Below, one piece after another: positions 1-45,034 of a stretch of 45,034 nt of DNA (positions are counted from its first letter, which is position 1; every line of letters starts with the position of its first letter). Location: assembly GCA_017536625.1 (NCBI GenBank), contig JAFXGY010000005.1:1-45034 (forward strand). The letters are read 5' to 3'. Position numbers and translations under genes: made by a program. The notes beneath the pieces were generated by a model. It worked only from the letters and a program-made list of their open reading frames with translations. It made no database searches and had not been told where the DNA came from. Source of the DNA: Oscillospiraceae bacterium. Its GTDB lineage: Bacteria; Bacillota; Clostridia; Oscillospirales; Ruminococcaceae.

Positions 1-71
1 ATGAAAATCCGTTGCCGGCCCCGAACGGCGACGGTTGAGAATAGGAAGCACCGTTCTTTTGGTGGAGAGTT

Positions 72-127
72 TATTCCCCCTTGATTTCAAGGGGGAGTCG
101 CTCGCGGGAGCGAGCGGGTAGGGGATT
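72..127. repeat. Palindromic intergenic element, copy 1
   Basis: The element has three parts: a first hairpin (CCCCCTT, short loop, AAGGGGG), a central GC-rich hairpin (CGCTCGC/GCGAGCG) and a terminal GGGGATT. The same plan recurs at 4580-4624, 4634-4691, 39818-39873, 41873-41922 and 43606-43655 with different central stems. It looks like a dispersed, non-coding MITE- or REP-like element; no terminal transposase is seen. Confidence 0.6.
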
Positions 128-147
128 AAAACTTTTCTTTTCAGGCA

Positions 148-185
148 CAACCCGGTTTCTTTTGGTTACAAAAGAAATGGGGTTG
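148..185. other. Long interrupted inverted repeat
   Basis: CAACCC and TTTCTTTT on the left are matched by AAAAGAAA and GGGTTG on the right around a GGTTAC loop, with a two-base mismatch in the middle. This would make a stem of about 14 pairs. No U-tract follows, so a standard terminator is unlikely; it may be another mobile palindrome or a transcript-end structure of the upstream gene. Confidence 0.5.
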
Positions 186-248
186 TATTACAAAATAAAA
201 TTTAGTATAAGAATTCTGATACGGAAATATAAATTCAAAATTATGCGC

Positions 249-277
249 TTGATTTTATCAGCAAAAAAATATAGAAT
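249..277 (+). promoter_or_regulatory. Putative sigma-A promoter of gtrA-like gene
   Basis: TTGATT (249-254), a 17-nt spacer and TAGAAT (272-277) lie 35 nt before the start codon. Both boxes are one to two bases from consensus. Confidence 0.45.
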
Positions 278-312
278 AGATAAACAAATTCAAAACAAAA
301 AAGGATAACAAA

Positions 313-765
313 ATGCTTGAAAAATTTTTCGAACTTCTCAGAAAAGGCGATATAAAAGGAATAATGCTTGAACCGACGGAAGATTCCTTCCTCCAGTTCT
401 TCCGCTATATCTTCGTCGGCGGCGCTTCCTTTGTTGTGGATTGGGCGCTTCTCCAGATAATCGAAGGCATGGGGGTCTATCATCTCATCGCGGGGATTTT
501 TTCATTCATCGCCGGGCTTTGTGTAAACTTTGCTCTTTCAAAACTTCTTGTTTTCAGCCAAAAAGGCGATAAAAAACAGGAGGCAAAGGAATTTTCCGTT
601 TTCGGGGTAATCGCCGTTTTCGGCCTTGCCATAACGGAAGGGCTTATGTGGATTTTTGTGGATAAAATGAGAATCCACCTTGCTTTGGCGAAAATAATCG
701 CCGCAGGCATAGTCCTTTTCTGGAATTTCTTTATGAAGAAACTTCTTCTTTACAGAAAAAAATAA
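313..765 (+). CDS. GtrA family membrane protein
   Basis: A 150-residue protein with four hydrophobic segments and the GtrA-like opening in which a positively charged N-terminus is followed by FFRYIFVGGASFVVDW (about residues 29-44). GtrA proteins are small four-helix membrane proteins thought to help move lipid-linked sugars (undecaprenyl-phosphate-glucose in the founding case) across the membrane for cell-surface glycosylation. The C-terminus ends with lysines and arginine, as is common in the family. The start has an AAAGGAT ribosome site 7 nt upstream. No glycosyltransferase partner lies in the window, so the sugar substrate cannot be inferred. Family assignment is good; the physiological role is inference. 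Confidence 0.85.
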   Translation: MLEKFFELLRKGDIKGIMLEPTEDSFLQFFRYIFVGGASFVVDWALLQIIEGMGVYHLIAGIFSFIAGLCVNFALSKLLVFSQKGDKKQEAKEFSVFGVIAVFGLAITEGLMWIFVDKMRIHLALAKIIAAGIVLFWNFFMKKLLLYRKK

Positions 766-770
766 ATCTT

Positions 771-798
771 CGGCAGTCGCAGCGACTGCCGTTTTTTT
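771..798. terminator. Bidirectional terminator between gtrA-like gene and guaD
   Basis: CGGCAGTCGC pairs with GCGACTGCCG (771-791), followed by seven T on the plus strand; A-rich sequence on the left gives a weaker U-tract for the convergent gene. Confidence 0.8.
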
Positions 799-822
799 GT
801 TGCATGTTTTTGCACCGGGCAG

Positions 823-2100
823 TTAATTAAGATTTATCATTTTTCCCGAAACGCATTTTGCAACGATTTTTGCGTCGGTATAAAGATAGCAAAGCTTTTC
901 AAAACGGTCGTGAGGAGAAAGCTTTTTTGGGGTATAAAGGGCAGAATCGTCAATAACCACAGCGTCCATTTCGAATTCTTCCTCGAAGGCGCCGACTTTT
1001 CCGAAGAAGCTTCCGCCGCCGCGGGTTGCCATATAAAATGCATCTTCGATGGAAAGCTGATGAAGAGAAGAGTCAACAAGCCTCCAGCGGAGCTTCGAAC
1101 ACATGACTGCATCCGTCATGGCACGGAAGATTGAAAGGCTGCTTCCGCCGGCAACGTCGCTTCCAAGCCCGACTTTCAGCCCGTTATCAAGGAACTGCCG
1201 CACCGGCGCGATTCCGGAAGCAACGTTCATATTGGACTGCGGGCAATGGGCAATCCAAACTCCGCGCTTTTTGATTAGCGCCTGCTCTTCTTCGCCGGAA
1301 TAAACGCAGTGCGCCATAATGCATCTGCGGTTTTCTCCGCCGAAAAGTCCGAATTTATCATAAGCCTCGCCGTAAAAATCCGTATCCGGGCAAAGTTCCG
1401 AAACCCATTTTATTTCACTTGGGTTTTCGGAAAGATGGGACTGCACCGGAGTGCCGTATTTTTTCTGTATTTCGCCGAGTTTTTCCATCAGTTCATCGGT
1501 ACATGTGGGCGTGAATCTCGGGGTGATGATGGGCTTTGTGTTTTTGAATTTATCAAGGCTTTCCGAAATCCAGTTTTCGGTGTTTTCTGCGGAATCTTTT
1601 GTGGATTCCCGAAGGATATCCGGGGAATTGCGGTCCATATTCACCTTGCCGACGAAGGTTTTAAGCCCGCTTTCCTCAAGCTTTTCCATAAGAATCTCCG
1701 TTGCGAGAACATGGAGCGAAGCGAAAATGCTTGCCCTTGTGGTTGCGCTTCTGCGAAGATCGCGCACAAAAACGGAATATGCTTTTTCGGCATATTCAAG
1801 GTCGGAATAGGAAGCTTCCTCCGGAAAGGCGTATTTTTCAAGCCAATCCAGAAGCTCAAGGTCCATTCCGGTTCCGCGGTAAGTATATTGCGGCGCGTGA
1901 ACGTGAAGGTCGCAAAGTCCGGGAATGATTATTTTATCGCCGAAATCGGTGGCTTTCGCGTTCTTCCATTCTTCCGGAAGTTCTTTCACAACGCCCTTGC
2001 AGATTCCGTCTTCGCAAAGGACCCAGCTGTTTTCAAAAATTTCGATTTTTCTTTCTTCGTTTGTGTGATAAATATTACCTTTCCAGGCAAAACGTTCCAT
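823..2100 (-). CDS. guaD: Guanine deaminase
   Basis: This 425-residue amidohydrolase would convert guanine to xanthine and ammonia in the cytoplasm, feeding purine salvage or catabolism. The metal site motif PGLCDLHVHAPQY (residues 60-72, His66 and His68) is the form typical of guanine deaminases, followed by MDLELLDWLEKYAFPEE. Further metal ligands are visible in VQSHLSEN, MAHCVYS and GLGSDVAGG. Length is normal for the family. The ribosome site AGAGGT lies just before the ATG. The gene follows the YgiQ-like gene on the same strand, but a hairpin (2122-2143) separates them, so it may have its own promoter. Assignment to guanine rather than another aminohydrolase substrate rests on the HAPQY motif. 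Confidence 0.9.
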   Translation of the reverse strand: MERFAWKGNIYHTNEERKIEIFENSWVLCEDGICKGVVKELPEEWKNAKATDFGDKIIIPGLCDLHVHAPQYTYRGTGMDLELLDWLEKYAFPEEASYSDLEYAEKAYSVFVRDLRRSATTRASIFASLHVLATEILMEKLEESGLKTFVGKVNMDRNSPDILRESTKDSAENTENWISESLDKFKNTKPIITPRFTPTCTDELMEKLGEIQKKYGTPVQSHLSENPSEIKWVSELCPDTDFYGEAYDKFGLFGGENRRCIMAHCVYSGEEEQALIKKRGVWIAHCPQSNMNVASGIAPVRQFLDNGLKVGLGSDVAGGSSLSIFRAMTDAVMCSKLRWRLVDSSLHQLSIEDAFYMATRGGGSFFGKVGAFEEEFEMDAVVIDDSALYTPKKLSPHDRFEKLCYLYTDAKIVAKCVSGKMINLN

Positions 2101-2121
2101 GCGTTACCTCTTTTATAAAAG

Positions 2122-2143
2122 GGCGGAAGGAACTGCTTCCGCC
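2122..2143 (-). terminator. Terminator-like hairpin after ygiQ
   Basis: GGCGGAAG pairs with CTTCCGCC around a six-base loop. On the minus strand it is followed by CTTTTAT, so it would stop transcripts from the YgiQ gene before guaD. Confidence 0.6.
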
Positions 2144-2179
2144 GCAAAACTGTTTTTGAAAAAAGCCGTTTTTCAGATT

Positions 2180-4099
2180 TTATTTGACTCTTTTCGGCTT
2201 TTTGGATTTTCCGGAAAGCTTCGGATTTTTGCGCTTGCCAAGGGGCTTGTTTTCCTTATTGAAGGAAACCTGTCTGTTTCCGTTCTTTTCCGCAATGTTC
2301 TTTGCGCGGAAGTCTTCACGCACTATGCAGTCCGGGCCGTTTCCGATAAGGTCTTCTCTGTGAGCCTTGCGAAGGGCTTTGCGCACAGCATCGGCGTTTT
2401 CGGGGATATAATACTGCAAAAGCGCGCGCTGAAGGGCTTTATCTTCCGGATTGGTGGGAACATAAACTTCCTTCATGGTATAAGGGTCAAGTCCGGTATA
2501 GAACATGCAGGTGGAAACCGTTCCCGGTGTAGGATAAAAATCCTGCACCTGCTCAGGGCGGATGTTATATTTTTTAAGGAACTGTGCCACCGCAACAGCA
2601 TCTTTTATGGTGCTTCCCGGATGGGAGGACATGAGATACGGAACAAGATACTGTTCTTTTCCTGCGGAGCGGGTGAGTTCCATGAATCTTTTCTGGAATT
2701 TTTCAAAAACGTCGATATGGGGCTTGCCCATCATATCAAGAACCCCGGCGCTGCAATGTTCCGGCGCAACTTTAAGATGTCCGCTGACGTGATATCTTAC
2801 AAGGTCCTTGAAGAACCTGTCGTCCTCGTCCGCCATAACATAGTCGTATCTTATGCCGGAACGGATGAACACCGCCTTGACTTTCGGCAGAGAACGAAGC
2901 TCCCGAAGGATTTCGAGATATTCGCTGTGGTCCGCAATAAGGTTGGGGCAGGGGTTCGGCGCAAGGCATTTTTTGCCGGCGCAAAGTCCAAGCTTTTTCT
3001 GCTTTTCGCAGGCCGGGTTGCGGAAGTTTGCGGAAGGGCCGCCCACATCGTGGATATATCCTTTGAATCTCGGGTCTGCGGTAAGAATTTTTGCTTCTTC
3101 AATGATGGATTCGCGGCTTCTGCTGGTGACGAATCTTCCCTGATGGAAGGCAAGGGCGCAGAAGTTGCATCCGCCGAAGCAGCCGCGGTTGTGGTTTATG
3201 GAAAAAAGCACTTCCTCAATAGCGGGAACGCCGCCCATCTTCTGATAAACAGGGTGAAAATCGCGCATATAGGGAAGGGCAAAAACTTCATCAAGTTCTT
3301 CCTGGTTAAGAGGGGCAGAAGGAGGATTTTGCACAAGCATCATGTTTCCGTGGCGCTGGATTATCTTTTTGCCGCGGATATGGTCCTGCTCGTCCTGCTG
3401 TTTTTTGGTGGCTATGGCATATTCTTTTTTATCTGCGCAAACTTTTTCGAAGGAAGGACATTCCACCGCCGGGCCCGGTTCATATTCATTCACCGGAACA
3501 AGGTAGCAGGTTCCGCGGATATCGGTCATGGTGCAGGGGAATTCGCCGTTATTAAGTCTTTCCGCAATTTCAAGGGTCTGGTGTTCGCCCATGCCGTAAG
3601 AAAGAAGATCTGCGCCGGAATCCACAAGGACCGAAGGCATAACTTTGTTGTCCCAATAATCATAATGTGCAAAACGGCGGAGAGAAGCTTCGATTCCGCC
3701 AATGATGACAGGAACATCCGGATAGATGGATTTTATCTTTTTGCTGTAAACGGTAACGGCTCTGTCCGGGCGAAGTCCTGCTTTTTTGCCCGGGGAATAA
3801 GCGTCATCGCGGCGTTTGCGCTTTGCAACGGTGTAATGCGCAACCATGGAGTCGATATTTCCCGCGGAAACAAGGAATCCGAGCCTCGGTTTCCCGAAGC
3901 GGGTGAAATCATAATTGCTTTTCCAATCCGGCTGTGCAAGAACAGCGACACGGTAACCTCTGCTTTCAAGAAGTCGGGTGAGTATTGCCGGACCGAAGGA
4001 AGGGTGATCAACATAAGCGTCGCCGGTTACAAAAACAAAATCGACTTCGTCCCAGCCGCGCTTTTTCATGTCATCTTTATTTATGGGCAAAAAGGGCAT
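2180..4099 (-). CDS. YgiQ family radical SAM protein
   Basis: A 639-residue protein of the UPF0313/YgiQ family. The N-terminal part (to about residue 290) is the YgiQ-specific domain, followed by a radical-SAM core with the cluster motif CFGGCNFC and, near the C-terminus, the YgiQ-type region with DFYPTPGTVSTCMFYTG. A further cysteine group (CEKQKKLGLC, then CLAPNPCPN) may bind a second Fe-S cluster. The tail is lysine/arginine rich and looks disordered. The reaction of the family is not established. The start at 4099 is chosen because GGAGGT lies 8 nt upstream; a TTG at 4114 would put that site inside the gene. Confidence 0.9.
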   Translation of the reverse strand: MPFLPINKDDMKKRGWDEVDFVFVTGDAYVDHPSFGPAILTRLLESRGYRVAVLAQPDWKSNYDFTRFGKPRLGFLVSAGNIDSMVAHYTVAKRKRRDDAYSPGKKAGLRPDRAVTVYSKKIKSIYPDVPVIIGGIEASLRRFAHYDYWDNKVMPSVLVDSGADLLSYGMGEHQTLEIAERLNNGEFPCTMTDIRGTCYLVPVNEYEPGPAVECPSFEKVCADKKEYAIATKKQQDEQDHIRGKKIIQRHGNMMLVQNPPSAPLNQEELDEVFALPYMRDFHPVYQKMGGVPAIEEVLFSINHNRGCFGGCNFCALAFHQGRFVTSRSRESIIEEAKILTADPRFKGYIHDVGGPSANFRNPACEKQKKLGLCAGKKCLAPNPCPNLIADHSEYLEILRELRSLPKVKAVFIRSGIRYDYVMADEDDRFFKDLVRYHVSGHLKVAPEHCSAGVLDMMGKPHIDVFEKFQKRFMELTRSAGKEQYLVPYLMSSHPGSTIKDAVAVAQFLKKYNIRPEQVQDFYPTPGTVSTCMFYTGLDPYTMKEVYVPTNPEDKALQRALLQYYIPENADAVRKALRKAHREDLIGNGPDCIVREDFRAKNIAEKNGNRQVSFNKENKPLGKRKNPKLSGKSKKPKRVK

Positions 4100-4212
4100 G
4101 GATTTTACCTCCAAACATACTAAATCTATTATATTCTATCATAAAACAATAAAATATAAAAGAGTTTTTTATGCCGAACCGGAATCTTAAAACACTCTTT
4201 ACAGAATATTCA

Positions 4213-4241
4213 TTGACTTGGCACCGGAAAAAGGATAAAAT
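4213..4241 (+). promoter_or_regulatory. Promoter of the small exported protein
   Basis: TTGACT (4213-4218), 17-nt spacer, TAAAAT (4236-4241), 37 nt before the start codon. Near-consensus sigma-A promoter. Confidence 0.65.
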
Positions 4242-4278
4242 TAACCTGTATCAATCCAACCGAAAAGAGGTTTTGAAA

Positions 4279-4491
4279 ATGAAAAAATTTGTTTCCGCAA
4301 TTTTTGCCGCTGTTATGGCTTTTGCCTTTTCCGTAACTTCCTTTGCCGGCGCACCCAGCCTTTTTGAAGGCGCTTCTTCTGTAATCAATACCGGCGGAGA
4401 GGGCAGAGGTTTCGTCATCGCAGCCTGCGTTGCCGGCGGACTTGCCGTTGTAGGCATGGTTGCGTTCTTCCTCACCGGTAAGAAAAAATAA
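4279..4491 (+). CDS. Small exported single-span protein, unknown function
   Basis: A 70-residue protein not recognised as a named family. Residues 1-23 form a clear signal peptide (MKK, hydrophobic core, SFAG cleavage region). A short Gly/Ser-rich stretch (about 24-45) follows, then a transmembrane helix (about 46-66) and a GKKK tail. The mature product would be a tiny type-I membrane peptide with an outside N-terminus of about 22 residues and a basic cytoplasmic end. The start is fixed by AAAGAGG about 8 nt upstream; an upstream in-frame ATG at 4171 precedes the promoter and is rejected. It is monocistronic, with its own promoter and terminator. A stress, assembly or signalling micro-protein is possible, but nothing in the sequence decides. 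Confidence 0.75.
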   Translation: MKKFVSAIFAAVMAFAFSVTSFAGAPSLFEGASSVINTGGEGRGFVIAACVAGGLAVVGMVAFFLTGKKK

Positions 4492-4511
4492 AATCTGCTT
4501 TTAATGGAATG

Positions 4512-4537
4512 GCGGGAGCTTCCTCCCGCCGTTTTTT
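4512..4537 (+). terminator. Intrinsic terminator of the small exported gene
   Basis: GGCGGGAG, short loop, CTCCCGCC, then seven T. Stem is eight or more pairs. Confidence 0.85.
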
Positions 4538-4546
4538 TATAAAAGA

Positions 4547-4576
4547 AAAGCTCCCTTCAAAAAGGGAGCTTTTTTT
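4547..4576. terminator. Second terminator-like hairpin
   Basis: AAAGCTCCCTT pairs with AAGGGAGCTTT, followed by a T run. It immediately precedes the palindromic repeat pair and may belong to it. Confidence 0.55.
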
Positions 4577-4579
4577 GCG

Positions 4580-4624
4580 CCCCTTGTCAAAGGGGAGAGG
4601 GCCACGAAGTGGCGAGGGGATTCA
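4580..4624. repeat. Palindromic intergenic element, copy 2a
   Basis: CCCCTT/AAGGGG hairpin, central GCCAC-GAA-GTGGC hairpin, then GAGGGGATT. Same plan as the element at 72-127. Confidence 0.65.
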
Positions 4625-4633
4625 TAACAAAAG

Positions 4634-4697
4634 AATCCCTCTGTCTTTGCCGCAAAGCGGCAAATCTACCTCCCCTTACACAGGGGAGGCTTTTTTT
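4634..4697. repeat. Palindromic intergenic element, copy 2b (inverted)
   Basis: Opposite orientation to the neighbouring copy: AATCCCTC, a TTGCCGC/GCGGCAA hairpin, then CCTCCCCT/AGGGGAGG followed by seven T. The two copies face each other. The last hairpin plus T-run reads as a plus-strand terminator. Confidence 0.65.
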
Positions 4698-4708
4698 ATG
4701 CGGAAACT

Positions 4709-5281
4709 TTATTCGGCATAAACCTCCGGGCAGATTTCCTTTATCTTCTCCTGAAGAGCGAAGAAATCCTCCATGGCGGCGGGTTTCTGGTTCGGGTTGC
4801 GGAGTATCGCCGCCGGGTGGAAAGTTCCCATAACAAGCCTTCCGTTCATTTCACGGAATTCACCGTGTTCCTTCGTAACCTTGAAGTTAGGGTCGATGAA
4901 GCGGATTGCCGAAACTCTTCCGAGGCAGACGATTATTTTCGGGTCGATGAGTTCGATCTGCTTTTCAAGCCACGGGCGGCAGGCGGCAACTTCCTCTTCT
5001 TCCGGGTCGCGGTTTTTCGGCGGGCGGCATTTCACCATATTGGCGATATAGATGTTTTTATCTCTGGAAAGATCCACGACGGAAAGCATTTTATCAAGGA
5101 GAATGCCCCCTCTGCCGACGAAAGGTTCGCCTTTAAGGTCTTCGTTTTCGCCGGGACCTTCACCGATGAAAAGCACCCTGGTCTTCGGATTTCCTGTTCC
5201 GAAAACGACATTTGTGCGGGTTTCACAAAGTTTGCAGTTTCTGCAGCCAAGACATTCTGCCCGAAGTTCGTCAAGAGCCAT
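4709..5281 (-). CDS. Uracil-DNA glycosylase, family 4 (Fe-S)
   Basis: A 190-residue family-4 uracil-DNA glycosylase, which removes uracil from DNA to start base-excision repair. Four cysteines are spaced as in the [4Fe-4S] members: Cys16, Cys19 (in CRNCKLC), Cys85 (VKCRPP) and Cys101 (AACRPW). The active-site loop GEGPGENEDLKGEPFVG (residues 40-56) and the later FHPAAILRN motif are present. The start at 5281 has GGAGGTG upstream; an earlier in-frame ATG at 5314 lacks a ribosome site and extends beyond the family's usual N-terminus. Assignment is strong. Confidence 0.93.
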   Translation of the reverse strand: MALDELRAECLGCRNCKLCETRTNVVFGTGNPKTRVLFIGEGPGENEDLKGEPFVGRGGILLDKMLSVVDLSRDKNIYIANMVKCRPPKNRDPEEEEVAACRPWLEKQIELIDPKIIVCLGRVSAIRFIDPNFKVTKEHGEFREMNGRLVMGTFHPAAILRNPNQKPAAMEDFFALQEKIKEICPEVYAE

Positions 5282-5341
5282 AATACACCTCCGAAAAAAG
5301 TATAGAAATATCATACATTAAATCGAAGGATTTATCAAGTG

Positions 5342-6082
5342 CTAAATAAGCCGGATATAATCCGCGTTCACAAAGCCGATGGTACCGTTATAATTGACTG
5401 TGTACCAGCCGTTTCTGCTTCCGAGCACCGTGAGCACGGCACCGTTCGGGATTGAAGCGATAACGGAACCGCCGGTTCCGGGATATCTTCGAAGATTGAG
5501 ATTTCCGCTTTCCAAAGCCACTTTTCCCGTTTGCGGAACCATTGGCGGAACCAGAGGAAGACCGAAGTATTCCGTCATGGAAAGGGCAAGCTTTTCAGCG
5601 ATGTGCTCAAGATTTGACGTTATCCAGTTTGCGTCGTCGGTGTTATCGTGATAAGCAATTTCAACGAGCACCGCCGGTGCTCGCGTTCTTGTAACTTCGC
5701 CGAGGGAAGTGGTGCTCTGTGCTCTTGCACCGGCAGGGAAAGGATAGATGGTGCTCAGATTTTCTGAAATGAGCACCGCTGCCTGTTCGCCTTTTGTGCT
5801 GTTCGGAGCATAAAAAGCGATGATGCCCTGCGCTTCGCCATATTTTCCTTCCGGCGCGGCATTTGAATGGAGCGCAAGGTGAAAATCATAATTTCCGGCG
5901 TTGGAAGCACGAATCGAAGAACCTGCTGTCATCTGCGGGGTGTTGCGGCTGTAACGTATTCCGCTGGCGGAAAGCCAGGGTTCAAGCTCATCCGCAAGAA
6001 GGTTCATCCAATATTCTTCGCTGCCGCCGGTGACATAAAGATTCGCTTCCTGGGTAGATGGGCTTAGATATATGTTCGGCAT
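5342..6082 (-). CDS. N-acetylmuramoyl-L-alanine amidase with SH3b domain
   Basis: A 246-residue protein with an Amidase_3-like domain (about residues 1-175) and a C-terminal bacterial SH3 domain (about 187-246, NLNLRRYPGTGGSVIASI and GTIGFVNADYIRLI). The family cleaves the bond between muramic acid and the stem peptide. Visible parts include a conserved LALHSN zinc-ligand region and a VEIAYHDN segment with the expected catalytic glutamate. There is no signal peptide, so export would need cell or mother-cell lysis, a spore-related route or another secretion path. The usual first zinc-binding histidine (GHGG-type loop) is absent: no histidine occurs before residue 68. GGAGGT lies 8 nt before the ATG. 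Confidence 0.85.
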   Translation of the reverse strand: MPNIYLSPSTQEANLYVTGGSEEYWMNLLADELEPWLSASGIRYSRNTPQMTAGSSIRASNAGNYDFHLALHSNAAPEGKYGEAQGIIAFYAPNSTKGEQAAVLISENLSTIYPFPAGARAQSTTSLGEVTRTRAPAVLVEIAYHDNTDDANWITSNLEHIAEKLALSMTEYFGLPLVPPMVPQTGKVALESGNLNLRRYPGTGGSVIASIPNGAVLTVLGSRNGWYTVNYNGTIGFVNADYIRLI

Positions 6083-6165
6083 AAAATTACCTCCGGAAAA
6101 GTCAGAATATATTTCATTTTATGCATCAACCGAAAAAAATGTTTTGCCATATTCAAAAATTATTG

Positions 6166-6190
6166 TAGGTCGGGGGCTTGCTCCCGCCGT
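6166..6190. other. GC-rich hairpin GGGGG-CTTG-CTCCC
   Basis: Short palindrome with no U-tract, in the upstream region of both amidase and phoH. Near-identical hairpins are at 8700-8721, 4512-4530 and 22301-22323, so this is a recurring small palindrome. Confidence 0.45.
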
Positions 6191-6249
6191 AACAACTTGA
6201 AAAAATAATGAAAAGTGCAAAAAATTCCCTTTATTTTATATAATATTTC

Positions 6250-6258
6250 TGATATACT
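6250..6258 (+). promoter_or_regulatory. Extended -10 promoter candidate for phoH
   Basis: TGATATACT gives an extended -10 box (TGn + TATACT, 6253-6258). The matching -35 is weak (TTTATT, 17 nt upstream). It lies about 50 nt before the phoH ribosome site. Confidence 0.4.
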
Positions 6259-6344
6259 ATATATTTGTGAAATTATGTTTATTTTTATTAATCGCTATTC
6301 GGTAAAGGAGTATTGTTACGGAACAGTTAGTAGATATCGAAAGA

Positions 6345-7325
6345 ATGGAAAATGCCGTTGCGCTCTTCGGCAGTTTTGACGAAAATATCAAGGAAATCGA
6401 AAAAGCCTATGGGGTTGGAATTCTCTGCCGCGGAACCCAGATAAAAATTTCCGGCGATCCGGAAAAAGTTTCTCTTGCGGGGAAGGCGGTCCAAAGCCTT
6501 CTTTCCCTAATCAGCAGAGGGGAAGAACTCAACGACCAGAATATCCATTACGTCATGGATCTTGTCAACGAGGGCAATGAAGACCAGATAAACAAAATCA
6601 GCTCCGACTGCATCTGCATCACTTCAAAAGGCAGACCTGTCAAAGCAAAAACCCTCGGCCAGAAGGCATACGTTGAAGCAATAAAAAATACCACAATAAC
6701 CATCGGCGTCGGCCCTGCCGGTACCGGTAAAACCTATCTTGCGGTCGCAATGGCAGTAAAAGCCTTCCGCAACCAGGAAGTAAACCGAATAATCCTCACC
6801 CGTCCGGCAGTTGAAGCAGGCGAAAAACTTGGTTTCCTTCCCGGTGATTTGCAGAACAAAGTTGACCCATATCTCCGTCCGCTTTATGATGCGCTTTTCG
6901 AAATGCTCGGGGCAGAAAACTATCAGCGCTTTGTCGAAAGAGGCAATATCGAAGTTGCCCCTCTTGCATATATGCGCGGAAGAACCCTTGATGATTCCTT
7001 CATAATCCTTGACGAAGCCCAGAACACCACCCCGGAACAGATGAAAATGTTCCTCACAAGGCTCGGTTTCAATTCGAAGGCGGTAATCAACGGCGACGCC
7101 ACCCAGATCGACCTTCCTTCCATAAAGAAAAGCGGACTTGTGGAAGCAGTCAAAGTGCTTAAAGATGTTGAAGACATTTCACTTATAAAATTCACCGAAA
7201 AAGACGTCGTGCGCCATCGCCTTGTCCAGAATATTATCAAGGCGTACGAGAAATATTACGAAAGGACAGCAAAAGAAAATGGCAATCGCAAAAGTTATCA
7301 TATCAAACAGACAGAAAGAAATTAA
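6345..7325 (+). CDS. phoH: PhoH family ATPase
   Basis: A 326-residue PhoH-type protein: an N-terminal KH-like portion (about 1-90) and a P-loop ATPase with Walker A GPAGTGKTYLA and Walker B FIILDEAQN. PhoH proteins are linked to RNA metabolism, and the phoH-ybeY-era order is common in Bacillota. The ATG at 6345 is the first standard in-frame start, but it has no convincing ribosome site. A strong AAAGGAG lies at 6304-6310, and the frame is open back to 6306 with only ATT, GTT and ACG codons near it, so true initiation may be non-canonical and 9-11 residues longer. The last 15 codons overlap ybeY in another frame. Confidence 0.92.
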   Translation: MENAVALFGSFDENIKEIEKAYGVGILCRGTQIKISGDPEKVSLAGKAVQSLLSLISRGEELNDQNIHYVMDLVNEGNEDQINKISSDCICITSKGRPVKAKTLGQKAYVEAIKNTTITIGVGPAGTGKTYLAVAMAVKAFRNQEVNRIILTRPAVEAGEKLGFLPGDLQNKVDPYLRPLYDALFEMLGAENYQRFVERGNIEVAPLAYMRGRTLDDSFIILDEAQNTTPEQMKMFLTRLGFNSKAVINGDATQIDLPSIKKSGLVEAVKVLKDVEDISLIKFTEKDVVRHRLVQNIIKAYEKYYERTAKENGNRKSYHIKQTERN

Positions 7326-7776
7326 AATCCCCACCGGAATAAGAATGCTTATGCGCCGCTGCTGCGAAGCGACCCTTCGCACAGAAGGATTCACCGAACA
7401 GGGCGAAATCAGCATCAGCTTTGTTTCGAATGAGGAAATCAGAAAAATCAATGCCGAATTCCGCAATGTGGATGCTGTCACAGACGTAATTTCCTTCCCC
7501 TTGGGCGAAGACGGAATTTATGACCGCAACCCGGAAAGCGGCGCTCTTCTTCTCGGCGATATCGTAATTTCTCTCCAGAAGGCAGAGCAGCAGGCTGAAC
7601 TTTACGGACACACACTTCAAAGGGAAGTAGCATATCTCACCGTTCATTCGGTGCTGCATCTTCTCGGTTATGACCATGTCAACGGCGGCATGGAACAGGT
7701 ACATATGAGAGAAAGGGAGGAAACCGTCCTCGCGAAGCTCGGACTTCAGCGTGACGCAAGTTATGTCAATGAATAA
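7279..7776 (+). CDS. ybeY: Endoribonuclease YbeY (rRNA maturation)
   Basis: A 165-residue YbeY protein, a zinc-dependent endoribonuclease that acts in 16S rRNA 3' end maturation and ribosome quality control. The zinc motif H-x3-H-x5-H appears as HSVLHLLGYDH, and the family segment DVISFPLG is present. The start at 7279 gives the typical N-terminus and follows AAAGGA about 13 nt upstream; it lies 47 nt inside phoH, indicating translational coupling. An upstream in-frame ATG at 7222 would add 19 residues untypical of the family. Confidence 0.93.
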   Translation: MAIAKVIISNRQKEIKIPTGIRMLMRRCCEATLRTEGFTEQGEISISFVSNEEIRKINAEFRNVDAVTDVISFPLGEDGIYDRNPESGALLLGDIVISLQKAEQQAELYGHTLQREVAYLTVHSVLHLLGYDHVNGGMEQVHMREREETVLAKLGLQRDASYVNE

Positions 7777-8680
7777 TAAAAATTTTGAAACCAAATCCGC
7801 TTTTGTAGCAATAGTGGGAAGACCCAACGTCGGAAAAAGCTCGCTCCTCAATGCCCTCATCGGCGAAAAGGTCGCGGCGGTTTCCGCAAAGCCCCAGACC
7901 ACCAGAACCAGAATCACCGGTATCCTTACCAAAGGACTTACCCAGTTCGTTTTCATCGATACCCCCGGTCTTCATAAGCCGAAAACCAAGCTTGCCGATT
8001 TTATGGTAAAGCAGGTGGGAGATTCCGTCGCGGATGTGGATATCGCCATCCTTGTTGTTGAACCGAAGGGCGAAATCACCCAGCCGGAAAGAGATCTTAT
8101 CGAGCGTTTCAAAGCTCTTCGCCTTCCGGCAATCCTTTGCATAAATAAGATAGATACCCTTGAAAACAAAGAGGAAATGCTTGCGAAAATCGCAATGCTT
8201 TCCAAAGAATATAATTTTGACGAGGTAATCCCGATTTCCGCTCTTAAAAAGGACGGAATCAACATCCTCACCGATGAACTTGAAAAATATGCGGAAGAAG
8301 GCCCTCATTATTTTGCCGATGATTCCATCACCGACCAGCCCGAAAGAGCCATTGTTGCCGAACTTATCCGCGAAAGAATGCTTGTGGACCTTGAGGACGA
8401 AGTTCCCCACGGAATCGCCGTTTCAATCGAAGCAATGAAAGAGCGCGAAGGAAAAGATATGGTCGATATCGACGCCATCATCTATTGCGAACGCGACAGC
8501 CACAAAGGAATCATCATCGGCAAAAAAGGCGCAATGCTCAAAAAAATCGGCAGCGAATCCAGAATGAGCATCGAACGCTTCCTCGGCTGCAAAGCAAACC
8601 TTCAGCTTTGGGTAAAAGTCAAGGAAGACTGGCGCAACCGCGACGGACTTTTGCGCAACTTCGGCTTCACCGAACAGTAA
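7769..8680 (+). CDS. era: GTPase Era
   Basis: A 303-residue Era GTPase that binds 16S rRNA and takes part in 30S assembly. G1 GRPNVGKSS, G3 DTPG, G4 NKID and the C-terminal KH domain with GKKGAMLKKIG are visible. The start overlaps the end of ybeY by 8 nt. The ATG at 7763, two codons upstream, is equally possible since neither has a clear ribosome site; initiation is probably coupled to ybeY. Location after ybeY and before yqzL-recO is standard for the phylum. Confidence 0.95.
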   Translation: MNNKNFETKSAFVAIVGRPNVGKSSLLNALIGEKVAAVSAKPQTTRTRITGILTKGLTQFVFIDTPGLHKPKTKLADFMVKQVGDSVADVDIAILVVEPKGEITQPERDLIERFKALRLPAILCINKIDTLENKEEMLAKIAMLSKEYNFDEVIPISALKKDGINILTDELEKYAEEGPHYFADDSITDQPERAIVAELIRERMLVDLEDEVPHGIAVSIEAMKEREGKDMVDIDAIIYCERDSHKGIIIGKKGAMLKKIGSESRMSIERFLGCKANLQLWVKVKEDWRNRDGLLRNFGFTEQ

Positions 8681-8699
8681 TTTTTTGATATTTATTATA

Positions 8700-8721
8700 T
8701 GGCGGGGGCTTGTTCCCGCCG
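8700..8721. other. GC-rich hairpin GGCGGG-CCCGCC
   Basis: GGCGGGGGCTTGTTCCCGCC can fold into a stem of about eight pairs; no T-run on the plus strand follows. Same small palindrome family as 6166-6190. Confidence 0.45.
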
Positions 8722-8805
8722 TAAATAAAACATTTTTTACCTCTCATATCTTTTTTCAAAAATCATAAAATGTTACTGAAAAAACTTGATGCGGGGTAAA
8801 AGGCT

Positions 8806-9039
8806 ATGAACGAAAAATCTTGGAACGATTTTGAAAAAACAGGAAAAATAAGCGATTATCTGAATTATAAACTTTCAAACGCCAATGTGATAAACGAAAA
8901 GATAAACAGCGGCGAAATAAAGCCCGCTCTTCCCAATGATGTCGGAAAGCCGGAAGAATCTTCGGATTTCAAAAAGCTTCATTTTTCCGTAAACGGCGGT
9001 ATAGGTTATGCAAATCAAGACCAAAGGCATCGTCCTTAA
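8806..9039 (+). CDS. YqzL-like small protein
   Basis: A 77-residue protein whose start, SWNDFEKTGKISDYLNYK (residues 5-22), matches the core of the short YqzL family (W..F..TG.i..YL.YK) that sits between era and recO in many Bacillota. Position and motif agree. Here it carries a further 55-residue hydrophilic extension with no recognisable domain, and its end overlaps recO by 32 nt. The ribosome site is weak (AAAAGG, close to the ATG). The function of YqzL is unknown. Confidence 0.75.
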   Translation: MNEKSWNDFEKTGKISDYLNYKLSNANVINEKINSGEIKPALPNDVGKPEESSDFKKLHFSVNGGIGYANQDQRHRP

Positions 9040-9757
9040 AGCACAGGATTATAACGAAAACGATAAGCTCCTTATGATTCTTACAGAAGATAAAGGGGTT
9101 ATCTATGCCTATGCTTCCGGCGCAAGAAGAATGAAAAGCACCCTTTCAACCGTTTCTTCAATGCTTTGCTACGGGGAATTTGTGCTTTTCAAAAACCGTG
9201 ATAAATATACCGTGGATTCCGCCGAAAGCGAAAGGCTTTTTTATGGGATAAGAAACGACCTTGACAGCCTTTCGTACGCAAGCTATTTCTGCGAACTTTG
9301 CCTTCAGGCTGCGAACCCGGAGGAGGAAGCGAAGGATATTCTTCGCCTGCTCCTCAATACATTACATATGCTTGAAAACAAAAAGGCGCACCCGGCTTTG
9401 CTCAAGGCGATTTTTGAACTGCGGCTTATGAGCCTTATCGGATATGCCCCGGATCTTATTGCCTGCGGCGAATGCGGCGAATTTGAAAAGCCCGCATATT
9501 GGTTCAATATCGAAAGCGGAAGTGTTATCTGCACGGATTGCCGACCGAACGGAGCAAACGGAGAAATCCTTCTTTCAAAAGCAGCCTTCCTTGCAGCAAG
9601 ACATATTGTTTATGCCCCGATGGAACAGCTTTTTTCGTTCCGCATAGGTGAAAACGCCCTTATTGAACTTTCTAACGCGGCAGAAAGATATTCCGTTTCC
9701 CATATTGACAAAAGACTGCCGACTTTGGAATTTCTTAATTCCATACGCTCTTTTTAA
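9008..9757 (+). CDS. recO: DNA repair protein RecO
   Basis: A 249-residue RecO, which helps load RecA onto SSB-coated single-stranded DNA with RecR in recombinational repair. The N-terminal OB-fold segment (TKGIVLKAQDYNENDKLLMI), the central helical part and a zinc-ribbon-like pair of Cys motifs (CGEC about residue 156 and CTDC about residue 176) are visible. The start follows GGCGGT by 7 nt and overlaps the yqzL-like gene, which suggests coupling. Confidence 0.93.
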   Translation: MQIKTKGIVLKAQDYNENDKLLMILTEDKGVIYAYASGARRMKSTLSTVSSMLCYGEFVLFKNRDKYTVDSAESERLFYGIRNDLDSLSYASYFCELCLQAANPEEEAKDILRLLLNTLHMLENKKAHPALLKAIFELRLMSLIGYAPDLIACGECGEFEKPAYWFNIESGSVICTDCRPNGANGEILLSKAAFLAARHIVYAPMEQLFSFRIGENALIELSNAAERYSVSHIDKRLPTLEFLNSIRSF

Positions 9758-9858
9758 TTTTACTTTTTATGTTCTGCCGCCGGATTTCGGCGGCAAAACC
9801 GCAGATATTCAGAATTTCAGATTATTTATAACTTGAAGAATACTTCAGAGGTAAAAAT

Positions 9859-12246
9859 ATGACCGAAAACAGACATTACAGGGCATTGGAGCTTGATAAA
9901 ATCCTTAACATGCTCAGCGAATGCACCGGCTGTGATGACAGCCGCCGCCTTGCCCTTGAAACCGAACCGAAAACGACCCTTCGTGAAGCGAAGCGCCTTA
10001 TGGACAGAACCGCGGATGCATTCATGCTTTCCGCAAGGTTCGGTGCGCCTTCCCTTCATGGGGTAAAAAACGTCACCGGTTCGCTCAAACGTGCCCAGAT
10101 GGGTGCGACTCTTTCTCTTCCGGAACTTATTGATATTGAAAGATTCCTCAAAGCTCTGCGTGAAATGAAGGATTTCCGCAGCAATTACGAGGGTGAAAGC
10201 GCAACTTCTCTTGATGAATACTTCGAAAGCCTTATGCCGAACCAGCGCCTTGAGGAAAAAATCGGCTTCACGGTCGTTTCCGAAGATGAAGTAAGCGACA
10301 CCGCAAGCCCCACCCTTGCGGATATCCGCAGAAAGATACGCAATTCCCAAAGCAAGGTAAAGGAACAGCTGGACAGGCTTATCCATTCAAACACTTATGC
10401 AAAATATCTTCAGGAACCTATTGTCACCATGCGTGACGGGCGTTACTGTGTTCCGGTAAAAGCGGAATACCGCAACGAGATAAAGGGCATGGTCCATGAT
10501 ACTTCCGGTTCCGGCGCAACAATATTCATCGAACCCGCCGGAGTGGTTGACGAAAATAACGAAACCAGTGTTCTTAAAGCCAAGGAACAGCAGGAAATCC
10601 AGCGCATACTCTATGAACTTTCCTGCGATATCGGAAACCACGCCGAAGCCTTCATCGAAGATTATTCCGCAATTGTGGAACTTGACCTTTATTTTGCGAA
10701 GGCAAGACTTGCTTCGAAGATGAACGCTTCCGTTCCGAATCTTTCCGATGACGGAAAAGTCCGCCTTTCAAAAGCAAGACACCCCCTTATCGATAAAAAG
10801 AAAATAGTTCCGATAGATATCGCTCTCGGTTATGATTACGACGTGCTTGTAATCACCGGTCCCAATACCGGCGGCAAAACCGTTGCGCTTAAAACCATCG
10901 GACTTTTGACCCTTATGGCCATGTGCGGGCTTATGATCCCCGCCGGGGAAAGCTCTTCCGTTTCCGTTTTCGAAAACGTCTTTGCGGATATCGGCGACGA
11001 ACAGAGCATTGAACAAAGCCTTTCGACTTTCTCTTCCCACATCAACAACACCATAAAAATCCTTGAAAAAACCGATGACAGAAGCCTTGTTCTTCTTGAT
11101 GAGCTTGGAGCGGGAACCGACCCAATCGAAGGTGCCGCTCTTGCCGTTGCAATTATCGAGCGCCTTAAACTTTACGGCGCAAAGGTTGCCGCAACCACTC
11201 ACTATGCCGAAATCAAGATGTATGCCCTTCAGACCCCGAGAGTTGAAAACGCCTGCTGCGAATTCAATGTCGAAACCCTTTCGCCTACCTATCGTCTTTT
11301 GGTTGGCGTTCCGGGAAAATCCAACGCTTTCGCCATAACCGAACGTCTTGGAATGGATGTCAGCGTTGTTGACAGAGCAAGAGAGCTTGTTTCCGCAGAA
11401 AACGCGAACTTCGAGGACGTTGTTGAAAAACTCGAACAAAGCCGCCAGCAGCTTGAAAAAGAGCACGAAAAAGCAGAAAATTACAGAAAAGAAACCGAGC
11501 GTATCCGCCTTGAAATTGCGAAGGAAAAAGAGGAGATGGAGCGCAGCAAGGAAAAGGAACTCGAAGCGGCGCGCCTTTCCGCAAAACGGCTTGTGGAACA
11601 GGTTCGTGCGGAAGCACAGAAGCTTATTGACGAGATAACCGAAACCCAGAAGGCTGCAGATGCGGAATCTTCCGCTGATATGGTCGCAAGGGCAAGGGCA
11701 CAGATGAAAACCGGCATCGGAAGGATTCAGGATATTGCGGACCCCATTGCTTCGAAAGAAAGCGGCTACCGGCTTCCAAGGAACCTTGTTCGCGGCGATA
11801 CCGTGCGCATAAACGGCATGAGCAAGGACGGAACTCTCGTCGGACTTCCTGACGGAGCGGGTTATTGCCTTGTTCAAACCGGCATAGTGAAATCCAAAGT
11901 CCATATTTCCGAACTTCGTCTTATCGAAAATAACAAATCCAAAAAGAATACCCTCGGCGGCGGTTCCGTGACGAAAAATATCACAAGCGCCGCAAAAAGA
12001 AAAGCCGCTTCGGAAGTTGACCTTCGCGGCATGGATGTGGAGCAGGGCCTGCTTGAAATGGACAGATTCATTGATGAATGTGTGCTCCTGAACCTCAACA
12101 CCGTTTCCATAATCCACGGAAAAGGCACAGGCGTTCTTCGTGCGGCGGTTCATCAGGCGCTTAAAAAGAACAAAGCCGTCCGCAGCTTCCGCCTTGGGGT
12201 TTATGGTGAAGGCGAAACCGGCGTTACCATAGTGGAACTTAAATGA
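9859..12246 (+). CDS. mutS2: Endonuclease MutS2
   Basis: A 795-residue MutS2. In order: helical core/clamp (about 1-320), ATPase with Walker A GPNTGGKTVALK (about 333) and Walker B LVLLDELGAGTDP, a charged coiled coil (about 515-620), a KOW-like segment, and a C-terminal Smr nuclease domain (about 718-795) with VDLRGMDVEQGLLEMDRFI and the HGKGTGVLR loop. MutS2 lacks mismatch recognition; in Bacillota it has been tied to suppressing recombination and to rescuing collided ribosomes. AGAGGT lies 9 nt before the ATG. The stop overlaps the next start (ATGA). Confidence 0.96.
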   Translation: MTENRHYRALELDKILNMLSECTGCDDSRRLALETEPKTTLREAKRLMDRTADAFMLSARFGAPSLHGVKNVTGSLKRAQMGATLSLPELIDIERFLKALREMKDFRSNYEGESATSLDEYFESLMPNQRLEEKIGFTVVSEDEVSDTASPTLADIRRKIRNSQSKVKEQLDRLIHSNTYAKYLQEPIVTMRDGRYCVPVKAEYRNEIKGMVHDTSGSGATIFIEPAGVVDENNETSVLKAKEQQEIQRILYELSCDIGNHAEAFIEDYSAIVELDLYFAKARLASKMNASVPNLSDDGKVRLSKARHPLIDKKKIVPIDIALGYDYDVLVITGPNTGGKTVALKTIGLLTLMAMCGLMIPAGESSSVSVFENVFADIGDEQSIEQSLSTFSSHINNTIKILEKTDDRSLVLLDELGAGTDPIEGAALAVAIIERLKLYGAKVAATTHYAEIKMYALQTPRVENACCEFNVETLSPTYRLLVGVPGKSNAFAITERLGMDVSVVDRARELVSAENANFEDVVEKLEQSRQQLEKEHEKAENYRKETERIRLEIAKEKEEMERSKEKELEAARLSAKRLVEQVRAEAQKLIDEITETQKAADAESSADMVARARAQMKTGIGRIQDIADPIASKESGYRLPRNLVRGDTVRINGMSKDGTLVGLPDGAGYCLVQTGIVKSKVHISELRLIENNKSKKNTLGGGSVTKNITSAAKRKAASEVDLRGMDVEQGLLEMDRFIDECVLLNLNTVSIIHGKGTGVLRAAVHQALKKNKAVRSFRLGVYGEGETGVTIVELK

Positions 12247-12710
12247 ACAAACTGGTTTTTGATTCACCCATAGGAAAAATTGCGGTTTTTGCCGAAAACG
12301 GCTTTCTGGTTCGGGTAAAGCTTAAATCCAAAGAGGAAAGCGACGGCAAAATTTCCGAAAAAATCCTTTTTGAAGCAAAAAAACAGCTTTCGGAATATTT
12401 TTCCGGAAAAAGAACGGAATTTGATTTGAAATATCGTTTTAACGGAACGGATTTCCAGAATTCCGTGTGGAGGGAACTCGAAAAAATCCCTTTCGGAAAA
12501 ACAAAAACCTATGGCGAAATTGCGGCAGCCATATTGAAACCGAGGGCATCAAGAGCCGTAGGCTCCGCCTGCAACAAAAACCCGCTGGCAATAATCGTTC
12601 CATGCCACAGGGTAATCGGAAAGGGCGGAAAGCCAACCGGCTTTGCCTTTGGAACAGAAACAAAAGAACGGCTCCTTGGTCACGAAGCCTTTGACAGCAA
12701 AGGAGAATAA
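12243..12710 (+). CDS. ogt: Methylated-DNA-protein cysteine methyltransferase
   Basis: A 155-residue O6-alkylguanine-DNA alkyltransferase that transfers the alkyl group from guanine to its own cysteine. The acceptor motif IIVPCHRVIG and the helix-turn-helix stretch with RAVGSACNKNPL are visible. Length is typical of a single-domain Ogt without an Ada regulator. It overlaps mutS2 by 4 nt and shares its tail with the ribosome site of the next gene, so the three genes form a likely operon. Confidence 0.93.
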   Translation: MNKLVFDSPIGKIAVFAENGFLVRVKLKSKEESDGKISEKILFEAKKQLSEYFSGKRTEFDLKYRFNGTDFQNSVWRELEKIPFGKTKTYGEIAAAILKPRASRAVGSACNKNPLAIIVPCHRVIGKGGKPTGFAFGTETKERLLGHEAFDSKGE

Positions 12711-12714
12711 AAAA

Positions 12715-13845
12715 ATGAAACTCGAATGGAAAACCTGCGCAAAAATTGCGGTAAGCATTTTCGCGCTCTATCTTGCCATAACATATTGGAAGGCCGCCGC
12801 CGGATTCATCGGAACGGTAATCGGCGCCGCTTCGCCGCTTGTAATCGGCTGCGCCGCGGCTTATGTCCTCAATCTTCTTATGACTTTTTATGAAAAACAC
12901 TTTTTCGGAAAAGTTAAAAACCAAAAAGTCATAAAAGCAAAAAGACCGGTCTGCATGATTCTTGCCTTTATAACCCTTCTTGCGGTAATCGCCTTGGTAA
13001 TCGGGCTTGTTCTTCCGGAATTCATTTCCGCAATTATGATTGTTGTGGATTATATTCCGGATGCGGCAAACTGGGTTGTTGAACAGCTTGAAAAGTTTGA
13101 ATATGTTCCGCAGGATATCATTGATATGATAACTTCCATCGACTGGAAATCCCAGATAGAGAAGATTGTTTCTGTTGTGACTTCCGGAGTGAGCGACGTT
13201 ATGGGAGTTGTGATTTCGACTGTTTCGACTGTTGTGGGCGGAATTGTGACCGCGTTCCTCAGCATAATTTTTACGATTTATATTCTTCTTGATAAAGAAA
13301 AACTCGGAAGCCAGGCCGACCGCATTGCAAAAAAATATCTCAATGAAAAACTTTACGGAAAATTCCGCTACGTTCTTTCTGTGCTCAATAACTGTTTCAG
13401 CAAATATATAATCGGCCAGTGCACCGAAGCGGTTATCCTCGGCTGTCTTTGCACCGTCGGAATGTGGATCCTCGGGCTTCCCTATGCAACAATGATAGGC
13501 GCCCTTGTTGCTTTCACCGCGCTTATTCCCGTTGCGGGCGCATTTATCGGCGGAGCGGTTGGCGCATTTATGATTCTGATGGTGAACCCGCTTCAGGCGC
13601 TTATTTTCGTTGTATATCTTGTTGTGCTCCAACAGCTTGAAGGCAACATCATTTATCCAAAGGTTGTGGGTTCTTCCATGGGACTTCCGGCAATATGGGT
13701 TCTTGCGGCTGTAACCATCGGCGGCGGCGTTATGGGCGTTCTCGGAATGCTTGTCGGCGTTCCAATCGCGGCGGCAATTTATGTTATCGTTAAAAACGAC
13801 GTAAACGGCCTTACGGAAGAAAAAATCAAAGCCGCCCTTGAATAA
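12715..13845 (+). CDS. AI-2E family transporter (PerM/YhhT-like)
   Basis: A 376-residue integral membrane protein of the AI-2E transporter superfamily, with about eight hydrophobic spans: two near the N-terminus, one near residue 85, and a cluster beyond residue 160. The C-terminal conserved part contains GNIIYPKVVGSSMGLPAIWV and GVMGVLGMLVGVPIAA. Substrates vary in the family (autoinducer-2 and Na+/H+ exchange have been proposed), so none is assigned. The start at 12715 follows AAAGGAG; a more distal in-frame ATG lies inside ogt and is rejected. Confidence 0.88.
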   Translation: MKLEWKTCAKIAVSIFALYLAITYWKAAAGFIGTVIGAASPLVIGCAAAYVLNLLMTFYEKHFFGKVKNQKVIKAKRPVCMILAFITLLAVIALVIGLVLPEFISAIMIVVDYIPDAANWVVEQLEKFEYVPQDIIDMITSIDWKSQIEKIVSVVTSGVSDVMGVVISTVSTVVGGIVTAFLSIIFTIYILLDKEKLGSQADRIAKKYLNEKLYGKFRYVLSVLNNCFSKYIIGQCTEAVILGCLCTVGMWILGLPYATMIGALVAFTALIPVAGAFIGGAVGAFMILMVNPLQALIFVVYLVVLQQLEGNIIYPKVVGSSMGLPAIWVLAAVTIGGGVMGVLGMLVGVPIAAAIYVIVKNDVNGLTEEKIKAALE

Positions 13846-13969
13846 AAGCCTTTCCATTGAGGGTAAGACGTCTTTTTTTGCTTTGCCGAAAAAGACGGAT
13901 GAGTTGCAGAAGTAAAACGGCTTATTTTGTTGGATATAAGGATAAATAGTAAATGAAAGGCGGGTTTGC

Positions 13970-14218
13970 ATGAGAAAGGCTGCAATATGTATTGCGATAG
14001 TTTCAATTATCGTTTTTATAATTGCCTGGGGAACGGGCGGAATCATGATTTACGAAAACGATTATGAAAGCAACGCGTGGCTCTATGTCGGACTGATTTC
14101 AATGGTAATCTTTTTTGGCTGTCTGATTTATCTCAAAACGACCCGCTGTACGCATTGCGGAAGGATAAACCCGACTTTTGGGGAATTCTGCCCTTATTGC
14201 GGAAAGAAAATTAAATGA
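13970..14218 (+). CDS. Small membrane protein with C-terminal zinc ribbon
   Basis: An 82-residue protein of unrecognised family. Two transmembrane helices (about 4-26 and 37-54) are followed by a zinc-ribbon of two Cys pairs, CTHCG and CPYCGKK (residues 59-80). The ribbon would face the cytoplasm. Such membrane-anchored ribbons are common in Clostridia; their ligands are unknown. A Shine-Dalgarno-like AAAGGCGGG lies about 8 nt upstream. It is the last gene of this plus-strand run, before a bidirectional terminator. Confidence 0.75.
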   Translation: MRKAAICIAIVSIIVFIIAWGTGGIMIYENDYESNAWLYVGLISMVIFFGCLIYLKTTRCTHCGRINPTFGEFCPYCGKKIK

Positions 14219-14235
14219 ATTTTCAATTAAAAAAT

Positions 14236-14267
14236 AAAAGCCGGACTGTATTTGCAGTCCGGCTTTT
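14236..14267. terminator. Bidirectional intrinsic terminator
   Basis: AAAAGCCGGACTG pairs with CAGTCCGGCTTTT around a short loop, giving U-tracts on both strands; it serves the zinc-ribbon gene and the convergent phosphofructokinase gene. Confidence 0.88.
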
Positions 14268-14284
14268 GCCTTTTTATAAAATTA

Positions 14285-15544
14285 TTATTCATTAACAGGT
14301 TCCGCGGGAATACGTTTGAGTCTTGCATATTTGGGCATTCCGTGTTCATAAGGGGTATCGATTTCGCCCTGAATAAGCGGAACGACGTATTCGATGAATT
14401 CATCGGTAACGTTGTTTCCTCCTTCGTTGATCCATTCACGCGGAACACATTTTTCTGCGTTTGCAACGTCTTTAAGGTCGATAAGGACGGGGGTGCATTT
14501 ATAAATGCCGTATTTGGTATCGCGGCGGAAGCCAACCATTTTTCCGGTTTCGCCGGAAACAGCGGCTTCAACAGCAAAAGCACCTGCCATTTCCGCTTCG
14601 TCACGGTCGGTTTTGGAAGCCGCATGGCTTGCGCATCTCTGGAGAAGGGAAAGTTCGATTCCGCGGACTTTGGAACCGGTTTTTGCGCGGATTATATTGG
14701 ACATGGTTGCCGCAAGTCCGCCAAGCTGGGAATGACCGAATTCATCGATTATGCTGAGGTCGTTGATGCCGTATTCGCTGATGAATTTGCCGTGTTTATC
14801 CTTGATTCCTTCGGAGAAAACAAGAACAATGCGTTTGTGGTGTTTGTGGAATTCATCAAGATCCTTGAAGAACTGGTCCATATCGAAAGGAACTTCGGGA
14901 AGATAAACGAATGCGGGACCTTCGCAGCAGATTTTTGAAAGTGCGGCAGCACCCGCAAGCCAGCCTGCGTGGCGTCCCATAACTTCGATGACGACAATGG
15001 CGTCACGGTCATAAACATGAACGTCCTTGATAACTTCGGCGACGGAAAGGGCTATGTATTTTGCGGAAGAACCGAATCCGGGGCAATGGTCGGTGCCGAC
15101 AAGGTCGTTGTCTATGGTTTTCGGAACACCGATTATGCGGCATTCATAATCCTGGGTTGCCATATATTCCGAAATTTTGTTGCAGGTGTCCATGCTGTCG
15201 TTGCCGCCGTTATAGAAGAAATAGCGGATATCGTATTTTTTGAAAATTTCAAGAATACGTTTATAATCCGTATCGTCCTCGCGGAAATCTTTGAGTTTAT
15301 AGCGGCAGCTTCTGATAAGGGAAGCGGGGGTCGTGAGCATAAGTTCGAGGGTTTCGGCATCTTCTTTTCCCATATCGATAATATTGTCGTCAAGAACGCC
15401 GCGGATTCCGTGCTGTGCGGCAAGGACCTTTGTAATGCATTTTTTGCCCAGCGCGGTTTTAATAACACCGTATGCGCTGGAGTTGATAACAGCGGTAGGA
15501 CCGCCGGATTGACCGATAAGACATGCGCCGATAAGTTCGCTCAT
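14285..15544 (-). CDS. pfp: PPi-dependent 6-phosphofructokinase
   Basis: A 419-residue phosphofructokinase that phosphorylates fructose 6-phosphate in glycolysis. The nucleotide-site motif reads GGNDS where ATP enzymes have GGDGS, and the next motif reads PKTIDND where ATP enzymes have PGTIDND. The Asp and Lys at these two places are the established markers of pyrophosphate-dependent enzymes, for which the reaction is reversible. Family segments GQSGGPTAVINSS and EVMGRHAGWLAG are present. The start at 15544 follows AGGGGGC by 8 nt; an earlier ATG at 15589 lacks a site. Phosphoryl donor is inference from these residues. Confidence 0.9.
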   Translation of the reverse strand: MSELIGACLIGQSGGPTAVINSSAYGVIKTALGKKCITKVLAAQHGIRGVLDDNIIDMGKEDAETLELMLTTPASLIRSCRYKLKDFREDDTDYKRILEIFKKYDIRYFFYNGGNDSMDTCNKISEYMATQDYECRIIGVPKTIDNDLVGTDHCPGFGSSAKYIALSVAEVIKDVHVYDRDAIVVIEVMGRHAGWLAGAAALSKICCEGPAFVYLPEVPFDMDQFFKDLDEFHKHHKRIVLVFSEGIKDKHGKFISEYGINDLSIIDEFGHSQLGGLAATMSNIIRAKTGSKVRGIELSLLQRCASHAASKTDRDEAEMAGAFAVEAAVSGETGKMVGFRRDTKYGIYKCTPVLIDLKDVANAEKCVPREWINEGGNNVTDEFIEYVVPLIQGEIDTPYEHGMPKYARLKRIPAEPVNE

Positions 15545-15636
15545 AAATAATTGCCCCCTGTAAAGCTTGAATATTTTGTTAATTTCCACAATGTCCGTTC
15601 CGCAAAAACGGCGCAGCTGTGTATATTAATAACATT

Positions 15637-15665
15637 ATTTTATCACAGAATTTGTTAATCTTCAA
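15637..15665 (-). promoter_or_regulatory. Promoter of the phosphofructokinase gene
   Basis: On the minus strand TTGAAG (15665-15660), 17-nt spacer, TAAAAT (15642-15637). The leader to the start codon is about 85 nt and contains a modest GC hairpin. Confidence 0.55.
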
Positions 15666-15688
15666 TATAAAAGAAATACGAAAAATTA

Positions 15689-15716
15689 TTGAAAAAATTG
15701 GAACTTATGATATACT
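15689..15716 (+). promoter_or_regulatory. Promoter of the anchored unknown protein
   Basis: TTGAAA (15689-15694), 16-nt spacer, TATACT (15711-15716); the start codon is about 30 nt downstream. Confidence 0.5.
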
Positions 15717-15748
15717 GTTATAGTATAATTCTTTCGGGAGTGAATTTT

Positions 15749-16261
15749 TTGTCTTATAACAGAGAAACCAATATAAAAACTTTTTTGGCGTCGCTTATTT
15801 TTGTAATAGTAATTGCGGCTTTCGCCGTTGCTGGCTTTCTTGTTTTCGGCGGGGAAGCTCCCGCAGAGGAAGATGTTTATCCCTGGATAACTTCCGACCA
15901 CGCAGCGGTGGGCGGATTGCTTGACGGAACATATTATTCCGGTGAAAAAAATCCTTCCGGCGTGCTTTCATATAAAATCGCAGGGGAAATCACAGTCGGA
16001 CCGGACGGCAAAGGCGATTTCAAAATTGAAAACTCCGGAAAGAACACCTGCCTTATCAAGGTGAGCATCGCAATAAACGGAGAAACTATGTATCAGACCG
16101 GATATATAAAACCTAACGAGCATATTTCCGAAGATGTGCTCGATTCTGTTCCCGCGGTGGGAACTTACAGCGCCGAAGCAATTTTTGAAGGCTTCGATCC
16201 AAATACCGAAAGCTCCATCGGTGCCGCAAAAGAAAATATTACCATAACGGTTATTCCGTAA
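15749..16261 (+). CDS. Membrane-anchored extracellular protein, unknown
   Basis: A 170-residue protein with a short basic N-terminus, one transmembrane helix (about 11-32) and an outside domain rich in beta-strand-like patterns. GDFKIENSGKNTCLIKVSIAI and YQTGYIKPNEHISEDV look like an immunoglobulin-like fold, but no family is recognised. The start is TTG at 15749, chosen for GGGAG at 15736-15740 with an 8-nt gap; the ATG at 15689 overlaps the promoter. The gene is monocistronic and ends at a bidirectional terminator. A surface or envelope role is an inference from topology. Confidence 0.75.
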   Translation: MSYNRETNIKTFLASLIFVIVIAAFAVAGFLVFGGEAPAEEDVYPWITSDHAAVGGLLDGTYYSGEKNPSGVLSYKIAGEITVGPDGKGDFKIENSGKNTCLIKVSIAINGETMYQTGYIKPNEHISEDVLDSVPAVGTYSAEAIFEGFDPNTESSIGAAKENITITVIP

Positions 16262-16270
16262 CCAAAAACC

Positions 16271-16300
16271 GCCGTGCTCGTTTTTGAGCACGGCTTTTTT
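16271..16300. terminator. Bidirectional terminator
   Basis: GCCGTGCTC pairs with GAGCACGGC around a TTTTT-containing loop, then TTTTTT on the plus strand and A-rich sequence on the left for the convergent DUF4363 gene. Confidence 0.88.
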
Positions 16301-16306
16301 CGTTTT

Positions 16307-16687
16307 CTAAAGAATATTCCGCAGAAGGGGAAGTTCCGAATCCCAGATTTCCTCCATAAGTATTCTGCATCTGTCCGCTTCGGCGGAAAGCTCGCCATAT
16401 TCGCCATATTGAGCAAGGGAAGAAAAACGCGAAACAGCAATGGCCGTTTCATCAAGAAGTTCGTGCCGCACTATGCGGCAAAGAATATGCTGGCGCGAAA
16501 GCCAGTATTCGGTGAATTTTTCGCATTCCGAAGCGATTTTTTCGCTGTCTTCTGTTTTTATTGTATATTTGAGAAAATCTATCCTTTCAAAAACGCCTTC
16601 TTTTATTTCCGTAACTGTTTTAAGGCAGAAAAGATTGAAACCGATAAGAAAGACGAGCAGAACACCCGCAAAAACAACCCTCTTCAA
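16307..16687 (-). CDS. DUF4363 family protein
   Basis: A 126-residue protein with one N-terminal transmembrane or signal-anchor helix (about 5-24) and a helical remainder with regularly spaced charged residues. Its length, topology and position directly after a DUF421 gene match the DUF4363 family, which co-occurs with DUF421 in Clostridia. The start is a TTG at 16687 with AAGGAG 11 nt upstream, inside the end of the DUF421 gene, so the two are probably co-translated. Function is unknown; a partner role for the DUF421 protein is inference. Confidence 0.75.
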   Translation of the reverse strand: MKRVVFAGVLLVFLIGFNLFCLKTVTEIKEGVFERIDFLKYTIKTEDSEKIASECEKFTEYWLSRQHILCRIVRHELLDETAIAVSRFSSLAQYGEYGELSAEADRCRILMEEIWDSELPLLRNIL

Positions 16688-16689
16688 AT

Positions 16690-17367
16690 TTATTTTTGCT
16701 CCTTTTCAACGATATAATAATTCCCGTAAGGGTCACAGGTCATCAGGAAAATATCTTTTTCCGAAAGTTCATTTTTTTTGAGCACGCCCGAAAGCCACCT
16801 TTCGCTTAGGTTACAGGCGGAAAGAGATTTTGAGCACAGCACACCGTCGCTTATGAGCACCAATGGCGGAAAATCCTTTGCGCTTTTTGGATTTTTGGAA
16901 GTTTCGCCGGTAAGGGGCTGTGCCTTCGCTTTCGGAAAAACCGAAAGTTCTCCGTTCGTTTCAACAATCGCGAAGGAAACTTCCTCGATATCAAAAAAAC
17001 CTTTTATGCGCAGCTGGCTCATAAGGTCCTCTATAGAAAGCCGAAGTTCCGCCATGCTTTTTTGTTCAATTTTTCCGTTCCGGATAATAACAACAGGGTT
17101 CCCGGAAACGAGGACCTGGGCTTTTCCGCTTTTAAGAGTGATGTACGAAAGAATCACTTCCGCGCTCATAAGCGTTATTATCGGAACGATTGCACCGATG
17201 AGGGGAATATCCGTATCCTCGATGGAAAGGGTCGCGATATTCGAAATAAGAATCGCTATGACGAATTCCGAAGGCTGAAGTTCCCCAAGCTGGCGTTTGC
17301 CCATTACCCGAAGGCAGATTATTATTACAAAATAAACGATAAGGGTGCGAAAAAACACAACGAACAA
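16690..17367 (-). CDS. DUF421 (YetF-like) membrane protein
   Basis: A 225-residue protein with three N-terminal membrane helices (to about residue 82) containing the family signature LRVMGKRQLGELQPSEFVI, followed by a cytoplasmic YetF-type domain with VSGNPVVIIRNGKI and LRIKGFFDIEEVSFAIVE. Some DUF421 proteins are needed for spore germination or envelope traits in Bacillus, but no reaction is known. The start is TTG at 17367, 10 nt after GGAGG. It precedes the DUF4363 gene with a gap of only 2 nt. Confidence 0.87.
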   Translation of the reverse strand: MFVVFFRTLIVYFVIIICLRVMGKRQLGELQPSEFVIAILISNIATLSIEDTDIPLIGAIVPIITLMSAEVILSYITLKSGKAQVLVSGNPVVIIRNGKIEQKSMAELRLSIEDLMSQLRIKGFFDIEEVSFAIVETNGELSVFPKAKAQPLTGETSKNPKSAKDFPPLVLISDGVLCSKSLSACNLSERWLSGVLKKNELSEKDIFLMTCDPYGNYYIVEKEQK

Positions 17368-17429
17368 AGAAAAATCACCTCCGGATAAACTTTATTATTT
17401 ACCAAACTGTTAAAATTAGACGCTTTCTG

Positions 17430-17458
17430 TTGCTAAAAAAACTTATTCTTGATATAAT
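17430..17458 (+). promoter_or_regulatory. Promoter of the lepB-mnmA group
   Basis: TTGCTA (17430-17435), 17-nt spacer, TATAAT (17453-17458); start codon 47 nt downstream. Confidence 0.65.
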
Positions 17459-17504
17459 AATTAGACTGACCAGTATTTTTTTATTTTATATATCGGAGGA
17501 TAAA

Positions 17505-18125
17505 ATGGAAGAACTTAAATTTGAAGATATAACTTCCGAAGCGGAGAAAACTTCGGAAAAAACGGAAGAAACCCCTGCGGAAGCTCAGCCGCAGAAGGAA
17601 GAAAAAAAGAAGAAAACCCTTAAGGAAGAACTCATCGACTGGGGAAAAACCCTTTTGTTCTGGTGCTTCCTTCCCCTCGGCGTTTTTCTCATTTTTTGCT
17701 TTATGGCGAATGTTCCCACCGGTTCAATGTCGCCTACCATTCCCGTTGGTTCCCAGGTCCTTACAACAAGGCTTTTCGATAAAGAAAACATCGAACGCGG
17801 GGATATAATCGTTTTCGACAGCGATGAACTGAATATCGTCCTCATAAAGCGCTGTATAGGTCTTCCGGGTGAAACGGTTTATTTTGACGGAACCGGCGAC
17901 GTTTATATCGACGGCGAAAAGCTTGAAGAACCCTATGTCAGCAGCTTTTCGGATTTTTACGGATTCTTTGAAATTCCGGAAGAACATTATTTTTTCGTGG
18001 GCGATAACCGCGGAGGTTCCCTCGATGCAAGATTCTGGGAACAGCCGTATATCCATAAAGACGAGATAAAAGGAAAAGCAAGGGCAATTATTCTGCCCGT
18101 TGATGATTTCAGAATATTGAACTGA
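17505..18125 (+). CDS. lepB: Signal peptidase I
   Basis: A 206-residue type I signal peptidase, which cuts signal peptides from exported proteins at the outer face of the membrane. A long acidic/lysine-rich cytoplasmic N-terminus (about 1-45) precedes one membrane helix (about 50-67). The catalytic serine lies in PTGSMSPTIPVGS and the catalytic lysine in LIKRCIGLPGE; the later GDNRGGSLDARFW is the usual conserved box. The start follows CGGAGG by 7 nt. The gene appears to lead a transcript with the small peptide and mnmA. Confidence 0.94.
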   Translation: MEELKFEDITSEAEKTSEKTEETPAEAQPQKEEKKKKTLKEELIDWGKTLLFWCFLPLGVFLIFCFMANVPTGSMSPTIPVGSQVLTTRLFDKENIERGDIIVFDSDELNIVLIKRCIGLPGETVYFDGTGDVYIDGEKLEEPYVSSFSDFYGFFEIPEEHYFFVGDNRGGSLDARFWEQPYIHKDEIKGKARAIILPVDDFRILN

Positions 18126-18141
18126 TTTTTCGGAGGAAAAT

Positions 18142-18240
18142 ATGAACAACAAACTTTTTGTAAGAATCATGGTAATCATTCTTATAATTGCAATGATAGT
18201 TCCCACCTTCGCATTTGCAATCGGGGCGATGCTTGGATGA
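18142..18240 (+). CDS. 32-residue membrane micro-protein
   Basis: A very short gene: ATG at 18142 with a strong CGGAGG 6 nt upstream, and a stop (TGA 18238-18240) overlapping the mnmA start as ATGA. The peptide begins MNNKLFVRIM and is then one hydrophobic helix (VIILIIAMIVPTFAFAIGAM) to the end. The plan, a short basic cytoplasmic end plus one helix and about 31 residues, resembles the stressosome anchor Prli42 and other tiny Bacillota membrane peptides, but the sequence is too short to assign. Strong ribosome site and coupling make it likely translated. Confidence 0.7.
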   Translation: MNNKLFVRIMVIILIIAMIVPTFAFAIGAMLG

Positions 18241-19247
18241 AAGTAATGGTAGGGCTCAGCGGCGGAGTTGACAGCGCAGCCGCGGCATATCTTCTTAAAG
18301 AACAGGGCTATGAAGTCGCCGGTGCGACCTTCCGCCTTCTTGATGAATGGGACGAAGCAAAGGACGCAAAAGCTGTTGCGGAACATCTCGGGATTCCGCA
18401 CTATGTTTTTGATTTCCGCGATATTTTCAAAAGGGAAGTCATTGACAATTTTGCGGAGGAATATAAAAACGGAAGAACCCCGAACCCTTGCGTAAGATGC
18501 AACAAGTTCATAAAATTCCCTGCTTTTTATGAAAAGGCAAAGGAACTTGGCTATGACCTTATTTCAACAGGTCATTATGCAAGAACCGATGGGGAAAACA
18601 TCTTCCGGGCAAAAAACCTTGCAAAAGACCAGAGCTATATGATGTATAACATCGAAAAGGAACTTATTCCCCATCTGCGTTTTCCGCTTGCGGATCTTTC
18701 GAAGGAAGAAATCCGCGAAATTGCTGCAAAAGCCGGAATTCCCGTTGCCAATAAGCCCGATTCCCAGGATATCTGCTTTATACCCGACGGGGATACAAGG
18801 GGTTACATCGAACGTGAAATCGGCGAAATGCCCCACGGAAAATTCGTTGACGAAAATGGAAAAATCCTCGGCGAACACAAAGGCATCTGCAACTATACCA
18901 TCGGCCAGAGAAAAGGGCTTGGTCTTTCCCTCAAGGAATCTCTTTATGTGGGAAAAATCGACCCGGAAGCGAACGAAGTTCTGCTTGTAAAAAACGAATC
19001 ACTTTTCAAAAAGCGCGTGATGGTAAGGGATTTCCATTGGATAAACGGCGCACCGGATATGCCGATTCCCGTAACCTGCAAAATCCGTTACGGACATAAT
19101 GCTGCGCCGGCGCTTGCAAGCACCTGTATTTATGACGATAAGGCGCTTATCCTTTTTGATGAACCCCAAAGAGCTGTTACCGCCGGACAGTCCGCCGTTA
19201 TTTATGACGGGGAAAAACTTCTCGGCGGCGGCGTTATTATGGGATAA
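18237..19247 (+). CDS. mnmA: tRNA 2-thiouridylase MnmA
   Basis: A 336-residue MnmA, which uses ATP to adenylate U34 of Lys, Glu and Gln tRNAs and inserts sulfur to give 2-thiouridine. The PP-loop GLSGGVDSA is at residues 6-14. The two catalytic cysteines are in NPCVRCNKFIKF and QDICFIPDGD, and STGHYAR and YTIGQRKGLG are family signatures. It overlaps the micro-protein by 4 nt, so translation is coupled. No cysteine desulfurase is in the window to supply sulfur. Confidence 0.95.
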   Translation: MKVMVGLSGGVDSAAAAYLLKEQGYEVAGATFRLLDEWDEAKDAKAVAEHLGIPHYVFDFRDIFKREVIDNFAEEYKNGRTPNPCVRCNKFIKFPAFYEKAKELGYDLISTGHYARTDGENIFRAKNLAKDQSYMMYNIEKELIPHLRFPLADLSKEEIREIAAKAGIPVANKPDSQDICFIPDGDTRGYIEREIGEMPHGKFVDENGKILGEHKGICNYTIGQRKGLGLSLKESLYVGKIDPEANEVLLVKNESLFKKRVMVRDFHWINGAPDMPIPVTCKIRYGHNAAPALASTCIYDDKALILFDEPQRAVTAGQSAVIYDGEKLLGGGVIMG

Positions 19248-19261
19248 AAAGAGGAATCAGA

Positions 19262-19594
19262 ATGTTCATAAAACTTATTGCCGCCGCGGCAAAACAAAAA
19301 TTCATCAGTGCGCTGGAAAACGATATTCCGGAAAAAGGAAGTTTCAGCCCGGTGAAAAGCGGCGCGGCGATCCCCGCAAAATATAAGATATCTTTTGAGC
19401 TTTCAAAGGGGATTTCCGAAGAAAAAAGAGCAATAACCGTTACCGTGGAAAAGCCCGAAGGCATCCATACGGAAAATATTTTGACGGGAACAAATCCGGA
19501 ACTGCTTGGCTGGCTCCGGAAAAACGGCGCAAAAAAACTTGCCGAAAAAGCAGACGAAGCTTTTTATAACTGTTCACATTTTTACTATCCGTGA
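19262..19594 (+). CDS. Hypothetical 110-residue protein
   Basis: No family is recognised. The protein is soluble, starts MFIKLIAAAAKQKF, has a beta-like centre (KYKISFELSKG, RAITVTVEK) and ends CSHFYYP. AGAGGA lies 8 nt before the ATG and the gap to mnmA is 14 nt, so it probably shares that transcript. It precedes a strong promoter for the next unit. Confidence 0.65.
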   Translation: MFIKLIAAAAKQKFISALENDIPEKGSFSPVKSGAAIPAKYKISFELSKGISEEKRAITVTVEKPEGIHTENILTGTNPELLGWLRKNGAKKLAEKADEAFYNCSHFYYP

Positions 19595-19605
19595 TATTTC
19601 GGTGA

Positions 19606-19634
19606 TTGACAAGTGATGTGCTCTTGTGTATAAT
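19606..19634 (+). promoter_or_regulatory. Consensus promoter of the CNNM transporter unit
   Basis: TTGACA (19606-19611), 17-nt spacer, TATAAT (19629-19634): an exact match to the sigma-A consensus. The transcript would start near 19641 and have a leader of about 150 nt before the transporter gene. Confidence 0.85.
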
Positions 19635-19664
19635 AGATACATTATATTTTTGAAAGGTCAAAAA

Positions 19665-19703
19665 ATGGACGACGCAGACACACGAAGTATTAAAATAAAT
19701 TGA
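19665..19703 (+). CDS. Putative 12-codon leader peptide
   Basis: ATG at 19665 with AAAGG at 19653-19657, coding MDDADTRSIKIN and ending at TGA 19701-19703. The stop is 7 nt before the base of a strong terminator hairpin. The placement between promoter and terminator, with a good ribosome site, is that of a leader peptide that controls termination. The run of acidic residues right after Met is unusual. Whether it is translated is inference. Confidence 0.5.
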   Translation: MDDADTRSIKIN

Positions 19704-19710
19704 TTTTCGG

Positions 19711-19752
19711 AGCATAGCCTGAGCTTAAAAAAGCATCGGGCTGTGCTTTTTT
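19711..19752 (+). terminator. Terminator/attenuator in the transporter leader
   Basis: A 12-pair stem (19711-19722 with 19736-19747, three G-U pairs), one bulged A, four more pairs and an AAAA loop, followed by TTTTTT. It lies between promoter and transporter, 41 nt before the transporter start, so it must be read through for expression. Confidence 0.75.
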
Positions 19753-19792
19753 GCGTTAATATAAAATCTGAAAGGTTGTATCAAAAAACAAA

Positions 19793-21043
19793 ATGAACAA
19801 TATCGGCACGATAATAGTAATGGGAATTCTTGTTATGATGTCGGCATATTTTTCCGCAACGGAAACAGCTTTCAACAGTCTTAACATAACAAAACTCAAA
19901 ATTGCTGCAGAACACGGCGATAAAGGCGCTGTTCTTATGCTTAAGCTGATTGATGATTATAATCGCCTTCTTACAACGATTCTTGTGGGCAACAACATAG
20001 TGAATATTGCCCTTTCTTCAATAGCAACGGTTTTCTTTATTGAACTTATCGGCGGGGATATCGGCGCAACCGTTTCCACCGCGGTAATCACCGTTGTGGT
20101 CCTCATCTTCGGCGAAATCACCCCGAAAAGCGTAGCGAAGGAATCTCCGGAAGCTTTTGCAAGATTTTCCGCACCGATAATCAACTTCCTTGCTGTGATT
20201 CTTACCCCCATCAACTTCATTTTCTCCATGTGGAAAAAGCTCGTTTCCCTCGTTTTCAAAAGCAGCGGAGAACAGGCTGTCACCGAAGAAGAACTTCTTT
20301 CCATGGTTGACGAAGTCGAAAGCAGCGGCGTTATTGACGAACAGGAAAGTGAACTTATCCGCAACGCCATGGAACTCAACGAAAACGATGCAGCTGATAT
20401 CGCAACCCCAAGGGTCGATATCGAAGCGGTTGGCAAGGATTGGACCAAGGAGGAAGTGGCGGAAGTCTTTGTCGAAACCGGATATTCTCGTCTGCCGGTT
20501 TATGTTGACAGCATTGATAACATCATCGGAATAATCCATCGCACGGATTTTTATAACAATTACGATATGGAAAATATCGCCGATACCATGCTTACAAAGC
20601 CGATTTTCGTTCCCACCACAATGAAGCTTGGCGCACTGCTCAAACTTTTGCAGAAGAACAAATGCCACATGGCTGTTGTTACCGATGAATACGGCGGCAC
20701 TTACGGAATAGTTACCATGGAAGATATCCTCGAGGAACTTGTCGGCGAAATCTGGGATGAACACGACGAAATCGAAGAGGATATGAGCGAAAACAAAGGC
20801 GTTTATACCGTTTCCGGAAGCATGGATCCGGAAGAACTTTTCGAAGAGCTTGAAATGGATATTGATGAAGTTCCCTATGCGACCCTCAGCGGCTGGATTA
20901 TGGATGAACTCAATAAAGTTCCGGAAGAAGGGGATACCTTCAATTCCAACGGATATAAATTCACCGTTGAATCCGTTGACGGAATGAGGGTCGATACCGC
21001 CGTTATCGAAAAAATCGAACCTATTTCAGAGGATGAGGAATAA
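19793..21043 (+). CDS. CNNM/CBS-domain membrane protein (CorC/HlyC family)
   Basis: A 416-residue protein. The DUF21/CNNM membrane domain spans about residues 1-165 (ATETAFNSLN near the start, VGNNIVNIALSS, VVLIFGEITPKSVAKE). A pair of CBS domains follows (about 195-325, RVDIEAVG to TDEYGGTYGIVTMEDILEELVGEIWDE), then a CorC_HlyC domain (about 335-416). Members such as B. subtilis MpfA export Mg2+; CorC is its enterobacterial relative. The ribosome site is poor: AAAGG lies 17 nt before the ATG. The next gene overlaps its stop (TAATG), so they are co-transcribed. Mg2+ as substrate is inferred from family knowledge. Confidence 0.9.
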   Translation: MNNIGTIIVMGILVMMSAYFSATETAFNSLNITKLKIAAEHGDKGAVLMLKLIDDYNRLLTTILVGNNIVNIALSSIATVFFIELIGGDIGATVSTAVITVVVLIFGEITPKSVAKESPEAFARFSAPIINFLAVILTPINFIFSMWKKLVSLVFKSSGEQAVTEEELLSMVDEVESSGVIDEQESELIRNAMELNENDAADIATPRVDIEAVGKDWTKEEVAEVFVETGYSRLPVYVDSIDNIIGIIHRTDFYNNYDMENIADTMLTKPIFVPTTMKLGALLKLLQKNKCHMAVVTDEYGGTYGIVTMEDILEELVGEIWDEHDEIEEDMSENKGVYTVSGSMDPEELFEELEMDIDEVPYATLSGWIMDELNKVPEEGDTFNSNGYKFTVESVDGMRVDTAVIEKIEPISEDEE

Positions 21044-21483
21044 TGGAACTCGTTATCAAAAAATTCGATGAACTCACCGCTGATGAGCTTTATGATATTC
21101 TGAAACTTAGGGTTGACGTTTTTGTTGTGGAACAAAACTGCCCCTATCCCGAAATCGACGATAAAGATCAAAACGCCTATCATATCTGGCTTAAAGATGA
21201 GGACGGAATTGTTTCCTATCTTCGGGTGCTGGATAAGGGCGTTTCCTTCGAAGATGCCGCATTGGGCAGGGTGATTTCCGCAAAACGCAGAAAAGGTTAC
21301 GGAACCATTGTGCTTAAAGAAGGAATCCGCGTTGCGAAGGAAAAATTCGGTGCGGATAAAATCACCATAGAAGCCCAGGTCTATGCAAGAAAATTTTACG
21401 AAAACGTTGGGTTCAAAAAGGTTTCGGAAGAATTTCTCGAAGACGGAATACCCCATATCCTTATGACCCTTGAATGTGAATAA
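21043..21483 (+). CDS. GNAT family N-acetyltransferase (ElaA-like)
   Basis: A 146-residue acetyltransferase. The start (LYDILKLRVDVFVVEQNCPYPEID) is that of the ElaA subgroup of the GNAT fold; the acetyl-CoA loop is RRKGYGTIVLKEGI (about residues 87-100) and the end has ARKFYENVGFKKVSEEFLEDGIPHILM. ElaA-type substrates are not established. It overlaps the transporter stop by one base, so it is the second gene of that unit. Confidence 0.85.
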   Translation: MELVIKKFDELTADELYDILKLRVDVFVVEQNCPYPEIDDKDQNAYHIWLKDEDGIVSYLRVLDKGVSFEDAALGRVISAKRRKGYGTIVLKEGIRVAKEKFGADKITIEAQVYARKFYENVGFKKVSEEFLEDGIPHILMTLECE

Positions 21484-21515
21484 AAAAGCGGCAGGAAAAA
21501 TTTCCTGCCGCTTTT
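21484..21515 (+). terminator. Terminator of the transporter-acetyltransferase unit
   Basis: AAAAGCGGCAGGAAA pairs with TTTCCTGCCGCTTTT, directly after the stop codon; T-run on the plus strand. Confidence 0.9.
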
Positions 21516-21605
21516 TGCGTTTGGATTGTTCACAAAAAGTTTTCTTGTGTTATCTGCATAAAAATGGTAAAATTTCAATAGAAATTGTAAAAAGGAGGCG
21601 TTTTT

Positions 21606-22283
21606 ATGCGTTACGAAATCGAAGGAGGCTCTCTTCCGGCACTGGTTATCCAGCTTGAAGCGGGCGAAGGTCTTATGAGTGAATCCGGCGGCAGAACATG
21701 GATAAAAGGTCCCATCACCACCGATACAAAAGCTGACGGCGGCCTTGGCGGAAGCATCGGAAGAATGTTTTCCGGCGAAAGCCTTTTCCTCAACCACTAT
21801 AAAGCAAGGGGAGCGGGTGAAATCGCCTTTACTTCTTCCTTCCCGGGAAGAATAGTTTCCCGCCAGCTTGCACCGGGCGAAAGCGTCATCTGCCAGAAAA
21901 AAGCTTTCCTTTGCGCCACCGAAGGCACAAAGCTTGAAATTTTCTTCAGAAGAAAAGTTTCCGCAGGTCTTTTGGGCGGCGAAGGCTTTATCATGCAAAA
22001 GGTAACAGGCCCCGGCCTTGCTTTCTTTGAAATCGACGGATACTGCAAGGAATATACCCTTGCACCCGGCGAAGAACTTGTTTGCGATACCGGCGTTGTT
22101 GCCCTGATGGATCCCACCTGCAAAATGGACGTCCGCATGGTATCAAGCGTAAAAAATGCCCTTTTCGGCGGCGAAGGACTTGTGGATACTGTAATCACCG
22201 GTCCCGGAAAAGTTATGCTCCAGACCATGCCTATTTATAAGGTTGCCGGAGCCATCGCACCCTTTATTGCAACGGGGAAATAA
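21606..22283 (+). CDS. TIGR00266 family (AIM24-like) protein
   Basis: A 225-residue all-beta protein with the repeated glycine-rich strands typical of the TIGR00266/AIM24 family: EAGEGLMSESGG, FPGRIVSRQLAPGESVIC, LLGGEGFIMQKVTGPGLAFFE and LFGGEGLVDTVITGPGKVMLQTM. The molecular function of the family is unknown; the eukaryotic relative AIM24 acts in mitochondrial inner-membrane organisation. AAGGAGG lies 8 nt upstream of the ATG. It is a single-gene unit with terminators on both sides. Confidence 0.9.
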   Translation: MRYEIEGGSLPALVIQLEAGEGLMSESGGRTWIKGPITTDTKADGGLGGSIGRMFSGESLFLNHYKARGAGEIAFTSSFPGRIVSRQLAPGESVICQKKAFLCATEGTKLEIFFRRKVSAGLLGGEGFIMQKVTGPGLAFFEIDGYCKEYTLAPGEELVCDTGVVALMDPTCKMDVRMVSSVKNALFGGEGLVDTVITGPGKVMLQTMPIYKVAGAIAPFIATGK

Positions 22284-22299
22284 AATATGTAAAAACATA

Positions 22300-22330
22300 A
22301 TGGCGGGAGTTTTGCTCCCGCCATTTTTAT
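22300..22330. terminator. Bidirectional terminator
   Basis: TGGCGGGAG pairs with CTCCCGCCA around a TTTTG loop, followed by TTTTTAT; it also serves the convergent pcp gene. Confidence 0.8.
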
Positions 22331-22911
22331 ATAGCTTTTATCGCAATTTCAAGCGCTTTTGCGATGGTTTCAAGCGGAAGATTAGGTTTATCTTCCGTCT
22401 GCTGGGGAATAAACGGAACGTGAATAAAACATGCCTTGGTTTCCGTATTTTTGAAATGGTGAAGAATGTGATAAATAAGGTCGTTGCAGACGTAAGTTCC
22501 CGCGGAATACGAAACCGAGGAGGGAATTCCGCTTTCAGCAATGGCGGCGGTCATTTTTCTGACCGGAAGGGTTGAAAAATATGCGTTTTCGCCATCCGGA
22601 ACGCAGGGTTCATCCTTTGGTCGGATGCCTTCGTTATCCGGAATGGAAGCAAAACGAAGATTCACAGCGACCATTTCCGGAGTAATGCCGGTTCTTCCGC
22701 CGGCCTGACCAACGCAGATTACCGCGTCGGGTTCCATTTCTTCCGCTTTTGTGATAACGATTTCCGCCGCTTTCCCGAAAACAACGGGAATTTCAAGCTT
22801 TGTGAGTTCAAAATCGCCGATAATATCAGGAAGAAGCTTCACCGCCTCCCAGGAAGGATTGATTTTCTCTCCGCCGAAAGGTTCGAAGCCGGTTATAAGA
22901 AGTTTTTTCAT
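22327..22911 (-). CDS. pcp: Pyrrolidone-carboxylate peptidase
   Basis: A 194-residue cysteine peptidase of family C15 that removes N-terminal pyroglutamate from peptides. The start LLITGFEPFGGEKINPSWEA is the family signature. The catalytic cysteine is in SAGTYVCNDLIYH and the catalytic histidine in CFIHVPFIP; the glutamate region is near GITPEMVAVNLRFA. The start at 22911 follows GGTGA; an earlier ATG at 22941 lacks a site. No signal peptide, so cytoplasmic. Confidence 0.94.
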   Translation of the reverse strand: MKKLLITGFEPFGGEKINPSWEAVKLLPDIIGDFELTKLEIPVVFGKAAEIVITKAEEMEPDAVICVGQAGGRTGITPEMVAVNLRFASIPDNEGIRPKDEPCVPDGENAYFSTLPVRKMTAAIAESGIPSSVSYSAGTYVCNDLIYHILHHFKNTETKACFIHVPFIPQQTEDKPNLPLETIAKALEIAIKAI

Positions 22912-22963
22912 AAAATCACCGCCGTAATATGATAAAAACATTTTATCACATTGCGGAAAAATA

Positions 22964-23734
22964 TTAAAGCTGTTTTTTTATTTTGCGCAAAGCACCTTTT
23001 TCCAATCTCGAAACCTGTGCCTGGCTTATGCCGATTTGAGAAGCAACGTCCATCTGGGTCTTGCCGTCAAAAAAGCGCATGGCAAGAATGCGTTTTTCCC
23101 TTTGCGAAAGGGTTTTTACCGCTTCTTTAAGGGCGATTTCCTCAAGCCAGCCAGCATCGGTGTTTTTGTCACTTATCTGGTCCATAATGAAAATTGTATC
23201 GCCGGAATCGGAATAGACCGGTTCATAAAGGGAAACCGGTTCCACAATCGATTCCAGCGCCACGACCACCTGATCTCTGGGCACGGCCATGATTTTTGCA
23301 ATTTCGTCAACCTTTGGTTCGCGCCCATGTTCATTGATGAAATCTTCTTTTATCTGCATTGCGCGATAAGCCGTATCCCTCATGGAACGGCTCACCCGAA
23401 CAGCGCCGGAATCCCGCAGAAAACGCCTTATTTCACCGATTATCATCGGTACCCCGTAAGTTGAAAACCGAACATCAAGGCTTGGGTCAAAGTTATCAAT
23501 GGCTTTGATAAGCCCGATGCAGCCAACCTGAAAAAGGTCGTCCGGGGGTTCGCCCCTTCCGGTAAACTTTTGAACAACGCTTAAAACAAGCCGAAGATTG
23601 CCGTTTATCATCTTTTCCCGGGCGGATTTATCACCGTTTTTTGCGAGCTTGAGCAGCTCGATTTTTTCACTTTCTTTGAGCACCGGCAGCTTTGCCGTAT
23701 TGATTCCGCAGATTTCAACTTTTCCGTAATACAT
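22964..23734 (-). CDS. sigG: RNA polymerase sporulation sigma factor SigG
   Basis: A 256-residue SigB/F/G-type sigma factor. The N-terminus GKVEICGINTAKLPVL is characteristic of SigG, followed by region 2 (GNLRLVLSVVQKF, DDLFQVGCIGLIKAIDNFD, FSTYGVPMIIGEIRRFLRD), region 3 and region 4 (ILAMRFFDGKTQMDVASQIGISQAQVSRLEK). SigG directs late forespore genes in endospore formation, so the organism belongs to a spore-forming lineage. The start at 23734 has AGGGGA 7 nt upstream; the frame continues upstream to 24100, but that part runs antisense through ylmC and is not coding. Confidence 0.95.
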   Translation of the reverse strand: MYYGKVEICGINTAKLPVLKESEKIELLKLAKNGDKSAREKMINGNLRLVLSVVQKFTGRGEPPDDLFQVGCIGLIKAIDNFDPSLDVRFSTYGVPMIIGEIRRFLRDSGAVRVSRSMRDTAYRAMQIKEDFINEHGREPKVDEIAKIMAVPRDQVVVALESIVEPVSLYEPVYSDSGDTIFIMDQISDKNTDAGWLEEIALKEAVKTLSQREKRILAMRFFDGKTQMDVASQIGISQAQVSRLEKGALRKIKKQL

Positions 23735-23771
23735 AAAAAATCCCCTGTAAGCAATGTGATTTACAAAATGG

Positions 23772-23800
23772 ATTCTTGACGTTTGAGCACGGCTGTATTC
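23772..23800 (-). promoter_or_regulatory. Possible forespore-sigma promoter of sigG
   Basis: On the minus strand GAATA (23800-23796), a 15-nt spacer and GTCAAGAAT (23780-23772) fit the SigF/SigG pattern only partly (G..xxAxAxT at -10; the -35 has one mismatch). Its distance to the start codon is about 38 nt. In B. subtilis sigG is under SigF and SigG, which is why this was looked for. Confidence 0.3.
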
Positions 23801-23840
23801 ATTTGAGCACGAAGAAAAAACTGGGATTTTTTTGAGCACG
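23782..23840. repeat. Three direct copies of TTTGAGCACG
   Basis: The 10-mer TTTGAGCACG occurs at 23782-23791, 23802-23811 and 23831-23840 (start-to-start 20 and 29 nt) in the region between divergent sigG and ylmC. Could be a regulator-binding array or transcript-level element. Confidence 0.55.
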
Positions 23841-23897
23841 GACAGACAGAATTTCCCTTCCAAAGGCATATTATATGATTTCGGGAGGGGATTTTTT

Positions 23898-24197
23898 ATG
23901 CGGCTTGGGTTTGAAGAAATATGCGAAAAGGATGTTGTGAATATAATCGACGGAACCAGCTTCGGCTCTGCGGGAGATATTATTTTTGATGCGGAATCAA
24001 GAAAAATATGCTCCCTTGTCATCAAAGGAAAACCGAGATTTTTCGGTATTCTGGGAAGGGAAGAGGATTTTTTTATCCCCTGGGAAGAGATCGAAACCAT
24101 CGGAAAAGATGTTATATTGGTAAAAACTTTGAAAAAAAGAAAAATAATTTCCGAAAAACAAAATATTTTCCAAAAAATTCTGAATTTTTTCTTATAA
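23898..24197 (+). CDS. YlmC/YmxH family PRC-barrel protein
   Basis: A 99-residue PRC-barrel protein with the YlmC/YmxH pattern: EKDVVNIIDGTSFGSAGDI, then IKGKPRFFGILGREEDFFIPWEEI. Members are linked to sporulation in Bacillota and ylmC lies near sigG in Bacillus, which fits the divergent pairing here. The start at 23898 follows GGGAGGGG by 7 nt. Its 5' flank (AGGGGATTTTTTATG) is the mirror of the sigG start region. Biochemical function is unknown. Confidence 0.85.
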   Translation: MRLGFEEICEKDVVNIIDGTSFGSAGDIIFDAESRKICSLVIKGKPRFFGILGREEDFFIPWEEIETIGKDVILVKTLKKRKIISEKQNIFQKILNFFL

Positions 24198-24213
24198 TAT
24201 ATAGCAAAAACGG

Positions 24214-24242
24214 TTGCAAACGAAGGCTTTTAGTGTTATAAT
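24214..24242 (+). promoter_or_regulatory. Promoter of rpsB-tsf
   Basis: TTGCAA (24214-24219), 17-nt spacer, TATAAT (24237-24242). The transcript would carry a leader of about 135 nt. Confidence 0.75.
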
Positions 24243-24251
24243 CTAATAGCT

Positions 24252-24358
24252 GGAAGACTGTAAGTCTATAATTGCGTCTTCTGAAAGCACACACACCCCA
24301 CAATCCCGTCGGTCGTTGACCGGGAAAACCCGGTTGCTGCCGGGAAATGACTGGGGTG
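24252..24358 (+). ncRNA. Structured 5' leader of rpsB
   Basis: Two alternatives share one segment: AGACT (24255-24259) can pair with AGTCT (24263-24267), or GAAGAC (24253-24258) with GTCTTC (24276-24281). Downstream, CACCCCA (24294-24300) and TGGGGTG (24352-24358) close a junction holding CGGTC-GTT-GACCG (24310-24322) and CCCGG-CCGGG (24329-24344). The ribosome site AAGGAGG begins 12 nt later. This is the place and size of an autoregulatory S2 leader as known for other ribosomal-protein operons; binding by S2 is inference. Confidence 0.55.
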
Positions 24359-24385
24359 GAGGTAATAACAAGGAGGAAAAAAACA

Positions 24386-25108
24386 ATGTCCGTAGTATCT
24401 ATGAAACAGCTGCTTGAAGCTGGTGTACACTTTGGTCACCAGACCCGCCGCTGGAACCCCAAAATGGCTCCGTATATCTTCACCGAAAGAAACGGAATCT
24501 ACATCATCGACCTTCAGAAAACCGTTAAAAAAATCGAGGAAGCATATTCCTTCGTAAACGAAATTTCTGCTGAAGGCAAATCCGTTCTTTTCGTCGGCAC
24601 CAAAAAACAGGCCGCAGATTCCGTTCGTGAAGAAGCAGAAAGAGCAGGCGCTTATTTCGTAAACGCTCGCTGGCTCGGCGGTATGCTCACCAACTTCAAG
24701 ACCATCAGAAGAAGAATCGCTCGTCTTCAGCAGCTCCGCAAAATGGAGGAAGACGGCACTTTCGATCGCCTTACCAAGAAAGAAGCAACCAAGCTCACTC
24801 TCGAAATCGAGAAACTTGAAAAATTCCTTGGCGGTATCGAAGATATGACCGAGCTCCCCGGTGCTCTTTTCATCGTTGACTCCAGAAAAGAGAAAATCGC
24901 CGTTGCAGAAGCAAAAAAACTCGGTATTCCGATCGTAGCTATTGTTGACACTAACTGTGACCCCGACGATGTCGACTATGTTATCCCCGGCAACGATGAC
25001 GCTATCCGCGCTGTAAAACTCATCGCAGGCACCATCGCTGACGCTATCATCGAAGGCAGACAGGGTGAACAGAATCTTCCTGAAGAATCTGAAGAGGAGG
25101 CAGAATAA
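24386..25108 (+). CDS. rpsB: 30S ribosomal protein S2
   Basis: A 240-residue S2. The start [21 protein letters not shown] and the later [27 protein letters not shown] and [20 protein letters not shown] are conserved S2 segments. AAGGAGG lies 9 nt before the ATG. Codon use is that of a highly expressed gene. It begins the rpsB-tsf unit; the stop is one base before the tsf ATG. Confidence 0.98.
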
Positions 25109-25109
25109 T

Positions 25110-26030
25110 ATGCCCTTTACCGCTCAAGACGTTAAAACTCTCCGTGAAATGACCGAATGCGGAATGCTCGACTGCAAAAAAGCTCTCATCGAAACCGATG
25201 GCGACATGGAAAAAGCAGTAGAATTCCTTCGTGAAAAAGGCCTTGCATCTGTTGCTAAAAAAGCAGGCAGAATTGCAGCAGAAGGTATCGTTCTTGCATT
25301 CACCGACGAAGCAAAGAAAGCTTCCGTTGCAATCGAAGTCAACTCCGAAACCGACTTCGTTTCCAAAAATGAAGATTTCCGTGAATTTGTAAAACTTGCA
25401 GGACAGGCTGTTATCGATAACAACCCTGCAGACGTTGAAGCTCTCCTCGCATGTGTTGTTGACGGCAGAACCGTTAATGAACATCTTCAGGACAGACAGC
25501 TCAAAATCCGTGAAAACCTTAAAGTCCGCCGTTTCGTTCGTTATGAAGGCGACGTCGCAACTTATGTTCACGGCGGCGGCACCATCGGCGTTATGGTAAA
25601 ATTCGCAACCGATGTTGCAGATAAAGAAGGCTTTGCAGAATACGGCAAAGATATCGCAATGCAGATCGCTGCAGCAAACCCCACTTATATCTGCGAACAC
25701 TGCGTACCTGCAGAAGTTATCGACCATGAAAAAGAAATCCTCATGGCACAGATCGACAACGATCCCAAAATGGCTTCCAAACCCGATGCAGTAAAAGCAA
25801 AAATGGTTGACGGCAGAATCGGCAAATATTACAAAGAAAACTGCCTCATGAACCAGGAATTCGTAAAAGATCCTGATCTCGATATCAAAGGCTACACCGA
25901 AAAAGTTGCAAAAGAACTCGGCGGCTCCATCAAAATCGCTGAATTCGTACGTCTTGAAAAAGGCGAAGGCATCGAGAAAAAACAGGAAAACTTCGCAGAC
26001 GAAGTTGCCAAACAGATGGCAGGCAAATAA
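25110..26030 (+). CDS. tsf: Translation elongation factor Ts
   Basis: A 306-residue EF-Ts, the guanine nucleotide exchange factor of EF-Tu. The UBA-like N-terminus (VKTLREMTECGMLDCKKALI) and the core motif SETDFVSKNEDF are visible. GAGGAGG lies inside the end of rpsB, 9 nt upstream, so both are co-translated. Length is within the family range. Confidence 0.98.
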   Translation: MPFTAQDVKTLREMTECGMLDCKKALIETDGDMEKAVEFLREKGLASVAKKAGRIAAEGIVLAFTDEAKKASVAIEVNSETDFVSKNEDFREFVKLAGQAVIDNNPADVEALLACVVDGRTVNEHLQDRQLKIRENLKVRRFVRYEGDVATYVHGGGTIGVMVKFATDVADKEGFAEYGKDIAMQIAAANPTYICEHCVPAEVIDHEKEILMAQIDNDPKMASKPDAVKAKMVDGRIGKYYKENCLMNQEFVKDPDLDIKGYTEKVAKELGGSIKIAEFVRLEKGEGIEKKQENFADEVAKQMAGK

Positions 26031-26060
26031 TTCAGCCTTAATGAATTAAGTGCGTTATGA

Positions 26061-26100
26061 CAGAAGGATATAGATTTGTATTATAAATTATATCCTTCTG
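26061..26100 (+). other. Hairpin between tsf and the pduS-like gene
   Basis: CAGAAGGATATA pairs perfectly with TATATCCTTCTG (12 pairs), with a bulged G and an inner ATTT/AAAT stem. No U-tract follows, so it is not a simple terminator. It may be an RNA-processing or stability element that separates the two gene pairs while allowing read-through. Confidence 0.55.
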
Positions 26101-26149
26101 GATTATATTAAAGCGTAAATTGCAGAAAATTACAGGGAGGTGCATTCAT

Positions 26150-27505
26150 ATGAGTTTAGTCGAAACCGTAAAGAATGCCGGTATAGTCGGTGCGGGCGGC
26201 GCAGGTTTTCCTACCCATGTAAAACTGAACGCTAAATCCGAGTACTTCATTGTCAACGCAGCAGAGTGTGAGCCCCTTATCGAAACCGATAAGTTCCTCA
26301 TGCGTACCAGAGCAGCAGACCTTGTAAAAGGTGTTGACATGATCGCAAAGGAACTCGGCGCTGACAAAAAGTACATAGCTCTCAAAGCAGCATACAAAAC
26401 CGAAATTGCTGCTCTCGAAGCTGCTATTGCTGAAGCCGGAAGCGACATCAAACTCCACAAAATGGGCTATTTCTACCCGGCTGGTGACGAGCAGGTAATC
26501 GTTTGCGAAATCACCGGTAAATCCGTTCCCGAAAGAGGAATTCCGCTTATGGTCGGCGCAGTTGTCGATAACGTAGGTACCGTTCTTAACATCGTTGATG
26601 CTTTTGAAGGCAAACCCGTTACCGATAAATTCCTCAGCGTTGTCGGTGAAGTAAAACACCCCGTTATGCTTTCCGTACCGCTCGGAACTTCCGTTCGTGC
26701 CTGCGTTGAAGCAGCATGCCCCACCATTTCCAACTATGCAGTAATCATGGGTGGACCTATGATGGGCGGCGTACATGATCAGGAAGAAGATATCGATAAA
26801 CTTGTTATCACCAAAACCGACGGTAACATCATCGTTCTTCCCAAAGATCATCACCTCGTAAGATGGGCACATCTTAAATCCGAGTCCATGAAGAACAGAG
26901 CTAAATCCAGCTGCATCCAGTGCCGTATGTGCACTGATAACTGCCCCAGATATCAGATCGGTCATGATATTGAACCCCATAAGATCATGAGAAATCTTTA
27001 CAGAGAAACCATGATCACCGATAACGATGAATTCCTTCGCGTATTCGGACATGCAATGAACTGCTGCGAATGCGGTGCTTGCGAACTCTTCTCCTGCCCG
27101 ATGCACCTTGCTCCCAGAAAAGCAAACGTCTATATCAAGAGCAAGCTCCGTGAAAGAGGAATCGACGTTCCGAAGAACATGGAACCTCAGGAAAGACCTG
27201 ACCGTGAAATCAGAAAGATTCCTACCAACCGCCTTGCAGCTCGTCTTGGCCTTTCCAAATACTATGGCAAACATCTTCTTACCGATGAACCCATCGTTCT
27301 TGAACCCGAAACTGTTGAGATTCCTCTCAAACAGCACATCGGCGCTCCTTCCACCGCTGTTGTTGCAGTAGGCGACAAAGTTCAGAAGGGCGACATAATC
27401 GGCCAGATGGACGAAGGCAAACTTGGTGCAAATGTTTATGCAAGCTTTGACGGCGAAGTTATCGCTGTTACTGACAGAGTAGTATTAAGGAGGGAGAGCA
27501 AATGA
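26150..27505 (+). CDS. PduS/RnfC-like Fe-S flavoprotein (SLBB domain)
   Basis: A 451-residue protein with the RnfC/PduS order: a nucleotide/FMN loop GIVGAGGAGFPTHVKL at the start, a central SLBB-type part, two [4Fe-4S] motifs (CIQCRMCTDNCP near residue 255 and CECGACELFSCP near 305) and a C-terminal barrel-sandwich domain. PduS reduces cobalamin in propanediol-utilising microcompartments, while RnfC is the NADH-binding subunit of Rnf. Pairing with a PduT-like shell protein favours a PduS-type role. GGGAGGTG lies 9 nt before the ATG. It overlaps the next gene by 4 nt. Codon use resembles tsf, with very few GCG codons. No B12 enzyme or other compartment gene is in the window. Confidence 0.85.
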   Translation: MSLVETVKNAGIVGAGGAGFPTHVKLNAKSEYFIVNAAECEPLIETDKFLMRTRAADLVKGVDMIAKELGADKKYIALKAAYKTEIAALEAAIAEAGSDIKLHKMGYFYPAGDEQVIVCEITGKSVPERGIPLMVGAVVDNVGTVLNIVDAFEGKPVTDKFLSVVGEVKHPVMLSVPLGTSVRACVEAACPTISNYAVIMGGPMMGGVHDQEEDIDKLVITKTDGNIIVLPKDHHLVRWAHLKSESMKNRAKSSCIQCRMCTDNCPRYQIGHDIEPHKIMRNLYRETMITDNDEFLRVFGHAMNCCECGACELFSCPMHLAPRKANVYIKSKLRERGIDVPKNMEPQERPDREIRKIPTNRLAARLGLSKYYGKHLLTDEPIVLEPETVEIPLKQHIGAPSTAVVAVGDKVQKGDIIGQMDEGKLGANVYASFDGEVIAVTDRVVLRRESK

Positions 27506-28050
27506 TCCAGACTATCGGAATGCTTGAATTCAACAGCATTGCAAAAGGTATCGAAACCTGTGATGTAATGCTCAAAGCAGCAGAAGTTTCCCTTATCAGA
27601 ACTTCTACTGTTTGCCCCGGCAAATATATCATCATCATCACCGGCGACACCGGTTCCGTAAAAGCCTCCATTCTTGCAGGCGAAATGAACGGCGGCGAAT
27701 GTGTCGTTGATAAAATGATCATCCAGAACGTACATCCCCAGCTTATTCCCGCACTCAGCGGCACCGCACAGGTCGTCAAAGGCGACGCTATCGGCGCAAT
27801 GGAATTCTACAGCATCACCTCTGCTATCAAAGCAGCTGATGTTGCTGCAAAAGCTGCACAGATCAGCCTTGTTGGAATCACCATGGGTTATGCTGTCGGT
27901 GGTAAAGGTATTGTAACCCTTACCGGTGACGTTGGCGCTGTAAGAGCTGCTGTTGCTGCAGGTATCGAAGAAGCAGCACGCATGGATCTCTATATCGGTT
28001 CCACCGTTATTCCGAAATATGCACCCGAACTTTTCGATTCTCTTCTGTAA
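27502..28050 (+). CDS. PduT-like tandem-BMC shell protein
   Basis: A 182-residue protein made of two bacterial-microcompartment domains (about 1-90 and 92-182). Domain 1 starts TIGMLEFNSIAKGIETCD, domain 2 AIGAMEFYSITSAIKAAD. TVCPGKY places Cys38 exactly where PduT binds a [4Fe-4S] cluster in the pore of the pseudohexameric trimer. AAGGAGG overlaps the end of the upstream gene, and the ATGA overlap implies coupling. The pair would link an Fe-S flavoprotein to a redox-active shell pore. Absence of other BMC genes nearby is unusual. A terminator follows. Confidence 0.9.
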   Translation: MIQTIGMLEFNSIAKGIETCDVMLKAAEVSLIRTSTVCPGKYIIIITGDTGSVKASILAGEMNGGECVVDKMIIQNVHPQLIPALSGTAQVVKGDAIGAMEFYSITSAIKAADVAAKAAQISLVGITMGYAVGGKGIVTLTGDVGAVRAAVAAGIEEAARMDLYIGSTVIPKYAPELFDSLL

Positions 28051-28074
28051 TCGCTGCACTGCAAATAAAAATCA

Positions 28075-28104
28075 CACCCTGCCTTTTTGGCAGGGTGTTT
28101 TTTT
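28075..28104 (+). terminator. Terminator after the pduT-like gene
   Basis: CACCCTGCC, TTTTT loop, GGCAGGGTG, then seven T. Confidence 0.92.
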
Positions 28105-28149
28105 ATACAAAATGTGTAAGTTCAAAATGCCGAATTTCTTAAAATCATC

Positions 28150-28178
28150 TTTACATCCTGTGCTTATTTTGATAAAAT
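28150..28178 (+). promoter_or_regulatory. Promoter of pyrH-frr and downstream genes
   Basis: TTTACA (28150-28155), 17-nt spacer, TAAAAT (28173-28178). Start codon of pyrH is 71 nt downstream. Confidence 0.6.
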
Positions 28179-28249
28179 AGTATAGAATAGGGAGCGGTAT
28201 AAGCATTGGCTTTTTCGCTTCCGCGAAAGAATGATTGGAGCGATTTTAT

Positions 28250-28957
28250 ATGGACCTTAAATATAAGCGCGTACTTCTTAAACTCAGCGGTGAAGCCCTT
28301 GCGGGCGAAAGAGGCGTCGGCCTTGATTTCAGCGTAATTACCCCTATTTGTGAAAGCATCAAAAAATGCGTCGAACTCGGCGCGGAAGTCGCAATCGTAG
28401 TCGGCGGCGGAAACTTCTGGCGCGGACGTTCCAGCGGAAACATGGACAGAACCAGAGCTGACCATATGGGAATGCTTGCAACTATAATCAATGCAATCGC
28501 CGTGGGCGATACCCTTGAACAGATGGGAGTAAACGCAAGAGTTCAGACCGCAATTTCCATGCCGGAAATCGCAGAACTTTTCATAAAAGGCAGAGCCGAA
28601 AGACATCTTGAAAAAGGCAGAGTCGTCATTTTCGGCGGCGGAATCGGAAGACCCTGTTTTTCCACCGATACCGCAAGCGCCCTTAGAGCCGTGGAAATCA
28701 ATGCGGATATCTTCTTTAAGGCAACCATGGTTGACGGCGTTTATGATAAGGACCCCCGTAAGTTCGATGACGCAAAACGCTATGATACCCTCACCTTTAA
28801 AGAGGTGCTTGATAAAGAACTCGGCGTTATGGACGCAACTTCCGCAGCACTTTGCCGCGATAACAATATGCCGGTGCTTGTTTTCAGCCTTGATGACCCG
28901 GATAATATCGTAAGGGCAATAACCGGCGAAAATATCGGAACCGTCGTTACCGGCTGA
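28250..28957 (+). CDS. pyrH: UMP kinase
   Basis: A 235-residue UMP kinase of the amino-acid-kinase fold, converting UMP to UDP with [15 protein letters not shown] at the start, [22 protein letters not shown], and the C-terminal [16 protein letters not shown] and MDATSAALC are family motifs. The start at 28250 follows TTGGAG by about 9 nt; an in-frame start 5 codons earlier overlaps that site. In most Bacillota pyrH directly follows tsf, while here two genes intervene. Confidence 0.97.
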
Positions 28958-29058
28958 TATTATAAAAAAGTTAAATTTGCCGGGGGAAAGAAAACGGTGA
29001 ACTTTTCCCGAAAACGGCTTTTATAAATTCCACCCACACCGAAGAACAGGAGGATATT

Positions 29059-29613
29059 ATGAAAGAACAGCTTATTCCTTACAGCGAAAAAATGGAGAAA
29101 ACCCTCAGCGTGCTCGCAAGCGACTTCGGTTCCATCCGTGCAGGCAGAGCAAACCCCGGTGTCCTCGACAGAGTAAGCGTTGAATATTACGGAACCATGA
29201 CCCCCATCAACCAGGTTGCCGCGGTATCCGTTTCCGAAGCAAGAATCCTTGTAATCCAGCCTTGGGACAGAAGCTGCCTTAAACTTATCGAAAAAGCAAT
29301 CAATGCTTCCGATATTGGCATTCCGCCCCAGAACGACGGCGTTTGCATTCGTCTTGTTTTCCCGCCTCTTACCGAAGAACGTCGTAAAGACCTTTGCAAA
29401 ACCATTGCAAAACACGCAGAAGAAGCAAAAGTAAACGTCCGCAACCACAGAAGAGACGCAAACGATTTCTGCAAAAAACAGCAGAAAGATAAACTCATCA
29501 CCGAAGACGACCTTAAAGATCTTGAAAAAGATATCCAGAAACTCACCGATGATTTTATCGCAAAAATCGACAAAATGGCAAACGAAAAAGAAAAGGAAAT
29601 CATGGAAATCTGA
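29059..29613 (+). CDS. frr: Ribosome recycling factor
   Basis: A 184-residue ribosome recycling factor, which with EF-G splits post-termination ribosomes. Motifs SIRAGRANPGVLDRVSVEYYG, PWDRSCLKLIEKAI and the C-terminal helix are typical. AGGAGG lies 8 nt before the ATG. The 101-nt gap to pyrH shows no terminator. Confidence 0.98.
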   Translation: MKEQLIPYSEKMEKTLSVLASDFGSIRAGRANPGVLDRVSVEYYGTMTPINQVAAVSVSEARILVIQPWDRSCLKLIEKAINASDIGIPPQNDGVCIRLVFPPLTEERRKDLCKTIAKHAEEAKVNVRNHRRDANDFCKKQQKDKLITEDDLKDLEKDIQKLTDDFIAKIDKMANEKEKEIMEI

Positions 29614-29699
29614 TTTTATCGGATTTGTTTTTCCGTTTTGCGCATAGCATTGTTTTGGGAAAACAGAATTTTAATTTATTATGAAACGGAGGTGCCGAT

Positions 29700-30404
29700 A
29701 TGACCGATAAAATTATTTTGCCGGAACATATCGGCATCATTATGGACGGAAACGGCCGCTGGGCAAAAAAACGCGGTCTTCCGCGCAATATGGGCCATAA
29801 AAAAGGTGCGGAGGTTTTCGAAAAAATATCCCGTCATTGCCGCGATTTAGGAATAAAATATCTTACGGTATATGCCTTTTCCACGGAAAATTGGAAAAGA
29901 CCGAAAGAGGAAATTGACGGAATTATGAACCTTATGCGTTCCTACCTCAAAAATATGCAGAAAGCCGCCGGCGACCATATTGCGGTGCGCTTCATCGGCG
30001 ACAGAACCCCTTTTGATGAGGATATAAAAGCGCTTATCGAAGAAGCTGAAAATGCGGATATCGGGGAAGTTATCACCACCGTCCAGATCGCGCTCAATTA
30101 CGGCGGAAGGGATGAAATTACCCATGCCGTAAAGGAAATTGCAAAAAAGGCTGCAGAAGGCAGCCTTTCCCCGGAAGATATAACCGAGGATATGATTTCC
30201 GCAAATCTTTATTCAGCATCTCCGGAAGCGGATCTGATAATCCGCCCCAGCGGGGAAGAACGCCTTTCCAACTTTCTGCTTTGGGAAAGCGCCTATTCCG
30301 AATTTGTTTTTATGGATGTTCTCTGGCCGGATTTTACCGAAAAGGACCTTGATGCGGCCATAGAGGAATATTCAAAAAGGAACCGTCGCTTTGGCGGAGT
30401 TTAG
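29700..30404 (+). CDS. uppS: Undecaprenyl diphosphate synthase
   Basis: A 234-residue cis-prenyltransferase that makes the C55 lipid carrier for peptidoglycan and other surface polymers. The motif HIGIIMDGNGRWAKKRG holds the catalytic aspartate, followed by GHKKG, YAFSTENWKRP, ALNYGGRDEI and LIIRPSGEERLSNFLLW. GGAGGTG lies 7 nt upstream. Next to cdsA, dxr, rseP and ispG, it forms an isoprenoid/lipid block. Confidence 0.97.
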   Translation: MTDKIILPEHIGIIMDGNGRWAKKRGLPRNMGHKKGAEVFEKISRHCRDLGIKYLTVYAFSTENWKRPKEEIDGIMNLMRSYLKNMQKAAGDHIAVRFIGDRTPFDEDIKALIEEAENADIGEVITTVQIALNYGGRDEITHAVKEIAKKAAEGSLSPEDITEDMISANLYSASPEADLIIRPSGEERLSNFLLWESAYSEFVFMDVLWPDFTEKDLDAAIEEYSKRNRRFGGV

Positions 30405-30436
30405 CAATTATTTTTAGGTTAGAAGGGAAAAGAATC

Positions 30437-31249
30437 TTGAAAACAAGGATTATTTCCGCCCTGGTGGGACTTTTGCTTCTGGGCGGAGTTTTATTTCTTT
30501 TTGAAACGGCAGTTCTCGATGTGGCGGTTGCGCTTCTTTCGATGATAGCCGTCGGCGAAATGATAAAAGCCGCAGGACTTTTTAAGAAAAAAAGATTTGC
30601 GGCGGTCTGCATTGTTTTTGCCGGACTTTTCTCAACTTCATATTACCAGGGATTTGCTTCCCTCGAAACTTTCGTTGAATTCGCCTTCGGAATAGTCGTT
30701 CTGCTCTTCGTGATGAACGACCACAAGGAACTTAAGGTGACTGATGCGGCTTTTGCGTTTTTCTTCACCGTTTTTATTCCAAGAGCGTTTTCAACCCTTC
30801 TGCTTTTCAGAAATTTCGGTGCGCCGGAATCCTATTTCCTTGTGCTCACAAGCCTTGCGGTGGCGTGGCTCAATGATACCTGCGCCTATTTCAGCGGATA
30901 TTTCCTCGGAAAACGCAAGCTCTGCCCGGAAATCAGCCCGAAGAAAACCCTTGAAGGTGCCATTGGCGGCGTTTTTGGCGATGTTATACTTTGCAGCGTT
31001 CTTGCATATATTTTCAGCGCCGCAACCGGCAGCGAAATCAATTGGGTAAGCTTCGTGATTTTTGTTCCTTTCGGTGCTGTAATCGCAATTTTCGGCGATC
31101 TTTGCGCTTCTGTAATCAAGCGCCAGTTCGGAATTAAGGATTACGGAAATATCATGCCCGGTCACGGCGGAGTTATGGATCGCTTCGACAGCTGGGTTTT
31201 TGTTGCGCCGGTACTTTATATCTGGAATATCTATTTCCCGGTTATTTAA
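30437..31249 (+). CDS. cdsA: Phosphatidate cytidylyltransferase
   Basis: A 270-residue membrane enzyme that forms CDP-diacylglycerol from phosphatidic acid and CTP, the branch point of phospholipid synthesis. Several transmembrane spans are visible, and the C-terminal signature SVIKRQFGIKDYGNIMPGHG followed by GVMDRFDS is complete. The start is TTG at 30437 with AAGGGA about 8 nt upstream. Confidence 0.95.
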   Translation: MKTRIISALVGLLLLGGVLFLFETAVLDVAVALLSMIAVGEMIKAAGLFKKKRFAAVCIVFAGLFSTSYYQGFASLETFVEFAFGIVVLLFVMNDHKELKVTDAAFAFFFTVFIPRAFSTLLLFRNFGAPESYFLVLTSLAVAWLNDTCAYFSGYFLGKRKLCPEISPKKTLEGAIGGVFGDVILCSVLAYIFSAATGSEINWVSFVIFVPFGAVIAIFGDLCASVIKRQFGIKDYGNIMPGHGGVMDRFDSWVFVAPVLYIWNIYFPVI

Positions 31250-31330
31250 AAGAAAGAATACGAAAAATGACTTATTGCCGCTTGATTGCGGCAATAATTT
31301 TATCATAAAATTATTAAAGGAGGCTTTTTT

Positions 31331-32470
31331 ATGAAGCGCCTTTCCGTTCTGGGTTCAACCGGTTCCATCGGAACCCAGACCCTTGATGTCTGCAGAAGGC
31401 TTGGTTTTGAAGTTACCGCTCTTGCCGCAGGAAGCAACATCGAACTTCTTGAAAAACAGGCGAGGGAATTCAGACCAAAGCTTGTTGCGGTATATGATGA
31501 AGAAGCCGCAAAGCGCTTGAGCATCGCACTTTCCGATACTGACATAACCGTGCTCAGCGGGGAAGAAGGCGTGCTCGAAACGGCTTCTGCGGATTGCGAT
31601 ACGGTGCTCAATGCCGTAACCGGCATTGCCGGTCTGCGTCCGACCATTGCCGCCATCGAAGCAGGGCATGACGTTGCCCTTGCCAATAAGGAAACCCTTG
31701 TTGCCGGCGGAAAAAGGGTTATGGATTATGCCGCTGAAAAGGGCGTGAAGATCCTTCCGGTTGACAGCGAACATTCGGCGATTTTCCAGTGCCTTCAGGC
31801 AAAAGGGGATTATTCCCGTATAAAAAAACTGATTCTCACCGCTTCCGGAGGTCCCTTCTTCGGAAAAAAAGCGGAGGAACTTATAAATGTAACTCCGGAG
31901 GATGCCCTTAATCACCCAACGTGGAATATGGGCAGAAAAGTGACCATAGATTCCGCCACAATGGCAAACAAAGGCCTCGAAGTAATCGAAGCGGCGCATC
32001 TTTTCGGCGTTTCGGCGGATAATATTGAAGTCGTTATACACAGGGAAAGCATAGTCCATTCCCTTGTTGAATTCACGGATAATTCCGTTCTTGCCCAGCT
32101 GGGCGTTCCGGATATGAGGACCCCGATTCAATATGCGCTCACCGTTCCGGAAAGATGCGAAAGCGCGGTTCAAAGCCTTGACCTTGCAAAAATCTGTACT
32201 CTTCATTTTTATCCCCAGGATAACGAAGCTTTTCCTTCCACCAATATCGCAAGGTACGCCCTTTCCCTTGGAAAAACCGCAACCGCCGCATTCAACGCCG
32301 CGGACGAAATTGCCGTTGCGGCGTTCCTCGAAGGAAAAATCGGCTTCACCGATATTCCGAAAATCATCGAAAAAACCGTTGAAATGCCCCTTCCCGGCGG
32401 AACAACATTTGAAGAGGTTTTCGAAACCGATAAAGAAGCACGAAAATTTGCTTCTTCACTTATTAAGTAA
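31331..32470 (+). CDS. dxr: 1-deoxy-D-xylulose 5-phosphate reductoisomerase
   Basis: A 379-residue enzyme of the MEP isoprenoid pathway that makes 2-C-methyl-D-erythritol 4-phosphate with NADPH. The NADPH loop LGSTGSIGTQTLDV is at the N-terminus; NKETLVAGG, DSEHSAIFQCL, TASGGPFFG and TWNMGRKVTIDSATMANKG follow as expected. AAAGGAGG lies 8 nt before the ATG. With ispG and uppS nearby it indicates isoprenoid supply by the MEP route. Confidence 0.97.
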   Translation: MKRLSVLGSTGSIGTQTLDVCRRLGFEVTALAAGSNIELLEKQAREFRPKLVAVYDEEAAKRLSIALSDTDITVLSGEEGVLETASADCDTVLNAVTGIAGLRPTIAAIEAGHDVALANKETLVAGGKRVMDYAAEKGVKILPVDSEHSAIFQCLQAKGDYSRIKKLILTASGGPFFGKKAEELINVTPEDALNHPTWNMGRKVTIDSATMANKGLEVIEAAHLFGVSADNIEVVIHRESIVHSLVEFTDNSVLAQLGVPDMRTPIQYALTVPERCESAVQSLDLAKICTLHFYPQDNEAFPSTNIARYALSLGKTATAAFNAADEIAVAAFLEGKIGFTDIPKIIEKTVEMPLPGGTTFEEVFETDKEARKFASSLIK

Positions 32471-32482
32471 GGAGATTTACCC

Positions 32483-33505
32483 TTGAGCATTGTTATAGCA
32501 ATTTTACTTTTCGGATTTATGATTTTTTTCCATGAGCTCGGACATTTTGCAACTGCAAAGTGGGCTGGGGTAAAGGTCAACGAATTTTCCATCGGCATGG
32601 GTCCGAAGATCATTTCAAAAACCGTCGGCGAAACCGCATATTCCCTTCGCCTTCTTCCAATCGGCGGATTTGTTGCCATGGAAGGGGAAGATGAGGAAAG
32701 CGAAGACGAACGCCGTTTTATGGCGGCACCGGTTTGGAAAAGGATTATCATAACCTCCGCCGGAGCAATCATGAACCTTATTCTCGGTCTTGCGGTAATA
32801 ATCATTCTTGCCTGTTCCCAACCCCTTCTCGGGACCACAACCGTTGCCTCTTTTACGGAAGGTTCCTCTTCCGCAAATTATCTTCAGATAGATGACAAGA
32901 TTCTTGCGGTAAACGGAGAAAAATCAAACTGCGATTACGATATAGTCTATTCCCTTGTAAGAGATACGGACGGCGTTGTTTCCATGGATATTCTTCGCGG
33001 CGGGGAAGAGATACATCTTGATAAAGTGGTTTTCGAAACCCAGGATTTGGGCGGAATGCAGTCCATAATCCTCGATTTCAGCATCTATGGCGAAGAACCG
33101 ACTTTCGGCGGAATAATAACTTATTCCTTCAACTGGACCTGGTCCCTTGTAAAGCTTGTCTGGTATTCCCTCGGGGATATCATCAGCGGGGAATTCGGCA
33201 TAAGCCAGCTTTCCGGTCCGATAGGGGTTACGGATACCATTTCCGACGCGGTTGCAAGCACGAATTATAAAGGCCTTCTTCTTATTCTTGCGGTGATAAC
33301 CGTGAACCTCGGCGTTTTCAATCTTCTGCCTTTGCCTGCTCTTGATGGCGGAAGAATTTTCTTCATGCTTATCGAAGCGGTAAGGGGAAAACCCATCAAC
33401 CAGAAAGTCGAAGGAATGATCCACGCGGTAGGCATGGGGCTTTTGTTCCTTCTTATGATAATCGTCGCATATAACGACATTTTAAGACTTGTTACGGGAG
33501 GTTAA
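32483..33505 (+). CDS. rseP: RIP metalloprotease RseP/RasP (site-2 protease)
   Basis: A 340-residue intramembrane zinc protease. The zinc motif HELGH is at residues 17-21 in the first membrane helix, a PDZ domain lies at about 115-200, and the third ligand region is NLLPLPALDGGR (about residue 280). RseP/RasP cuts anti-sigma factors and leftover signal peptides within the membrane. The start is TTG at 32483, 8 nt after AAGGAG; no closer ATG fits the family's N-terminus. Confidence 0.95.
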   Translation: MSIVIAILLFGFMIFFHELGHFATAKWAGVKVNEFSIGMGPKIISKTVGETAYSLRLLPIGGFVAMEGEDEESEDERRFMAAPVWKRIIITSAGAIMNLILGLAVIIILACSQPLLGTTTVASFTEGSSSANYLQIDDKILAVNGEKSNCDYDIVYSLVRDTDGVVSMDILRGGEEIHLDKVVFETQDLGGMQSIILDFSIYGEEPTFGGIITYSFNWTWSLVKLVWYSLGDIISGEFGISQLSGPIGVTDTISDAVASTNYKGLLLILAVITVNLGVFNLLPLPALDGGRIFFMLIEAVRGKPINQKVEGMIHAVGMGLLFLLMIIVAYNDILRLVTGG

Positions 33506-33509
33506 TGCT

Positions 33510-34547
33510 TTGGCAAAGGAAGTTAAAATAGGAAAAATCGCCATCGGCGGCGAAAACCCCATCGCGATCCAGTCCATGATAAGCGTGCCCTCCACAGATA
33601 TCGAGGGAAGCGTAAAACAGGCCGTGGAGCTTGAAAAAGCAGGCTGCGAAATAATCCGTGCCGCCATTCCGGATATGGCAGCTGTGGAACTTATTCCTGC
33701 GATAAAGGAAAAAATTTCCATTCCGCTGGTTGCGGATATTCATTTTGATTATCGGCTTGCACTTGCGGCGGTGGAAAACGGAATCGACAAAATCCGAATA
33801 AATCCGGGTAACATCGGTTCCGAAGAACGCACCCGCCAGGTGGTTGAAGCCTGCGGAAATGCGGGTGTCGCAATACGCGTCGGAGTAAACGGCGGAAGCC
33901 TTGATAAACGCCTGCTCGAAAAATACGGTTCTCCGACTGCGGAAGCTCTTGCCGAAAGCGCTTTGGACCACGTTGCGATACTCGAAAAATACGGATTTAC
34001 CGATACGGTCATTTCAATAAAATCCAGCAACGTAAAAACCATGATAAATGCCTGCCGCCTTGTTTCGGAAAGATGCGATTATCCTCTCCATCTCGGAGTT
34101 ACCGAAGCGGGAACCGAACACATGGGCATTATCAAAAACGCCATAGGAATCGGCGGACTTCTTGTGGACGGAATCGGTTCCACAATCCGCGTCACCCTGA
34201 CCGCGGACCCTGTTCGCGAAATATACGCAGCAAAAGATATTCTTAAAGCGGCGGGAGTGCGCGATTTCGGCGTAAACATCGTTTCCTGCCCCACTTGCGG
34301 AAGAACAAGAATTGACCTTATTAAACTTGCAAACGAGGTTGAAGAGGCTCTCAGAGGCTGTGAGAAGCCTTTGACCGTTGCCGTTATGGGCTGCGCCGTA
34401 AACGGCCCCGGCGAAGCAAGAGAAGCGGATATCGGAGTTGCCGGCGGAGATAAATGCGGCCTTATCTTCAAAAAAGGCGAAATTTTAAGAAAAGTTCCGG
34501 AAAACGAAATTCTTCCGGCGCTTCTTGAAGAAATCGGAAGGATGTAA
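33510..34547 (+). CDS. ispG: 4-hydroxy-3-methylbut-2-enyl diphosphate synthase
   Basis: A 345-residue Fe-S enzyme for the penultimate MEP-pathway step, from MEcPP to HMBPP. The cluster ligands are in CPTCGRT and CAVNGPGEA near the C-terminus, and SIKSSNV and RINPGNIG are family motifs. The start is TTG at 33510, 8 nt after GGGAGG, 4 nt after the rseP stop; an earlier TTG at 33489 would overlap rseP. In Bacillus proS occupies this place before polC. Confidence 0.97.
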   Translation: MAKEVKIGKIAIGGENPIAIQSMISVPSTDIEGSVKQAVELEKAGCEIIRAAIPDMAAVELIPAIKEKISIPLVADIHFDYRLALAAVENGIDKIRINPGNIGSEERTRQVVEACGNAGVAIRVGVNGGSLDKRLLEKYGSPTAEALAESALDHVAILEKYGFTDTVISIKSSNVKTMINACRLVSERCDYPLHLGVTEAGTEHMGIIKNAIGIGGLLVDGIGSTIRVTLTADPVREIYAAKDILKAAGVRDFGVNIVSCPTCGRTRIDLIKLANEVEEALRGCEKPLTVAVMGCAVNGPGEAREADIGVAGGDKCGLIFKKGEILRKVPENEILPALLEEIGRM

Positions 34548-34549
34548 AA

Positions 34550-37500
34550 ATGGGGAAAATTTTTTCCGAGATTTTCGGAACTGATTTCGGGAAGGAATTT
34601 CTTTCTGCCAAAATCATCGGTATGAACATCGATATGGAGGGAAGAAAAATCCTTGCTAAAATCGCTCCGGAAGAGCTTATACATAAAAAAGACCTTTATG
34701 CGGTGCAAAAGGATCTTTGCCAAAAGCTGGGCGTAAAAAGCGTCCGGCTTATTCCTGTTTATGCGCCGACCATGTTCGGAATGGAATATTTTGAAGACCT
34801 TGCTTATGAAGTAAATATGCGTTCTGTTCCGGTGAACGGATTTTTTACCGATGCGAAAGTGACCTTCGAAAACTTTATGCTCCGAATCGAACTTGCCCAT
34901 GGCGGGGCCGAAATCCTTTTGGCAAACCATGCGGATATGGTTATCAAAAGAATTGTTAAAGAAGAATTCGATCTTGATATCGAAGTCGATTTTTGCGGAA
35001 TCACCGAAGTTGACGAAATAAGCGAAAGAAAAACCTCCTCCGTTTCCTATTCCGACGCAAAGGCAAAGGGAAGTTCTTCCAATGCGCCGAAGCCGAGAAC
35101 GCCGAAGGCGGTTCCTTTCGGAAACGGGGGCTTCGATGCTTCAGGCCTGCCCATCGACCCGAACAATATGGAAGTGGTTATGGGAAGACCCATAAAACAG
35201 CGCCCCATGAAGCTTTGCGACGTTGACCAGCAAAGCGGAAGGGTCGTTATCTGGGGGGATATTTTCTCCACGGAAAGCCGGGAGACCCGAGACGGCGAAA
35301 GCGTTATTATCACAATCATGCTCACGGATCTCACAAGCTCCAACATCCTCAAGATAATCGCAAAGAAAAAAGAGGCAGAAGCGGTGCTCGCTCTTAAAAG
35401 CGGCGATACGGTCGTGGTAAAAGGTGAAGCCTCCCTCGATAAATACGAGCATGATGTGACCATTCGCCCGACGGATATCTGTAAAGTGAAACGGCTTCAC
35501 AGAACTGACGACGAGGAAGAAAAGCGTTTTGAACTCCATTGCCACACCAATATGTCCCAGATGGATGCCATCACCGCCCCGGAAAAGCTTGTTAAGCGCG
35601 CCCATGATTGGGGTCACCGGGGAATTGCCATTACCGACCACGGAAACGTCCAGGGCTTCCCGGAAGCGGCGGAAACTGTGCGCGCGCTCAAAGACCCGAA
35701 CTTCAAAGTGGTCTATGGTGTCGAAGCGTATTTTGTTGACGATACAGTAAAGGCTGTTTTCGGCGAACCGAATGCTTCCTTTGATGGGGAAATAATCGTT
35801 TTCGACCTCGAAACCACCGGTCTTTCCGCTTCCATCGAACGTATGACCGAAATCGGCGCCATAAGAGTTGTGAACGGAGAAATCACCGAAGAATTCAATA
35901 CCTTTGTTGACCCGGAAAAGCATATTCCGGAACGCATAACGGAACTTACCGGAATCGACGACAGCATGGTTGCCGGTGCTCCGAAGGAAGATGAAGCCCT
36001 TCGGATGTTCTATGAATTCTGCGGAAACTGCAGATTTCTTGTGGCACATAATGCCGGGTTCGATACCGGATTTCTTCGTGCGGCGGGGGAAAGATGCAAA
36101 ATTCCTTTTGATTGCCAGTATGCGGATACCGTCGCCATGGCCCGTTCCATGTATCCGAATATAAAAAACCATAAGCTCGATACCGTTGCAAACCACCTGA
36201 AGCTTGCTCCGTTCAATCACCACAGAGCCTGCGACGATGCAAGGGAGCTTGCGCTGATCCTTATAAAAATGATGGCGCAGCTCCGCGAAACCGAGCATAT
36301 AGATAACTTTGCGGAAGTGAACGGAATTCTCCGAGGGGCAGATCCCCGCAAACTTCCGACCTATCACCAGATAATAATTGCGAAGAATCAGCGGGGACTT
36401 AAAAACCTTTATGAACTGGTTTCCCAGGCTCACGTTACTTATTATAAAAAGCGTCCCCGCGTTCCGAAAAGCCTTCTTATAAAATACAGGGAAGGATTGA
36501 TAGTTGGTTCTGCCTGTGAAGCCGGAGAACTTTACAGAGCTTTGACCGGCGGAAAATCCCACGATGAACTGGTCGAAATTGCGAAATTCTATGATTTCCT
36601 CGAAATCCAGCCCGTGGGCAATAACGAATTTATGGTCCGTGACGGAAAAGTCGAAAACGAAGACCGGATTCGCGAATGGAACAAACAGATAGTAGCCCTC
36701 GGCGAGGAACTCGGAATTCCCGTTGCCGCCACCGGCGACGTTCACTTCCTCGATCCGGAAGATTCTGATTACCGCAAAATAATCCAGGCGGCGCAGGGAT
36801 ATCCGGATGCTTCGAACCAGGCGCCGCTCTATTTCAAAACCACCCGTGAAATGCTCGATGAATTTGCCTATCTCGGCGAAGAAAAGGCAAGGGAAGTCGT
36901 TATCACCGTTCCGAACCGCATTGCGGATATGTGCGATGTGATAAAACCCATACTTGACGGAACTTATACACCCTATATTGAAGGCGCGGAAGAGGACCTT
37001 AAAAACCGCTGCTGGAAAAAGGCATATGACGTTTATGGTGAAGAAACCCCGGAGGGAAGAAAGATTCCCGAACTTGTTGAAAAACGCCTTTCAAGGGAAC
37101 TGGATTCCATTATAAAACACGGCTATGCGGTTCTTTATGTCATAGCCCAGAAGCTCGTTACAAAATCAAACGAAGACGGATATCAGGTAGGTTCCCGTGG
37201 TTCAGTAGGTTCTTCCTTTGTTGCCACCATGAGCGGAATTTCAGAAGTAAACCCCCTTGTTCCGCACTATGTCTGCCCGAATTGTCATCACAGCGAATTT
37301 TTTGAAAAAGGCGAAGTCGGTTCCGGTTTTGACCTTCCGCCGAAAAAATGTCCGAAATGCGGAACACAGTATAAGCAGGATGGCCACGATATCCCATTCG
37401 AAACCTTCCTTGGTTTCCATGGCGATAAAGCACCTGATATCGACCTCAACTTTTCCGGTGAATATCAGTTCTGGGCGCACAGATATACCGAAGAACTTTT

Positions 37501-38866
37501 CGGCAAGGACCATGTTTTCAAAGCAGGAACCATCGGCACCGTTGCTGATAAAACCGCGTTCGGCTATGTAAAAAAATTCTGCGAAGAAAAAGGCATAACC
37601 TATCACAAAGCGGAAGAAACAAGGCTTGCCATGGGCTGCACCGGAGTAAAACGCACCACCGGCCAGCACCCCGGAGGAATGGTTGTTATCCCCACCGGAT
37701 ACGATATTACGGATTTCTGCCCGATGCAGCACCCTGCGGACGATGCGGAATCCGATATGCTCACCACTCACTTCGACTTCCATAAGCTGCATGATACCAT
37801 ACTCAAACTTGACGAACTGGGACACGATGTTCCGACCCTCTGCAAGCACCTTGAAGATATGACCGGGCTTCTTGTAACGGATGTTCCCATGAGCGATGAA
37901 AAGGTTTACAGCCTTTTCACCTCGCCAAAAGCCCTTGGGGTCGAACCGGAGGATATCGACTGTCAGACCGGAAGCCTTGCTCTTCCGGAACTGGGAACAG
38001 GCTTTGTCCGCGGAATGCTTCTTGAAACCCAGCCGAAGAACTTTTCGGCGCTTATTCAGATTGCGGGTCTTTCTCACGGAACGGACGTATGGCTCGGCAA
38101 TGCCCAGGAACTCATCAAAAACGGCACCTGCACCATCGAAAACGTAATCGGTACCCGTGACAGCATCATGACTGATCTTATCCGCTATGGTCTTGACCCA
38201 AGTATGGCGTTCAAAATTATGGAGATAACCCGTAAAGGTAAAGCGAAAAAGCTTCTTACCGATGAACACAAGGCCGCCATGCGCCAATGCGGCGTTCCGG
38301 AATGGTATATCGACAGCTGCCTTAAAATAAAATATATGTTCCCGAAGGCTCACGCCGCCGCATATCAGATCGGTGCCATAAGGCTTGCATATTTCAAAGT
38401 TCACCACCCGGTGGAATTTTATGCGGCTATTTTCACCGTCCGAGGCGATGACCTTGACGGCGGTATTGTTATGAAAGGAAGGGAAGCGGTCAAGCGCAAA
38501 ATCAAGGAAATGCGCTCCATGGAAAACCTTAATAAGGGTGAAGAAGACCAGCTTACCATGCTCGAAGTTGCGAACGAAATGCTCGCAAGGGGTGTGGAGG
38601 TTCTTCCCGTTGACCTTTATAAATCCAGCGCCACAAAATATGTGCCGGAGGACGGAAAACTCCGTCTGCCTTTCGTTTCGCTGAAAGGGCTTGGCGCCAA
38701 CGCCGCAAAACCCCTAGAGGAAGCAGGCAAAAAAGGCGAATATCTTTCCGTCGATGACGTGGCTTCCCGTGCAGGCATAGGTTCCGGCGTTATGGATATC
38801 CTTCGCACCAACGGCGTGCTCAAAGGCCTGCCCGAAAGCCGCCAGATGAGCTTTTTTGAAATGTGA
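34550..38866 (+). CDS. polC: DNA polymerase III PolC
   Basis: A 1438-residue replicative polymerase of the Gram-positive PolC type. In order: N-terminal domain (about 1-220), OB fold (about 225-315), PHP domain starting FELHCHTNMSQMD (about 327) and split by a 3'-5' exonuclease with IIVFDLETTG (about 416) and HNAGFDTGFL, then palm/fingers with GSRGSVGSSF (about 881), a zinc motif of two Cys pairs (CPNC, CPKC, about 907-935) and PDIDLNFSGEY (about 961) with catalytic aspartates. It starts 2 nt after the ispG stop; the ribosome site AGGATG is inside ispG. Length matches the family. Confidence 0.98.
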   Translation: MGKIFSEIFGTDFGKEFLSAKIIGMNIDMEGRKILAKIAPEELIHKKDLYAVQKDLCQKLGVKSVRLIPVYAPTMFGMEYFEDLAYEVNMRSVPVNGFFTDAKVTFENFMLRIELAHGGAEILLANHADMVIKRIVKEEFDLDIEVDFCGITEVDEISERKTSSVSYSDAKAKGSSSNAPKPRTPKAVPFGNGGFDASGLPIDPNNMEVVMGRPIKQRPMKLCDVDQQSGRVVIWGDIFSTESRETRDGESVIITIMLTDLTSSNILKIIAKKKEAEAVLALKSGDTVVVKGEASLDKYEHDVTIRPTDICKVKRLHRTDDEEEKRFELHCHTNMSQMDAITAPEKLVKRAHDWGHRGIAITDHGNVQGFPEAAETVRALKDPNFKVVYGVEAYFVDDTVKAVFGEPNASFDGEIIVFDLETTGLSASIERMTEIGAIRVVNGEITEEFNTFVDPEKHIPERITELTGIDDSMVAGAPKEDEALRMFYEFCGNCRFLVAHNAGFDTGFLRAAGERCKIPFDCQYADTVAMARSMYPNIKNHKLDTVANHLKLAPFNHHRACDDARELALILIKMMAQLRETEHIDNFAEVNGILRGADPRKLPTYHQIIIAKNQRGLKNLYELVSQAHVTYYKKRPRVPKSLLIKYREGLIVGSACEAGELYRALTGGKSHDELVEIAKFYDFLEIQPVGNNEFMVRDGKVENEDRIREWNKQIVALGEELGIPVAATGDVHFLDPEDSDYRKIIQAAQGYPDASNQAPLYFKTTREMLDEFAYLGEEKAREVVITVPNRIADMCDVIKPILDGTYTPYIEGAEEDLKNRCWKKAYDVYGEETPEGRKIPELVEKRLSRELDSIIKHGYAVLYVIAQKLVTKSNEDGYQVGSRGSVGSSFVATMSGISEVNPLVPHYVCPNCHHSEFFEKGEVGSGFDLPPKKCPKCGTQYKQDGHDIPFETFLGFHGDKAPDIDLNFSGEYQFWAHRYTEELFGKDHVFKAGTIGTVADKTAFGYVKKFCEEKGITYHKAEETRLAMGCTGVKRTTGQHPGGMVVIPTGYDITDFCPMQHPADDAESDMLTTHFDFHKLHDTILKLDELGHDVPTLCKHLEDMTGLLVTDVPMSDEKVYSLFTSPKALGVEPEDIDCQTGSLALPELGTGFVRGMLLETQPKNFSALIQIAGLSHGTDVWLGNAQELIKNGTCTIENVIGTRDSIMTDLIRYGLDPSMAFKIMEITRKGKAKKLLTDEHKAAMRQCGVPEWYIDSCLKIKYMFPKAHAAAYQIGAIRLAYFKVHHPVEFYAAIFTVRGDDLDGGIVMKGREAVKRKIKEMRSMENLNKGEEDQLTMLEVANEMLARGVEVLPVDLYKSSATKYVPEDGKLRLPFVSLKGLGANAAKPLEEAGKKGEYLSVDDVASRAGIGSGVMDILRTNGVLKGLPESRQMSFFEM

Positions 38867-38875
38867 GGTAATTTG

Positions 38876-39811
38876 ATGATATATCTTGACGGTTCAAAGT
38901 TTTTCTTTGATATCGAAAACTGCTTTTCCGACCTTGTTGCAAGGGCAAGAACCCAAAATGAAAATGAAAAAGCCGATGAAAGCGCAGCGGAACTATGCGC
39001 CGGATTCGGAAAATTCTTCGGAATAAAGCCGGAATATGTCAGAGCGGGGAAAAATTATGAAACCCTGCTCGAAGGGATCTTCGGGAACGCGCCGAAAGCC
39101 CTTGTTCCGGAATATGAAATCTCCGCCGAAAATTTTTCGGCGGCGTTCCCTTCTGCGGAAGTTATAAGGCAGAAAAAATCCCCGGATATGAAGATAAAAG
39201 CGGAAGTTCTTGCTTCGGCGGCGAATGAAAACGGCGCGGATGTTATTTATATCAGCAATCCATGCTGCCCTACCGGACTTGAAATTTCGCCGGAAGAGAT
39301 AAAAAAGCTCTGTTCAATTACCGAAGCGAAAATCGTGGTTGACGAAAGCTTCTGCGTTGACGAAAGCGTTTCCGTTCTCGGAATCATTCCGGAAACGGAA
39401 AACCTTATGGTGCTCAAAAAAATGCGCTTCGGCGGCGAACCGGTTTTTGCCTGCGGAAAAAACCTTACGGAATTCGGCTGCAAAATTTCCGCATCGAACC
39501 AGGCGGCGGGAAAGGTTATTTTTGACCATGATTCCGCACTCAAAACCGCGCAGCGCAAGCTTCTTGACAGCCGCGACAGCCTTTATATCCGAATTAAAAA
39601 GCTCGCGATAAAATATGATGCGCTGGAGCGCCTTTACCGCACAAAGGCAAGCTGCGTTTTCTTTAAAGTGAAAGATGCGGAAGAAAGAGCGAAAAAACTT
39701 CTTGATATGGGAATTTCCGTTTATTGCAAAGAGGGATATTTCTGCGTTTTCGCCGGCGAAAAGGACGAAAACGAAGCCGTGCTCAAAGCGCTGGAAGATG
39801 TGCTCAAATAA
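38876..39811 (+). CDS. Degenerate PLP aminotransferase-like protein
   Basis: A 311-residue protein with the class I/II aminotransferase (HisC/CobD-like) fold. SNPCCPTGLEIS and VVDESF match the PLP-ring motifs, and a lysine near residue 181 in VLKKMRFGG lies where the Schiff-base lysine is expected. Two usual arginines are missing: the phosphate-binding one after that lysine (GGEPVF instead of GLRIGY) and the C-terminal substrate-carboxylate one (YFCVFAGEKDEN). It is shorter than HisC, with a truncated start. GAGG lies 7 nt before the ATG and polC ends 9 nt earlier, so it is co-transcribed. A catalytically altered or inactive enzyme is likely. Confidence 0.7.
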   Translation: MIYLDGSKFFFDIENCFSDLVARARTQNENEKADESAAELCAGFGKFFGIKPEYVRAGKNYETLLEGIFGNAPKALVPEYEISAENFSAAFPSAEVIRQKKSPDMKIKAEVLASAANENGADVIYISNPCCPTGLEISPEEIKKLCSITEAKIVVDESFCVDESVSVLGIIPETENLMVLKKMRFGGEPVFACGKNLTEFGCKISASNQAAGKVIFDHDSALKTAQRKLLDSRDSLYIRIKKLAIKYDALERLYRTKASCVFFKVKDAEERAKKLLDMGISVYCKEGYFCVFAGEKDENEAVLKALEDVLK

Positions 39812-39817
39812 AAAAAG

Positions 39818-39873
39818 CCTCCCTTGCCTAAAGGGAGGGGGACCGCGAAGCGGTGGAGGGATTTATAATCCCA
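39818..39873. repeat. Palindromic intergenic element, copy 3
   Basis: CCTCCCTT/AAGGGAGG hairpin, central ACCGC-GAA-GCGGT hairpin, then GGAGGGATT. It directly follows the aminotransferase-like gene; part may act as a terminator. Confidence 0.7.
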
Positions 39874-39943
39874 TCACGTTTGTGCCGGCTGTTTATTGAC
39901 CGTATGGACTGATATTATTCGACAGAAAGATTTTTAAAAAACG

Positions 39944-39983
39944 AAAAAAACGCCCCGGCTGTCTAATCTGGGGCGTTTTTTTT
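39944..39983. terminator. Bidirectional terminator
   Basis: AACGCCCC pairs with GGGGCGTT around a 13-base loop, with A-run left and T-run right. It ends the minus-strand nucleotidyltransferase gene and any plus-strand read-through. Confidence 0.85.
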
Positions 39984-39990
39984 GATGGAT

Positions 39991-40770
39991 TTATTCAAAA
40001 CAATTTATTAAATAGAGCAGGGAATTATCAAAATTAAAAGTACCACTGCTTTTAACGGTTTTAACATAAAGGGAAAGCAGATTTTCTTTCGCGGAATTTA
40101 TGCTTTCATAATTTAAATTTTGCGGATACGTGCTTTTCAGTTTTTCTATGAAATTTTTTGAAAGAGTGTTATATGCCTTAAACTGGTGTAATTTTTTGCC
40201 TTCAACAGTTGCTTCGGCATAAAGCAAAAGCTGCCTTGCATTTCCGAGCGCAATATCGGCAAAAATATAATTTTTTCGCAACAGGGCAATCTCTGCATAG
40301 CGTAATTCGTTTATAAAACGATAATGCATAGAATTATCTGCTCCGCAAGTTTTGGGCTGTTGGTTAAATTTTTTGATGCGGTCATTTATTAATGCGGTAA
40401 AATTTTCCGTTTTTGCAAAAATAATTTTATGTAAAGGGGAACGAATTGGAATCTCCGCAGTTGGCATGAATGATATATCGGTGCTCAAACCGTTTTTTAA
40501 ATAAACAGAAATTCCGAGAACAGAATCCGACCAGGCACGTTTTTCAATATGGCAGGAACTCATAGTCCTAAAAAAGTTCTCAAGCTGGGTAGCTGCGTCT
40601 TTTACGCATTCCGAATCATAACAGCCTGCCATCAAATCAATATCTGAATAAATATCCGAAAAGCCAATGGCGCCGGAACCGATTTGAATAAGTCCCTCAA
40701 AATCGGAACAATTTTCAAAAAATGAAATTATATTATTGAAAAATTCTTCTCGTTCGGAAAAAACATACAT
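39991..40770 (-). CDS. Nucleotidyltransferase-fold protein
   Basis: A 259-residue protein with a polymerase-beta-type nucleotidyltransferase domain: GSGAIGFSDIYSDIDLMAG holds Gly31-Ser32, Asp43 and Asp45, and STDISF (Asp98) supplies the third acidic residue. The C-terminal half is helical, as in aminoglycoside adenylyltransferases of the AadK/ANT(6) kind, but the substrate cannot be decided. The gene is visibly AT-richer than its neighbours and is a lone minus-strand unit next to a repeat element, which suggests acquisition. GGAGC lies 9 nt upstream of the ATG. Confidence 0.75.
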   Translation of the reverse strand: MYVFSEREEFFNNIISFFENCSDFEGLIQIGSGAIGFSDIYSDIDLMAGCYDSECVKDAATQLENFFRTMSSCHIEKRAWSDSVLGISVYLKNGLSTDISFMPTAEIPIRSPLHKIIFAKTENFTALINDRIKKFNQQPKTCGADNSMHYRFINELRYAEIALLRKNYIFADIALGNARQLLLYAEATVEGKKLHQFKAYNTLSKNFIEKLKSTYPQNLNYESINSAKENLLSLYVKTVKSSGTFNFDNSLLYLINCFE

Positions 40771-40839
40771 AATTTTTGCTCCATAATAAAAATGCTATAT
40801 TGTGTATTGCTTAAAATACTAAAATATAGTAAAATGGCT

Positions 40840-41808
40840 TCATAAAAGCTCTTTCGGGAATTTGAATCCGAGCTTATCGATGAACCACGCTTCCTTTACG
40901 GAAAAGGTCTTTCCGTCAAGATAAGCAAGGTGCTCCGCATCTTCCTCAAAGCGGAAGGTCAGTTTATAGGAACAGAGCGCCTGCCAGTTAAAGCCGTGTC
41001 CGTCCTTTGCTTTGCCATATTTCGTATCGCCGATGAGGGGATGACCAATGGCGGCGAACTGGGCACGGATCTGATGGGTGCGCCCGGTAAGAAGCTCCGC
41101 TTCGCAAAGGCTCATGCCATCGCGGGAAGAGAGTACGCGGTATTTTGTTTTTGCGGTTTTGGCACCGGGCTTTGGTTCCTTGTGCGCTTCAACGGTGTTG
41201 GTTTTCTCGTTTTTGATGAGAAAATGTTCAAGAAGGCCGCTCTGCTTTTTCGGTGTGCCCTTCACTACGCAAAGATATTTTTTCTCGAGTTCACGGTCTT
41301 TTATTTTATCGTTAAGAACCCGAAGGGTCGCCGCGTTTTTTGCGGCGATGACTATTCCGCAGGTGTTGCGGTCGATTCGGTTGCAAAGTGCGGGAACAAA
41401 GGAATTTTCGCTTTTCGGGTCATAATCGCCTTTTTTATAAAGATAATGCTGAATGCGAGCGATAAGGGTATCGGCACACCACTGGTCACCTTCGTGAACA
41501 AGAAGCCCAGCGGGTTTGTTTATCAGAAGAATATTTTCGTCCTCGTAAACAACATCAACCGTCGCAGGAGCAAGCATGAATTCGGGGCGCTTTTCCTCCG
41601 CTTCGAAAAATTCGTCGGAAACATAGCACTGAACAATATCGCCGACGGAAAGGCGGCTTGAAATTTCGCAGCGTTTTCCGTTAAGCTTTATGCGTTTCAG
41701 CCTTATGTATTTATAAAGAAGGGAAGAGGGCAGCTTCGGGATCGCCTTCGTTATGAATTTATCCATGCGCTGTCCCGCATCGTTTTTTGAAATGGTGAAT
41801 TCTTTCAT
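40840..41808 (-). CDS. RluA family 23S rRNA pseudouridine synthase
   Basis: A 322-residue pseudouridine synthase: an S4 RNA-binding domain (about 1-70, RMDKFITKAIPKLPSSLLYKYI) and a catalytic domain with CNRIDRNTCGIVIAAKN, where the second D of the motif is the catalytic aspartate, and LLTGRTHQIRAQFA. The HRLD form is replaced by NRID, as in several Clostridial members. The target is probably one or more 23S rRNA uridines (RluC/RluD type). The start at 41808 follows GAGGTAT; an upstream ATG at 41880 extends into a repeat. Confidence 0.9.
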   Translation of the reverse strand: MKEFTISKNDAGQRMDKFITKAIPKLPSSLLYKYIRLKRIKLNGKRCEISSRLSVGDIVQCYVSDEFFEAEEKRPEFMLAPATVDVVYEDENILLINKPAGLLVHEGDQWCADTLIARIQHYLYKKGDYDPKSENSFVPALCNRIDRNTCGIVIAAKNAATLRVLNDKIKDRELEKKYLCVVKGTPKKQSGLLEHFLIKNEKTNTVEAHKEPKPGAKTAKTKYRVLSSRDGMSLCEAELLTGRTHQIRAQFAAIGHPLIGDTKYGKAKDGHGFNWQALCSYKLTFRFEEDAEHLAYLDGKTFSVKEAWFIDKLGFKFPKELL

Positions 41809-41872
41809 TTGGATACCTCGGTGACAAAATAATTCCGGCAGAAACCGGAAAAAGAAGGGTTCATTTTCGGAA

Positions 41873-41922
41873 CACCTCATCCGTCAGCTTCGCTGACACT
41901 TTCCTCTCAAAGGGAAGGCTTT
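41873..41922. repeat. Palindromic intergenic element, copy 4 (inverted, diverged)
   Basis: CACCTCATC, central GTCAGC-TTC-GCTGAC hairpin, then TTTCCT/AGGGAA. The opposite orientation of copies 1, 2a and 3. Confidence 0.5.
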
Positions 41923-41977
41923 ATTTGTTAAGTATAATATTTTCTTTGCGATTTATCAAGAGAAAGGGGAGAATAAA

Positions 41978-42667
41978 ATGCCTTCGGAGCACGACGGACA
42001 CAGACTGCGCCTTAAACACCGCTTTTTGAAGAGCGGGCTTGATGATTTTGAGCCGCATAACGTGCTGGAACTTATTCTTTTCTACAGCGTTCCGCGGAAG
42101 GATACAAATCCCCTTGCGCACAGGCTGATAAACCGCTTCGGAAGCCTTTCTGCCGTTCTTGAAGCAAAACCTGAAGACCTTATGAAGGTTGATGGAGTGA
42201 CCGAAAACACAGCGGTCCTTCTTTCAATGCTTCCGCAGATTGCGAGAAAATATCTTGAGGATAAAACCGATGTTTCGGATCTTGTAAGCGGAATTGATGA
42301 TATCGGAATTTATCTTATGCCGAAATTCGTCGGAAGAACGGTCGAAACCATGATGCTTGCGGCCATTGATAACAAAGGAAAAGTCATAAGCTGCAGCATT
42401 ATTTCAGAAGGCGAAAGCACCCGGGCAAGCGTTTCGAAAAGAAAAATCATGGAAGAGGCCATAAGGGTCGGTGCGGAAAAGGTCGTTCTTGCCCATAATC
42501 ACCCGCTGGGTTTTGCGGTTCCTTCCGATGAGGATATCGAAATGACCGAAAAAGTTTATGCCCTTCTTAAAACCGTCGGAATAGAACTTCTTGACCACAT
42601 AATTTTTGCGCACGATGATTTTGTTTCTCTTGCGGCAAGCGGAATCGAATTCCGAAAAAAGTTTTAA
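41978..42667 (+). CDS. radC: RadC family protein (JAB/MPN domain)
   Basis: A 229-residue RadC: an N-terminal helix-hairpin-helix part (about 1-85) and a JAB domain with the JAMM metal motif HNHPLGFAVPSDED. The family was named for DNA repair, but that role has been questioned; some members help transformation or mobile-element biology. GGGGAG lies 7 nt before the ATG. It follows a repeat element and is likely transcribed alone. Confidence 0.92.
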   Translation: MPSEHDGHRLRLKHRFLKSGLDDFEPHNVLELILFYSVPRKDTNPLAHRLINRFGSLSAVLEAKPEDLMKVDGVTENTAVLLSMLPQIARKYLEDKTDVSDLVSGIDDIGIYLMPKFVGRTVETMMLAAIDNKGKVISCSIISEGESTRASVSKRKIMEEAIRVGAEKVVLAHNHPLGFAVPSDEDIEMTEKVYALLKTVGIELLDHIIFAHDDFVSLAASGIEFRKKF

Positions 42668-42775
42668 AAAATATAAAAAAACTTTGCGAAAACATTTGCA
42701 TTTTTGCTCCGGCTGTGATAGAATTCTAATGTTATGATTTTATGCGAAAAATTGCCAAAAAACGGCCAAAACCGC

Positions 42776-42804
42776 TTGACAAAAGCATATTATCAAGATA
42801 TAAT
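42776..42804 (+). promoter_or_regulatory. Consensus promoter of DUF177-rpmF
   Basis: TTGACA (42776-42781), 17-nt spacer, TATAAT (42799-42804), 28 nt before the start codon. Exact consensus in both boxes, as expected for a ribosomal-protein unit. Confidence 0.85.
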
Positions 42805-42832
42805 AAATTCCGTGGCGTTGCGAGGGATTACT

Positions 42833-43333
42833 ATGATTATTGATATTAAAGAATTGTTCGATGCGCCAGGCACAGAGATTCCGCTTTCCATGGAAGTTGA
42901 TCTTTCGGAAACGGATATTTGGGGACAGAAAATTTTCCGTTCCCCTGTGCGGATAAGCGGCGTTTTCAAAAACCGCTCCGGCTTGGTTACATTGAAGTAC
43001 AGGGCTACCGCTGTGCTTGAATATAACTGTGACAGATGCGGTGCGGAAACATCCAAAGAAACTGAATACGAATTCGAACATTGGCTCGCCCGCGAGCTTG
43101 AATCCGGTGATGAAAATGACGATTATATCCTTGTGCCGACGGGCATGATCGATATGGACGAACTTGTCATGACCGACGTAACTCTCGAAATTCCGTTCCA
43201 GCTTCTTTGCCGCGAAGACTGCAAAGGGCTCTGTCCCGTGTGCGGATCGGATTTAAACGTAAAGACCTGCGATTGCAATCAAAAGCAGATCGACCCCCGC
43301 CTTGAAAAATTAAAAATGCTGCTCGACAGCTAA
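42833..43333 (+). CDS. DUF177 (YceD-like) protein
   Basis: A 166-residue DUF177 protein. CDRCG in the middle and [18 protein letters not shown] near the end are the family's cysteine motifs. In bacteria it is almost always next to rpmF, and the plant relative is needed for 23S rRNA accumulation, so a 50S biogenesis role is likely. The start at 42833 follows GAGGGA by 6 nt; a longer frame from 42734 starts upstream of the promoter. Confidence 0.93.
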
Positions 43334-43362
43334 GAACTAATTCTGTTAAGGAGGTGCTCATC

Positions 43363-43548
43363 ATGGCGGTACCGAAGAGAAAGGTTTCTAAAGCAAGAAA
43401 AAATACAAGACGTTCCAACGTTTGGAAGCTCTCTGCCCCGGCATTCTGCAAATGCCCCCAGTGCGGCGAACTCAAAACTCCCCACGTAGTATGCCAGAAT
43501 TGCGGATACTACAAAGGCAGAGAAGTCGTCAAAGTCGAAGAAGCATAA
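43363..43548 (+). CDS. rpmF: 50S ribosomal protein L32
   Basis: A 61-residue L32: [19 protein letters not shown] at the start, then two zinc pairs, CPQCG and CQNCG. This is the zinc-binding (C+) form. AAGGAGGTG lies 7 nt before the ATG, and the gap from DUF177 is 29 nt. A terminator follows. Confidence 0.98.
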
Positions 43549-43562
43549 TCTTTGCAAAACAG

Positions 43563-43590
43563 GAGAGGGTCGAAAGATCCTCTCTTTTTT
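43563..43590 (+). terminator. Terminator of DUF177-rpmF
   Basis: Nine-pair stem (GAGAGGGTC with GATCCTCTC, one G-U) capped by a GAAA tetraloop, then six T. Confidence 0.92.
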
Positions 43591-43605
43591 GTTGTTCCGA
43601 TATTA

Positions 43606-43655
43606 CCTTCCTTGTCAAAGGGAGGACCGTTGCCCTATGGCACGGTGGAAGGATT
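43606..43655. repeat. Palindromic intergenic element, copy 5
   Basis: CTTCCTT/AAGGGAGG hairpin, central CCGTTGCC/GGCACGG hairpin (one bulge), then GGAAGGATT. Same plan as copies 1-3. Confidence 0.6.
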
Positions 43656-43730
43656 CATAAATCTTTACACAAATTAAAAAGCCGAACCGGAGCTTGCTCC
43701 AGCCGCAAAATGAAAAAAAGAGGTGTAAAA

Positions 43731-44213
43731 ATGTCCGATATCCTTTTGAGAAAAGATGACTGGGTTTTTTCTTACAGAGTTGCGGGGATCGCCGTCAAAA
43801 ACGGAAAGGTCCTTCTGCAAAAACCTACCAACGAAGATTTTTATGCCTTTCCCGGAGGTCACGTTGCCTTCGGCGAAACGAATGAAGAAACCCTTATCCG
43901 CGAATTTAAGGAAGAAACCGGCGCCGATATCGCTGTCGGGGAACTTCAATGGGTTGCGGAAGTTTTCTTCCCATGGGGAAAAAGCCCCTGTCACCAGATA
44001 TGCCTTTATTATTCGGTTGAAATAACCGATGATATAACGCCGAAGGAAGGAACATTCATGGCGAAGGAACATATCGAAGGCAGAAATTTCGACCTGGAAT
44101 TCCATTGGCTCCCCATAGAAAAAACAGGGGATATCGAAATTTACCCCACCGACGCAAAGGAACTCCTTCTCAGGCTCGGCGAAGGAGTAAAGCACCTTGT
44201 TTATAAAGAATGA
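43731..44213 (+). CDS. Nudix hydrolase
   Basis: A 160-residue Nudix protein. The Nudix box GX5EX7REUXEEXGU is present from GGHVAFGETNEETLIREF to KEETGAD (about residues 41-65). Members hydrolyse nucleoside diphosphates linked to another group; the substrate here is undetermined. The start at 43731 follows AGAGGTG by 6 nt; a longer open frame from 43422 runs through rpmF and a repeat and is not coding. Confidence 0.9.
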   Translation: MSDILLRKDDWVFSYRVAGIAVKNGKVLLQKPTNEDFYAFPGGHVAFGETNEETLIREFKEETGADIAVGELQWVAEVFFPWGKSPCHQICLYYSVEITDDITPKEGTFMAKEHIEGRNFDLEFHWLPIEKTGDIEIYPTDAKELLLRLGEGVKHLVYKE

Positions 44214-44283
44214 TTTTTCTTTGCCGCGAAGCCGGGAAGAAAAAGGATTCTTTCGAAAAACCTTTCATAAAAACTATGGAAAA

Positions 44284-44305
44284 AACAAATTTAATTTGTT
44301 ATAAT
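44284..44305 (+). promoter_or_regulatory. Palindrome overlapping a -10 box
   Basis: AACAAAT-TTA-ATTTGTT (44284-44300) is a 7+7 inverted repeat whose last base begins TATAAT (44300-44305). It could be an operator over the promoter of the DUF512 gene. No convincing -35 is seen. Confidence 0.3.
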
Positions 44306-44349
44306 ATAATGTAAACTATTTATCAGAAGAAAAAAAGGAGGTCCGGCCT

Positions 44350-45034
44350 TTGTCAGTTGTTATTTCTTCCGTCGAAAAGAAAAGCCCCGCAGAAAAAGCA
44401 GGGATAATCCCCGGAGAAAGCCTTGTTTCAATAAACGGCAATCTGATAAAAGACGTTCTTGACTATCGCTTTTATATGACCGATAAGAAGCTTGAAATCG
44501 AGCTTTTGAGCGACGGAAAAACAAGAACCGTTTCCGTTTCAAAACCAGAATACGAGGACCTCGGTCTTGATTTCGAAAATTATCTGATGGATAAAGAGCA
44601 TTGCTGCAAAAACAAATGCATCTTCTGCTTTATCGACCAGATGCCCCCGGGAATGAGAAAGACTCTTTATTTCAAAGATGACGATTCCCGGCTTGGTTTC
44701 CTTTTCGGGAACTACGTTACCCTTACGAACCTTGAGGAAGAGGATATCGACCGCATAATAAAAATGCGCCTTTCGCCGATAAACGTTTCCGTTCATACCA
44801 TGAACCCGAAGCTCAGGGTCGAGATGATGAAGAACCCCCATGCGGCGGATTCCCTCGGCTACCTCAAAAAAATGGCGGAAGCGGGCATTACCCTTCATCT
44901 CCAGTTCGTTCTCTGCCCCGGAATAAACGACGGAGAGGAACTGCGCTACAGCTTCCGTGAAGTTGAAAAGCTCGGCTCTGCGGTCGAAAGCGCGGTCTGC
45001 GTTCCCGTCGGGCTTACAAAATGCCGCGAAGGTC
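44350..45034 (+). CDS. DUF512 PDZ/radical SAM protein (5' part)
   Basis: About 228 residues are visible before the window ends. A PDZ-like domain (EKKSPAEKAGIIPGESLVSI) comes first, then a radical-SAM-like cysteine motif CCKNKCIFCFIDQMPPGMR near residue 84 and LYFKDDDSRLGFLFGNYVT. This is the DUF512 (TIGR03279-like) Fe-S family; in Clostridia it is often next to the ribosome GTPase der. Function unknown. The start is TTG at 44350, 7 nt after AAGGAGGT. The 3' end lies outside the window. Confidence 0.88.
   Translation, partial: MSVVISSVEKKSPAEKAGIIPGESLVSINGNLIKDVLDYRFYMTDKKLEIELLSDGKTRTVSVSKPEYEDLGLDFENYLMDKEHCCKNKCIFCFIDQMPPGMRKTLYFKDDDSRLGFLFGNYVTLTNLEEEDIDRIIKMRLSPINVSVHTMNPKLRVEMMKNPHAADSLGYLKKMAEAGITLHLQFVLCPGINDGEELRYSFREVEKLGSAVESAVCVPVGLTKCREG

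Follow-up and report, generated by a model that had tools for sequence, protein, structure and literature searches.

The closest described relatives of the locus analysed here are the satellite and satellite-like microcompartment (BMC) loci as defined in the accessible part of Axen 2014 (PMC4207490), in which a shell gene lies away from the main BMC locus of the same genome. In the portion of Sutter 2021 that was available (PMC8217296), such satellites appear to have arisen by fission from a main locus. PduS itself is placed in EUT2B and EUT2D loci in the same accessible part of Axen et al. (PMC4207490), and it is characterised as a soluble flavoenzyme in the available excerpt of PMC6325248. 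As reported in the accessible part of PMC2982820, the PduS of Citrobacter carries FMN and two [4Fe-4S] clusters, reduces cobalamin in an NADH-dependent manner and binds PduT. The window examined here is the whole 45,034-nt stretch (contig JAFXGY010000005.1, positions 1 to 45,034, assembly GCA_017536625.1 of an Oscillospiraceae bacterium), and it encodes a pduS-pduT pair with the features of a satellite-like locus, namely too few shell genes, contiguity, another BMC-related gene and a non-satellite BMC locus elsewhere in the genome. However, it differs from the satellites in the accessible parts of PMC4207490 and PMC8217296 by joining a redox enzyme to a shell protein and by lying in a translation gene cluster. 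We consider it highly probable (roughly 0.88) that the pair is a satellite locus of the fission type, produced by relocation and belonging to the EUT2-like ethanolamine (eut) microcompartment that the same genome encodes. Both satellite BMC loci and PduS-bearing EUT loci are thus known kinds; the arrangement at tsf and pyrH was not found in our literature search, which returned no paper on pduS/pduT at this junction and had most subscription journals outside its scope.

The pair is read from the forward strand, as are its scored neighbours. Upstream lie rpsB, encoding ribosomal protein S2 (24386..25108; TIGR01011, 366.9 bits), and tsf, encoding elongation factor Ts (25110..26030; TIGR00116, 279.9 bits), and downstream pyrH, encoding UMP kinase (28250..28957; TIGR02075, 300.8 bits), followed by frr, with all three scores above their cut-offs. 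In between, pduS (26150..27505) encodes a PduS-type FMN/[4Fe-4S] reductase of 451 aa, with a longer TTG-started frame from 26120 also open, and pduT (27502..28050) encodes a tandem-BMC shell protein of 182 aa with a pore-type Cys38. The overlap of the two genes by 4 nt (ATGA) between tsf and pyrH, noticed in an earlier sequence-only reading of the window, is confirmed by the frames and domain matches.

All four domains listed for PduS in the accessible part of PMC6325248 are recognisable in the window protein: Complex1_51K (PF01512), Fer4_17 (PF13534) and RnfC_N (PF13375) score above the Pfam cut-off, and SLBB (PF10531) alone falls just below it (25.4 against 27). Nine cysteines, comprising one single residue and two tetracysteine motifs (C40, 255, 258, 261, 265, 305, 308, 311 and 316 in the window PduS), do not vary across the 21 PduS proteins chosen for alignment, one of them from E. 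coli. RnfC and PrdC proteins are sequence relatives, including the solved RnfC chain 7zc6, yet the window PduS scores below the curated cut-offs for both (241 bits against 245.95 for NCBIfam rnfC, and 209.9 bits, well below the cut-off, for the PrdC model) and has its own RnfC_N as the last, C-terminal domain. The idea that the pair includes a membrane-facing electron donor is not backed, PduS being soluble in the portion of PMC6325248 cited above.

The window PduT consists of two BMC domains (PF00936) and has 3nwg, 3pac and 3n79 as its best solved relatives, with solved PduT chains aligning over residues 1-173; judged from domains and alignment alone, it is a tandem-BMC protein of the trimer type. 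Cys38 indeed sits in the CPGK context described earlier (VCPGK), aligned to the CPGK of the PduT chain 3pac, so that pore residue and motif are in place and a [4Fe-4S] cluster is predicted. The motif recurs in 92 of 93 aligned PduT rows, many of them duplicates from genomes fetched twice, and the remaining row is truncated. Because the score against NCBIfam TIGR02526 (eut_PduT) is 141.4 bits, below the cut-off of 250.3, the protein is filed as PduT-type and not as an eut_PduT equivalog. Overall, the pair resembles the PduS/PduT of EUT2B/2D and PDU loci in its four-domain PduS, nine cysteines, CPGK-bearing PduT and adjacent genes, but it differs from them in lying outside the eut operon, beside tsf and pyrH.

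A BMC search of the window genome returned ten domain matches, of which the window accounts for two, contig C42 for six and contig C30 for two. Thus, the statement that no other microcompartment gene is present holds for the window and fails for the genome, in which eight matches lie outside it. The C42 matches belong to a single-strand, EUT2-like run of 16 eut genes (C42:54657-67814) in the order eutS, P, A, B, C, L, an M/K-like BMC-H, E, M, M, T, pduL, eutJ, an unknown gene, eutN and eutH. Pfam matches cover BMC, PduV-EutP, EutA, EutB, EutC, Aldedh, Cob_adeno_trans, PTAC, EutN_CcmL and EutH, and for the more specific names (S, L, M, K, E, T and J) we rely on gene order and general knowledge. 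The run holds the complete EUT2 main-locus set (eutA, eutB, eutC, aldehyde dehydrogenase, PduL-type PTAC, BMC-H and BMC-P), and its 16 genes include no PduS, PduT, alcohol dehydrogenase or two-component regulator. In the accessible part of PMC4207490, a two-component regulator accompanies 87% of EUT2 loci. An ANTAR search of the window genome gave no match, and the control genomes were equally silent. The window pair is the sole PduS and the sole PduT-type protein of its own genome, the next PduS match being an RnfC-like protein on C39 (36%).

The sequence-only reading had called the pair stand-alone, either serving a compartment encoded elsewhere or working without one, and had named a full locus with its own pduS/pduT, or absence of the pair from relatives, as findings against it. 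The genome search for BMC-H, BMC-P and signature enzymes that it proposed found all of them on C42 and no pduS/pduT of their own, which means that a full eut locus is present and its own copies of the pair are absent. An operon with shell and core enzymes that lacks precisely this pair, on another contig of the same genome, speaks against the stand-alone label and for a compartment encoded elsewhere.

The placement is a property of the genus. A pduT match is present in 13 of the 15 genus genomes, window included, and in all nine of high quality. The order tsf-pduS-pduT-pyrH is contained on one contig in 8/15 (the window, G154, G198, G203, G204, G205, G207 and G208), and pduT precedes pyrH, with tsf past the contig end, in G199, G200, G202 and G206. 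Hence pduT lies upstream of pyrH in 12/15 genomes, and between tsf and pyrH wherever both sides are visible. Since the same gene order recurs in other assemblies of the genus, mis-assembly is unlikely. The tsf-pyrH placement is not shown in three of the 15 genomes. In G061, the most diverged member (PduT 77%), the pair occupies a third site and the tsf-pyrH gap carries a different insert; G201 (73% complete) gave neither a pduT nor a pyrH match; and in G197 what looks like an incomplete pduT terminator stands before pyrH, with the contig running into other sequence and ending immediately upstream of it, so that pduT may have lain beyond the contig end. The vacated site can be seen in seven genus operons read through, where eutN is followed by eutH at a distance of ~235-270 bp.

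In several relatives, the pair is found at the site left vacant in the C42 operon. A PduT search of 197 family genomes matched 28, comprising 22 full-length PduT-type proteins and six partial BMC matches. Genera of the family other than that of the window often carry the pair inside the eut operon: G114 has eutN-pduS-pduT-eutH, G064 has eutN-pduS-pduT with no eutH within the following 2.9 kb, and the loci L062-L069 read eutN-pduS-pduT-eutS-eutP; in L070-L074 the pair lies within another BMC locus type. In the survey of PduT-like neighbourhoods suggested earlier, the order tsf-pduS-pduT-pyrH thus recurs in the window genus, and other genera carry the pair in BMC loci. A scan of named genomes yielded 70 PduT loci, of which 11 have pduT upstream of pyrH; these are all titled 'Oscillospiraceae bacterium' (10 with ruminant rectum, colon or cecum) and are assemblies already counted in the genus. 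The other 59 showed no tsf or pyrH hit in the flanks fetched, some of them short. The order eutN-pduS-pduT-eutH was seen in Blautia, Lachnoclostridium An196, Clostridium aminobutyricum, Butyricicoccus pullicaecorum and Flavonifractor plautii. Outside the genus, PduT at 56-64% identity lies beside eut genes wherever the flank is readable (which it is not in L124), and in the named loci whose BMC gene sets are of other kinds the identity is ~35-46%.

The same picture emerges from the side of the eut locus. A EutL search of 393 class genomes matched 30, with 29 places above 149 bits in 24 genomes, the window's included. Of the 28 non-own places, 15 have pduT (E up to 1e-15) no more than 10 kb away on the same contig; among the 14 whose EutL identity is at least 58%, 12 do. 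Given this last proportion, eut loci of this kind usually include the pair, and the window genus departs from the norm by encoding it at another site. One further genome, G254, has its EutL (59%) on one of the contigs C59/C69 and its best PduT (33%) on the other, which would fit either a further case of detachment or a different BMC. In addition, on the Ilyobacter polytropus plasmid pILYOP01 (L182), pduB and a diol dehydratase subunit are preceded by a PduS-like and a BMC gene, whose neighbours encode a PocR-domain regulator, a response regulator and an ATP-binding protein.

The idea that the pair works without any compartment, as a cytosolic NADH-driven donor coupled to an Fe-S trimer, is consequently very improbable. 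It could draw on the separation of the pair from other BMC genes and its contact with translation genes, and on G202, where a pduT fragment occurs with no EutB hit in an assembly that is 89% complete and has the fragment at a contig end. Against this stand the same-genome eut operon without the pair, the clear main eut operon piece in 12 of the 13 pduT-bearing genus genomes (several cut by contig ends), the joint presence of pduT and EutB in all nine high-quality ones (where the EutB match may be a non-operon copy), the relatives that encode the pair inside the eut operon, and the parallel trees considered below. Lone shell genes near housekeeping genes thus call for a whole-genome check before they are labelled stand-alone.

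The tsf-pyrH junction had been described as one of the most conserved, a view that does not hold in this family. Among 11 pyrH loci of relatives (G061 and ten genomes of other genera), tsf lies upstream of pyrH in only six, at gaps of 191, 255, 399, 809, 871 and 1250 nt, and was not detected in the other five within the 5.7-7.7 kb fetched upstream of pyrH. Therefore, the junction is open to change in the family, and in relatives it holds other inserts. A GRM-like BMC locus (by gene content) with its own pduS-pduT lies ~7 kb upstream of pyrH in G013 (C1:1230001-1250000; L071); this is not counted as a second insertion into the junction, as other genes intervene and no tsf was found in 60 kb, and its proximity to pyrH is probably coincidence. 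Within the genus, extra genes stand between pduT and pyrH in G200, G204 and G205. The inserts seen in this gap (L076, L077, L081 and L106) include a 775-aa ORF with a signal-like start in G205, a small ORF in G204, the foreign sequence upstream of the partial terminator copy in G197, and in G200 a second ethanolamine ammonia-lyase, eutBC2 (49-51%), inserted divergently (L081:9927-12198). Hence, the gap looks like an insertion hot spot.

The window genome has a eutBC2 of its own outside the main operon (C8:2390-4725; L085), ~50% identical to the operon copy, and G208 has one (L086) beside genes resembling, by eye, a kinase and a response regulator. The window genome also has a second BMC satellite (C30:52997-54331; L011:12997-14331), in which two EutS-like BMC genes are joined by EutP; no further compartment gene lies alongside, and a 3137-aa ORF with a subtilisin-type secreted look by eye adjoins it. 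C30-like BMC gene pairs with the same spacing are listed in 11/15 genus genomes, and the check for EutP covered that of the window. It could be speculated that the pair serves one of these, eutBC2 or the C30 satellite, in place of the main eut shell, as the eutBC2 insertion beside pduT in G200 and the recurrence of the C30-like pair might suggest. This is no more probable than a compartment-free role: the neighbours of the eutBC2 loci L081, L085 and L086 differ, with no shell gene matched apart from the pduS-pduT of L081, the C30 satellite has no adjacent BMC-P or enzyme, and relatives hold the pair in the main eut operon.

That the pair belongs with the main eut operon is also reflected in their shared history. 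Across 22 hand-chosen loci, all of them eut loci, PduS+PduT distances follow those of EutB+C+L+E with a Mantel r of 0.876, a value reached by none of 9999 permutations. The genus, G061 included, forms one clade with support 1.000 in both trees; the remaining eut loci branch differently in the two trees, with weak support at some nodes. Several EutB rows and one EutE row of the named loci are partial, cut by the end of the flank or frame, and the Flavonifractor PduT frame is over-long (375 aa). The pair and the eut operon have evolved in parallel. An independent horizontal gain from another BMC, such as GRM or PDU, into the junction and unrelated to eut is the least credible alternative, for although PduT in other BMC types is common among the 70 named loci and the junction accepts other inserts in relatives, the PduT proteins at 56-64% lie with eut genes and those of other BMC sets reach only ~35-46%, and the distances run parallel in the comparison of eut loci.

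The pair is under purifying selection, with its ligand cysteines kept. The dN/dS is 0.100 for pduS (9 genomes) and 0.070 for pduT (11), next to 0.083 for tsf (7) and 0.050 for pyrH (12), with dS of 0.22 for pduS/pduT, 0.36 for tsf and 0.84 for pyrH over genome sets that differ. This makes the genus a clean natural case of an NADH-to-Fe-S electron port that left its microcompartment operon, with the vacated site visible and the pair kept by selection, and it marks PduS-PduT as a unit moving together, whose regulation could here be separate from that of the other organelle genes.

A satellite of the eut microcompartment would have come about and would function as follows. Ancestrally, the pair would have lain in the eut operon next to eutN, probably before eutH, and in the window genus it would have left that operon and come to lie upstream of pyrH. 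By analogy with characterised homologues, the PduT trimer would be built into the eut shell with a pore [4Fe-4S] cluster on Cys38, and PduS would dock on its inner face, taking electrons from NADH via FMN and two [4Fe-4S] clusters. PduS would then reduce cob(III)/cob(II)alamin, which EutT would re-adenosylate for the ethanolamine ammonia-lyase EutBC, and PduT would offer an electron path across the shell. By homology, the pair thus probably uses NADH to reduce cobalamin for EutT, the PduT pore providing an Fe-S path for electrons.

An alternative role, in which the pair would re-oxidise NADH and so replace the alcohol dehydrogenase EutG as the NADH sink, is not favoured, as mutual exclusion would be expected, whereas the pair and an alcohol dehydrogenase co-occur in many eut loci. 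An Fe-ADH lies within ~11 kb of EutL at no fewer than 7 of the 15 places with pduT nearby (G436, G370, G578, G524, G523, G209 and G460). Among the matches listed, no same-contig Fe-ADH was seen in G303, G256, G379, G413, G432 and G400; the nearest one listed for G587 lies at a distance of 26 kb, and G255 has a single hit, which falls outside the matches listed. G061 has no Fe-ADH hit in its genome, in agreement with an ADH-free route there and in no other genome. Because of this co-occurrence, genomics does not pin the cargo role.

How the pair is expressed may be approached from the sequence around it. The gap between tsf and pduS contains a conserved A+T-rich hairpin (26061..26100, forward strand) in which 98.9% of 91 cells are paired across seven genomes; two pairs are changed on both sides, each in one genome, and 11 of 500 shuffles did equally well, making the signal modest. 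This hairpin is a possible attenuator, RNA processing site or operator, and the stretch that follows (26106-26149) is identical in 7/7 genomes. A candidate promoter-like site, ATGACA-16-TATTAT (26057..26084, forward strand), has its second hexamer within the hairpin loop; ten such sites in the region compare with 7.4 (sd 2.6) expected by shuffling, a weak excess. Behind pduT, an intrinsic terminator (28074..28105, forward strand) is formed by a 10-bp stem with 7 G-C pairs and T7, in a region with 11 terminator-like sites against 7.2 expected, and a hairpin with a T-run is visible by eye after pduT in the ten other genus genomes with the gap shown. A candidate promoter-like site for pyrH follows (TTTACA-17-TAAAAT, 28150..28178, forward strand), the same by eye in L096, L100, L101 and L104, with near variants in L095 and L098. 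By eye, five of the six tsf-pyrH junctions of relatives have a hairpin and T-run just after tsf, the sixth (L104) has a hairpin with no clear T-run, and all six have a promoter-like site before pyrH.

The tsf-pduS gap yielded no strong terminator, its A+T-rich hairpin standing alone, so the pair may be read together with rpsB-tsf; this is not certain, because a promoter-like site sits in the leader. Read-through, a leader promoter or both are possible, with transcription presumably ending at the terminator after pduT and pyrH probably read from its own promoter-like site. The codon adaptation, measured against two reference genes (rpsB and tsf), is 0.61 for pduS and 0.67 for pduT, similar to eutA/B/C/E/L (0.62-0.77); the match with the eut genes is partial, as eutM2 and pduL reach 0.52-0.57 and eutS, P, M/K, T, J, N and the unknown gene only 0.37-0.49. 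Among 38 long window ORFs in a mechanical list, only rpsB, tsf, frr and pduS exceed 0.55. Beside rpsB-tsf, the pair is possibly expressed like a housekeeping gene. One could go further and propose that this placement makes it a growth-linked, constitutive redox port uncoupled from ethanolamine, with a PduS-PduT pool shared among the eut shell, eutBC2 and the EutS/EutP satellite or acting before a shell is formed, an extension that we regard as unlikely.

Shared regulation of the pair and the eut genes was considered and rejected, as the pduS leader has exact words of at most 10 bases in common with the sequences that precede eutS, eutH, the C30 satellite and eutBC2. Nowhere else in the genome does a strong copy of the leader recur, its best match beyond its own inverted arm having an E-value of 0.197, and the Rfam search gave one match at gathering score, a tRNA, besides weak sub-threshold hits. 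The eutN-eutH gap of the window genome (C42:55914-56147), L057 and L058 contains a leader before eutH with inverted repeats CCTTGAA...TTCAAGG around CCTGTTTT...AAAACAGG; Rfam matched nothing at gathering score here in L009/L010, nor anything nearby in L057. Finally, upstream of eutS, a TTTACA/TATAAT site is visible by eye in 7/7 aligned genomes, those of the window and G061 included, and on C42 it is accompanied, again by eye, by a conserved leader stretch, GAAGTGCGTCTATAGGTGCGCC..., with repeated GTGCTCA words that are absent in G061 and are possibly an operator for a eut regulator.
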